A program made the position numbers and the translations under genes. From positions 1 to 48,094 of the forward strand of contig WFTS01000027.1 in the NCBI GenBank assembly GCA_015485385.1: 48,094 nucleotides of DNA, written 5' to 3'. Below, piece after piece: positions 1 through 48,094 of the stretch. This DNA comes from Kordiimonadales bacterium. Its GTDB lineage: Bacteria > Pseudomonadota > Alphaproteobacteria > Sphingomonadales > Kordiimonadaceae. Below the pieces are notes generated by a model that was not told the origin of the DNA, searched no databases, and saw only the letters and a list, made by a program, of their open reading frames with translations. Each line of letters begins with the position of its first letter. The stretch's first letter is position 1.

Positions 1-14
1 GGGAAATAGAGGAT

Positions 15-620
15 ATGGCTGACAGCAAAGCAATGAAAACCAAAGCATTGGCTGCACGCAAAGCGCCAAAACAACAGCGCTCTAAAAAGCTAGTTGAGGC
101 CATTTTAGAGGCTGCTGCTCGCATTTTAGAGGGCGAGACCATGCCCTTTACCACCAATCATATCGCCGAACGCGCAGGCGTTAGTATAGGGTCACTGTAT
201 CAATATTTCCCGTCCGCAGAGGCGATAATGGCTGCCTTGATCGAACAGCATGTGGACGAAGAACGTGCGGCGGCGGAGGCTATTTTGGCAACAGCGAACG
301 AGCACCCAGATCACTTGTTGCGTGATCTACTGGTTGCTTTTGTAAAGGCTCATACGGATGCGCCCCGGTTAACCGCGCGGTTGCACGCGATGGCCCCAAG
401 CTTTGATTTGCAGCGCCATCTAGATGATGCACGCGATGCGCAGGCCGCCAGTATCGCCGCAGCAATGGGGCTGTCAGTGCAAGATGTGCAAATGTCTGCC
501 ATGGCGGTAGAGGGCGTGGTGCTAGCCACTTTAGCCAGCCAGCCAGCACGCCTGAAAGAGCCGGATTTTATCGAGAAACTCTATGCGATAGCGTTTGCTG
601 CCTTAACGCCTTTGCCTTGA
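15..620 (+). CDS. TetR/AcrR family transcriptional regulator
   Basis: Predicted DNA-binding repressor of 201 residues, the usual TetR length. The N-terminal helix-turn-helix (about residues 20-70) is clear: a helix with EAILEAAARILE, then TTNHIAERAGVSIGSLYQYF, the family signature. The C-terminal ligand and dimer half is helical and gives no ligand. The N-terminus is rich in Lys and Ala. ATG at 15 follows a GAGG-type ribosome site. The gene faces the phosphotransferase at 625-1629, and whatever it regulates may lie upstream of the window, so its target is unknown. The family call is sure; the function beyond DNA binding is not. Confidence 0.9.
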   Translation: MADSKAMKTKALAARKAPKQQRSKKLVEAILEAAARILEGETMPFTTNHIAERAGVSIGSLYQYFPSAEAIMAALIEQHVDEERAAAEAILATANEHPDHLLRDLLVAFVKAHTDAPRLTARLHAMAPSFDLQRHLDDARDAQAASIAAAMGLSVQDVQMSAMAVEGVVLATLASQPARLKEPDFIEKLYAIAFAALTPLP

Positions 621-624
621 GGCT

Positions 625-1629
625 CTATTGCTTTAGGCAGGTTGCTTCTGACGGCGGTGGAGGCGGAACAGATTGAAGGAAGTTTACCGCACGTTTGAAC
701 ATATCGGTGTTGGCAAACTGAACGGCTTCTTTCAAGCGCTTTCTCTGACGCTTTTGAAGCCCAGCAAGTTTACTTTGTGGCATCTTTGCGCTTTGCGCCT
801 TGATCTGGTGGCGCATCACCCAATCATAAGGAATAAGCATTAAATAAAGGATGATCCGTGCTCTCGCGATTTCATCTTTCGCCCCTAAATATTGCGTTAT
901 GGCTCTATCCAATTCTTCGACCGACAAGCTGGCAGACCACAGAAAATTTGCCACTTCTTCATGGGGGTCTCCCATTCCAGAGACTTCCCAATCAATGAAT
1001 ACTATATGGTCGTTTGGTGTCAGGATCGCATTATGAGTTACCATGTCTGAATGGCAAGGGCAGGCGGGCACCACATGTGTTTTCAACATTTGAATAGTAG
1101 CCTCAGCGATAGCCTTTAGCTTTGAAAGCCGCGCCAATGTCTGTGGCCCCATGAATGTGAGGGCCTTTTTTTGGCGTTGTGTCACGCTGTTCAGATAGCT
1201 GTGCTTGTGGTGAAATTCACCGTCCAGATGGTGAAGGGTGTGCAGCGCTTTGAGAGCGCGCCTTAAAGTTTCCGGATCTTCCAATTGCTTTGGCTGCAGC
1301 GTTTCACCTTGCACGAAGGGGCATATTAAAACCCCTTTGCTTGCGTCGAATTCCAGTATGTCTGGCGCCAATCCATTCTGGATAGCCAATTGTTGATTGT
1401 GAATAGTTTCGCGAAAGCTTTTGCTATTTTGTCCTCTGACAATTTTGATGACCCAATCAAGTTTGGTGTGCTCAGTGGGGGAGCATATAACACGCCATAT
1501 CTGGTTATTCCCCCGCTGCGTTAGAGGCAGCCAGCGAAGCGTATGGACGCTGGTCTTTTTTTGGGTGGCCCATAGTTTGGACTGTAAAAAAGCAGCAATT
1601 ACGCCATCAGGGGGAGCCTTGGATGTCAT
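625..1629 (-). CDS. Phosphotransferase of the aminoglycoside/choline kinase-like fold
   Basis: A 334-residue kinase-like protein. The Brenner-type catalytic loop CHSDMVTHNAI (H-x-D-x4-N, about residue 193) and the metal-binding FIDWEVSGMGDP (about residue 213) are both intact, so it should transfer phosphate from ATP to a small hydroxylated or amine substrate. The pattern resembles the choline/ethanolamine/thiamine kinase (LicA-like) branch of PF01636 more than antibiotic kinases. The C-terminal tail is proline-rich (PPPPP). It converges on the TetR gene with only a few bases between them. The substrate cannot be read from sequence, and no choline or cell-wall sugar genes are adjacent. Confidence 0.8.
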   Translation of the reverse strand: MTSKAPPDGVIAAFLQSKLWATQKKTSVHTLRWLPLTQRGNNQIWRVICSPTEHTKLDWVIKIVRGQNSKSFRETIHNQQLAIQNGLAPDILEFDASKGVLICPFVQGETLQPKQLEDPETLRRALKALHTLHHLDGEFHHKHSYLNSVTQRQKKALTFMGPQTLARLSKLKAIAEATIQMLKTHVVPACPCHSDMVTHNAILTPNDHIVFIDWEVSGMGDPHEEVANFLWSASLSVEELDRAITQYLGAKDEIARARIILYLMLIPYDWVMRHQIKAQSAKMPQSKLAGLQKRQRKRLKEAVQFANTDMFKRAVNFLQSVPPPPPSEATCLKQ

Positions 1630-1839
1630 TTGCCGTTAACCTTACCTCTAAAAGCACGTCGTTAAAAGAATCGCCTAGCAGGCAGTATCATGCCATCAAA
1701 ATCTTTACCATATCGCCTGTAGCGGGTGTTGTTATAAAGCTATTTATCCATGTAAATAACACTTAATAGGGGATATACCGCACTATTTATCCTCTTAGTA
1801 AGCAATTAGTTTAACTTTTTATTAATTTTTGTTAAAAGT

Positions 1840-1853
1840 TTTCCCAAGGGAAA
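1840..1853. promoter_or_regulatory. Short palindrome upstream of the RTX gene
   Basis: TTTCCC-AA-GGGAAA is a perfect 6-bp inverted repeat lying 53 bases before the RTX start, in an AT-rich stretch (1630-1906) that probably holds the promoter. It could be an operator; no factor is assignable. Confidence 0.3.
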
Positions 1854-1906
1854 TGTGAGGGGCGCAGACTTCCCGAATATTAGAATGCTACGGGAGGGAA
1901 ACCAGC

Positions 1907-4900
1907 ATGGCTAAGTTTAAAGGAACAAAAAGCGACGACTTTTTTGAAGGTGGTTCAGGGAAAGACAATCTAAAAGGCAAGGACGGCGACGATACCCTGC
2001 TGGGAGGTGCCGGCAAGGATAAGATAGACGGCGGCAATGGTAACGATCTGCTAAACGGCGGCGCTGGGGATGATGATCTGAAAGGTAAGGACGGCGACGA
2101 TACCTTGCTGGGCGGCGACGGCGAGGACAAGCTCGACGGCGGAGACGGTAACGATCTGCTAAACGGCGGCGCTGGGGATGATGATCTAAAAGGCGATGAC
2201 GGCGACGATACCTTGCTGGGTGGCGACGGTGAAGACAAGCTCGACGGCGGAGACGGTAATGATCTGCTGAACGGCGGCGCTGGGGATGATGATCTAAAAG
2301 GCGATGACGGCGATGATATTCTGTTTGGCGAAGACGGCGAGGACAAGCTCGACGGCGGTGACGGGAATGATACGCTGGTCGGAGGCGCTGGAAATGATGA
2401 TATTAATGGCCAAGACGGTATTGATACGGCTGTTTTCTCAGGCGATGTTCGCGATTATCTGATTACACCTAAGGATGATAAAAGTAGCAAAAGCGACAAG
2501 GACAGCAAAAGCGATAAGAGCAGCAAAAGCGATAAGAGCAGCAAAAGCGACAAGGACAGCAAGAGCGACAAAAGTGACAGTGATGACAGTTTCGAAGGCC
2601 CAAATCTTATCGTGGCAGGGCAGGACGGCACTGACGAAGTTAACAATGTCGAATTTCTACAGTTTGATAATTTCACGATTAATCTTGACGGCAGCAATAA
2701 TGGCCCCTTGGTGGAAAACAGCAGCCTAACTGTATCTGAAGAAGGCAGTGGCAGCATTGATCTGCTTGCTGGCGCTTGGGATTATGAAGGCGATGCTATT
2801 TCTGTCACCAGTGTTTCTGAAGGCACTTTAGATGGCAGCACACTAACATTTGATGCTGCGGGTGCGTTCGATTATCTGGCTGTTGGAGAAACTGCTGAAG
2901 TCACCGTGAATTTCACAGCAACCGACGGCACAAGCAATGTGGACCAAACGGTTACAATCACTATCGAGGGCGAAAACGACGGACCGATCGCAAATGCGGA
3001 TACGGCAACGACAGATGAAAATGCTGTCATCACCGTTGATGTCTTGGCGAATGACACGGACGTTGACCTTAGTGATACCCAGACAGTTGATGCGGCCTCT
3101 ATTACATCTGGGGGCGGGTCTGTTTCGATCGTTGACAATCAGGTCCAGTGGGATCCCGGCAGCGATTATGATTATTTAGCGCCTGGTGAAACAGCAACCG
3201 TTGAACTGGATTATAGCATTTCCGATAATAACGGTGCGACCAGCAGTTCAACACTGACATTAACCGTAACAGGCAGCAATGATGCCCCTGTGATTGAAGC
3301 TGCAACCTCTGATCTTGCGGGGAATATCTCTGCTATAGCGGCGGCACCGGGTGCAACAGGGTCTAGTGAAATTGCCTTTACCGTTGAGCAATACACAGGG
3401 TTCTTCTCAAACGATTTGACGACGCTGGAAAATTATGCGGCGAACAATACCGCAAATTATATCATTGAAACCGATGTGATTGATTTTACAGATGATCCAG
3501 CCGGTTTTGCTGGCGAATTGCCGGGAAGTTCCCCTTGGCCTGCGGCCGTGGCAACAGGCGCTACTGGCACTGGCGGGATTAACAATGCATTTTTCTCTAG
3601 GATCACAACCGAATTTTCTGTTGGAACAGAAGATACCTTCACATTCAGAACCTTTAACGATGACGGTGTTTTCCTGAAAATAGACGGGCAATTGATCATC
3701 AGTGATAATGGGTTCCACCCTGAAGCTGCGTTTGAAGGCAGCATAACGCTGTCTCCGGGTGTTCATACACTTGAGCTGTTCTTCTATGAGAATGGAGGAG
3801 AGGCTTCGCTTGAGCTGTCCGTTCGTGGCTCATCAGGTGATTTCATATTACTGGGGTCTCCTGACGGTAACCTTGGTGGAGCGGATGTTGAACTTACTGA
3901 TAGTGGAACCATAAACTTTAGCGACCTCGACCTTTCAGACGATCACACACTCAGCATTGCTGACGGGGCAGCGGATTATGTTGGTACTTTCACAGCCGCG
4001 ATTTCTGATAGCGCCAACGGTGACGGCGCTGGTGAAATCGTTTGGGATTTCGCTGTTGATAACTCGGCATTGGCGTCCCTCGGTGAAGGGGAAACCTTGG
4101 TCCAGACCTATGATATAACTGTAACCGATGAAAACGGTGGCAGCACGACTGAGACCGTGACTGTCACACTTACGGGTGCCAATGAAGCAACTGTTACAGC
4201 TGATGATACAGCAGCAACAGATGAAGACACGGCCGTAAGCGGTAATGTTCTGGATAACGATACAGACGTAGATACGAATGATACGCTGGCTGTTGCAAAC
4301 GCAGGCACATATGCGCTGACGTATGGTGATCTGGTTATCAATAGTGACGGCAGCTACACTTATACGCCCAATGACACAGCAAACGCGCTGGATGAGGGTG
4401 TTGTGGTTACAGATAGCTTCTCTGTTGAGGTGTCTGATGGCACCGGCGTTGTGACCAGCAATCTTGATCTTACCGTGACTGGGTTGAAAGATGCGGCGAA
4501 TGTATTTGCCAACCTCAGCATTGATCCATCGCAAACAGCGATTGTTCAAAGCTGGGTTCCTGGTGGTTTGAACGGTTATTGGACCGACATCTCAAATTTC
4601 ACTGCGGGTGATGATGTTTATGCACTGAATGTGAATAATGGTGTTTATTCTTGGCTGGATGACAATTTCTTGGGTGTACGCCAAACCGGCTATGATTTCT
4701 TTGAAGGGAACGACACATTTGCCGTGTTGCTTGGCGGTGATGGCGGCGAAGGGTCTTGGTCGCGCTCAGGCATTGATATGGGTGATGGGGACGATACCCT
4801 TGCTATGGATATCAATGGCGTGTCTCGGGCGCAGGTAGATGGTTTCCATGCAGGTGCTGAGATGTTAGGTGGTGCCGGGAATGATACATTCCTATTCGAT

Positions 4901-5452
4901 CTCGACGCGGGTGACAGCGCTGCATTTTCTGGCCAAAACCTTGGGCTAGGAGATGGCAATGATGTGGTGGAGATCACCGTTGACATTGAAAATGTGGCTG
5001 ATGGCTTCTTCGGCTATGGGAATGCTGTCACACTTGGTGCGGGTAACGATAGTTACTCCATAGAAATCACTACACCAGATGGATCTGTTAATAATACTTT
5101 CAGCGGCCAATTCTTTGGCGGTGACGGTGATGACAGCCTTTCGTTCTCTTTGTCAGGGGATGCAACAAATGACGATGTTGAAGGCTTTAGCGCCCGCATC
5201 TTCGGTGGCACAGGTAATGATGTTATCACGCTGGATGTATTCCAATTCTCTGATTGGGCATACGGCTTTACCGATACCCTCATTGATGGTGGTGATGATT
5301 ATGACATCTTGGACCTGAACATGGGTACGTCTGCAGATTATAACCTGACAGACAATGGTGATGGCACTTTCAACCTTGAATATGAAGGTACAATTGCGAT
5401 CTTAACCAATATTGAGGAAATTCAGTTCACTGATACCACTGTTTTCATATAA
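1907..5452 (+). CDS. Large secreted RTX protein with VCBS/cadherin-like and PA14-like regions
   Basis: A 1181-residue, very acidic protein without a Sec signal, as expected for type I secretion. Residues about 15-175 are RTX nonapeptides (GGxGxDxxx) that should bind Ca2+. Residues about 190-230 are a Lys/Ser/Asp-only linker. Residues about 265-465 and 690-870 contain VCBS/cadherin-like units (e.g. [23 protein letters not shown]). Residues about 485-650 look like a PA14 fold, with [10 protein letters not shown] and [14 protein letters not shown], a module often found in carbohydrate binding. The last 250 residues return to GGDGDDSL-type repeats and end in [13 protein letters not shown], a typical type I export tail. 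ATG 1907 follows GGAGGGAAACC. No ABC exporter, membrane fusion protein or TolC gene is beside it. Likely a surface adhesin or matrix protein; the role is inferred. Confidence 0.85.
1973..2404 (+). repeat. Four tandem 108-bp repeats inside the RTX gene
   Basis: Four in-frame copies begin at 1973, 2081, 2189 and 2297. Each encodes 36 residues, that is four RTX nonapeptides. Copies 2 and 3 are nearly identical in DNA, with copies 1 and 4 more diverged, which points to recent unequal recombination in the middle. Copy number may vary between strains. Confidence 0.9.
2480..2590 (+). repeat. Lys-Ser-Asp low-complexity coding repeat
   Basis: Short units built from aaaagcgataagagc-type codons encode a run of [12 protein letters not shown] residues between the RTX block and the VCBS region. 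It is probably a flexible, highly charged spacer that can expand or contract by slippage. Confidence 0.75.
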
Positions 5453-5473
5453 GCAGTCTGTGACATAAATAAT

Positions 5474-5505
5474 AAATAGGGAGCCTTTTGGCTCCCTATT
5501 TTTAT
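5474..5505 (+). terminator. Rho-independent terminator after the RTX gene
   Basis: A perfect 12-bp stem (AAATAGGGAGCC / GGCTCCCTATTT) with a TTTT loop, running into further T residues. The stem is A/T-flanked on both sides, so it can also terminate the convergent sulP gene. Confidence 0.9.
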
Positions 5506-5538
5506 GTGCGATAGAATCCACGGCTTTGTCCGAGGTGT

Positions 5539-7083
5539 TTATTCGTGCTCAAGGCGGCCTTCATAATCAATTGCCACACCATATTCTGGATCTTCATCTG
5601 GCGACACTTCCACCCGATTTCCAGCTTTGGTTAAGAGCGCCTGACAGTCGTGGCTTAGGTGGCGGATGCGCAGGCGCTTTCCCGCTGCCTTATAGCGCTC
5701 AGCCAAGGCATCAATGGCTTGTAGGCCTGAATGGTCCCACACCCGGCTATCAATAAAATCAACGATCACTTCGTCGGGGTCATTGCGAGGGGTGAACAGG
5801 TCTTGAAAACTGGCGATGGATCCAAAAAACAGAGGGCCATGCAATTCGTATATTTTGGTGCCGTCTTCGCGTATATGTGCGCGCGCGCCCACACGTTTGG
5901 CGGCCTTCCATGCGAACTCAAGCGCTGAAACAATCACACCGACAATCACGGCGATGGCCAGATCGCTATAAACGGTTACAGCCGACACAAGGATCAGCAC
6001 AAAGGCGTCTGAAAGTGGAATTTTATGGAGGATGCGAAAGCTTGACCAAGCAAAGGTTCCGATCACCACCATGAACATTACCCCCACCAGCGCCGCCAGC
6101 GGGATTTGTTCAATCAGTGCGCTGCCAAATAGGATAAATCCTAAAAGAAACAGTGCGGCTGTTATGCCCGAAAGTCGGGTGCGGCCACCGGAATTTACAT
6201 TGATCATTGATTGCCCGATCATGGCACAGCCGCCCATACCGCCAAAAAATCCGGTCACGACATTCGCCGCCCCTTGGGCAAAACATTCTTGGCTGGTGCC
6301 GCCTTTTTCATCTGTAAGCTCGGCGACAAGATTAAGCGTCAGCAAGCTTTCGATTAGGCCGATAGCGGCCAGAATAAGCGCGTAGGGCAGAATAATTTCA
6401 AAGGTTTCGAAACTAAGGGGCACACTTGGAATAGCGAACTCAGGCAAACCGCCTTTGATGGACGCCAAATCACCAACACGGGGGATATCGATGCCAAAGC
6501 CAATCACCAGCGCTGATACGGCGGCGATACCCAGCAAGGGCGCGGGTATAGCTTTGATATATTTGCTGCCAAGCCAGATGATCAGCATGGTGAGGAAGCT
6601 AAGCCCCAGCATCATCGCCATTGGGCCATCTGCCATCCATTCGCCGGTTTCATGGTTTTTGAACTGGCCAAGCTGAGCGAGGAAAATCACGATCGCAAGA
6701 CCGTTCACAAACCCCAGCATAACGGGGTGAGGTACCATGCGGATAAATTTCCCCAGCTTGAAAACACCAGCGAGAATTTGCAGTAGTCCCATCAGCACAA
6801 CAGTTGCAAACAGATACTGAACCCCGTGCGTGGCAACTAGGCTAACCATAACCACGGCCAGTGCGCCCGTGGCGCCAGAAATCATGCCCGGCCTCCCACC
6901 AATAAGTGCGGTAATAAGCCCAACAATAAAGGCGGCATATAGACCAACCAAAGGGTTTACTTGTGCAACAAAGGCAAAGGCCACAGCCTCAGGCACCAAT
7001 GCCAGCGCGACAGTAAGCCCCGACAGAGTTTCGGTTTTATAGTCAGCCAGTGAAAGGCGCGGGATAGCAAATGCTTTTGACAA
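5539..7083 (-). CDS. SulP family anion permease with STAS domain
   Basis: Inner-membrane transporter of the SulP (SLC26-like) family, moving sulfate, bicarbonate or another anion. The N-terminal transmembrane core begins with the family hallmark [30 protein letters not shown] and continues through about ten or more hydrophobic segments. A cytoplasmic STAS domain occupies the last 110 or so residues ([22 protein letters not shown]). The frame stays open upstream to a TTG at 7182, but that adds a basic, proline-rich leader with no ribosome site. I prefer the TTG at 7083, because AAAGGAA lies 9 bases before it and the protein then starts like its relatives. The true anion is unknown; no cys genes or carbonic anhydrase are adjacent. 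Confidence 0.88.
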
Positions 7084-7236
7084 AGTGGGGCGTTCCTTTT
7101 TAGGCAGGGCATGAGAAGGCAAGGCCCTGCGCGGTATTAAACCTGTTGCGCGGCTAATAGGGCGTTTGATGGCGAACCGCAAGCAAAACCGAAGGCGCGC
7201 CTCCGTTCGGGGTGCGCTTGCGAGGGAGAGAATGCC

Positions 7237-8859
7237 CTATAAGGCTTGGAAAAAATCATTGCCTTTGTCATCAACGACGATGAAGGCAGGGAAGTCTTTC
7301 ACGTCGATTTTCCAAACGGCTTCCATGCCGAGATCATCAAAATCTAAGACTTCCACTTTGGTGATATTATCAAGCGCAAGAGCTGCCGCCGGACCGCCGA
7401 TGGAGCCTAAATAAAAACCACCATTTTCAGCGCAGGCTTTGGTTACAGCCCGCGACCGATTGCCCTTGGCAAGTGTAATCATACTGCCGCCCAGTTTTTG
7501 GAAAGGTCCGACAAAACTGTCCATGCGGCCTGCGGTTGTGGGGCCAAAGCTGCCAGAGGCATAGCCCTCAGGTGTTTTCGCGGGGCCGGCGTAATAGATG
7601 ATATAATCTTTGAAATAATCCGGCATTTCTCCACCGTTTTCGATATTCTGCTGTACCCGTGCGTGTGCCAAATCGCGTGCAACAACGATGGTGCCGGTTA
7701 GCGATAACCGGGTTTTAATTGGATGTTGGCTTAGAGTGTTTAGCACCTCTTTCATCGGTCGGTTCAGATCAATTTTTACCACATGGTCGGTCAGATGCTC
7801 ATTGGCTGGGGCTGGCTGATATTTCGCAGGGTCGGTCTCAAGAGCTTCAAGGAACACACCTTCAGCCGTGATTTTCCCCTTGGCTTGGCGATCTGCCGAG
7901 CAAGAGACACCGATACCAATTGGCAAACTGGCACCGTGACGCGGCAAGCGGATTACGCGTACATCGTGGCAGAAATACTTGCCGCCAAATTGTGCGCCAA
8001 TACCCATATTTTGGGTCATTTTATGGATCACTTGTTCCATTTCTATGTCGCGGAAAGCGCGGCCTGTTGCATCTCCAGTTGTTGGTAAACTGTCCAAATC
8101 ATGCGCCGAAGCCTTTTTCACCACGGCCAAATTTTGATCGGCTGATAGGCCGCCGATAACAATCGCAAGATGGTAGGGCGGGCAAGCACTGGTGCCAAGC
8201 GTTTTGATTTTTTCATCAAGAAAAGCCAGCATCCGGTCCTCGCGCAAAGTTGCAGGGGTTTGCTGGTACAGGAAGGTTTTATTCGCGCTGCCACCACCCT
8301 TGGCCATAAAGAGAAAATGATATTCTCCCCCTGGAGCCGCATAAATATCCACTTGCGCAGGTGTATTGTTTTTGGTGTTTACCTCTTTGTACATCGACAG
8401 TGGCGCCATTTGGCTATAGCGCAGGTTTGTCTCGGTATAGGTGCTCATAACGCCTTTTGAAATGGGTTCGGCATCGTCACCTTCTGTCCAGACATGCTGG
8501 CCTTTTTTAGCGATGATGATGGCGGTTCCGGTATCTTGGCAGCTAGGCAGAACACGGCCAGCCGCTATGTTGGCGTTCTTGAGCAGTTCCCGTGCGACAA
8601 AATGATCATTTTCTGAGGCTTCATCATCATCAAGGATGCTGGCAAGCTGCTTTAAGTGTGCGGGGCGCAGCAGATGCGCGATGTCAGCCATGGCTGTGCG
8701 TGTCAACAGCTCTAAGGCGGCATTTTCCACCTTCAAGACCGTACGGCCCTCTATTTGAACCGTTGAAACATGATCGCCCGTAAGCTTACGGTAAGGTGTT
8801 GTATCGTCACCCAGTTGGAATAATTTTGAAAAGCGATATTCTGGTGAAGGGGCGGCCAT
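7237..8859 (-). CDS. fumA: Fumarate hydratase, class I (iron-sulfur)
   Basis: Interconverts fumarate and L-malate in the TCA cycle, using an oxygen-sensitive 4Fe-4S cluster. At 540 residues it matches the single-chain class I enzyme. The N-terminal alpha-like part contains SCQDTGTAI, and later come [13 protein letters not shown] and [12 protein letters not shown], which carry the three cluster cysteines. The beta-like C-terminal part has [32 protein letters not shown] at 8859 has an AGGAC ribosome site. It lies downstream of sspB on the same strand, about 65 bases away, and may be cotranscribed. Confidence 0.96.
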
Positions 8860-8925
8860 GATTTTAAGTCCTATCGTACGGGTTATGGCTGATACAGATC
8901 GGGCCTTTATCTTTGATTAAGGTCT

Positions 8926-9549
8926 TTATTTGCGGCGGAAAGCATCCAGCGTGACGATATTGTCGCCGCCGCTGGTATCAGAGCTTGCTGTATCGCTTTC
9001 AACATTTTCGCCGTTAGCGTCTTTGGGGTCAGGTGTTCCCTGTTGCCGTAGACTATTGGGGTTATTGGGATTATTGGCAGTTTCACGCCGTTCAGTGGCG
9101 CCCGGCAGTGCGGCATTCATGCTTTCAACGGTGCTGTCAGTGCTAAGGGCATCACCCAAGCCATCCATGGTGTCGTCATCGTCTAGGTCATCCGTTTCAT
9201 CATGGAATTGCAGGGCAAACTGCACGCTAGGGTCAACAAATCCAACGATGGCTTGGAACGGTATCACCAAAGTTTCTGGCTTTTGGTTAAACGATAGGCC
9301 GATTTCAAAATGATCATCATAGACCTCAAGCCCCCAGAATTTATGCTGGACAACGATGGTCATTTCATCGGGGAAACGGCTTACGAGATGTGCAGGGATC
9401 GAAACACCTTCGGCCTGTGTTTTGAAGGCTACATAGAAATGATGATCGCCCATCAGGCCATCTTTTGCAGTTTCTTCTAGTACGGTTCGCACCACGCTGC
9501 GCAGCGCATTTTGAACTTTTGCATCATAATCAATGTAGGTATCGGCCAT
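8926..9549 (-). CDS. sspB: SspB-type ClpXP adaptor (alphaproteobacterial form)
   Basis: Adaptor that binds the ssrA tag on rescued proteins and tethers them to the ClpX unfoldase. The first 125 or so residues form the SspB fold, with HHFYVAFKTQAEGVSIPAHL, FPDEMTIVVQHKFW and the beta-strand run ETLVIPFQAIVGFVDPSVQFALQF. The remaining 80 residues are acidic and low-complexity and end in NIVTLDAFRRK, matching the idea of a flexible tail ending in a short ClpX-binding peptide. The tmRNA gene that makes the tag lies about 2.1 kb away. The family call is firm; the ClpX-docking role of this tail is inferred. Confidence 0.9.
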   Translation of the reverse strand: MADTYIDYDAKVQNALRSVVRTVLEETAKDGLMGDHHFYVAFKTQAEGVSIPAHLVSRFPDEMTIVVQHKFWGLEVYDDHFEIGLSFNQKPETLVIPFQAIVGFVDPSVQFALQFHDETDDLDDDDTMDGLGDALSTDSTVESMNAALPGATERRETANNPNNPNSLRQQGTPDPKDANGENVESDTASSDTSGGDNIVTLDAFRRK

Positions 9550-9716
9550 TTGGTCTACTCAGTCTTTAATATTATTACGCTTAGTGCCCTTATAGAAGCA
9601 AGCGCGCTCGCCGTGAAGCCTAAACATATCAATTGTTACCAAGTTGCAGCCGGATGAATAGAAAATATGCCCAGCACGCCACGCTTGGCGAGAAAGCATG
9701 GGCGTTATGGTCTTTT

Positions 9717-9747
9717 AAAATGAGCGTCCCTTACAAAATGAGCGTCC
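9717..9747. repeat. Two-copy 18-bp direct repeat
   Basis: AAAATGAGCGTCC occurs exactly twice with an 18-base period (9717 and 9735); the five bases after each copy are also similar (CTTAC / TTTAT). Confidence 0.85.
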
Positions 9748-9813
9748 TTTATTTTATACGGTCTCAACTCGTGGGTTTTGCCAGAGCGCACTCTGCCTGA
9801 ATGCAGTGCCCGC

Positions 9814-9864
9814 TGTGGATCAATTCCGATGTGGATCAAATCCGTTGTGATCAATCCGTTGTGA
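9814..9864. repeat. Three degenerate copies of a 14-16-bp unit
   Basis: TGTGGATCAATTCCGA, TGTGGATCAAATCCGT and TGTGATCAATCCGT follow each other directly, then TGTGA starts a fourth. The array lies about 30 bases downstream of the chemoreceptor stop codon on the minus strand. Confidence 0.8.
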
Positions 9865-9895
9865 CTTACGGGATGACCTGATGGGGTGATTTGAT

Positions 9896-11494
9896 TTATT
9901 TAGATTTGAGCATTTTTGTAACTTCATCATTTAAGGCTGACGAAACAGTGTTAATAAGGTCCGAAACTTGGGTGATTTCGCTAACGCTTGCGGCTGTGCG
10001 CTCTGTCGCTAATTGAACCTCAATGATATGCTGGGACACCTCTTGCGTGCCGGTGGCGGCTTCTTGGGCATTGCTTGCAATTTCAATCGTGACTTTGCTT
10101 TGCTCGTCCGAGGCCTCGGCAATAGACGTAGCAATTTCGTTCACTTCACCAATGACTTCACCAATTTCCTGAATGGCACCGACCACTTGGTCTGTTTCCT
10201 GCTGGATGGCCCGAATTTGATCGGTGATGTCTTCTGTGGCTTTCGCAGTTTGGTTTGCCAAAGATTTTACCTCTGAGGCCACAACAGCAAAGCCCTTTCC
10301 TGCGTCTCCTGCGCGGGCGGCCTCAATAGTCGCGTTCAAGGCCAACAGGTTGGTTTGGTCAGCGATATCATTAATTAATTTCACCACTTCCCCGATCTTT
10401 CCTGCGGCCTTTTCAAGTTCTTTTACCTGTTTATCGGCTTCTGAAGTACGGTTAGCGGCTTTAGATGAAATTTGAGATGCCCGTTGAATTTGGTTGCCAA
10501 TTTCCGAAACTGACGCGCCCAATTCTTCGGTTGCTGCCGCCATAGTTTGAACGTTCACTGTGGCTTCTTCCGCAGCGGCAGCCACAGCCATGGCAGTTGA
10601 GATGTTGGTTTTAGAATCTTCGGCCATTTCACTCGAGTTATTTTTTAACGTGATACTGCTTTCAAGGATTTTATCCACAGTATCGCTTACGGCCGTCTCC
10701 ACCTGTAGTTGGTTTGTGATAACCGCCCATGTCGCCAGTGGTCCATAATAGGTGCCTCTTGCGCCAACAATAGCAGAAACATTCAGCTCTAGTGTTTCTG
10801 GTCCAACATTAATGCGTGCTGACCACGGCAAATTTTTGGGATCGCGCAGCAGGCGGCGTTGGTGTTCTGGATTTTTGTGGAACACATCAATGCAGGTGCC
10901 GACCATGTCATCGGCCTTAACTGGCAGATAACGCTCAAGGCTGCGCAGTGTTTCCACGCTGATGTTATTCATATAGGTAATTTCAAGGGTTTCAGGGTCA
11001 CACATCATGGCATTGATGGGCATTTTATCAACCATCTGTTGAAGCCGTTCAGATTGCTGTGTGGCGCGCTCAGTTTGTGTGACCACATTCCATGTAAGCG
11101 CCGCTGCTATATAGGTTTTATTGGCGTCATAGACGGCCTCGATATGCAGTGATAAGCGCTCATCCCCAAGGGAAATAACGGCATTATGAGGCAAGTTCTT
11201 CGGGTCTTTGAGCAAGGTCCGCTGCATAGCCGGGTTTTTGTGGAACACATCAATGCAGGTTCCAATGATTTCATCGGCGTTGATCGGCAGATGGTCCTCA
11301 ATAGACCGTAGAAGTTCAATGCTTTTTGCATTGGCATAGAGAACGGTAAGATCGTCTTTATTGCACAACATACAGCCTATCGGAGAGCTTTCAATCAGAC
11401 CTTTGAATAGGTCCAGCTCTTTCAACAAGGCGCTGTTTTTTTCTTGTTCTTTTTCACTTGAATTTGTTTTTTCATTCTTACCAAAATTAAACAT
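9896..11494 (-). CDS. Soluble methyl-accepting chemotaxis protein with two PAS domains
   Basis: Cytoplasmic chemoreceptor of 532 residues with no transmembrane segment. Two tandem PAS domains of about 115 residues each are clearly duplicates: each contains [11 protein letters not shown] followed by a DPKNLP motif. The second half is the MCP signalling hairpin, with the highly conserved tip region [34 protein letters not shown] that contacts CheA and CheW. The frame extends to 11545, but ATG 11494 (MFNFGKNEK) matches the start of the related receptor at 12893 ([10 protein letters not shown]) and has GGTGGAG upstream. The PAS ligand (heme, FAD or other) cannot be told. An AT-rich stretch (11495-11680) should hold the promoter. 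Confidence 0.9.
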
Positions 11495-11682
11495 AGGTCT
11501 CTGTATGCTCCACCAAAATTTCAACCTCAATGCGATAAAAACCATAGAGACTACAAGATAGCAAACCCTAAATAGCTTTATTTAACTATAATTACTTTAG
11601 TCTATTATGATTGAATTAGTATTAATTTTAAATAAAGGGGATAAAATCTATGATCTATCCCTAACAGTATGAAGTAAACTTG

Positions 11683-11720
11683 AAAAAAGGAAGTGGGCCG
11701 TTCTGTTGCTAGGTGGCCCA
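11683..11720 (-). terminator. Terminator of the tmRNA gene
   Basis: TGGGCC...GGCCCA forms a 6-bp stem (11694-11720) followed on the minus strand by CTTCC and a run of six T. Confidence 0.75.
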
Positions 11721-11778
11721 ACCCCCACCTGAAGTCGTCAAACCTCAGGAATTTATAAATGTAGTTTAGAGTGACAGC

Positions 11779-11817
11779 TTACGCTGCAACTGCAAACTCG
11801 ACGTCATTGTCGTTAGC
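11779..11817 (-). other. tmRNA tag reading frame (ANDNDVEFAVAA)
   Basis: Resume codon GCT at 11817, then Asn-Asp-Asn-Asp-Val-Glu-Phe-Ala-Val-Ala-Ala and TAA. With the alanine from charged tmRNA the tag is AANDNDVEFAVAA. It keeps the AANDN start seen by SspB and the hydrophobic AVAA end seen by ClpX. It is one residue shorter than the Caulobacter tag as I recall it. Confidence 0.92.
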
Positions 11818-12070
11818 ATTTATCAAATGTGGTCCATCACAGCGGTACCATCCTGAGCAAAAGGCAAAACATCGTTCAATACACGTCGATCCTATTTCAC
11901 CCCCATCAACAAAGGTCAGCCCGTTTTGGACTATGCCTTTTAAGTGGGGTAGCCACCATAAAGCCGCTTTTAGAAAGACTGGCCGTTGTTGGTGGAGGTG
12001 CCGGGTACCGCCCCCGGGTCCGCAATACCTAATTAATGCGCCGTTTATCGCCATAGCTAGCAAGCTAGCC

Positions 12071-12371
12071 CCATATATATAGGCAATGGCGTTGGCTTTT
12101 GAAAGGGGAAACGTAACAGCTTATGTCGTTTGATGAAAACTCAGATTCTTGAGGCGGGAATTCGTAAAGCAAAGGGCTTTTTGATGACAGTTTCATGACA
12201 CTGCGCGGGCGGATTTCCTAAAATTTCGTGAGATTGTCATATTCTTAATTATTATTTCAAAAATAAAGGAAAATCGTGCTAATAATTTTCTTAAAATTAG
12301 GGTTAATTCACTAACAATTTATTAATATTTGATTTTTATGCTCCTGCTACAATTTAGGAGCGTTTTGAGTT
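12071..12371. other. AT-rich divergent promoter region
   Basis: Contains the presumed tmRNA promoter near 12076-12104 (minus) and an AT-rich stretch leading to the PAS gene. GCTCCT (12340) and AGGAGC (12356) form a 6-bp inverted repeat whose right arm is the likely ribosome site of the PAS gene. No ORF of note. Confidence 0.5.
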
Positions 12372-12896
12372 ATGCGTAATATTACCCCTCTTGATGAAGA
12401 AATTCTCTTTTCAGAGAATGAAATCATCGTTTCCAAAACCGATATAAAAGGCCGCATTTTATATGCCAATGATGTGTTTTGCCGCGTTGCTGAAATGGCT
12501 ACGACAGATGTGATTGGTGAACCGCACAGTATCATTCGCCACCCCGATATGCCGCGCGTTATCTTTAAACTACTGTGGGATACACTAGCTGCTCAGCGTG
12601 AGATATTTGCCTATGTTAAAAACATGTCAGCCAGTGGGAGATACTATTGGGTTATCGCCCATGTTACCGCTACTTTAGATAGTGCCGGTAAAACAATCGG
12701 ATACCATTCCAATCGCCGAAAACCAACGGCAAGGGCCGTGAAAAATATTCAAAAATTATATGACAAATTATCCACAGTAGAGGCCAAGCACCCGAGCAGA
12801 AAAGAAGGGTTGATCGCCAGCAGCGATTTATTGAACAGGATTTTGTCTGACAGAGGTGAAAGTTACGATAAATTTGTATGGTCGGTTGGGGCATGA
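12372..12896 (+). CDS. PAS domain protein, Aer-like sensor
   Basis: A 174-residue protein with one PAS domain (about residues 20-130) of the aerotaxis type: [19 protein letters not shown], then the Aer-like [22 protein letters not shown] and [13 protein letters not shown]. In Aer-type receptors this domain carries FAD and senses redox state. There is no membrane segment and no signalling domain in this protein. Its TGA overlaps the ATG of the next gene (ATGA, 12893-12896), so the two are translationally linked. Together they look like the sensor and output halves of a receptor split into two chains. FAD binding is inferred from similarity. Confidence 0.85.
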
Positions 12897-14137
12897 CTAT
12901 GTTTGATTTTTCCTTTGGTAAAAATAAATTGCGCGCCCGGATAGATCAGTTGGAAAAAGAACTGGAATCTGAACGTAAGGATAAAAGCCGCTACCATGAT
13001 GTTAACGCGGAAATAGCCGAGGTGGCAGGGCAGCTGAAGAAAGGTAATTTGGAAGCCAGAATACTGAACTGGGACCAGCACGGGGAGCTTTCCCCTGTGC
13101 TTGCAAGTATCAATGGCGTTCTGGATTTGACCGACGCATTCTTGCGCGAGGCCACGGCGACATTAGAGGCCGCCGCACAGGGCAACTATTTCAGAAAGTT
13201 TCTGACACAAGGTATGGCGGGAACCTTTGGAATGGGGGCCGCACAGATCAATCATATTACCAAAGAAATGCAGGCCTTAGAAAACGCACAAACTCAACAC
13301 AGAGAAAATACGGCCCAAGCATTTGAGGCCAGTGTTTTAACCATTATAGAGCAATTGAAGTTGACGGCATCGCATACCAAGGAAAATGCTGGTCAGCTCA
13401 AGAAATATGCGGTCGAAAATCAAGATTTGGCCCTAAGTGTTGCCTCGGCGGCGGAACAGGCCACCACAAACGTAAAAACTGTCGCCCAATCCACGGAAGA
13501 ATTAACATCTTCTGTTGAGGAAATTACGCGTCAAGTGAACAGCTCAACGCAAAAAACATCTGGAGTGGCCGAGCAAGCCAAAGGTGCAGCGAGTACCATT
13601 GAAGCCCTTGAAATAGCCTCAGAGACAATCGGACAAGTTGTTGATTTAATTAATGATATTGCAGAGCAAACCAACCTGTTGGCCTTGAACGCGACTATTG
13701 AGGCCGCCCGCGCAGGAGACGCAGGAAAGGGTTTTGCTGTTGTGGCCTCAGAGGTGAAATCTCTGGCGCATCAGACCGCAGATGCGACCCATGAAATTGG
13801 CTCTCAAATTCAGTCTATACGCGGCAATACATCCACAACAGTGGCTGCGGTTGCAGGCATTTCAAACTCTGTTACGTCGCTTGAGGAAGTTTCCGCCATG
13901 ATTGCTTCTGCGACGGAACAACAGTCTGCTGCGACGAAGGAAATAAGCCGAAACATTCAAGAGGCCGCGACAGGGACGCATGATGTTTCCAACACCATTA
14001 ACCGTGTAAGTGAAACCGCGAGCCAAACCTTGGAAAGGGTACAGGACCTAGACGGGGCAGCCGCTGACCTTGAACAACAAATCGTTATTTTGCAGTCGCA
14101 ATCTATGAAGTTTTTGGAAGATGTCCGTGGCGGCTAA
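12893..14137 (+). CDS. Soluble methyl-accepting chemotaxis protein (signalling half)
   Basis: A 414-residue cytoplasmic chemoreceptor. The N-terminus is a coiled coil ([19 protein letters not shown]) followed by a HAMP-like stretch. Residues about 190-385 form the MCP hairpin with the canonical tip [34 protein letters not shown]. It has no ligand-binding domain of its own. The frame opens at 12878, but ATG 12893, which overlaps the upstream stop by four bases behind GGTTGGGG, is the best start; ATG 12899 is also possible. The PAS protein before it is the likely sensory partner. No cheA or cheW is nearby. Confidence 0.9.
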
Positions 14138-14213
14138 ATCTGTTGACTATCAAAGTGTTCACCACAGATATTAAACGATATTCTTGTGGGTTTAGGGCGG
14201 GGGATATGCCGAA

Positions 14214-14312
14214 ATGGGTTTTGGAATGCTATTGCCAGCCGCACAAGATGCACCTATAGCATTTGGGGGTATTGGATTGATGTATTTTAAGGTAAAGGCT
14301 CTGGCCGCGTGA
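14214..14312 (+). CDS. Possible small hydrophobic protein before thyA
   Basis: A 32-codon frame starting [14 protein letters not shown] and ending KVKALAA, with GGGGGA about 8 bases before the ATG. Its TGA overlaps the GTG start of thyA (GTGA), the usual form of translational coupling. There is no homology I can name and the length is short, so it may be chance. Confidence 0.25.
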
Positions 14313-15103
14313 AGCAGTATCTGGATTTATTAAAGCATATTCGCGATCACGGCACCTTTAAGGGTGATCGGACCGGTACGGGCACATACAGTGTTTTCGG
14401 CTACCAGATGCGGTTCGATTTAAACGAAGGTTTCCCACTGGTTACCACGAAAAAGCTGCACCTAAAGTCTATTATCCACGAGCTTTTATGGTTCATTGCC
14501 GGTGATACAAATATCAAATATCTCAAAGACAACGGCGTTTCCATTTGGGATGACTGGGCCGATGCGTCGGGCGATCTTGGGCCCGTCTATGGTCATCAGT
14601 GGCGTAGCTGGCCAGCCCCTGACGGCACAACCATTGACCAAATTACCGCGCTTGTAGAGCAGATTAAAAATAACCCCAACAGCAGGCGTTTGATCGTTTC
14701 GGCGTGGAATGTGGCCGATGTAGACCATATGGCATTGCCGCCGTGTCATTGTTTGTTCCAATTTTATGTGGCGGATGGCAAATTATCTTGCCAGTTGTAT
14801 CAGCGCAGTGCGGATGTGTTTTTGGGTGTGCCCTTTAATATCGCCTCCTATGCGCTTTTGACCCACATGATGGCGCAGGCATGCGGCCTTCAGGTTGGGG
14901 ATTTTGTCCACACATTTGGAGACGCACATTTATATAGCAACCATATTGAACAAGCGGATTTGCAGCTCACACGCAGGCCGCTTGAGCTACCTACCTTACA
15001 ACTTAATCCTGATATAAAGGATTTATTTGCTTTCTCCTACGATGATATCAGCATCATAGGCTATGAAAGCCACGCACATATTAAGGCAAAAGTGGCGGTT
15101 TAA
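14309..15103 (+). CDS. thyA: Thymidylate synthase
   Basis: Methylates dUMP to dTMP using methylene-tetrahydrofolate, which is oxidised to dihydrofolate. It has 264 residues, the same as E. coli ThyA. The catalytic cysteine is Cys146 in [32 protein letters not shown] and [12 protein letters not shown] are the nucleotide and folate-site motifs. It starts with GTG ([11 protein letters not shown]), the normal N-terminus for the family. The dihydrofolate it makes is recycled by FolA, encoded 2 kb downstream past the histidine kinase gene. Confidence 0.98.
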
Positions 15104-15125
15104 TCCCGTTGCTCCAGAGGAAATT

Positions 15126-16997
15126 TTGAGCCAACTAAAACACAGAAACTACCGCCAAATGGGGTTGCTTTTTCTGGTGATATTCGCCGGTCTTGGGCTA
15201 ACGTTTTCGGCCACCCGTGAAAGTGTGCGCACGTCTGAGCAGCAAGCAATTTCTGATTTCCGTGCGGGCGCTGAACTCTATGTGGACCGTGTGCGCCAGA
15301 AAATGCAGGCAGGTCTAACCGCGGTTACAGATCTTTACCGCTATTATAAAGCCAGCGATATCGTAACGCGGGAAACCTTTAATCTGCTGGTTAAAACCAA
15401 TTCTAGTCTGAGTACCAACCGGCTTTTTGTTTCGCTTGCCTACGCTATGTCGCCTGAACAAGAAGCTGTTTTCATAGCTTCAATGCGGGAAGCATATGGA
15501 GGGCCTTACAAAATTAAAGAGCCTCCGTTGCCCGAGGGAAGTGAAAAACCGGCCAGAAAGTTTCCTTTGTTTTTCGTATGGGCGCCAAATCCCGAAAAGA
15601 AAGCAAAGCTGCAAGGCTTAAATGTTGGCGCAAGCCCTGAAATGAATGGCTTTTTAGAGGCTGCGATGCAGTTTAAAACATCGTCCGTGATATTCAGCCC
15701 GACTTTGCCAGATATTGACGGTGGTAAACAGGGGCTGCTTTTGATGGCCACACCTTTTATAACCAAGAATGGCAATGAAGGTCTTATGCTGCAGTTGGTT
15801 GATTTTCAGGGGCTACTGAAAAGCATTGGTGCAGAAATTCCGGCCCTGGCTCAGTCTTTGCGATTAAAGGCGACCAGTGAATGGGGCTCTGTGGTTCATC
15901 GGCAAAGTTTTGGGACTATAGAGCAGGGCTCTGAAGCCTCGGCCCTAGACCCTTACCAGAAAGACTTTGTGCTCGGGGCTGGGAAATGGTCCTTCACTAT
16001 AACAGCGGCGCCTAAAGCTTACCGTATTGATTACGGACCGGCGGTTATAACCGCTAGCGTTTGCCTTTTGTTGACAGGACTTTTCTATTTTATCGTTTGG
16101 TCGCAACTGCGTCGTGCGCGCCGTGTGGCAGAAATTGTTAACCGCCGGACTCGCGCCCTTAAAGAGGCACACGACGAACTGGAAGAACATTATAAGCTGC
16201 TTCAAAACCTCAATAAGGACGTTGAAGAAAGTCGCCGGTCTGCTGAATTGGCAAATCGCGCGAAATCTGAATTTTTAGCAACCATGAGCCACGAACTGCG
16301 CACGCCGCTGAACGCCATTCTTGGGTTTTCTCAGCTTCTGAGCGAGCAGGCGCTTGGCCCCATCGGGGATGGTCGTTATATCGACTATGCTAAGGATATT
16401 CATTCCAGCGGATCGCATCTTCTAAGCTTGATCAATGATATTCTTGATTTGGCTAAACTAGAAGCAGGTAAAATCAGTATTGAGAAAAACGCAGTATCGA
16501 CACGGCAATTGACCCACCGTGTGGTGACGCTTTTGGATCAGCAGGCCAAAAATAAAAATATCGAGCTCTATGCGGAGTTTGACGACAATATGCCGGATTA
16601 TATATTGGGCGACGAACTACGACTGCGTCAGATTTTGATAAATCTCTGCTCTAACGCCATTAAATTCACGCATGAAGGTTCAGTGATTGCGCGCTTGTTT
16701 TCCAAGCCCTTCCAAAATGGCAGGCAAGGCTGGGTGCTTGAGGTGCAGGACACAGGCATCGGCATCCCTGAAGAAAAGCAAGCCACGCTGTTTGATCGCT
16801 TTACGCAGGTGGATGCAGCCTTGTCACGACGCCACGGTGGTGTTGGATTGGGACTGGCGATTTGCCGCGAATTGGTTGACAGGATGGACGGTACAATATC
16901 TGTTCGCAGTATGGTCGGTGTGGGGACTGCTGTGCGTGTACATTTACCGTTAGAAGAAGCCTCTGAAGACCCAGTTGACGATTCTATGATGATTTAA
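15126..16997 (+). CDS. CHASE-domain sensor histidine kinase
   Basis: Membrane sensor kinase. One transmembrane segment (GLLFLVIFAGLGLTF) precedes a periplasmic CHASE domain (FPLFFVWAPN...GLNVGASPE) and a second segment (VITASVCLLLTGLFYFIVW). A coiled coil, the HisKA helix with the phospho-acceptor His in MSHELRTPLNAILGFS (about residue 389), and a HATPase domain with N-box LINLCSNAIKF, DTGIGIPEE and GVGLGLAI follow. There is no receiver domain and no adjacent response regulator. ATG 15063 would overlap thyA by 41 bases. TTG 15126 has AGAGG five bases before it and removes the overlap, so I prefer it. The stimulus is unknown. Confidence 0.88.
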   Translation: MSQLKHRNYRQMGLLFLVIFAGLGLTFSATRESVRTSEQQAISDFRAGAELYVDRVRQKMQAGLTAVTDLYRYYKASDIVTRETFNLLVKTNSSLSTNRLFVSLAYAMSPEQEAVFIASMREAYGGPYKIKEPPLPEGSEKPARKFPLFFVWAPNPEKKAKLQGLNVGASPEMNGFLEAAMQFKTSSVIFSPTLPDIDGGKQGLLLMATPFITKNGNEGLMLQLVDFQGLLKSIGAEIPALAQSLRLKATSEWGSVVHRQSFGTIEQGSEASALDPYQKDFVLGAGKWSFTITAAPKAYRIDYGPAVITASVCLLLTGLFYFIVWSQLRRARRVAEIVNRRTRALKEAHDELEEHYKLLQNLNKDVEESRRSAELANRAKSEFLATMSHELRTPLNAILGFSQLLSEQALGPIGDGRYIDYAKDIHSSGSHLLSLINDILDLAKLEAGKISIEKNAVSTRQLTHRVVTLLDQQAKNKNIELYAEFDDNMPDYILGDELRLRQILINLCSNAIKFTHEGSVIARLFSKPFQNGRQGWVLEVQDTGIGIPEEKQATLFDRFTQVDAALSRRHGGVGLGLAICRELVDRMDGTISVRSMVGVGTAVRVHLPLEEASEDPVDDSMMI

Positions 16998-17003
16998 CAA
17001 GGC

Positions 17004-17031
17004 GCTGTTATAAGTAAGTGCTGCTATAAGT
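17004..17031. repeat. Two-copy 16-bp repeat after the kinase stop codon
   Basis: GCTGTTATAAGT (17004) and GCTGCTATAAGT (17020) differ by one base and start seven bases after the TAA of the histidine kinase gene. Confidence 0.75.
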
Positions 17032-17064
17032 GTAGAGTGTTCTCAATATTTTTTGGATTGACCG

Positions 17065-17553
17065 ATGACTTTGTCTCTTATCGTTGCCATGTCTGAAAAC
17101 CGCGTGATCGGGGTCGCCAATGATTTGCCGTGGCATTTACCTGCGGACTTGAAATACTTCAAGGCACAGACGCTGGGTAAGCCGATCATCATGGGACGGA
17201 AAACATACGAATCTATAGGAAGGCCTTTGCCGGGCCGCCGCAATATTGTTGTGACACGCACTCATGATTGGGCTGCTCAGGGTGTGGAAGCGGCTTCAAG
17301 CCTAGAGCAAGCGATTTTGCTGGCAGAGGCAGGGGGTGCTCCTGAGGTGATGATAACCGGCGGCGCGCAGATATATGCCCAAGCCATTGATAAAGTTGAT
17401 CGGCTTTATATTACTGAGGTGGCGCTTCGCCTTGAGGGAGATACCTATTTCCCAGAATTTGATATGGCATGCTGGAACGAGACACGCAGAGAAACCCATG
17501 CGGCACAAGATGGTAAGCCTGCCTATGCCTTTGTGGTTTACGACCGGGTCTAA
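17065..17553 (+). CDS. folA: Dihydrofolate reductase
   Basis: Reduces dihydrofolate to tetrahydrofolate with NADPH; the target of trimethoprim. It has 162 residues, typical for the bacterial enzyme. Visible motifs: SLIVAMSENRVIGVANDLPWHLPADLKYF, with the active-site acid Asp28; GRKTYESIGRPLPGRRNIVVTR for NADPH; and GGAQIYAQAIDKVDRLYIT. It lies downstream of thyA and the kinase on the same strand and overlaps the convergent mrp gene by four bases at the stop. Confidence 0.97.
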   Translation: MTLSLIVAMSENRVIGVANDLPWHLPADLKYFKAQTLGKPIIMGRKTYESIGRPLPGRRNIVVTRTHDWAAQGVEAASSLEQAILLAEAGGAPEVMITGGAQIYAQAIDKVDRLYITEVALRLEGDTYFPEFDMACWNETRRETHAAQDGKPAYAFVVYDRV

Positions 17554-18617
17554 GATAGTTTGGCTGCAATCTGATCCGCGATGTGGTTGTAAGCTTTGCT
17601 GATTGGGCTGTCAGGATTGTTTGTGACAAGCGGCGTTCCAGCATCTGAACTTTCGCGCAAACTCATATGAAGGGGAATACTCCCTAAGAAGTCACAGCCA
17701 AGCTGATGTGCGGTTTCCTCGGCGCCGCCATGACCAAAAATATGGCTTTCCTCACCGCAATGCGGGCATAAAAAACTGCTCATATTTTCAATAATTCCAA
17801 GGATTGGCACGTTTACTTGCTGGAACATTGCAAGGCCCTTACGCGCATCTATCAGGGCTAAATCTTGGGGGGTAGAGACAATCACCGCGCCTGAAAGCGG
17901 GACTTGCTGCACCATGGTTAATTGCACATCGCCTGTACCCGGGGGCATATCAACGATCAAAACATCAAGAGGCCCCCACGCGACATCCTTTAGCAATTGT
18001 TGTGTCGCCCCCATCACGCGTGGGCCGCGCCATATAACAGGCTGATCAATATCAATTAAAAAGCCGACGGACATCACCTTCATGCCGAACGCAATAATCG
18101 GTTGGATGATTTTATCCTTGATCTCAGGGCGTTCATTCACACCGACAAGCATTGGCAACGATGGCCCGAAAATGTCGGCATCCATCAAACCAACCTTTAG
18201 CCCTTTTGCCTTTAGCGACAGGGCGAGATTGATACTGGTTGTGGATTTACCGACGCCGCCCTTTCCGCTCGCGATTGCAATAATATGTTTCACACCAGGA
18301 ATTTCAGTGGGCGTGGGCGCGGCTTTAGGGCTTCCCATCTTAGGCGGGGCCTTCGGGGCGGATGGGCGCTTTAAGGCCGACATCACGACATTTACAGCGG
18401 TTACACCAGAGGCTGAGGCGGCGGTCTGTTCTACGCGCTCTAAAATATTTGGGAAGTCCGAAGGGTTTTTGTCACCAAAATCTAAAACAATGCCCACTTG
18501 GCTGCCGTCAATAATCACTGCGCTGACAAGCCCTGACGCAACAATATTATCGGCTCCCTCTCCGGAAGAAATGGTCTTAAGGGCATCCAAAATAGATTGT
18601 TTTGTGACTTCAGACAT
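17550..18617 (-). CDS. mrp: Mrp/ApbC iron-sulfur carrier ATPase
   Basis: P-loop ATPase that carries Fe-S clusters to apoproteins. Residues 1-90 are a MIP18-like domain (SILDALKTISSGEGADNIV). Then comes the deviant Walker A GKGGVGKSTTSINLAL, the switch GLMDADIFGPSLPMLVG, WRGPRVMGATQQLL, DMPPGTGDVQLT and the cluster-binding CxxC in SFLCPHCGEESHIFG. The reading frame runs open to 18872, but that extension has no similarity to the family. ATG 18617 (MSEVTKQS) has GAGG five bases upstream and gives the normal 355 residues. It diverges from hflK. Confidence 0.94.
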   Translation of the reverse strand: MSEVTKQSILDALKTISSGEGADNIVASGLVSAVIIDGSQVGIVLDFGDKNPSDFPNILERVEQTAASASGVTAVNVVMSALKRPSAPKAPPKMGSPKAAPTPTEIPGVKHIIAIASGKGGVGKSTTSINLALSLKAKGLKVGLMDADIFGPSLPMLVGVNERPEIKDKIIQPIIAFGMKVMSVGFLIDIDQPVIWRGPRVMGATQQLLKDVAWGPLDVLIVDMPPGTGDVQLTMVQQVPLSGAVIVSTPQDLALIDARKGLAMFQQVNVPILGIIENMSSFLCPHCGEESHIFGHGGAEETAHQLGCDFLGSIPLHMSLRESSDAGTPLVTNNPDSPISKAYNHIADQIAAKLS

Positions 18618-18781
18618 AAAAACCTCGTAAAATAGCGGAATAGTGGGCGATATTGGCCGATTTTTTGCGACTATCATTGCAGCAAGGCGGTGCCTACCAT
18701 ATATAGCAGGGTAAGACACGGCCAATTTATTGTGAAATGGCTGCGTGATCATTAAAAAACAACGCCAAAGGGGAGAGACAT

Positions 18782-19870
18782 ATGCCTTGGCAGAATGATG
18801 GGAATGGGGAAAAGCCAAACCCGTGGGGCAATGGCCCGCGGCGTGGTGGTGGCGGAGGTGGCGGCGAGCCACCCCATATTGATGAATTTATCAAAAAAGG
18901 CCAAGAGCAACTAAAACAGGTTCTACCCGGCGGCAAGGGCGTTGTTGGGCTTGTATTGCTTGTGATTATTGCCCTGTGGATGGCATCCGGTTTTTATGTG
19001 GTTGATACGAACGAAAATGCGGTGGTGCTTCGTTTTGGCGAATATTCAGAAACGACATTGCCCGGCCCACATTGGCATTTTCCAACACCAATCGAATCAG
19101 TTGAAAAACGCGGCGTTACTGACAAAAACCTGACACAGATAGGCGCTGTGGGCGTTCAAGGGCGCCCATCACGGCGCGGAGCCACGGCACGGCTCGGGCA
19201 AAACCAGATGCTGACGCAAGATGAAAATATTGTTGATGTGCGTTTCAATGTTGTTTGGAAAATAAGTAATTTACGCAATTATCTATTTAAAATATCTGAC
19301 CAAGAATCGACGGTTGCAGCGGTTTCTGAAAGTGTGATGCGCGAACTTGTAGGTAAAACTCCTATCATTTCAATTCTTCGGGACCGCGGTATTTTACAGG
19401 TGGCAGCAAAGGATGCCATTCAGATAACGCTCAATAAATATGAAGCAGGGATCCATATTCTTGAAGTGCAAATTCAAGAGGCTGAAGCGCCAGCTGAAGT
19501 GAAAGAGGCTTTTCTAGATGTGCAACGCGCAAAGTCTGATGCTCAGCGCTTTGTCAATGATGCCAATAAATACCGTAATGAAGTCGTTCCCAAAGCAGAA
19601 GGCAGTGCAGAGCGCCTGACACAGTTGGCCGAAGGTTACCGTGCTCAAATTGTCGCTGGCGCAGAAGGTGAGGCCGCTCGTTTTCTTTCGGTTTACAATC
19701 AATATACCCTTGCTAAAGACGTGACGAAAAAACGTATCTATTTGGAAACTATGGAACAGATACTTTCGGGGATGGATAAAATCATTCTGGATAGCAATGC
19801 AGGTTCGGGTGCTGTGCCGTATTTGCCTCTGGACCAGCTTGGTAAAAAGCGTGACGGAGGGCAAAAATAA
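18782..19870 (+). CDS. hflK: HflK, membrane SPFH-domain protease modulator
   Basis: Partner of HflC in the large cage that surrounds and restrains the FtsH protease in the inner membrane. It has 362 residues. A Gly/Pro-rich cytoplasmic leader (GNGPRRGGGGGGGEPP) precedes one transmembrane helix (VVGLVLLVIIALWMASGFYVV). The SPFH/band-7 domain follows, with NENAVVLRFGEY and the coiled-coil tail EAPAEVKEAFLDVQRAKSDAQRFVNDA. ATG 18782 follows GGGGAGAG. Its TAA overlaps the hflC ATG by one base (TAATG), so the pair is coupled. Confidence 0.96.
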   Translation: MPWQNDGNGEKPNPWGNGPRRGGGGGGGEPPHIDEFIKKGQEQLKQVLPGGKGVVGLVLLVIIALWMASGFYVVDTNENAVVLRFGEYSETTLPGPHWHFPTPIESVEKRGVTDKNLTQIGAVGVQGRPSRRGATARLGQNQMLTQDENIVDVRFNVVWKISNLRNYLFKISDQESTVAAVSESVMRELVGKTPIISILRDRGILQVAAKDAIQITLNKYEAGIHILEVQIQEAEAPAEVKEAFLDVQRAKSDAQRFVNDANKYRNEVVPKAEGSAERLTQLAEGYRAQIVAGAEGEAARFLSVYNQYTLAKDVTKKRIYLETMEQILSGMDKIILDSNAGSGAVPYLPLDQLGKKRDGGQK

Positions 19871-20742
19871 TGAATAAGAGCGGAATTGCAGGCATCGTTA
19901 TTGTTGCCGTGGGTTTGATATCACTGGTTCAATCAATGTATATTGTTGATGAGCGAGAGCAGGCGCTGGTGTTCCAGCTAGGCAAGTTTATTGACGAGGA
20001 AAAAGAAGCTGGCCTTCACTTTAAAATCCCATTTGTTCAGCAAGTCATAAAAATGGAAAAGCGGATCATGAGTATGGATAATCCGCCTACCGAAGCTTTA
20101 GAAGCTGAACAGCGCAAGCTTTTAGTGGATAGCTTTACGCGCTACCGTATTGTTGATCCACTGACGCGTTTTCAAGCCGCCCCTGATGATCGTTTGGCGG
20201 AAAGCTTATTGTCACAGGCTGTAAATTCAGCTGTGAAAGAAGTGATCGCTCAGCAGACTATGCAGGCGGTTGTCTCTGGGCAACGCTTGGAGCTTATGGA
20301 GCGTATTCGCAGTATTGCCGATGTTAAAGTGCAGCGTTACGGCATGGAAATTGTTGATGTGCGGTTAAAGCGCGTTGATTTGCCACTGCAAAACAGCCAA
20401 GCAATATTCCGGCGTATGGAATCTGAACGTCAGCGGGAAGCTGCCGAAGAACGCGCTAAAGGAAATCGTGACGCAATTAAAATTCGTGCTGATGCAGATC
20501 GTCAGGTTGCGGTTTTGGTTGCGAATGCGGAAAAGAAAGCGCAAATCATTCGTGGTGAAGCTGACGGAACAGCCTCGAAAATTTTTGCGGATGCCTATGG
20601 GAAAGATGTAGAATTCTTTGAATTTTACCGTGCGATGCAAGCGTATCGGAAGGCCCTTGGCAAGGACAATACGACGATGGTTTTATCGCCCGATAGCGAT
20701 TTCTTTAAACTCTTCGTGAACTCGGATGGTAAAAAGAAATAA
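19870..20742 (+). CDS. hflC: HflC, membrane SPFH-domain protease modulator
   Basis: Second subunit of the HflKC cage that regulates FtsH. It has 290 residues: an N-terminal transmembrane helix (IAGIVIVAVGLISLVQSMYIV), then the SPFH domain with DEREQALVFQLGKF, the conserved VDSFTRYRIVDPLTRFQ and a charged helical region (FRRMESERQREAAEERAKGNRD). It ends with the usual FYRAMQAYRKAL and SPDSDFFKLF. It lies directly after hflK and before degP, a common quality-control order in proteobacteria. Confidence 0.96.
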   Translation: MNKSGIAGIVIVAVGLISLVQSMYIVDEREQALVFQLGKFIDEEKEAGLHFKIPFVQQVIKMEKRIMSMDNPPTEALEAEQRKLLVDSFTRYRIVDPLTRFQAAPDDRLAESLLSQAVNSAVKEVIAQQTMQAVVSGQRLELMERIRSIADVKVQRYGMEIVDVRLKRVDLPLQNSQAIFRRMESERQREAAEERAKGNRDAIKIRADADRQVAVLVANAEKKAQIIRGEADGTASKIFADAYGKDVEFFEFYRAMQAYRKALGKDNTTMVLSPDSDFFKLFVNSDGKKK

Positions 20743-20792
20743 ACCATAGCTATGTTCCCAAGGCCTTGTTAGGCCGGGTCTAAGGGATTTGC

Positions 20793-20825
20793 GGGGCCTT
20801 GTTTCCTATATGGAAGCGAGGCCCC
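20793..20825 (+). terminator. Long hairpin after hflC, probable terminator
   Basis: A 14-bp stem (GGGGCCTTGTTTCC with GGAAGCGAGGCCCC, two G-U pairs) and a 5-base loop. The tract after it is GACTTTGTT rather than a clean T run, so it may be a weak terminator or an RNA 3'-end stabiliser. Short ORFs drawn through it are not believable. Confidence 0.55.
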
Positions 20826-21016
20826 GACTTTGTTACAGGTGCGTTTTTTGCTATTTACCGCAGCCATGCAACCTTTTACCGCATCCTGTTGTGTCCAGGG
20901 TTGACCAAAGGTTGTTTTGGTGGTGCGATAGACTTGTTAAATATAAGGATGCTTGTTTGCCTTTGCCTCACAGGGCGTTAAAGTAAGCAACAGCCAAAAT
21001 AAGAAGGAGTAAGTGC

Positions 21017-22546
21017 GTGAGCACCTATCTTACAAATCGAATAGACATGCGAGCGATATCGCTCTCCAAAACACTTATGACAGCCTTTATCATTACGGTG
21101 CTTACCGTGATGTCCCTACAGCCAGCTATAGCCAAAGGCGCACCCGATAGCTTTGCCGACCTTTTTGAAAAGCTCTCTCCGGCTGTTGTTAATATTTCAA
21201 CCGTGCAAACAATCCGAAAATCTGACCGCAGCAGCAGCCGAGGCCGTGTGCCTGAAGGTGTCCCTTTTGGTGAGTTTTGGGAGCAATTTCGCGACAGGTT
21301 TGAAGAAGACGACGAGCCCCGCACTGCGCGCTCGCTTGGCTCTGGCTTTATTATTGATGCCTCTGGAATTGTGATTACCAACAATCATGTTATCGAGGAT
21401 GCAGACGAAATTACGGTACGCCTGAAAGACGAGCATGAGTATGACGCCGAGGTCATCGGCCGCGACGAACTTTCTGATGTGGCGGTGCTGCGTATCAAGC
21501 CTACGGACGGTGAAACCTTTCCCTTCGTGGTGCTAGGCGACAGCGATAAAGGTCGCATCGGTGATTGGGTGATGGCTATTGGCAACCCATTTGGGTTTGA
21601 AAGCTCGGCCTCTGCGGGGATTATTTCAGCCCGTGGGCGCACGATTAATCAGGCCGACGTTGAATATATCCAAACGGACGCTGCGATTAACCGGGGCAAT
21701 TCAGGTGGGCCTCTGTTCAATATGAAGGGTGAAGTGATTGGCATTAACACTGCGATTGTTTCCCCATCAGGCGGCAGCGTGGGCATCGGATTTGCCATTC
21801 CTTCAAACGATGTTAGCCGGGTCGCGGCTGAACTACAAGATCACGGGAAAGTACGCCGTGGCTGGTTGGGCGTTGGGATTGGACCAATGACCAAAGAAAC
21901 CGCCGAAGCTTTGGGAATTAAGATCACCAAAGGCGCTATGATCAACCGCGTTGAAGCCGATAGCCCAGCAGAGGCTGGCGGTGTTGAAGTGGGCGATATC
22001 ATTGTTTCGTGGGACGGTAAGCCAGTGGATGGCCCAAACAGCCTAAGCCGCTTGGTAAAGCGTACGCTGATCGAACAGCCTGTTGATGTTGTTGTGATCC
22101 GCGAAGGCAAACGTGTGACACTTCAAGTGACAACTGGTGAATTAAAACAAGCTGACAGTGACGGAAGCGATGCCTCTGATGGCGACGACGATGACAGCAA
22201 GGGCAAAGCAGATAATGCCCGCGCGCTAGTTGAAGGCATGGAACTTTCGCCTCTGAACGATAGTTTGCGTCGGCGCTACCGTATTGGTGCTGATACAGAA
22301 GGGGTCGTGGTAACGCGTGTTGCGCGCCGCAGCCCTGCTTTCCGCACAGGTATTCGCCCCGGCGCTGTGATTGAACGTGTGAACCAACACAAGGTTTCAA
22401 GCCCAAGCGATGTTGTGAAAGCCGTGGAAGATGCTCGGGAAAATGGCCGAGAGCGTGTTCTTATTCTGGTTACCTTGCGCGGGAATACGGTTCATATTCC
22501 GCTGCGTCTGCTGCGGGAACGCGGTGACGACGAAGAAGAAGGCTAA
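21017..22546 (+). CDS. degP: DegP/HtrA-family periplasmic serine protease (Do-like)
   Basis: Periplasmic protease/chaperone that degrades misfolded envelope proteins. The N-terminal signal (about residues 11-41, hydrophobic ALSKTLMTAFIITVLTVM-like core ending SLQPAIA-KG) is followed by the trypsin-like domain with catalytic His124 (TNNHVIED), Asp154 (ELSDVAVL) and Ser229 (RGNSGGPLF). Two PDZ domains follow, separated by an Asp/Ser-rich linker (DSDGSDASDGDDDD) around residues 375-395. GTG 21017 has AAGGAG eight bases upstream; ATG 21047 is an alternative. degP, degQ and mucD cannot be separated by sequence alone. Confidence 0.94.
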   Translation: MSTYLTNRIDMRAISLSKTLMTAFIITVLTVMSLQPAIAKGAPDSFADLFEKLSPAVVNISTVQTIRKSDRSSSRGRVPEGVPFGEFWEQFRDRFEEDDEPRTARSLGSGFIIDASGIVITNNHVIEDADEITVRLKDEHEYDAEVIGRDELSDVAVLRIKPTDGETFPFVVLGDSDKGRIGDWVMAIGNPFGFESSASAGIISARGRTINQADVEYIQTDAAINRGNSGGPLFNMKGEVIGINTAIVSPSGGSVGIGFAIPSNDVSRVAAELQDHGKVRRGWLGVGIGPMTKETAEALGIKITKGAMINRVEADSPAEAGGVEVGDIIVSWDGKPVDGPNSLSRLVKRTLIEQPVDVVVIREGKRVTLQVTTGELKQADSDGSDASDGDDDDSKGKADNARALVEGMELSPLNDSLRRRYRIGADTEGVVVTRVARRSPAFRTGIRPGAVIERVNQHKVSSPSDVVKAVEDARENGRERVLILVTLRGNTVHIPLRLLRERGDDEEEG

Positions 22547-22585
22547 AGCAAAACCCAAAGCTTTCTTGCGTGAAACATAATAATC

Positions 22586-22612
22586 GGGGCCGGTTCGCTG
22601 GCCCCTTTTTTT
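22586..22612 (+). terminator. Rho-independent terminator after degP
   Basis: GGGGCCGG-TTCG-CTGGCCCC: an 8-bp stem with a UUCG tetraloop followed by seven T. It separates degP from the Rhs remnant. Confidence 0.93.
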
Positions 22613-22699
22613 ATAAATCCACCTGTATGATGTTACGGTGACGAAACATTTATCCCTATGATGCAGAAGGAGACTTTTCAAAACCACAACAGCCGCTGA

Positions 22700-23125
22700 A
22701 ACCCCGCGGCCCATACCGAAAATGATCCGGTCAATGGCACAGACCCAAGTGGGTTGGAAACCTATACTCTAAAGGCTGGTTTTGATTTTGTACCTTTTTT
22801 GGGAGGAGGTGCGGACGGAGGTATATACATCAACCCTAGCTGGGCTAAAGGTTCCCGTTTCGATTTTGGCCTGACTTGGAAAACTCGTAAGTCTGTCGGA
22901 GCAGATGCATCAGTGCAGATAGAACTTGGTGCTACCGGAGGGTCCGCCGAATACCTAAATGGAAAAACTATCAACACCAATGTTGGGGCTGGTCTTTTTG
23001 AAGTTACAGGTACGATAGTATTAGATGAAAATACAAAGGCTAAATCTTGGGGTTTTACGGGTCTCGGCTCGCGGATAGGGTTAGCTTGGGGTGAATTCGG
23101 CTTGATTATACCCTTGAAAGTATAA
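22700..23125 (+). pseudogene. 3' end of an Rhs/YD-repeat gene: core remnant plus C-terminal tip domain
   Basis: The frame that opens after the TGA at 22697 reads HTENDPVNGTDPSGLE and then a 120-residue tail. NDPVNGTDPSGL is the characteristic end of the Rhs core, where the variable C-terminal (often toxin) domain begins. The rest of the core, thousands of bases, is missing. A shifted frame just upstream (PYDAEGDF, near 22655) may be a further trace of the core, which would imply a frameshift. The tail is Gly-rich and probably beta-stranded (GGGADGGIYINPSW, GLGSRIGLAWGEFGL), with no catalytic motif I recognise. A start at TTG 22754 is possible, but there is no ribosome site and a terminator lies just before. 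It overlaps the 3' end of serB by 45 bases. No immunity gene is evident. Confidence 0.6.
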
Positions 23126-23980
23126 CAGCGCGGTGAGATCATTGTATCTTACAGCAGCCGTTGCAGCCTTTCGGGTTTTTGGGTGCGCGTGGTAGGCAAT
23201 GCCGAGGCCTGCGGCCTCAATCATCGGGATATCGTTGGCCCCGTCCCCAACGGCTATGATGCCAGCCTCATTTAGCGCGTGCCTTTTGGTTAGGTCATTT
23301 AAGGTATCCAGCTTGGTTTGCGCGCCGCAGATAGGCGGTATCACTCTGCCGGTTAAAGCGCCGTCTTTCAGTTCAAGAACATTGGCGCGGTGCATATCAA
23401 ATCCGGTGGCCGCCGCCACTTGGCGCGTGAAATAGGTAAAGCCTCCTGAAACCAGCGCAGTATAAGCCCCGTTTGCCTTCATGGTTTGCACCAAAGTGCG
23501 CGCGCCGGGCATAAGCTGGATTCGATCCTCAAAACATGAGCTTAATTGGCCATCCGTAAGGCCTTTCAGCAGGGCGACGCGTTCAGTTAAAGCGGTTTCG
23601 AAATCCAGATCTCCGCGCATGGCGGCCTCTGTGATGGCTGAAACCCGATCTTTAAGTCCGACAAAGTCAGCCAGTTCATCGATACATTCGGCTGTGATTA
23701 TGGTCGAATCCATATCAGCGAGCAGCAGCTTTTTTTTGCGCCCCAAGGCTGGCTGTGCGGCCCAGTCAAGGCCTTCAAGATCATCCAGAGTGTTCGCGGC
23801 GGTTGCTTGGACAAATTCCGCGCTATCGGCGGAGAGAAGCAGGTCACATGCTATTCCATCAGCCAGAGAGGCGATCTCTATAAGTTCGGCTGTGGGTATA
23901 GATTTTATCGCTGCAGCTTCTGCTTCTTCAAGCGAGGTCGCACTGTCGGGCTTGACGATGAGCGTTAATGCGATATCCAT
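23081..23980 (-). CDS. serB: Phosphoserine phosphatase
   Basis: Last step of serine synthesis: O-phosphoserine to serine. It is a HAD-superfamily enzyme of 299 residues. An ACT-like N-terminal region (about 80 residues) precedes motif I LLADMDSTIITAECIDELAD, with the nucleophile Asp and acid/base Asp. The small cap, the Ser of motif II in TALVSGGFTYF, and the motif IV acid pair in GDGANDIPMIEAAGLG follow. ATG 23980 with CAGGA upstream is preferred over the TTG at 23989. The C-terminus LLYFQGYNQAEF is the normal family end, so its overlap with the Rhs remnant is not a truncation. Confidence 0.95.
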   Translation of the reverse strand: MDIALTLIVKPDSATSLEEAEAAAIKSIPTAELIEIASLADGIACDLLLSADSAEFVQATAANTLDDLEGLDWAAQPALGRKKKLLLADMDSTIITAECIDELADFVGLKDRVSAITEAAMRGDLDFETALTERVALLKGLTDGQLSSCFEDRIQLMPGARTLVQTMKANGAYTALVSGGFTYFTRQVAAATGFDMHRANVLELKDGALTGRVIPPICGAQTKLDTLNDLTKRHALNEAGIIAVGDGANDIPMIEAAGLGIAYHAHPKTRKAATAAVRYNDLTALLYFQGYNQAEFTPS

Positions 23981-23995
23981 GGGGGGCAATCCTGA

Positions 23996-24931
23996 ATGTA
24001 TGAGGCAAGTGTGAAACAGGCACTATTTATCGCAGGTCCCACCGCAAGCGGCAAGTCGGCTTTATCATTAAAGCTGGCAAAAGATCTTAACGGTGTGATT
24101 ATAAATGCTGACAGTATGCAGGTGTATGATGGCCTGCGGATTGTGACTGCATGTCCAAGCCCTGAAGACGAGGCCCAAGCCCCGCATAAATTATACCGGT
24201 TCCTTGATCCGGCTGAGGTGTGCTCTGCAGCCTTTTGGGCCGAAAGGGCCGAGGCCGAAATTAAAACTGCTTGGCAAAACAACCAAACCCCGATTGTGAT
24301 CGGCGGTACCGGCATGTATTTCAAGATACTGCTGGGCGGCATAGCAAAAATTCCGGATATTGATCCCGTTGTGCGCGCGGCGGTGCGCGCTGAGTGCGAG
24401 GCAGTCGGGAGCCAAATACTGCACAAAGAATTGCTTACATGCGACCCTATAGTGGCGGCACGTCTGCATGAGGGGGACAGCCAGCGCATTTGCCGCGCAC
24501 TTGAAGTATACCGATCAACAGGTAAACCGCTTAGTGATTGGCAAAAGGAGACCCCTCCGGGCTTTATGCAAGCTGAAGATGATGCAGGGCACATCCGTAA
24601 GCTGGTTCTGGATATAGACCGTGAAACATTATATGCGCGCTGCAATCAACGTTTTGACCAAATGCTGGAAGAGGGAGCGCTAGACGAGGTGCGCAATCTT
24701 ATGTCGCGCGATTTGGATCCAAGTGTGCCGATAATGCGTGCGCTTGGTGTGCCGTCATTGGTTGCCATGATGAACGGCACGCATGACGCTGAGGCGCTTA
24801 TAGAGGATGCCAAGATGCAAACTAGACGCTTTGCCAAGCGGCAATTAACGTGGTTTCGTAACCAGTTTTCCGATTGGGAGCGCATTTCCGCGCAACTTTC
24901 GGAAAGTCAAATTGCCAAAATATTCTCATAA
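23996..24931 (+). CDS. miaA: tRNA dimethylallyltransferase
   Basis: Attaches a dimethylallyl group to N6 of A37 in tRNAs reading UNN codons, which improves codon reading. It has 311 residues. The N-terminal P-loop is IAGPTASGKSALSLKLA; then NADSMQVYDGLRIVTACPSPEDEAQAPHKLY and the GGTGMYFKILLGG motif, and the C-terminal TRRFAKRQLTWFRNQ helix that holds tRNA. It diverges from serB, with only 15 bases between the start codons. Loss of this modification is known to affect attenuation at amino-acid operons, of which two are present downstream. Confidence 0.96.
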   Translation: MYEASVKQALFIAGPTASGKSALSLKLAKDLNGVIINADSMQVYDGLRIVTACPSPEDEAQAPHKLYRFLDPAEVCSAAFWAERAEAEIKTAWQNNQTPIVIGGTGMYFKILLGGIAKIPDIDPVVRAAVRAECEAVGSQILHKELLTCDPIVAARLHEGDSQRICRALEVYRSTGKPLSDWQKETPPGFMQAEDDAGHIRKLVLDIDRETLYARCNQRFDQMLEEGALDEVRNLMSRDLDPSVPIMRALGVPSLVAMMNGTHDAEALIEDAKMQTRRFAKRQLTWFRNQFSDWERISAQLSESQIAKIFS

Positions 24932-25291
24932 AATATCATTTATAGGGTTGACCGCGTAATTTTACTACAATAGAACTTGGATATCGACACCAAGCCAGCC
25001 CAGGCGTCGATACTCTGGAGCCTCCTGCCCAAGTTGGCTCTGACTGTGACGAGACCCACCCCCTGGGGGCGCTTCTTAAGCGCCCCCAACTTATTTCAGG
25101 GGGGAGGCGCTCCGAAGTGCATCCCACTTATATTTAAGGGGAGGTACATTTTAGGCGCTTGATCCGTATCAGGGGTCGCTGTCACATCTGTGGGTGGGAA
25201 TTGGGCTTCAGTTTTACTGGGCTCGTGTTAACACGCGGGATATACCTGAAAATAATCCGTTAACATATCCGGGTTATGATGAGTTGGTTAA
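24932..25291 (+). promoter_or_regulatory. Structured leader region of the ilvBNC operon
   Basis: A possible promoter, TTGACC-17-TAGAAC, sits at 24948-24976. Then come a stem TATCGACACC / GGCGTCGATA (24982-25012, one mismatch) and a hairpin GGGGGCGCTT-CTT-AAGCGCCCCC (25065-25087). Long-range pairings enclose that hairpin: AAGTTGG 25031 with CCAACTT 25086, CCTCC 25021 with GGAGG 25103, and GGAG 25017 with CTCC 25110. GAGCC 25018 can instead pair with GGCTC 25036, so two folds compete. There is no U run, so it is not a simple terminator. The long frame through this region has no ribosome site and is not believed. Confidence 0.55.
25225..25263 (+). CDS. Candidate ilv leader peptide
   Basis: A 12-codon frame, GTG TTA ACA CGC GGG ATA TAC CTG and on to ATA ATC CGT TAA, contains two Leu and three Ile codons plus the GTG. 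It ends 28 bases before the ilvB start. It could be a branched-chain-sensing leader, or chance: the ribosome site is weak and little room is left for a terminator. Confidence 0.25.
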   Translation: MLTRGIYLKIIR

Positions 25292-27130
25292 ATGGACGAT
25301 ACGATGACGATAGCTCCAGCAGGTGCGGACATGGCAACAGCAGATTTAGCAAAAGCCGCAGGCACATCGGATACTGCCGAGGCAGATATGACCGGCGCGA
25401 AACTTATTCTGGAAACTCTCACGGATTTAGGTGTTGAGGTGATCTTTGGCTATCCGGGTGGGGCGGTTTTGCCAATCTATGACGAAATTTTCAAACAAGA
25501 TAAAATTAAACATATCCTTGTGCGCCATGAGCAAGCGGCAACACATGCTGCTGAAGGTTATGCACGCGCGACAGGTAAGCCGGGCGTTGTCCTTGTAACG
25601 TCTGGACCCGGTGCGACCAACGCGGTAACCGGCTTAACAGACGCAATGCTGGATAGTATTCCGATGATATGCATCACAGGCCAAGTGGCGCGGCACCTGA
25701 TAGGCAATGATGCTTTCCAAGAGGCCGATACCGTTGGCATCACGCGGCCTTGTACCAAGCATAATTATTTGGTGAAAGACACAGGTGATATCCCGCGCGT
25801 GATACGGGAAGCTTTTTATGTGGCCTCTAGTGGCCGCCCCGGTCCGGTTGTGATCGACATGCCCAAAGATGTGCAAGTTGAGCGCGCGCAATATCAAAAA
25901 GGTGGGACCGTTGAACACCGTACTTATCAGCCCCAAATGGATGGTGACGAGGCGGCAATTCGCAAAGCGGTGGCTGCTATGGCGGCAGGTATTAGGCCTA
26001 TCATTTATGCCGGTGGAGGCATTGTAAACTCAGGGCCTGAAGCCTCTGAGCTGTTATTTGAGTTCGCAAAATTAACAGGGATGCCTGTAACCAACACCTT
26101 GATGGGATTGGGGACTTTCCCCGCCAGTGATGATCAGTTTTTGGGTATGCTTGGTATGCACGGCACATGGGAAGCCAATCATGCGATGCATGACTGCGAC
26201 GTGATGGTGGCAATTGGTGCTCGCTTTGACGATAGAGTCACAGGGCGCATTGATGCCTTTTCTCCGGGTTCGACCAAAATTCATGTGGATATCGACCTAT
26301 CGAGCATCAATAAAAATGTTGCTGTAGATATTCCGGTGATCGGAGATGCCGCTTCAGTTTTGAAACGCTTTATAGCGATTTGGAAAGAAAACTCTTATGG
26401 CTCTAGCCAGCCATCACTTGATGCATGGTGGCAGCAGATTACCCATTGGCGCGCGAAAGATTGCCTTGGCTATCCGGACAGTGACGAAATCATCATGCCG
26501 CAAAAATCCTTAGAACGGTTGCAGGCGCTTGCGGGCGGTGAAAATACGATATTTTCCACTGAAGTTGGTCAGCATCAGATGTGGGCGGCCCAGTATCTAA
26601 CTTTTGAAAAACCCAACCGCTGGCTAACGTCCGGTGGGCTAGGCACTATGGGATACGGCCTACCCGCGATTATCGGAGCGCAGATCGCCTTTCCTGATAA
26701 ATTGTGTATTTGTGTGGCGGGTGAAGCCTCAATACAAATGAATATTCAGGAACTTGCAACAATCAAGCAATATAAGCTGCCGGTGAAAATCTTTATCATG
26801 AATAATGAATTTATGGGCATGGTACGTCAGTGGCAGGACCTAAGCTATGAAGGTCGACGTTCTGAGACATATTCCAGTGCGCTACCTGATTTTGTCGCAC
26901 TTGCAGAGGCCTACGGTATCAAAGGCATGCTGTTGGATGATCCTAAAAAACTGGATAGTAGCATCCAGGAAATGGTTGACCATGAAGGCCCCGTTTTGAT
27001 GGATTGCCGCATCGCCAAAATTGAAAATGTATTTCCCATGGTGCCAGCAGGGGCTGCGCATAACGAAATGATGTTATCTGGGGATGGGATTAGTGGACCA
27101 AAAGATGATGAGGCACTGGCTGCGCTGTAA
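25292..27130 (+). CDS. ilvB: Acetolactate synthase large (catalytic) subunit
   Basis: Condenses pyruvate with pyruvate or 2-ketobutyrate, the first common step to valine, leucine and isoleucine; uses thiamine diphosphate, Mg2+ and FAD. It has 612 residues. Motifs: [18 protein letters not shown] and the catalytic Glu in [37 protein letters not shown]; the ThDP-metal motif [15 protein letters not shown] (residues 477-491) with [14 protein letters not shown]. The metal motif reads GEAS in place of the textbook GDG(S). ATG 25292 is taken; ATG 25304 or 25331 are possible, since the first 30 residues are not conserved. First gene of ilvBNC. Confidence 0.95.
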
Positions 27131-27188
27131 TTGTTATGAATTTGTTTGGCGCACGGTGTTAGATACCTGATATATCAAGTGTGAGTGA

Positions 27189-27722
27189 ATGACTAAAATG
27201 GATGGCTCAATGAAAGAAATTGGACCCATAGCCCGGCATACGATCAGCGTTGTTGTTGATAACGAATCCGGTGTGCTTGCGCGCGTGATTGGCCTGTTTT
27301 CGGGCCGTGGTTATAATATTGAAAGCCTTACGGTGGCTGCGATCGAGAAAAAAGATCAGCGCTCAAGGATAACAATTGTCACCACGGGCACACCGATGAT
27401 TATCGAACAGATCAAAGCGCAATTAGACCGACTTGTGCCAGTGCATAAAGTAGCGGACTTAACAATCGAAGGTCCGTTTGTATCGCGTGACCTAGCGCTG
27501 GTGAAGGTTACGGGTGCTGGCGAAAAACGTGTCGAGGCACTGCGCCTTGCCGATGCTTTCCGTGCCAGCGTAGTCGATAGTACGACTACGAGCTTCGTTT
27601 TTGAACTGACAGGTTCAGCCGATAAGTTAAATGCTTTTGTAGAATTGATGGCAGAATTAGGCCTTGTTGAGGTCGCCCGTACAGGGGCTGTGGCGCTTAG
27701 TCGTGGCACAAACTGCTTATAG
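27189..27722 (+). CDS. ilvN: Acetolactate synthase small (regulatory) subunit
   Basis: Activates the large subunit and gives valine feedback inhibition. It has 177 residues. The N-terminal ACT domain is clear (HTISVVVDNESGVLARVIGLFSGRGYNIESLTVAA). The C-terminal ACT-like half contains VDSTTTSFVFELTGSADKLNAFVELM. It lies 58 bases after ilvB and 59 before ilvC. The subunit is called ilvN or ilvH according to isozyme; with one enzyme visible here the choice is arbitrary. Confidence 0.95.
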   Translation: MTKMDGSMKEIGPIARHTISVVVDNESGVLARVIGLFSGRGYNIESLTVAAIEKKDQRSRITIVTTGTPMIIEQIKAQLDRLVPVHKVADLTIEGPFVSRDLALVKVTGAGEKRVEALRLADAFRASVVDSTTTSFVFELTGSADKLNAFVELMAELGLVEVARTGAVALSRGTNCL

Positions 27723-27760
27723 AATTTGTGTATTTTGAATTTTGGCTCAGACCCCCATGA

Positions 27761-28801
<1,041 letters not shown>

Positions 28802-28807
28802 CTTTGG

Positions 28808-28861
28808 CTTCTTACACACTTGGGGCTCCTTACACACTTGGGGCGCCTTAGACGTTTGGAA
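28808..28861. repeat. Three tandem 18-bp units after ilvC
   Basis: CTTCTTACACACTTGGGG (28808), CTCCTTACACACTTGGGG (28826) and the diverged CGCCTTAGACGTTTGGAA (28844). The array begins six bases after the ilvC stop and ends before the terminator, so it is transcribed as 3' UTR. Confidence 0.85.
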
Positions 28862-28875
28862 AGTTATAGTATGAA

Positions 28876-28905
28876 GGGCGGTTCTTACTTGAAGCCGCCC
28901 TTTTT
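28876..28905 (+). terminator. Rho-independent terminator of ilvBNC
   Basis: GGGCGG...CCGCCC stem with inner TTC/GAA pairing, followed by five T. Confidence 0.88.
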
Positions 28906-28934
28906 ATTTATGTTAGGTTTGTTTTGCTGAAAAA

Positions 28935-29840
28935 TTATGTCGGTAGGTTTGGAAATAGCTCTTTAGCTTTTTGCGCGGCAAAATCCTTGAACAACCTAAC
29001 CGGTCGCCGCATGTGACGTTTTCCTAAATGAACAATGGATAATGCCTGCTTGGGAAAATGCCACGTTGGCAATATTTCTAGAAGTTTCCCATCACGGATG
29101 AGGTGGGGCAAAACTATGGGCGGTAGCTCGCCTATTCCTGCACCGCCCTCCAAGGCAACAGCCAGACCAGCATAATCATTCATTTCCAAAGAAGGCTGGA
29201 TGGCTATATGTACACGCTTTTCATTCTGGCCAAGTACCCACTCGTTGCTGGTTCCCCAAAAGGAGAAAGCTAGAAGGCGATGGTTGATTAAATCTTGTGG
29301 TTCTAGGATTGGTGCATTGTTATGTATGTAATCTGGGCTGGCGACCAATTGGTGTCGGTAGGCGAGTATAGTTTGCTTGATCAAAGAGCTATTGGGCAGT
29401 TGACCAACACGAAATCCTAGGTCTATTCCCTCAGAAATTGGATCAACATACCTGTCTGTGATCATCACTTGAAAGCGTACATTTGGGTGGCTGGCTTGAA
29501 AGGCGATGATAAGGGGCGATAAAACACTATCAGCAATATTGGGCGGCGCAGCTATGCGCAGTGTCCCGCTAATATCTGTGGTTTTCTGTGAAACAATAGC
29601 CTTGATCGCATCTTCAATTTCTGCGCTTTTCTGTGCTTGTGATAACAGTTCGGCCCCAACATCTGTAAGGTGCAGCTTGCGAGTGGAGCGCTCAAGAAGG
29701 CGTAATCCTAAAGCATTTTCAAGATCAGAAATTCTCCGACTAACTGTAGATTTAGGCAAATTTAATATTCTGGCAGCCTCAGAAAAGCTGCCTACTTCAA
29801 CGATTTTAGCAAAAAGCACAAGTGCATTCAGGTCCGGCAT
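28935..29840 (-). CDS. LysR family transcriptional regulator
   Basis: A 301-residue LysR protein. The N-terminal winged helix is typical (LNALVLFAKIVEVGSFSEAARILNLPKSTVSRRISDLENALGLRLLERSTRKLHLT). The C-terminal effector domain starts with SGTLRIAAPPNIADSVLSPLI and has the usual periplasmic-binding-protein fold. LysR proteins usually control the divergent neighbour, here the small exported protein at 29973. The short palindrome TTCCATATTTGGAA lies immediately before its own start. The effector is unknown. It most resembles the CrgA/AaeR-like branch. Confidence 0.92.
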   Translation of the reverse strand: MPDLNALVLFAKIVEVGSFSEAARILNLPKSTVSRRISDLENALGLRLLERSTRKLHLTDVGAELLSQAQKSAEIEDAIKAIVSQKTTDISGTLRIAAPPNIADSVLSPLIIAFQASHPNVRFQVMITDRYVDPISEGIDLGFRVGQLPNSSLIKQTILAYRHQLVASPDYIHNNAPILEPQDLINHRLLAFSFWGTSNEWVLGQNEKRVHIAIQPSLEMNDYAGLAVALEGGAGIGELPPIVLPHLIRDGKLLEILPTWHFPKQALSIVHLGKRHMRRPVRLFKDFAAQKAKELFPNLPT

Positions 29841-29845
29841 AATTG

Positions 29846-29859
29846 TTCCATATTTGGAA
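29846..29859. promoter_or_regulatory. Possible LysR operator
   Basis: TTCCA-TATT-TGGAA is a perfect inverted repeat in the divergent gap, six bases before the LysR start codon. This is a plausible autoregulatory site; binding is inferred. Confidence 0.4.
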
Positions 29860-29972
29860 TATTAATTTCTAATAACAACCTCTAGTGCCATATTATATTT
29901 AATCATACGTTATTTATCATGCTTGTCATAAAATTTATCGAAATATTACTTTGAAAATTCAAGGAAGAAGCA

Positions 29973-30449
29973 ATGAAGACAATGACGATGAAAACATTAG
30001 GTATGATCTCAACACTGATTTTTGCCACAGGGGCAATCGCTGATCAAAATCAAACCGACATAAGAAATATTGAAAGCTTACTGTACCGTTATGAGGAGGC
30101 TTTGAATGGATCTGATATCAAAACAATTATGACACTATATGCTGTTGACGGTGTTTTTATGCCGCAACATAGCCCATCAAAGGTGGGTGAAACAGCCGTG
30201 CGTTCAGCATACCAGCAGGTGTTTAAGACAATAGACTTACAAGTGAAATTTGATATCAAAGAAATTTTGCAGATTAGTCCGGATTGGGCGATTGCCCGAA
30301 CCAATTCTGGGGGGACTGTTCGCCTGCTTGCAAATAACCAAAGCGGGGCTGAAGCTAATCAGGAATTATTTGTTCTACAGAAAGACGGGTCTGGTGAATG
30401 GAAAATTGCTCGCTATGCCTTTTCAACGACGAGCCCTCGTCGGAATTAA
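29973..30449 (+). CDS. Exported SnoaL/NTF2-like protein
   Basis: A 158-residue protein. An N-terminal signal peptide (TLGMISTLIFATGAIADQ, probable cleavage after IA-D) leads into an NTF2-like cone fold: IRNIESLLYRYEEALNGSDIKTIMTLYAVDGVFMPQHSP, then VKFDIKEILQISPDWAIARTNSGGTV and GEWKIARYAFSTT. This matches the SgcJ/EcaC-like DUF4440 group, whose activities are mostly unknown. ATG 29973 follows AAGGAAG. It is divergent from the LysR gene, which probably controls it. Confidence 0.8.
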   Translation: MKTMTMKTLGMISTLIFATGAIADQNQTDIRNIESLLYRYEEALNGSDIKTIMTLYAVDGVFMPQHSPSKVGETAVRSAYQQVFKTIDLQVKFDIKEILQISPDWAIARTNSGGTVRLLANNQSGAEANQELFVLQKDGSGEWKIARYAFSTTSPRRN

Positions 30450-30471
30450 CGTTAAAGATCTGCTAAGGAAA

Positions 30472-30501
30472 TTAATGGCGGAGCTTGGCCTTCGCCATTA
30501 A
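30472..30501. terminator. Hairpin between convergent genes
   Basis: A perfect 9-bp stem, TTAATGGCG / CGCCATTAA, with a 12-base loop, between the NTF2-like gene and the convergent binding-protein gene. It has no long T run on either side, so a bidirectional terminator role is likely but not certain. Confidence 0.5.
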
Positions 30502-30525
30502 ACCGATGATATACGGATGAAGGCC

Positions 30526-31368
30526 TTATTTCGCGAAAATGAAGGCCGGGTTACTGGATTCCACTGGCTTTGCTCGCGCAAGCATATGTGTCATGGTTTG
30601 GGCGTTAAGAGCTTTGGAATAGCCGGTTTGCCACATGTTGATAAAGGCTGCTTCAAGCTGGGGAGCTAATGCAGCGTTTCGTTTGTGAATAAGATGAAAT
30701 AGAGGTTCCACGATCAACGGTTTCCCTACAATTCTAATCTCGTTTTTTGGTAAAGAAAAGCGCGCAAGAGTAACTCGGATATCGCGTTTGATACCAATGC
30801 CTACGTCTATTCTTCCGGCAAGAAGTAAGTTGACAAGTTGTGTATAGTCACTTGTTGTCAAAGGGGCCATGTCCCGTGTAAGCATTTCGGCATACCGTTC
30901 GCCGCTGACAATACCTATTTTTAAGCCTTGCAGATCTTTTACACTTTCCATTTTCAAGCTGGTGGATTTGGTGATCACAACCCCTTCAATTTCAATTACG
31001 GGGCTGCTCAGAGCAATTAAGTTTCTATATTCATGGGGCGTGCCTCGAATTCGAGCAACCTCACCATCAAATTTCCCTGCATTCGCCATGACAATTGAGC
31101 GCCGGCATGGAAGTGCTGCGAATTTTGCGGTGATGCCAATCCGCCGGTAGGCCTCAGAAACTAATTTCTCCGCAAAATAGTGGGTTGTATGATTTTCGCA
31201 CCTTGCGATGGTTAGTATGCGCTCAACCTTTGCTGTTGGTAAGCTCTGTAAATCTGTTGTTTTTTGAAGTGGTAAATTAGCATCCGCAGTATACGCAGGG
31301 CTTGAAATTAATATTGATAGGTAAAAGATTGGACCAACAATCAGTTGAATGGCATTCTGCCTTTTCAT
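30526..31368 (-). CDS. Orphan periplasmic solute-binding-like protein
   Basis: A 280-residue exported protein of the family 3 binding-protein type (SBP_bac_3). The signal peptide ends near SSPAYTA-D. The mature part has LTIARCENHTTHYFAEKLVSEAYRRIGI, the typical LQGLKIGIVSGERYAEML hinge, and a final helical section. No permease or ATPase is nearby, so it may act as a sensor or belong to a distant transporter. Two cysteines (RCEN, LPCRRS) may form a disulfide. The ligand is unknown. Confidence 0.75.
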   Translation of the reverse strand: MKRQNAIQLIVGPIFYLSILISSPAYTADANLPLQKTTDLQSLPTAKVERILTIARCENHTTHYFAEKLVSEAYRRIGITAKFAALPCRRSIVMANAGKFDGEVARIRGTPHEYRNLIALSSPVIEIEGVVITKSTSLKMESVKDLQGLKIGIVSGERYAEMLTRDMAPLTTSDYTQLVNLLLAGRIDVGIGIKRDIRVTLARFSLPKNEIRIVGKPLIVEPLFHLIHKRNAALAPQLEAAFINMWQTGYSKALNAQTMTHMLARAKPVESSNPAFIFAK

Positions 31369-31711
31369 GATTATCCCTCAATTGAATGTTCCGGAAGGTT
31401 TAAATGACTTTAACCTTACCGAAACCATCGTAATTTAGCACTATACTCTATGTTCGAGATTTTGTTGCATCTTAATATATGACAAGATGGTGAGTGCCTG
31501 AAACTATGTTTAATTTTGTCATGAATGCAGTCAGGAAAATGCAAACGAAAGAATATTTCTCTGAGTTTTTCAGGATTCCCCTAGTTTTTGGCATAAGTGT
31601 GTATTTTGTCAGTAAATTTGAAATATAATTTCACAAAATAAGCCCTTGCGAATATATTATAATTTGTTACACCTTTGGCGGATCGAAAATACCACAGCTT
31701 ATTGGGCGTAA
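31369..31711. other. Intergenic region between the binding-protein gene and the leu leader
   Basis: AT-rich, with promoters for both directions. An imperfect palindrome at 31393-31420 (GGAAGGTTTAAA / TTTAACCTTACC) lies just upstream of the binding-protein gene. TATAAT at 31658-31663 is a good -10 for the leu leader, but its -35 is poor. A small ORF at 31506-31628 is listed separately. Confidence 0.5.
31506..31628 (+). CDS. Possible small membrane protein
   Basis: A 40-codon frame, MFNFVMNAVRKMQTKEYF..., with a hydrophobic stretch IPLVFGISVYFV near the end. The composition (basic amphipathic start, then a short apolar segment) is protein-like, but the ribosome site is poor (GGTGAG 11 bases away), and I know no homologue. 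Confidence 0.25.
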   Translation: MFNFVMNAVRKMQTKEYFSEFFRIPLVFGISVYFVSKFEI

Positions 31712-31888
31712 ATGGTTCACAGTACAGACATTAAGAGGCAAAGCGGGCTGAAAGCGAACGTTGTAACCGTGTCTACTGACGCGGTGGCTCCTCGGTGTAG
31801 TCTTCTGTCATTCAGCGGCGCAGTTGTGACGCTTTGTTTTCTATTGTTGCTGGAGCTCTTAGACACTGGCCGACTTATCGGCCCTTAG
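31712..31888 (+). CDS. leuL: Leucine leader peptide for leuA attenuation
   Basis: A 58-codon frame from ATG 31712 (or a shorter 20-codon one from GTG 31826). Its key part is CTT TGT TTT CTA TTG TTG CTG, then GAG CTC TTA: seven Leu codons in ten, using all six leucine codons. Downstream, GGCCGA-CTTA-TCGGCC (31868-31883) competes with CCCTTAGGC / GCTTAAGGG (31882-31932), so ribosome position on the Leu codons would choose the fold. leuA starts 95 bases after the stop. Peptide-based control of leuA is known in proteobacteria; here there is no clear U run, so the output may be translational or Rho-dependent. A -10 TATAAT is at 31658. Confidence 0.7.
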   Translation: MVHSTDIKRQSGLKANVVTVSTDAVAPRCSLLSFSGAVVTLCFLLLLELLDTGRLIGP

Positions 31889-31983
31889 GCAATCGGTGCG
31901 TGGCGCGAAAGTTGCGTAACAATGCTTAAGGGGAATGCCAATGATTTCATTTTTCAGGTTTGATAAAAAATAGGAATAGAGCC

Positions 31984-33537
31984 ATGTCACAAAGTGACAA
32001 GAACCATGTGAGAATTTTCGATACGACATTGCGGGACGGAGAACAATCGCCCGGCGCATCGATGACTTTGGAAGAAAAGCTTAACATCGCTGAAGTGTTG
32101 GATGCGATGCAAGTAGATGTGATTGAGGCAGGTTTTGCCATTGCTTCAAACGGTGATTTTGAATGCGTGAAAAAAATCGCCGAGCGCATCAAAAATTCAA
32201 CAGTTTGCTCCCTTGCGCGTGCGGCGATTGGCGATATTGAGCGCGCGGCTGAGGCATTAAAGCCTGCTGCGAATGCACGTATCCATACATTCATTGCTAC
32301 CAGTCCGCTGCATATGCGCGTTAAATTACAAATGCAGCCTGATGAGGTTCTGGACGCGATCCACAAATCGGTTAGCCGCGCCCGTAATTTTGTTGGGGAT
32401 GTGGAATGGAGCGCTGAGGACGCAACCCGTACTGAGCTTGATTTTCTTTATAAAGCTGTTGAAACCGCGATTAAGGCGGGGGCAACGACGATTAACCTGC
32501 CGGACACTGTGGGTTACGGAGTACCCGAAGAATATACGGCTATGTTTCGCTCGGTGATTGAAAATGTGCCAGATGCAGACAAAGTGATTTTTTCCACCCA
32601 TTGCCACAATGATTTGGGGCTTGCTGTAGCGAATTCTTTAGCAGGGCTTGCTGGCGGTGCGCGTCAGATAGAATGTACCATTAACGGTATAGGCGAGAGA
32701 GCAGGTAATGCTGCCATGGAAGAGATTGTTATGGCGCTGAAAACCCGCGCCGATATATTGCCGTGGCACACCAATATTAAAACCACAGAGATTATGCGGG
32801 CTTCAAAATTGGTGTCTACAGTGACAGGCTTTGCAGTTCAGAATAATAAAGCCATTGTTGGTGCAAATGCATTTGCGCATGAGGCTGGTATTCACCAAGA
32901 TGGTGTGCTGAAAGATGCAGAGACCTATGAAATCATGACACCTGCGTCGGTTGGTGTAACCAAGTCAACGTTGGTGATGGGTAAGCATTCGGGACGGCAC
33001 GCATTCGCGGACAAACTTCAGGATTTGGGCTACGAGCTAGGCGACAATGCCTTTCAAGAATGTTTTCGCCGCTTCAAGGCACTGGGGGACCGCAAGAAAA
33101 ATATCTATGACGAAGATATTATCGCACTTGTTGATGATGAGGTCGCAACGTGGGCAAATCGGATGCAGGTGATTTCTGTAAACACCTATTCTTCCAGTAA
33201 TGGGTCGGCTGTTTGTGATCTGACAATGACAGTGGACGGCGATAAGGTAAAAACGGTTACTTATGGCTCTGGTCCTGTGGATGCGGCCTTTAATTCGGTC
33301 AAAGACTTGATCAATATATCGCCACACTTACAGTTGTTTCAAGTGCATGCCGTAACACACGGAACGGATGCTCAGGCCGAATGTACCGTGCGGTTAGAGC
33401 ATGATAACCGAACGGTTAACGGGCAGGGGGCACATGAGGATACTATTACGGCTGCTGCGCGTGCATATGTATCTGCGGTCAATAAACTGTTGGTCAAGCG
33501 AGAGAAAAAAGCCCCCGGGCCTGTCGCGGTACAGTAA
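31984..33537 (+). CDS. leuA: 2-isopropylmalate synthase
   Basis: First committed step of leucine synthesis: acetyl-CoA plus 2-ketoisovalerate to 2-isopropylmalate. It has 517 residues, with the catalytic TIM barrel first (FDTTLRDGEQSPGASM, STHCHNDLGLAVANSLAG, GIGERAGNAAMEEIVM) and a C-terminal LeuA allosteric domain that binds leucine (about residues 390-510). The frame opens at TTG 31960, but ATG 31984 has AGGA nine bases upstream. It sits behind the leucine leader peptide. Its substrate comes from the ilv pathway encoded 4 kb upstream. Confidence 0.97.
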   Translation: MSQSDKNHVRIFDTTLRDGEQSPGASMTLEEKLNIAEVLDAMQVDVIEAGFAIASNGDFECVKKIAERIKNSTVCSLARAAIGDIERAAEALKPAANARIHTFIATSPLHMRVKLQMQPDEVLDAIHKSVSRARNFVGDVEWSAEDATRTELDFLYKAVETAIKAGATTINLPDTVGYGVPEEYTAMFRSVIENVPDADKVIFSTHCHNDLGLAVANSLAGLAGGARQIECTINGIGERAGNAAMEEIVMALKTRADILPWHTNIKTTEIMRASKLVSTVTGFAVQNNKAIVGANAFAHEAGIHQDGVLKDAETYEIMTPASVGVTKSTLVMGKHSGRHAFADKLQDLGYELGDNAFQECFRRFKALGDRKKNIYDEDIIALVDDEVATWANRMQVISVNTYSSSNGSAVCDLTMTVDGDKVKTVTYGSGPVDAAFNSVKDLINISPHLQLFQVHAVTHGTDAQAECTVRLEHDNRTVNGQGAHEDTITAAARAYVSAVNKLLVKREKKAPGPVAVQ

Positions 33538-33564
33538 ATCCGAGGCCTGTCGCTGTATATTAAA
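33518..33564. repeat. 26-bp tandem duplication across the leuA stop codon
   Basis: GGCCTGTCGCGGTACAGTAAA (33518) is repeated as GGCCTGTCGCTGTATATTAAA at 33544, 18 of 21 bases identical. The first copy contains the leuA stop codon. Confidence 0.8.
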
Positions 33565-33633
33565 CATAGCATATCCAACGGCCTCTAAAAGCAAATGAGG
33601 CTCGCCTCTACTAGGCATTTTCAGGTTGCATTA

Positions 33634-33676
33634 CCCCATGAATTGTTGATACGAAGACGAGCAACAATTCATGGGG
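33634..33676. promoter_or_regulatory. Perfect 15-bp hairpin over the CPBP ribosome site
   Basis: CCCCATGAATTGTTG (33634-33648), a 13-base loop, and CAACAATTCATGGGG (33662-33676). The right arm ends in the GGGG that is the only ribosome site for ATG 33684. There is no T run after it, so terminator function alone is unlikely. It could block CPBP translation until melted or processed, or act as the leuA mRNA 3' end. Confidence 0.7.
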
Positions 33677-33683
33677 GTTATTT

Positions 33684-34475
33684 ATGACAGATACGATTGC
33701 ACAAGAACCAATGGGCGGCTCAGTACCTGAGGAACCACAGCCGGCAACACCTTATCAACTAACAATAAAGCGCGGATTTTTGGCCTTTGCCATTATGTTG
33801 GGGAGCCAAATTTTAGTTGGTTTCATTATGGCCTTTGTCCCGTCTGTACTCGCAGCACTGAATGGTGAAAAACCAGAAATAAACATTGTTTCCATCACAA
33901 TATTTTCGGTGCTTATCAGCGGCTTTTTTTTATGGTGGTGGGTCCGCAATGATATGCGAAGATTTGGTCCGTCTTTCGCCCCACAAATTGGCTTGAGACC
34001 CAGCAGTATGTCTGTGCGTGATATTGTTATTCTATCTGTGGTGACATTTGCTGCTGTGAGATTTCTATCTATGGCTTATATGGGCGTGGTGTCCGAACTT
34101 GGCGGTGATGCTGACAGTGTAGGGGCCGCAGAACAAATATTTGCAGCAGCCCGTGAGAATGGATCAGTTTTTGATAAATACGGTATGTTATTTACTGTGA
34201 TTTTTGTGGCTCCTTTTCTTGAGGAACTAGTCTTCCGGGGGTATCTGCAATCTTCATTGCTTCATAAAATGCCGATATGGGCTGCTATTTTCATTTCTTC
34301 AGGCGTGTTCGCCACAGTGCACGGCAACCTTGTTCTATGGCCGATTTATTTTATGCTCGGCGCCAGTATGGGGTGGGTGTTTTATAAAAGTGGTTCCTTG
34401 AGGGCCGCCATCGGTTTTCATCTGGTGAACAATCTGATTTTTGGCATTGTGGCTGTTATGGGGTGGACAATTTAA
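33684..34475 (+). CDS. CPBP family intramembrane glutamic endopeptidase
   Basis: Predicted membrane protease of the CAAX-processing/bacteriocin-processing (Abi, Rce1-like) family, 263 residues, about seven or eight hydrophobic segments. The catalytic signatures are present: EELVFRG (EExxxR) at about residue 177, FATVHG (FxxxH) at about 211, and a final FHLVNN. The first 25 residues are a polar, Pro/Glu-rich cytoplasmic tail. Substrates are unknown. Its ribosome site lies in the right arm of the hairpin at 33634-33676. Confidence 0.87.
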   Translation: MTDTIAQEPMGGSVPEEPQPATPYQLTIKRGFLAFAIMLGSQILVGFIMAFVPSVLAALNGEKPEINIVSITIFSVLISGFFLWWWVRNDMRRFGPSFAPQIGLRPSSMSVRDIVILSVVTFAAVRFLSMAYMGVVSELGGDADSVGAAEQIFAAARENGSVFDKYGMLFTVIFVAPFLEELVFRGYLQSSLLHKMPIWAAIFISSGVFATVHGNLVLWPIYFMLGASMGWVFYKSGSLRAAIGFHLVNNLIFGIVAVMGWTI

Positions 34476-34506
34476 TAGGCCTGCTAACGAATAGGCCCGC
34501 ATAACG
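34474..34506. repeat. 16-17-bp tandem duplication at the CPBP stop codon
   Basis: AATAGGCCTGCTAACG (34474) and AATAGGCCCGCATAACG (34490) are 15 of 17 identical; the first unit begins inside the TAA stop codon. Confidence 0.75.
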
Positions 34507-34702
34507 CCTCTTGTAAAAAGGGTGCCTTTGAAGCCTTAGTTGGACCGTATTGGGCCGCTTTTCCATTTGAGGAACAAAAACTCGCCGCAATCCTGTGGTA
34601 GGGTCGTGTTTCTGGTTGTCTCGCAGGGGTTTCTGCCGCATAACCTATGCTAAGAGTCGCGCTGCGACGCGTTTGATTAATTTATTTTTTAAGAGGCACT
34701 AA

Positions 34703-35737
<1,035 letters not shown>

Positions 35738-35797
35738 GCCCTTATCGTTCAGGCATTTCCAAGCCTTTTTCTTGGGCTGTTTTAGGGGAGGAAACCA

Positions 35798-36691
35798 CTG
35801 AGCCCATCAATACAAACCGCTAGATTGCCCGGTAGGGGATCTGGATCACCCCGCGCAAATCGTGGGCGTGTCTCATTGTGGTTTTATATGGTCTCGGCTG
35901 GTATTTTCTTGTTTTTAGAGGCGTTTGGCCCTGGGATACCAAGCCAGATACGAGCCGTTGCAAATGACGTGGTTGCACCTGTTTTGTATGTGTTGGAACG
36001 TCCAGTGCGGGCCGTACAGGCCGGGTTAGAGCGTTTGGCTGGCGCAGGCGATATTTATTTAGAAAATCAAAACCTACGAGCAAGAAACGAACGCCTACGC
36101 CAGTGGCGTGACGCGGCGCTTCAGTTGGGGCGAGAAAATGATCGTTTGCGCCAGATATTAAAAGTACCAAAACGAGAAGTGCCTTTGGCTGCCACGGCGC
36201 ATGTGATCGGTGTTGGCGGCGGAACTTTTGAACGCAGCATCCTTGTGGATGCAGGAAGCTCAGACAATGTCCGGCGCGGTTTTCCCGTGATGGATGAAAG
36301 CGGTTTGCTCGGTCGTGTTATTCAGGTAGGCCGCTGGAGCAGTCGGGTGCTGTTGGTCACGGACTTAAACAGCCGTATTCCTGTTCGTATTGAACGCTCT
36401 GGCGCGTTGGCCATTGCGGAGGGTCAAAATGAACGGTTCCTAAGGCTGCGGTTTTTACCGCGTGACACGGATGTGCAAGTTGGAGACAGAATTGTGACAT
36501 CTGGTCATGGTGGTGCGTTTCCCCCTAACGTTTTGGTTGCCCGCGTTTCAGAAGTTGAAGCTGATTATATTTATCTAGAACCCGCAGGCTTTCTTGGCAC
36601 TTTAGATTATGTACGCATCATGGCTTACCGAGCCGTGCCGGATGAAAGTGACGTTCTTTTAAGCGATAAGGAGGCTAAGCCCGGTGGCTAA
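35798..36691 (+). CDS. mreC: Rod-shape protein MreC
   Basis: Periplasmic scaffold of the elongasome, anchored by one N-terminal helix (LWFYMVSAGIFLFLEAFGPG). Then comes a coiled coil (ENQNLRARNERLRQWRDAALQLGRENDRLRQIL) and two beta-barrel domains (ILVDAGSSDNVRRGFPVMDESGLLGRVIQVG). TTG 35825 opens the usual frame but has no ribosome site. CTG 35798, in the same frame, follows GGGGAGG by six bases and gives about 297 residues, so I propose CTG as the start. It overlaps mreD by eight bases. Confidence 0.92.
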   Translation: MSPSIQTARLPGRGSGSPRANRGRVSLWFYMVSAGIFLFLEAFGPGIPSQIRAVANDVVAPVLYVLERPVRAVQAGLERLAGAGDIYLENQNLRARNERLRQWRDAALQLGRENDRLRQILKVPKREVPLAATAHVIGVGGGTFERSILVDAGSSDNVRRGFPVMDESGLLGRVIQVGRWSSRVLLVTDLNSRIPVRIERSGALAIAEGQNERFLRLRFLPRDTDVQVGDRIVTSGHGGAFPPNVLVARVSEVEADYIYLEPAGFLGTLDYVRIMAYRAVPDESDVLLSDKEAKPGG

Positions 36692-37190
36692 AGGTTTATC
36701 TCCAATGGTATCTGGCGGGGCGGTTGGTTTATTGCCACTGTTTACTACGCTATTTCTTGCGATTGTAATGCTGTTACCAATTGGTAGCGGTGTGGCCAAT
36801 GTGACGATGCCGCATCTGGTTTTAATTTCGGTTTTTTACTGGCTTTCGTCTAGGCCTTTGTTGATGCCTTATGGTGCCTGTGCTGGAGTGGGCTTTGTTC
36901 TTGATTTGTGGCTGGGTGTACCGCTTGGCCTGAATATGGTTTTGCTTTTATCAGCGCGGCTGTTTGTTTTAACTCAGTTAAAGCATTATAAAGGGCGCAA
37001 TAAACTGGTACAATGGGCGGTCTTCGCTGTGATGGCGTTGGGGCTCTATGCTTTATCATGGGCCATGATGTCTGTGGTCAATGCACGGATCTGGCCCATA
37101 AAACCTTTGGCGCTTCAATGGCTGGTTACAGCTTTTTCTTATGCGCCTGTTGCGTTCTTTCTTGGCCGCTTACGGCGCTGGGCAATGTAA
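36684..37190 (+). CDS. mreD: Rod-shape protein MreD
   Basis: Small integral membrane protein of 168 residues that links MreC to PBP2 and RodA. It has about five hydrophobic segments (GLLPLFTTLFLAIVMLLPIG, VTMPHLVLISVFYWLSS, and others) and the family-like ACAGVGFVLDLWLGVPLGLNMVLLL. It starts with GTG at 36684 inside the end of mreC, after AAGGAGGC. The call rests on hydropathy, the LDLWLGVPLG motif and position in the mre order. Confidence 0.93.
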   Translation: MAKGLSPMVSGGAVGLLPLFTTLFLAIVMLLPIGSGVANVTMPHLVLISVFYWLSSRPLLMPYGACAGVGFVLDLWLGVPLGLNMVLLLSARLFVLTQLKHYKGRNKLVQWAVFAVMALGLYALSWAMMSVVNARIWPIKPLALQWLVTAFSYAPVAFFLGRLRRWAM

Positions 37191-37240
37191 ATGCTTTTGG
37201 CAGGAAAACCGCTCAGTATGGTTGAGGCTTTTTAAGACGT

Positions 37241-39073
37241 ATGGCACGCGAAGGAATGAGATATCAGGCGTTTAGCCGTCGGGCCTTGATACTCGCAGGT
37301 ATTCAAGGTGCTGCCTTTACGGCGTTAGGGGGGCGGCTCTATTATCTCACTGTTGTGAACGGTGAAAAATACCGCCTTCGCGCCGATAAAAATAGAATAG
37401 CAACACGCATAGTCGTGCCGGAACGCGGCGAAATATTGGATAGAAATAATCAAAAGCTTGCCGTGAATATCCCGGATTTCACAGTATATCTTATCCCAGA
37501 ACAGGCTGGCGATATTAATAAAATACTGGCCCACCTCGCGCACATTCTAAAGCTTAGCAAACGACGTTTGGTTCGGGTGAAGCGTCAAATTAAACGCCAA
37601 CGAAAATTCTCCTCTGTGACAGTGGCCCAAGGCCTTGATTGGGTGACATTCAGTAAAGTGAATGTGGAAATGCCGGACCTTCCCGGTGTCCTGACGGATG
37701 CAGGGCTGAGCCGGTTTTACCCGGACGGCCGTGACATTGCCCATATCGTTGGGTATTTGGGCCGACCAAATGAAGACGAGGTCGCCCTCACGCGGATGTA
37801 CCGCTTGCCAGGCTTTAAAGTCGGTAGGCAGGGGTTGGAACGACGGTTTGAAGATAGTTTGCGCGGCACACCGGGCGCTCGTCGGGTAGAGGTAAACGCT
37901 GTCGGCAGGGAAATCCGAGAACTCCCACCTCGCCGGGATGCAGTGAAGGGACACGACCTACAGCTGGCGTTGGACGTAAGGCTGCAAAAGTTTGCGCTAG
38001 AACGCCTCGGGGAAGAAGCCGCTGGTGTTGTTGTTGTTGATCTGAAAAGCGGGGAACTGGTTACTTTGGCATCTAACCCTACCTATGACCCCAACGAATT
38101 TACGCGGGGGATTAGTCAGGAAAATTATGATGGTCTTTTGAATGACCCTAGGAAACCTTTGTTAAATAAGGCATTATCTGGTCAGTATCCGCCCGGGTCT
38201 ACGATGAAGATGGTTGTTGCGCTCGCAGCCCTTGAACAAGGTGTTATTACCCCAGAAACAGAATTTTTCTGCAACGGCAAGCATAAGTTAGGTGATCATA
38301 CATTCCACTGTTGGAAACGGCGCGGGCACGGTAAGCTCGATTTGTTGGCCGGTATCGCCAATAGCTGCGACGTGTATTTCTATGAAATTGCAGAGCTGCT
38401 TGATATTGAGTTTATCGCAGATATGGCTCGGCGTTTTGGGCTTGGTAAGACATATGATTTAGGAGTGGATGGTGAACGCTCTGGTTTGGTTCCTGATCGT
38501 GCTTGGAAGCGGGATTATTTGCAGCAAGGCTGGAATTTGGGCGAAACTTTAAATGTATCCATTGGGCAAGGGGCGATGTTAGCGACCCCTCTACAGCTTG
38601 CCGTGATGACAGCTCGGTTGGCTACCGGTCGAGATATCATGCCAAAACTGGTCCTTGATACTAGGGTATCTGGGCCAGTGGCTTTCAATCACCTTCAAGT
38701 GAACCCCATACATTTACGGACGGTCAGGCGCGGCATGGAAATGGTGATGGAACCAAGAGGTACTGCCCATGATCGCCGCAGAAGCAAGAGCGCGATAAAA
38801 CAAGCGGGGAAAACTGGAACAGCTCAAGTGCGAAGGATTACCAAAGAACAGCGCGAGGAAGGTTTATTAAACAATAATGAAAAACCTTGGTTGGCGCGAG
38901 ACCATGCTTTGTTTGTGGGTTACGCCCCTACGGAAGACCCGCGTTTCGCCGTTTCTGTGTTGGTACAGCACGGCGGAGGGGGGGCAAGCACAGCAGCGCC
39001 GATCGGTCGGGCGCTACTGGATAAGGCGCTAGAGTTGATGCCTGCACCACCTGAACATGAAGGGGAAGCTTGA
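37241..39073 (+). CDS. mrdA: Penicillin-binding protein 2 (elongation transpeptidase)
   Basis: Crosslinks peptidoglycan of the lateral wall, with RodA as glycosyltransferase partner. It has 610 residues: a short cytoplasmic part, one transmembrane helix, the dimerisation (pedestal) domain with VPERGEILDRNNQKLAVN, then the transpeptidase domain. Catalytic Ser320 is in QYPPGSTMK. The second motif reads SCD (IANSCDVYFYE), which I believe is normal for PBP2. KTG at about residue 524 is in QAGKTGTAQ. Its TGA overlaps the rodA ATG by one base. Confidence 0.97.
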   Translation: MAREGMRYQAFSRRALILAGIQGAAFTALGGRLYYLTVVNGEKYRLRADKNRIATRIVVPERGEILDRNNQKLAVNIPDFTVYLIPEQAGDINKILAHLAHILKLSKRRLVRVKRQIKRQRKFSSVTVAQGLDWVTFSKVNVEMPDLPGVLTDAGLSRFYPDGRDIAHIVGYLGRPNEDEVALTRMYRLPGFKVGRQGLERRFEDSLRGTPGARRVEVNAVGREIRELPPRRDAVKGHDLQLALDVRLQKFALERLGEEAAGVVVVDLKSGELVTLASNPTYDPNEFTRGISQENYDGLLNDPRKPLLNKALSGQYPPGSTMKMVVALAALEQGVITPETEFFCNGKHKLGDHTFHCWKRRGHGKLDLLAGIANSCDVYFYEIAELLDIEFIADMARRFGLGKTYDLGVDGERSGLVPDRAWKRDYLQQGWNLGETLNVSIGQGAMLATPLQLAVMTARLATGRDIMPKLVLDTRVSGPVAFNHLQVNPIHLRTVRRGMEMVMEPRGTAHDRRRSKSAIKQAGKTGTAQVRRITKEQREEGLLNNNEKPWLARDHALFVGYAPTEDPRFAVSVLVQHGGGGASTAAPIGRALLDKALELMPAPPEHEGEA

Positions 39074-40227
39074 TGGCTGTTGGGCGCGTATTTGGACCTC
39101 GAACGGTACAAAAATCTATTCTTCAGCGCTTGTTGGGATTGAACTGGATTATTATCGCGATGATCGCAGCCTTGGCTGTAACGGGTACAGCTATGTTATA
39201 TTCAGTGGCCGGCGGAGAAGTTGATCCTTGGGCATCACGACATGCCATTCGGTTTGGTTTCGCGCTGGTTGTTATGCTGATAATTGCTGTGACAGACATT
39301 CGCTACTGGATGGCTTTGGCCTATCCTGCTTGGGTTGTGGGCTTGTTGCTTTTGGTGTTGGTAGAAGTGTTTGGTGCAATTGGTATGGGCGGCCAGCGCT
39401 GGCTTGATATAGGCTTTATGCGTTTGCAGCCGTCAGAGCTTATGAAAATAGCGGTTATTATGGCACTGGCACGATATTATCACGCACGAACATACTCACA
39501 GAGTAGGCGCATGGGCGCATTGGTTATGCCTCTCGTGCTTATTCTTCTTCCCGCTTTTCTGGTGATTAAACAGCCCGATCTAGGGACTGGGATCACAATC
39601 ATTGCTGGCGGTGTAGCGGTTATGTTTTTGGCAGGTATTCCGGCATGGATTTTTATCAGCGTTGGCCTGAGCGCAGTCCCCGCAGCTTTTGCCGTTTGGC
39701 CATTTTTAAATACCTATCAACAAAACAGAGTTTTGACCTTTTTTAACCCAGAAGCTGACCCTCTAGGCGCCGGGTATCAGATTACCCAGTCAAAAATTGC
39801 ACTTGGTTCTGGCGGCATGACCGGGAAAGGTTTTTTGGAGGGAACGCAAAGCCACTTGAACTTTTTGCCTGAGATGAAGACAGATTTTATCTTCACAGTT
39901 TTGGTGGAGGAATTTGGCTTAATTGGCGCTGTATCCGTTATGCTGTTGTTCGCGGCCGTTCTGATATATGGCCTTTTGGTTGGTATTGGATGCCGCAACC
40001 AGTTCGGACGCTTGCTTGCCTCTGGTTTGGCGATGGCGCTGTTCTTTTATATTTTAATTAATATTGGCATGGTCATGGGCCTGATGCCTGTTGTTGGCGT
40101 GCCGTTGCCGCTTATTTCATACGGCGGTTCCGCTATGCTGACATGGGCGATTGCTTACGGCTTAATATTGTCAGTTGCTACACACCGACATGTAACCTTA
40201 GCTCCGCGAGGGAGTGGACTTGCTTAA
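39073..40227 (+). CDS. rodA: RodA, SEDS peptidoglycan polymerase
   Basis: Glycosyltransferase that polymerises lipid II during elongation, working with PBP2. It has 384 residues and about ten transmembrane segments. Signatures: the first segment with GTAMLYSVAGG, GMGGQRWLDIGFMRLQPSELMKIA, KQPDLGTGI, the extracellular loop with FLPEMKTDFIFTVLVEEFGLIGA (the Glu-Met-x-Thr-Asp of SEDS proteins), and GVPLPLISYGGSAML near the end. ATG 39073 overlaps the mrdA stop (TGATG). Last gene of the elongasome cluster. Confidence 0.97.
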   Translation: MAVGRVFGPRTVQKSILQRLLGLNWIIIAMIAALAVTGTAMLYSVAGGEVDPWASRHAIRFGFALVVMLIIAVTDIRYWMALAYPAWVVGLLLLVLVEVFGAIGMGGQRWLDIGFMRLQPSELMKIAVIMALARYYHARTYSQSRRMGALVMPLVLILLPAFLVIKQPDLGTGITIIAGGVAVMFLAGIPAWIFISVGLSAVPAAFAVWPFLNTYQQNRVLTFFNPEADPLGAGYQITQSKIALGSGGMTGKGFLEGTQSHLNFLPEMKTDFIFTVLVEEFGLIGAVSVMLLFAAVLIYGLLVGIGCRNQFGRLLASGLAMALFFYILINIGMVMGLMPVVGVPLPLISYGGSAMLTWAIAYGLILSVATHRHVTLAPRGSGLA

Positions 40228-40266
40228 AACCAGACCGAGCGAATAGTCGTATCAGTCTACTTCAGC

Positions 40267-41400
40267 CTAATGTATTTTTCTCTTTGCTGGCTTGCGGCCC
40301 GTTTCGCGGCTGATCCTGCGACCTTTAGGTGGTCTGCGCATGGTGGTTTGTGCCAAAACTATTTGGTCTCTGCCATTTTCTTTGGCGACATATAAGGCTT
40401 TATCGGCCATGCTAAGCAATAGATCAATGTTATCTACGGCAATGTCACCCATCACCATGCCAATGCTAACGGTTGCTGAAAAGGAAAACTTTTTTGTTGT
40501 GATTGTATGGTTTGCGATTGAAGACCGAATTGCCTCGCAGCAAGCCTGAGTTTCGTCAAAACTGGCTCTGGGTAAAATAACAGCGAATTCCTCTCCGCCA
40601 AAGCGTGCCAACATCGGACGGGGTAAATCCGGCTGCTCAATCAGCGCCCACCGTGCAAGAATGTGTTCACATTCCAAAACCAAATGCTGTAGTGCCAAAT
40701 CCCCAGCCTGATGGCCAAATGTATCGTTAATGTTTTTGAAAAAATCAATATCCCAAATCAAAACGCCACAGGGCAAACTGCTTTTGTTTTCTTTTAATTG
40801 TTTAATATATTGGATGAAACTTCGACGATTTTGGCTTCCTGTGAGCGTATCAGTCGCCATCATTTTTTGCATCTGATTTTCGCGCTGAACTTCTAGTGTC
40901 ATGTCTTGCATTAAGATTTGCAGAACAGGTGTTCCGTCCCACGGAAGTTTGGCGATCGTGATCGTCATTATTTTTCGAGGTTGGCCGTGTGGTTGGATAA
41001 TGATGTTTTTTCTTTTCACAACTCCGCTTGAACTAAATACCTGCTGTAAATAGGGCGCAAAATCGGTAGCTTGCTGGTCGGTTAAATGATCAAGAATATG
41101 CTGGCCTATAATGGCGTCGCTCGAACAGCCTAAAAAATCACACGCGGCTTGATTGGCGAATAAAATCCCTTGCGGCTGATGGATGATAAGTCCAACAGGC
41201 AGTAAGTCTAATATCATGCCAATGCGATCTTCGGTATCAACCAGCGTTTCTTTAGTGGCGATTGCATCTGCTAGGCCATCAATATCTTCGATAAAATCGA
41301 TGAAATACCTCCTTCTGTGAATGGCATAGTCTAGCCGTGTTTGGTTAACAGGATGCAAACGCGGTTTCGCTTGGAACCGATAGCTTGATGCGAACGGCAT
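40267..41400 (-). CDS. PAS-GGDEF diguanylate cyclase
   Basis: Predicted to make cyclic di-GMP. It has 377 residues. A PAS domain (about residues 60-170: LDLLPVGLIIHQPQGILFANQAACDFLG) is followed by a GGDEF domain (about 180-350) with TDTLTGSQNRRSFIQYI, ILIWDIDFFKNINDTFGHQAGD-like motif and the active-site signature RFGGEEFAVILP. GGEEF is a functional variant. No RxxD inhibitory site is seen at the usual place (PRPMLARFGG), so product inhibition may be absent. No membrane segment; the N-terminus may be preceded by other starts. The PAS ligand is unknown. The C-terminus is very basic (RRPPKGRRISRETGRKPAKRK). Confidence 0.9.
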   Translation of the reverse strand: MPFASSYRFQAKPRLHPVNQTRLDYAIHRRRYFIDFIEDIDGLADAIATKETLVDTEDRIGMILDLLPVGLIIHQPQGILFANQAACDFLGCSSDAIIGQHILDHLTDQQATDFAPYLQQVFSSSGVVKRKNIIIQPHGQPRKIMTITIAKLPWDGTPVLQILMQDMTLEVQRENQMQKMMATDTLTGSQNRRSFIQYIKQLKENKSSLPCGVLIWDIDFFKNINDTFGHQAGDLALQHLVLECEHILARWALIEQPDLPRPMLARFGGEEFAVILPRASFDETQACCEAIRSSIANHTITTKKFSFSATVSIGMVMGDIAVDNIDLLLSMADKALYVAKENGRDQIVLAQTTMRRPPKGRRISRETGRKPAKRKIH

Positions 41401-41444
41401 AGCCTGTATGATGCCATAAATTTATTCATCCCGGGGAGGGGACT

Positions 41445-42776
41445 ATGAAGATATTGAAAGCTGGATTGATCGGGTCGTTATTAGCGACTGGAATAGCCGG
41501 GACCGCTGAGGTGTTTGCGACCGACTTAGACCGGGCGGTTGAAAAAGATTATGCCTACCTTGAAGCGCTTTATAAGCATTTACACAGCAACCCTGAAATT
41601 TCGTATCAGGAAGAAAAAACGTCCGCCCGCATCGCCGATGAATTACGCAGTGTTGGCTTCGAGGTTACAGAGAAGGTTGGTGGGTATGGTATTGTGGCCG
41701 TGCTAAGAAATGGTGACGGTCCTACGGTTTTGGTGCGCAGTGATATGGATGCACTGCCCGTGAAAGAACAAACCGGACTTAAGATTTCAAGCACTGCGAC
41801 AACAACCGACGATCAAGGCGCTGTCGTGCCTATCATGCACGCTTGTGGGCACGATGTTCATATGACCTCTCTTGTGGGCACAGCTCGGCGACTTGTGGCT
41901 ATGCAGGATCGTTGGCAAGGGACGTTGGTGATGATCGGCCAACCTGCTGAAGAACGGGTTGGCGGAGCCAAAGCCATGTTGGCGGATGGCTTGTTTGAGA
42001 AATTCCCTCGACCAGATTATAATATTGCCCTTCATGTCAGTGCTACAATGGCCGCTGGCGATGTTGGAATGGCAAGTGGATACGCGCTTGCAAATGTCAA
42101 TTCTGTTGATATTCAGGTGAAGGGTGTCGGTGGTCACGGAGCTTATCCGCATACTACCAAAGACCCTGTCGTGCTGGCTTCTCAGATCGTTGTGGCCTTG
42201 CAAACTTTAGTGTCACGTGAAGTCTCACCACTTGAACCCGCCGTTGTGACGGTTGGGTCTTTCCATGCTGGTACGAAGCATAATATTATTTCAGATGAGG
42301 CCAGACTGCAGTTGACGGTGCGGTCTTATTCAGATGATGTCCGTACAACGCTTTTGGATGGTATTAAGCGCATCGCACATGCTCAGGCGGCCTCAGCCGG
42401 TTTGCCGGAGGATAAATGGCCTGTGGTGACATACAGCGAGGGCACGCCGTCAACATATAATAACCCAGATCTTACTACGCGCGTTGCCAAGGTTTTTACG
42501 CGCAAATTCGGCCCGGAACGGGTGCACTTGTTGTCACCCGTTATGGGCGCAGAAGATTTCGCTTATTTTGGCCGTGTGGAGCCTAAAATCCCAAGCTTAA
42601 TGTTTTGGTTAGGGGCTACTCGGTCTGAGGATATCGCTGCAGCAGAGCGCGGTGAGAAAAAACTGTCCAGTTTGCATTCCCCTTTCTTTTCGCCGGACCG
42701 GGAGAAAACCTTGCGTACAGGTGTTGCTGCCATGACTACAGTTGTCTTGGATTTGATGGCTAAACCCAAAAACTAA
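41445..42776 (+). CDS. Exported M20 family amidohydrolase (HipO/AbgB-like)
   Basis: Metallohydrolase of the M20D group, which cleaves N-acyl amino acids or similar amides. It has 443 residues. The N-terminal signal peptide (LIGSLLATGIAGTAEVFA-T) suggests export. Metal-site motifs are present: HSNPEISYQEEKTS, MHACGHDVHMTSLVG, GQPAEERVGGAKAML, and the distal His in a VMGAEDFAYFG context. The dimerisation domain contains VKGVGGHGAYPHTTKDPV. ATG 41445 follows GGGGAGGGGA. It stands alone between the cyclase and zur. The substrate is unknown. Confidence 0.9.
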   Translation: MKILKAGLIGSLLATGIAGTAEVFATDLDRAVEKDYAYLEALYKHLHSNPEISYQEEKTSARIADELRSVGFEVTEKVGGYGIVAVLRNGDGPTVLVRSDMDALPVKEQTGLKISSTATTTDDQGAVVPIMHACGHDVHMTSLVGTARRLVAMQDRWQGTLVMIGQPAEERVGGAKAMLADGLFEKFPRPDYNIALHVSATMAAGDVGMASGYALANVNSVDIQVKGVGGHGAYPHTTKDPVVLASQIVVALQTLVSREVSPLEPAVVTVGSFHAGTKHNIISDEARLQLTVRSYSDDVRTTLLDGIKRIAHAQAASAGLPEDKWPVVTYSEGTPSTYNNPDLTTRVAKVFTRKFGPERVHLLSPVMGAEDFAYFGRVEPKIPSLMFWLGATRSEDIAAAERGEKKLSSLHSPFFSPDREKTLRTGVAAMTTVVLDLMAKPKN

Positions 42777-42784
42777 AGCATGTG

Positions 42785-42807
42785 AAAGCTGGATTCAGGT
42801 CAGCTTT
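42785..42807 (+). terminator. Weak hairpin after the amidohydrolase gene
   Basis: AAAGCTG / CAGCTTT, 7-bp stem with a 9-base loop, just after the stop codon. There is no T run, so it is at best a weak terminator. Confidence 0.3.
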
Positions 42808-42842
42808 AGGATTAAGGTAGGGTAAAACTTTAGGGGAATATT

Positions 42843-43316
42843 GTGGCGCATAAACATGATCATGAAGCCTGTATTGAAAATGCTGTAGCAGACGCAGAGC
42901 GAATTTGCGCGGATCGAGGTACGCGTTTCACTGATTTGCGCCGCCGCATCCTAACGATGATCTGGCAGGGTCATAAGGCCGTCAAAGCCTATGACTTGCT
43001 TGATCAATTAGCGACCACGGGCGGTTCAGCCAAGCCGCCAACTGTTTACCGTGCCTTGGATTTCCTGATGGAAGAAGGGTTGGTTCATAAAATTGAATCG
43101 CTTAATGCTTATGTTGGCTGTCCTCATCCGGGGGACAACCATATTAGCCAGTTTTTAATATGCGATAAGTGTGAAACCGTTGAAGAGGTTGCGTCAGGCG
43201 CCTTGAATGCGGCTGTAAAAGCCGTCGCTCGCGACAGTGGTTTTAGCATTCACAAGCAAACACTTGAACTTCACGGTATGTGCAAGCGGTGCTTGCAGGA
43301 TAAAAAGGCTGCATGA
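42843..43316 (+). CDS. zur: Fur family regulator, probably Zur (zinc uptake regulator)
   Basis: A 157-residue metal-dependent repressor. The winged helix spans about residues 20-90 (RGTRFTDLRRRILTMIWQGHKAVKAYDLLDQL, PPTVYRALDFLMEEGLVHKIES). The structural zinc site is two CxxC pairs, CDKC and CKRC. The His-rich N-terminus (MAHKHDHEAC) and overall pattern resemble alphaproteobacterial Zur rather than Fur or Irr. GTG 42843 has AGGGGA seven bases upstream. No zinc transporter genes are adjacent, so the zinc assignment rests on subfamily resemblance. Confidence 0.82.
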   Translation: MAHKHDHEACIENAVADAERICADRGTRFTDLRRRILTMIWQGHKAVKAYDLLDQLATTGGSAKPPTVYRALDFLMEEGLVHKIESLNAYVGCPHPGDNHISQFLICDKCETVEEVASGALNAAVKAVARDSGFSIHKQTLELHGMCKRCLQDKKAA

Positions 43317-43367
43317 AGCAGATTAAACTAGTCTTTTGGCGGTGAGCCGGGTAAACGGCGTAGCCTT

Positions 43368-45698
43368 ATGGCTGAACTCTTGGAAATATCAAATACGGTT
43401 GCCGAATTTATTGATTTGGCACGGTCTCAGCTTGCTGGCGGGGATGCCATTTCGGCTGAGCAAACCGCCCGCGCTGTCATTAGTCTGGACTGTAAGTCTA
43501 GTGGTGGCTGGCATATGCTTGGAGAGATACTATCGCAGCAACCTGGACGCCGTGGTGAGGCCTCTCACGCTTTTGCTAAAGCGTTAGAGCTTGACCCAAA
43601 GAACAGTGATGCGCTCGGCGGGCAGAAAATATTGAGCGCTAGAGAAACGGCTGCACCTATGAAGGCCATGTTTGCTGACGGGGCATCAATCTTACCTCAC
43701 TTGGCAGCCATGAGCGGTAAAGATCAATTGATAGCAGATGCGCGCTCTGCAGAAACGTCTGCCCATTACCACGAAGCCAAGCGTGCATGGGAAGCTGTCT
43801 TAGAACTTGACCCATCCGATACTTGGGCTTGGAGCCAATATGGCCACCTATTGAGTGTCCATCTACATCAATATGGCGATGCTGAGGCTGCGTTTCGCCG
43901 TGCTATTGAAGAAGACCCCACCGATGATTGGGCCTTCGGAAAATTAGGCATTATGATTGCTGATTTTCAGGGGCGTGTTCGAGAAGGGCAGGCATTGTTA
44001 CGCGAAGCCATTCGGCTTGACCCTAGCGAACCATATTATCATGGTTGGCTTGGTTGGTCTTTGTACCGTCAAAGTGAAAATTTGGGTGATGCCGAAGCAG
44101 AATTGTTGGAAGCCACCCGCCTGCAAAGTGATTATCAGTGGGCGTATTTTCACCTTGGGTATGTGCGCTATGTGATGGGCACCAAACCGCGTCAGGCACG
44201 AAAAGATCTTTTACGAGCCGTGGAACTAGACCCTAGCGATGTTGCAGCGCTTTATAATTTGGCAGCCTTATTCGATGAGCAATTGGATGCTCCCCAAAAG
44301 GCAGAGGCATATTTTTTAAAAGTTGTTGCGTTAGATCCTGATCATGCGGCCAGTCACTTTCGCCTTGCCATGCTTTTTGAGCGTGACCCTGCTTTGTACG
44401 GAAAAGCACAATTTCATTATCAGCAGATATTATCTTGCTACCCAAAAGATTTAACAGCACTGCGTTGTTTGGCATCCTTATACTGTGAGAAAATGGCACG
44501 TTTTGATGATGCGCGTGCCTTGTATGAAGAGGCTTTGCGTGTAGCCCCTAATGATGCTGACCTTCATTATAAATTTGGCTGTATGTTGTGGTACGATCTC
44601 GGTAAAAATGATCTTGGAATTTCACATTTGGAACAGGCAACGATACTAGCTCCTGATGTTGAACTGGGTTGGGCTTCGCTTGGGGAGGCACTTGAAGCAA
44701 CAGGATCTGATTATGACGGTGCGGAAAAATGCTATTTGAAAGCCCTTGATTTGTCCCCTGAGTATTACTGGGTTCACACTCATTACGGCGCGCTGTTATA
44801 TCGGCACCTTGCTAAGCCTGATGATGCCCGCAGGCATTTGCTTAGGGCCATTGAAATCAATTCCAGCTATGCTTGGGGCTGGCAACAGTTGGCAAAGTTT
44901 TATTGTGTTATTGATAAAAATTTTGATCTAGCGCACAGCGCCTATCTTCGTGCGATAGAGGTTGATTCAGAAGATGGCACGGCTTTGTTTGATTTGGTGG
45001 AAATGAATTTGGGGCAGCGTTCACGTCCAGATTTGGTTTCTGCTGAGGCTGCGCTCCTGTGTGAACGATATCCAGAAAGTGGGTATGCTTGGTCGTTGCG
45101 CGCTATTGTGGCCCGGTTTCAGGGTGAAAGCCGGACTATCGTTGAAGACTATTATAAAAAAGCAACAGATGCTGACCCTGAAAATCATTGGTGCTGGCAT
45201 GTGCGTGCAGATTATATGCTTTATAATCTGGGTGAGATGGGGGAAGCCGAGGAGATGCTTTTAACATCAATGAAATATGAAACCCGATGCACCTCAACTG
45301 TGGCTGATCTTGGGCTTATTCGTTTGGCGCAAGGCGAGCAAGATATTGCCCGAGCGCTGTTTGAAAAAGCTTTGGAGGATGATGATCAAAGCGATGAATG
45401 TTGGCGGCTTTATGGGCGGTTTTTATTTCTAATCGGCGATGATCCCGCGCTGATAGAAGAAAGTTTTGACCGCGCGATTGAATATGGCCCCTATGATTTT
45501 GAAAATCGGTTGTTTTTAGCCGTATTCCTTGAAAGCCAGCAGGACCGGGCAGCAGAAGCAGCATCCATTTGGGAAAAGGCTCGGGCTCTTGCTCCAAAAG
45601 GGTTTGATTTGGCACAGTGGGCTGACCTTCAGATGCGGCCATTGATACTGCGGCATATTTTGCCACAAAAGCCCACTGCGCAAATGGCCTTATTCTAA
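43368..45698 (+). CDS. Large tetratricopeptide-repeat protein
   Basis: A 776-residue protein made almost wholly of TPR-type helix pairs, with no signal peptide, membrane segment or enzyme domain that I can see. About eighteen repeats are visible from A/LELDPxxxxAW and LYREALRLDPSEPYYHGWLGWSLY-type units, many with a Trp near the start of helix A. It is probably a cytoplasmic solenoid that scaffolds protein partners. It follows zur by 51 bases on the same strand. The function is unknown. Confidence 0.8.
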   Translation: MAELLEISNTVAEFIDLARSQLAGGDAISAEQTARAVISLDCKSSGGWHMLGEILSQQPGRRGEASHAFAKALELDPKNSDALGGQKILSARETAAPMKAMFADGASILPHLAAMSGKDQLIADARSAETSAHYHEAKRAWEAVLELDPSDTWAWSQYGHLLSVHLHQYGDAEAAFRRAIEEDPTDDWAFGKLGIMIADFQGRVREGQALLREAIRLDPSEPYYHGWLGWSLYRQSENLGDAEAELLEATRLQSDYQWAYFHLGYVRYVMGTKPRQARKDLLRAVELDPSDVAALYNLAALFDEQLDAPQKAEAYFLKVVALDPDHAASHFRLAMLFERDPALYGKAQFHYQQILSCYPKDLTALRCLASLYCEKMARFDDARALYEEALRVAPNDADLHYKFGCMLWYDLGKNDLGISHLEQATILAPDVELGWASLGEALEATGSDYDGAEKCYLKALDLSPEYYWVHTHYGALLYRHLAKPDDARRHLLRAIEINSSYAWGWQQLAKFYCVIDKNFDLAHSAYLRAIEVDSEDGTALFDLVEMNLGQRSRPDLVSAEAALLCERYPESGYAWSLRAIVARFQGESRTIVEDYYKKATDADPENHWCWHVRADYMLYNLGEMGEAEEMLLTSMKYETRCTSTVADLGLIRLAQGEQDIARALFEKALEDDDQSDECWRLYGRFLFLIGDDPALIEESFDRAIEYGPYDFENRLFLAVFLESQQDRAAEAASIWEKARALAPKGFDLAQWADLQMRPLILRHILPQKPTAQMALF

Positions 45699-45715
45699 GC
45701 CGCAGGCTAATTCTT

Positions 45716-46186
45716 TTAGATATGGCAGCTGCTAAAGCCGTGTTTTGATAGATATTTCTGGTGATATTCTTCTGCCGGCCAGTATGTAGTGGCTGGTTCT
45801 ATAGCCGTGACAATTTCTTTCTTGAAACGACCTGAGGCTGATAGGGCAGCCTTTGCATCTTCTGCTGCAGATTTTTGTTGATCATCTTGATAGAAAATCA
45901 CCGAGCGATATTGACTGCCAATATCTGGCCCTTGACGGTTTAATTCTGTTGGATTGTGGTTGTCGAAGAAAACACTAACCAGTTCCGAGTAGGTAATTAT
46001 GTCAGGGTCATACATTAATTGCACCACTTCGGCATGTCCCGATTTGCTCTTGCAAATATCTTGGTAGCTTGGGTTATCAAGTGTACCGCCCATATAGCCA
46101 ACTGAAGTTTCAATGACCCCCTTCGTGGTCCGGAACAGTTCTTCTACACCCCAAAAACAGCCAGCACCAAATGTTGCTTTTGCCAT
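45716..46186 (-). CDS. msrA: Peptide-methionine (S)-S-oxide reductase
   Basis: Repairs the S form of methionine sulfoxide in oxidised proteins. It has 156 residues. The catalytic Cys10 is in GAGCFWGVEELF, followed by GVIETSVGYMGG, SYQDICKSKSGHAEVVQ and FFDNHNPTELNRQGPDIGSQYRS, all family signatures. The resolving cysteine is probably in the C-terminal FSSCHI. ATG 46186 follows AAAAGGA. It stands alone on the minus strand. Confidence 0.97.
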   Translation of the reverse strand: MAKATFGAGCFWGVEELFRTTKGVIETSVGYMGGTLDNPSYQDICKSKSGHAEVVQLMYDPDIITYSELVSVFFDNHNPTELNRQGPDIGSQYRSVIFYQDDQQKSAAEDAKAALSASGRFKKEIVTAIEPATTYWPAEEYHQKYLSKHGFSSCHI

Positions 46187-46299
46187 GATATGGTCCTTTT
46201 TACTCGCTTTACATAGCGTTTGTTGATTTAGGGCTTTATATGGAAGTCTTACCTCGTGTTGTCGAGGGGCAATTGAGTAAAAATATAGGGAGCTGGTCT

Positions 46300-46671
46300 G
46301 TGATCCGGTTTGTGAGAAATTTTCTGATGGTATTGTATGTTGCGGGGGGCAGTGCAGCGTTTGCTCAGTCGAGCCAAATCCCGAAAGATTTACTGGACTT
46401 GGATTACCAACGCTGTGTCAATGACTGTGTGCCTGGTTTTGGTGAAGCCACGTGTAAACCACTGTGTGATTGTACGGTTGGTGCATTTAAGAAGCGCTTG
46501 AATTTTGATGCTTATCTAGAATTGTCTGTGCAATTATCACGCGGCGAAATTTCGCCGGAGAGCCGTATCTTACTGGATGATATTGCCAAAACATGTACGG
46601 CTAAAATTGAACAAGATGGTATCATTGTGGGTGGCCCCACTGAAGCTCAGGCCGACAAGCCTAAGCCGTAG
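46300..46671 (+). CDS. Small exported cysteine-rich protein
   Basis: Not recognised as a named family. GTG 46300 has AGGGAG seven bases upstream and yields MIRFVRNFLMVLYVAGGSAAFAQ, a standard signal peptide with cleavage after AFA. An upstream start at 46240 would bury that signal behind 20 extra residues. The mature part of about 100 residues has a Cys cluster, CVNDCVPGFGEATCKPLCDC, and one more Cys near TCTAKIE, suggesting disulfides or metal binding. The tail is Pro/Lys-rich. It may be related to small periplasmic proteins of alphaproteobacteria, but no function is assignable. Confidence 0.65.
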   Translation: MIRFVRNFLMVLYVAGGSAAFAQSSQIPKDLLDLDYQRCVNDCVPGFGEATCKPLCDCTVGAFKKRLNFDAYLELSVQLSRGEISPESRILLDDIAKTCTAKIEQDGIIVGGPTEAQADKPKP

Positions 46672-46677
46672 ATTTTC

Positions 46678-47049
46678 TTAGGCATCTACAGGGCGGGGGC
46701 GGCCTTCTGCATCAATGGCAACATATATATAGGTTCCTTCTGTCACCTTATGTTTTTCGCGTTTAATCCCGCGTTCAGCAAAAACATCCATTTCGACGGT
46801 GATAGAACTTCGCCCGACTTTAATAATGTCACAGTAGATACTGATCACATCGCCAACCTCTATCGGGCAATGAAACGTCATGCCTTTGATGGCAACCGTT
46901 GCAACGTTCCCTGAAGCACGGCACGAAGCTACATCTGCTCCTGCTAAATCCATTTGTGCAAGAATCCATCCGCCAAAAATATTGCCGTTTACGTTCAAGT
47001 CAGATGGCATGGGGATAGTGCGCAGGGTAACGCGTGGTTTGTTGGTCAT
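46678..47049 (-). CDS. yciA: Acyl-CoA thioesterase, YciA type
   Basis: Hydrolyses acyl-CoA to free acid and CoA. It has 123 residues forming a hot-dog fold, with the YciA-type signature NVNGNIFGGWILAQMDLAGADVASCRA (catalytic Asp in QMDLAG), then VATVAIKGMTFHCPIEVGDVISIYCDI and a RSSITVEMDVFAE strand. It lies ten bases after the MscS-type gene on the same strand and is probably cotranscribed with it. Confidence 0.92.
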   Translation of the reverse strand: MTNKPRVTLRTIPMPSDLNVNGNIFGGWILAQMDLAGADVASCRASGNVATVAIKGMTFHCPIEVGDVISIYCDIIKVGRSSITVEMDVFAERGIKREKHKVTEGTYIYVAIDAEGRPRPVDA

Positions 47050-47059
47050 AAGTCTTCTC

Positions 47060-48094
47060 TTATTTGGACGTGGCGGGAGCAGTGTGCAGAGGAGCGATTT
47101 CTATATCGTCGCCCATGGCTTCGATATATAGCGACTGACTTGGAAAGGCAAAATCAGTGCCCGCATCTTCGACGATGCTTTTTATCTTGATCAAGAGCTG
47201 CTCTTTAACGCGTAACCATTCCAGCCAATCTGTCGTGTTGGTGAAGCAATAAAGTAGAATGTCAATGGAACTGTCAGAGAAGCGGTCAATGCGCACAAAG
47301 GTAGAGGTGTCTTCAGGGCGGGCGAAATCGCTGTTTTTATCCAGATAATTGATAATTCCGTCACGCACCGCCTGGAGTTGATCAGCGCTTGAACTATATT
47401 TCAAACCTATAACCCATTTGATTCGGCGAAATGTCATACGGGAAAAATTAGTTACAGCATTATCGGCGAGCTGGGCATTTGGAACATAGACCGGAGCCTT
47501 ATCAAAACGGCGCACCATAGTTGTGCGGAAGCCAATATGTTCAACGGTTCCTTCCACAATGCTTGGCACCAGTATCCAGTCTCCGGGGTTAAATCGTCGT
47601 TCCCCTATGACAAACAGTCCTGCGATAAGGTTTTTGAATAAATCCTGTGCGCCGAGTGCAACGGCTACTCCAAAGAGCCCCAACCCTGCGATCAAGGGCC
47701 CCACTTGGATGCCCCATATTTCCAGAATTGTGGCGCCACCTAAAAGGGCAAATGCAAATTTTATTGCTTTCGCCAACCACTGGATCATTGAGCTAGTGAG
47801 ATATCTATCCGCATTCTGAAGTAGATTGCCGACCGGGTCTGAGGCCCGGTATAAGGCCCAAAATATTGTAAAAGCAATCAATGACCGGTTGAAGTTCGCG
47901 AAGAACACCGCTTCTTGATTATAAAGGTTTAGGTAGCTGGACGCGAAAAAAATGCCAAGTACCACTGGGATAAATCGGATAGGGGCCTCTATTGCATCGA
48001 CAATAGTATCGTCAATTTCAGTTTTGGTTTTTGCGGCCCATTTTTTAACCCGGTTTACGATTAAGCTTGTGAATAAATTTCGTAGAACAATGAA
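47060..48094 (-). CDS. MscS family mechanosensitive channel, cut by the window edge
   Basis: The reading frame is open to the last base, so the true start lies outside; at least 344 residues are present. Several hydrophobic segments near the N-terminal side (RFIPVVLGIFFASSYLNLY, SLIAFTIFWALYRASD) lead into the pore helix, IQVGPLIAGLGLFGVAVALGAQDLFKNLIAGLFVI, with the Gly/Ala pattern typical of MscS TM3. The cytoplasmic beta domain has GDWILVPSIVEGTVEHIGFRTTMVRRFDKAPVYVPNAQLADNAVTNFSRM. It protects against osmotic downshift. The GTG within the window (47965) is an internal codon, not the start. Confidence 0.92.
   Translation of the reverse strand, partial: FIVLRNLFTSLIVNRVKKWAAKTKTEIDDTIVDAIEAPIRFIPVVLGIFFASSYLNLYNQEAVFFANFNRSLIAFTIFWALYRASDPVGNLLQNADRYLTSSMIQWLAKAIKFAFALLGGATILEIWGIQVGPLIAGLGLFGVAVALGAQDLFKNLIAGLFVIGERRFNPGDWILVPSIVEGTVEHIGFRTTMVRRFDKAPVYVPNAQLADNAVTNFSRMTFRRIKWVIGLKYSSSADQLQAVRDGIINYLDKNSDFARPEDTSTFVRIDRFSDSSIDILLYCFTNTTDWLEWLRVKEQLLIKIKSIVEDAGTDFAFPSQSLYIEAMGDDIEIAPLHTAPATSK

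Follow-up and report, generated by a model that had tools for sequence, protein, structure and literature searches.

A probable leucine-sensing leader peptide ahead of leuA in Kordiimonadales and other Alphaproteobacteria

Introduction

How a bacterium adjusts the synthesis of 2-isopropylmalate synthase to its supply of leucine is a question raised by the roughly 600 bases that separate leuA from a divergently oriented gene (30526-31368) in a Kordiimonadales genome, where a frame of 58 codons is found. We analysed a window of 48,094 nucleotides, which is one whole contig (WFTS01000027.1, contig C27 in our numbering) of a 2.97 Mb assembly, and all coordinates refer to it. A first-pass annotation had read the frame as a leuA leader peptide that employs all six leucine codons and is followed by two mutually exclusive stems. 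We were interested in whether this reading holds among relatives, which of the leucine codons is under selection, and at which level the leader might act.

Results

The leuA locus and its upstream elements

The gene leuA (31984-33537, forward strand, with an ATG at 31984) encodes 2-isopropylmalate synthase, an assignment of the first-pass annotation that is borne out by the family models NF002087 (823.6 bits, cut-off 729) and TIGR00973 (688.1 bits, cut-off 598.7). The start codon is preceded by the Shine-Dalgarno sequence AGGAA (31972-31976, forward strand), whose pairing with the leader varies with the stretch folded. The closest named loci, 19 in number (L026-L044), encode LeuA proteins 76-86% identical to this one and belong to Kordiimonadales wherever the record is named to that level. 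The contigs of L027, L073, and L098 are filed under Aerophobetes, Gammaproteobacteria, and Bacteroidetes with leuA genes close to alphaproteobacterial leuA, and are probably binning errors. Downstream of leuA (33684-35737), we found a gene for a CPBP-type membrane protease and then mreB; other leucine genes do not follow.

A promoter-like element, CTTGCG ... TTACAC (31645-31672, forward strand), was recognised by eye and by a similar spacing in several relatives; our guess is that transcription starts near 31680. Upstream of this element lies the inverted repeat GAAATATAATTTC (31620-31632), a candidate operator whose dyad recurs in relatives. We scanned 20 upstream regions, namely those of the window and of L026-L044; 12 of them contain a perfect dyad, GAAATnnnATTTC or GTAATnnnATTAC, and symmetric changes are seen in L035, L040, and L044. 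With one mismatch, the repeat is found at six further sites in the same genome, against a single match for the backward control. These sites include positions upstream of ilvD (L297), of leuC (L300, nearly 500 bases ahead), and of a gene of the LL-diaminopimelate aminotransferase family (L301), each at about 1501-1516 of its locus. The repeat is possibly the operator of a branched-chain amino acid regulon.

The leader frame in the window and its close relatives

The frame extends from the ATG at 31712 to the TAG at 31886-31888 on the forward strand (31712-31888) and ends with LCFLLLLELLDTGRLIGP-stop. Codons 41-50 (31832-31861, forward strand) comprise CTT, CTA, TTG, TTG, CTG, CTC, and TTA, i.e., seven leucine codons of all six kinds, and an additional conserved CTT lies outside this cluster as codon 55 (31874-31876). 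Such a cluster, placed ahead of leuA as the annotation had described, is rare by chance: among 2000 dinucleotide-preserving shuffles of 31369-31983, only four contained at least seven leucines per ten codons in a frame of at least 20 codons, and only two had all six leucine codons within eleven codons.

In all 19 of the closest named loci (L026-L044), a frame at the corresponding position terminates with G-[R/H]-L-x-[G/S]-P-stop; the stop is TAA, TGA, or TAG, and a leucine-rich stretch precedes this end in most of them. No ATG was found for the frame in L027 and L033. In DNA-aligned leaders of relatives, third codon positions diverge most, with values of 0.554/0.529/0.679 for the three positions over the N-terminal part and 0.389/0.313/0.585 over the final 20 codons, the pairs compared not being independent of each other. 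An earlier coding test on 14 pairs counted 106, 78, and 146 differences at codon positions 1, 2, and 3, a result that is biased because the pairs had been selected on peptide similarity. A KAKAIA-like stretch is common to the N-terminal part of many Kordiimonadales leaders, and a similar ARAIA is visible in L054 and L212. The 58-codon frame is thus very likely a leader peptide. Conservation in close relatives, for which the first-pass annotation had asked, is present: the leucine codons, the leader end, and the two stems described below are kept among them.

A motif and a reading frame shared across the class

The last codons of the leader contain the heptamer CGACTTA (31871-31877, forward strand), which comprises an arginine codon, a leucine codon, and the next base. 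We counted motifs in 119 leuA upstream regions from genomes of the class, picked without using the motif (120 were fetched from among the LeuA matches, weak matches being left out; L237, which was not oriented, was excluded). CGACTTA is present in 46 of them where 1.4 would be expected, CCCCTGA in 60 (3.2 expected), and TCAGGGG in 51 (3.0 expected); in 66, an open frame runs into a stop codon that forms part of a hairpin's 5' arm. The other 53 upstream regions are without a recognised motif, and some of these carry variants. In another set of 111 loci, 33 lack a recognised motif. CGACTTA is nevertheless found ahead of leuA in nine of these 33, although in L051 it is remote from a leader-like place, and inspection by eye revealed a leader of a Leu-Leu type in L054, L058, L062, L067, L087, and L089.

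CGACTTANNNGCCCYTRA occurs in 41 of 289 genomes of the class, against four of 289 for the backward control, and all 30 loci fetched from these 41 matches precede a leuA, in 29 cases of the TIGR00973 kind and within about 320 bases, and in one case (L107) of the TIGR00970 kind. Among 398 genomes of the phylum, CTTANNNGCCCCTGA followed by TCAGGGG 12-42 bases on was found in 21, every one listed under the same class, and the backward control in none; this pattern is blind to the CCCTT form found in the window's own order. A scan with the narrower pattern CCCTTRA...TYAAGGG gave two of 249 genomes for the pattern and its backward control alike and is not used as evidence. Two motif matches in viral contigs lie amid other genes and were taken as chance.

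Among the 30 best-scoring loci of the TIGR00970 type, a CGACT[TA]A leader is present at least once in 23 and twice in 11. The same leader module stands ahead of both of these unrelated-looking kinds of leuA and is doubled before many genes of the TIGR00970 type. In these 30 loci (L262-L291), the leaders occupy the region 190-460 bases ahead of leuA; where there are two, the first has an end like LRLTxPxL or RLI, and the second often RLIGGRxA.

We compared the three frames at the 124 CGACTTA sites ahead of both kinds of leuA. The frame that begins with CGA reaches a stop within 10 codons at 119 sites, the other two at 12 and 55; the 15 codons upstream are open at 123 sites in the CGA frame and at 66 and 88 in the others. 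CGACTTA can therefore be taken to encode Arg-Leu close to the C-terminus of a peptide, since this frame is open upstream and stops soon after. The same counts speak against an untranslated RNA element, in which CGACTTA and the adjacent hairpin would be bound by a protein or by a second RNA, with the frame being incidental, as do the excess of third-position changes and the leucine codon that most exceptions to CGACTTA retain. Conservation of the heptamer letters beyond the need of the peptide, beside a hairpin, agrees with such an element, and a binding protein has been argued for the actinobacterial LEU element (PMC1262725); nevertheless, we regard this explanation as highly improbable.

The leucine codons and the sensor position

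Coverage of all six leucine codons, which the first-pass annotation had taken as a design against shortage of any leucine isoacceptor, did not survive comparison. From 172 distinct leuA upstream regions (class genomes and named loci), 98 leaders with a comparable arrangement were scored over their last 17 codons after near-identical sequences had been dropped. Only two of them, the window and L026, have all six, which leads us to reject full coverage as a conserved design. The number of leucine codons in this stretch ranges from 1 to 10 with a median of 6, and is three or fewer in 12 of the 98; several of the relatives L026-L044 have two or three leucine codons.

The near-invariant element is instead a single leucine codon 12 bases before the stop, which is CTT in 87 and CTA in 11 of the 98 leaders. 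The search that defined these leaders required CTT or CTA at this position; a second search for other leucine codons added L162 with CTG and also matched L161, probably by chance. The base following this codon is A in 94 and the codon preceding it CGA in 75 of the 98. In the long frames of the window, CTT makes up 23% and CTA 10% of the leucine codons, and CGA 10% of the arginine codons; CTT is therefore not rare in this genome. According to two reports on E. coli under leucine starvation, CUU, CUC, and CUA slow translation the most and UUA and UUG less, and the latter two would serve poorly as control codons (PMC3783181, PMC1183508). The conserved CTT/CTA fits these codon sensitivities, and, because UUA and UUG respond less, the addition of TTA and TTG need not widen sensing.

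The A after the sensor codon in 94 of 98 leaders led us to consider a +1 frameshift at CTTA; the other frames at CGACTTA sites have no short open end in common. The strong conservation of R-L and P-stop in leaders of the R-L type could also point to an arrest peptide, in which a nascent R-L-x-x-P-stop would hold the ribosome and leucine or its tRNA would tune the hold. TnaC holds the ribosome with tryptophan in this manner, and the KAKAIA conserved further up in many Kordiimonadales leaders would suit such a peptide. However, P is replaced by L or A with the stem retained (L074, L084, L061), the stop position shifts in L047, L064, L073, and L076, R gives way to leucine codons in the second leader type, and CGA and CTT are fixed as codons, beyond their residues. 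The fixed C-terminal residues and stop of a TnaC-like peptide are thus absent, and we judge arrest by the nascent peptide very unlikely. A leucine-sensing attenuator of the leader-peptide kind, on the other hand, very probably precedes leuA.

Stems A and B

Two stems overlap the end of the leader frame on the forward strand. Stem A (31868-31883), GGCCGA-CTTA-TCGGCC, lies in the last leader codons, and stem B (31882-31932) pairs CCCTTAGGCA (31882-31891) with TGCTTAAGGG (31923-31932). A consensus fold of 15 relatives recovers exactly these two stems, with five pairs in stem A, some of them broken in one to three sequences, and with a two-sided change in just one of 15 pairs. The conservation of both stems in close relatives is thereby confirmed, whereas the mutual exclusion ascribed to them was too strong a claim: they overlap by two bases only and coexist side by side in the minimum-energy fold, so that they do not form an antiterminator/terminator pair of mutually exclusive structures.

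Stem B of the window is a form of the class hairpin CCCCTGA...TCAGGGG, with the stop codon of the leader within its 5' arm. The ten bases following CGACTTA find a downstream partner better than shuffled sequences do (p<0.02) in 35 of 46 upstream regions, compared with none of 46 for a control stretch of the same length. In a set of 77 different stems, the second position of the stop codon forms a G-C pair in 59, A-T in 17, and G-T in one, and is never unpaired; these counts lean towards pairing because the partner was taken as the best match anchored on three pairs. The stop has moved with the stem retained in some members, e.g., L047 (CCCCAAGCGG with CCGTTTGGGG). These compensatory changes across the class support hairpin B.

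CGACTTA itself may pair with a TAAGTCG-like site downstream, though not uniformly. The longest exact match reached p<=0.05 in 11 of 46 upstream regions and in none of 46 for the control stretch; With near-identical sequences removed, GTCG sites downstream number 39 against 28.4 expected (sd 5.2), and the next base is complementary in 20 against 9.8 expected. We consider these counts suggestive.

Hairpin B and the transcriptional alternative

The lack of a U run behind stem B in the window, from which the annotation had concluded that classical intrinsic termination is not the output, proved correct, and such a run is not general in the class either. Of 96 leaders, six have five or more T among the nine bases that follow stem B (3.9 expected) and five have runs of four T (1.55 expected), and the mean T content there was 0.200 against a background of 0.224. 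An intrinsic terminator is therefore not supported as the general output, although a few members are terminator-like: hairpin B is followed by eight T in L241, by five in L044, and by ATTTTTAT in L177, and could act as a terminator in these three.

The same members lend some plausibility to attenuation of transcription, in which hairpin B, alone or with Rho, would halt transcription once the ribosome leaves, and a stall at the leucine codons would block B and allow read-through into leuA. A ribosome waiting at the leucine codon 12 bases before the stop could touch the 5' arm of B, and the Caulobacter ilv genes are described as attenuated in transcription through a leader frame (PMC4117421). 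Against it, T is not generally enriched behind B, and the window has no such run; a ribosome at the stop codon would mask the same 5' arm; and in L146, L161, L048, and others the leader runs on through the arm. We therefore consider a transcriptional output possible but rather unlikely.

Pairing of the leader with the Shine-Dalgarno sequence

An output at the level of translation would call for pairing between the leader and the leuA Shine-Dalgarno sequence, for which the class provides statistics on 103 usable sequences from 144 clusters (41 were without the motif, a start, or enough length), kinship being handled roughly, by clustering. The mean probability of pairing with the leader was 0.543, as opposed to 0.314 with a shuffled leader (p = 9e-9) and 0.348 with the leader of another species (p = 7e-7). 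The unpaired probability of the Shine-Dalgarno sequence was 0.318 for RNA without a ribosome; placing a ribosome at the CTT gave 0.461 (p = 1e-6), and a block of the same size upstream gave 0.367 (p = 0.034). When only the final 18 bases of the leader segment were considered, the pairing excess of 0.253 exceeded that of shuffled leaders (0.060, p = 0.019) and was not significantly above that of swapped ones (0.110, p = 0.13). An earlier run on 123 sequences, from which near-identical ones had been dropped, had given 0.580 against 0.389 for the pairing, and its Kordiimonadales subset 0.396 against 0.344 (n = 17, without a p value).

Closer to the window, the consensus fold of the 15 relatives contains stems A and B only, i.e., no pairing of the Shine-Dalgarno sequence. 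In the window itself, folds of 31820-31995 or of a similar stretch show this sequence paired, and a fold of the longer predicted transcript shows it 0.70 unpaired. In the longer fold, stalls at codons 41-50 leave it 0.49-0.70 unpaired, i.e., without a rise, whereas a stall at codon 55 (CTT) gives 0.79 and one at the stop 0.77. Translational read-out is thus drawn from the class, because folds of the window and of Kordiimonadales give weak or unstable pairing. With this in mind, we lean towards translation as the output of the attenuator.

Discussion

A model for leucine sensing

Under a translational output, the leader might work as follows. With ample leucine, the ribosome would complete the leader and depart, hairpin B would form, and the leader would then fold back onto the Shine-Dalgarno sequence, keeping leuA expression low. 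Under a shortage of charged tRNA-Leu, the ribosome would wait at the leucine codons and mask that strand, so that the leuA start would stay open; CGA ahead of CTT may slow decoding further. A tentative generalisation is an old sensor common to alphaproteobacterial and actinobacterial leuA mRNAs, in which dwell at one CTT/CTA-A codon, typically slowed by CGA and located at the foot of a stop-containing hairpin, would set leuA translation by covering the strand that hides the Shine-Dalgarno sequence. We hold this broader proposal to be doubtful on present evidence.

Comparison with known systems

Covariance models of Rfam release 15 gave no match to 30500-33000 up to an E value of 1. Classical transcription attenuators have control codons in a leader peptide, as found here, together with a terminator hairpin followed by a U run; in the window, no U run follows stem B. 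In the translational attenuators of the erm and cat genes, a ribosome waiting in the leader frees a hidden ribosome-binding site. We propose the same freeing of the binding site for leuA, with the difference that the signal would be uncharged tRNA-Leu rather than an antibiotic.

The enterobacterial leu leader (leuL; the Rfam leu leader family) likewise has a leader peptide with leucine codons ahead of leuA, but it acts by attenuation of transcription with a terminator and has adjacent CUA control codons (PMC1183508, PMC3783181). The Caulobacter ilv leader shares the bacterial class, the connection to branched-chain amino acid genes, and a leader frame; it differs in the Ile/Val codons and the rho-independent terminator described for it (PMC4117421). 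Within the literature searched, mostly without subscription journals and with the 2004 survey of Vitreschak et al. (FEMS Microbiol Lett) outside it, we found no description of an alphaproteobacterial leuA leader, and an earlier mention is possible.

A close likeness is to the LEU element of actinobacterial leuA, a short frame with a run of leucine codons. Seliverstov et al. (2005; PMC1262725) proposed that its leucine strand pairs with the Shine-Dalgarno sequence of leuA. No intrinsic terminator was reported for this element, and a conserved pseudoknot between the base strands is described for it (PMC1262725). Both leaders lie directly upstream of leuA and share a run of leucine codons, which amounts to seven in ten codons in the window and to a class median of 6 in the last 17. 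Pairing of the leucine strand with the Shine-Dalgarno sequence is statistical for the class and not robust in the window or in Kordiimonadales. In contrast to the LEU element, the alphaproteobacterial leader typically contains CGACTTA, and its stop is usually found within the 5' arm of a hairpin of the form CCCCTGA/TCAGGGG. For comparison, we used three actinobacterial leuA leaders and one from Sinorhizobium meliloti pSymB. The actinobacterial ones (L292-L294) end LLLLSCRDESSD, LLLSCRGGGL, and LLLGCRGGV, and CTTAGCTGC occurs in two of the three and likewise in the alphaproteobacterial L045, L049, and L053. These similarities suggest that the alphaproteobacterial leader and the LEU element may derive from a common element. 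If our reading is correct, a leader absent from Rfam, as judged in the window, governs leucine synthesis in much of the Alphaproteobacteria and reveals which leucine codon evolution selects as the sensor. It would then offer a testable case of amino acid control at the level of translation and bear on the unsolved actinobacterial LEU element.
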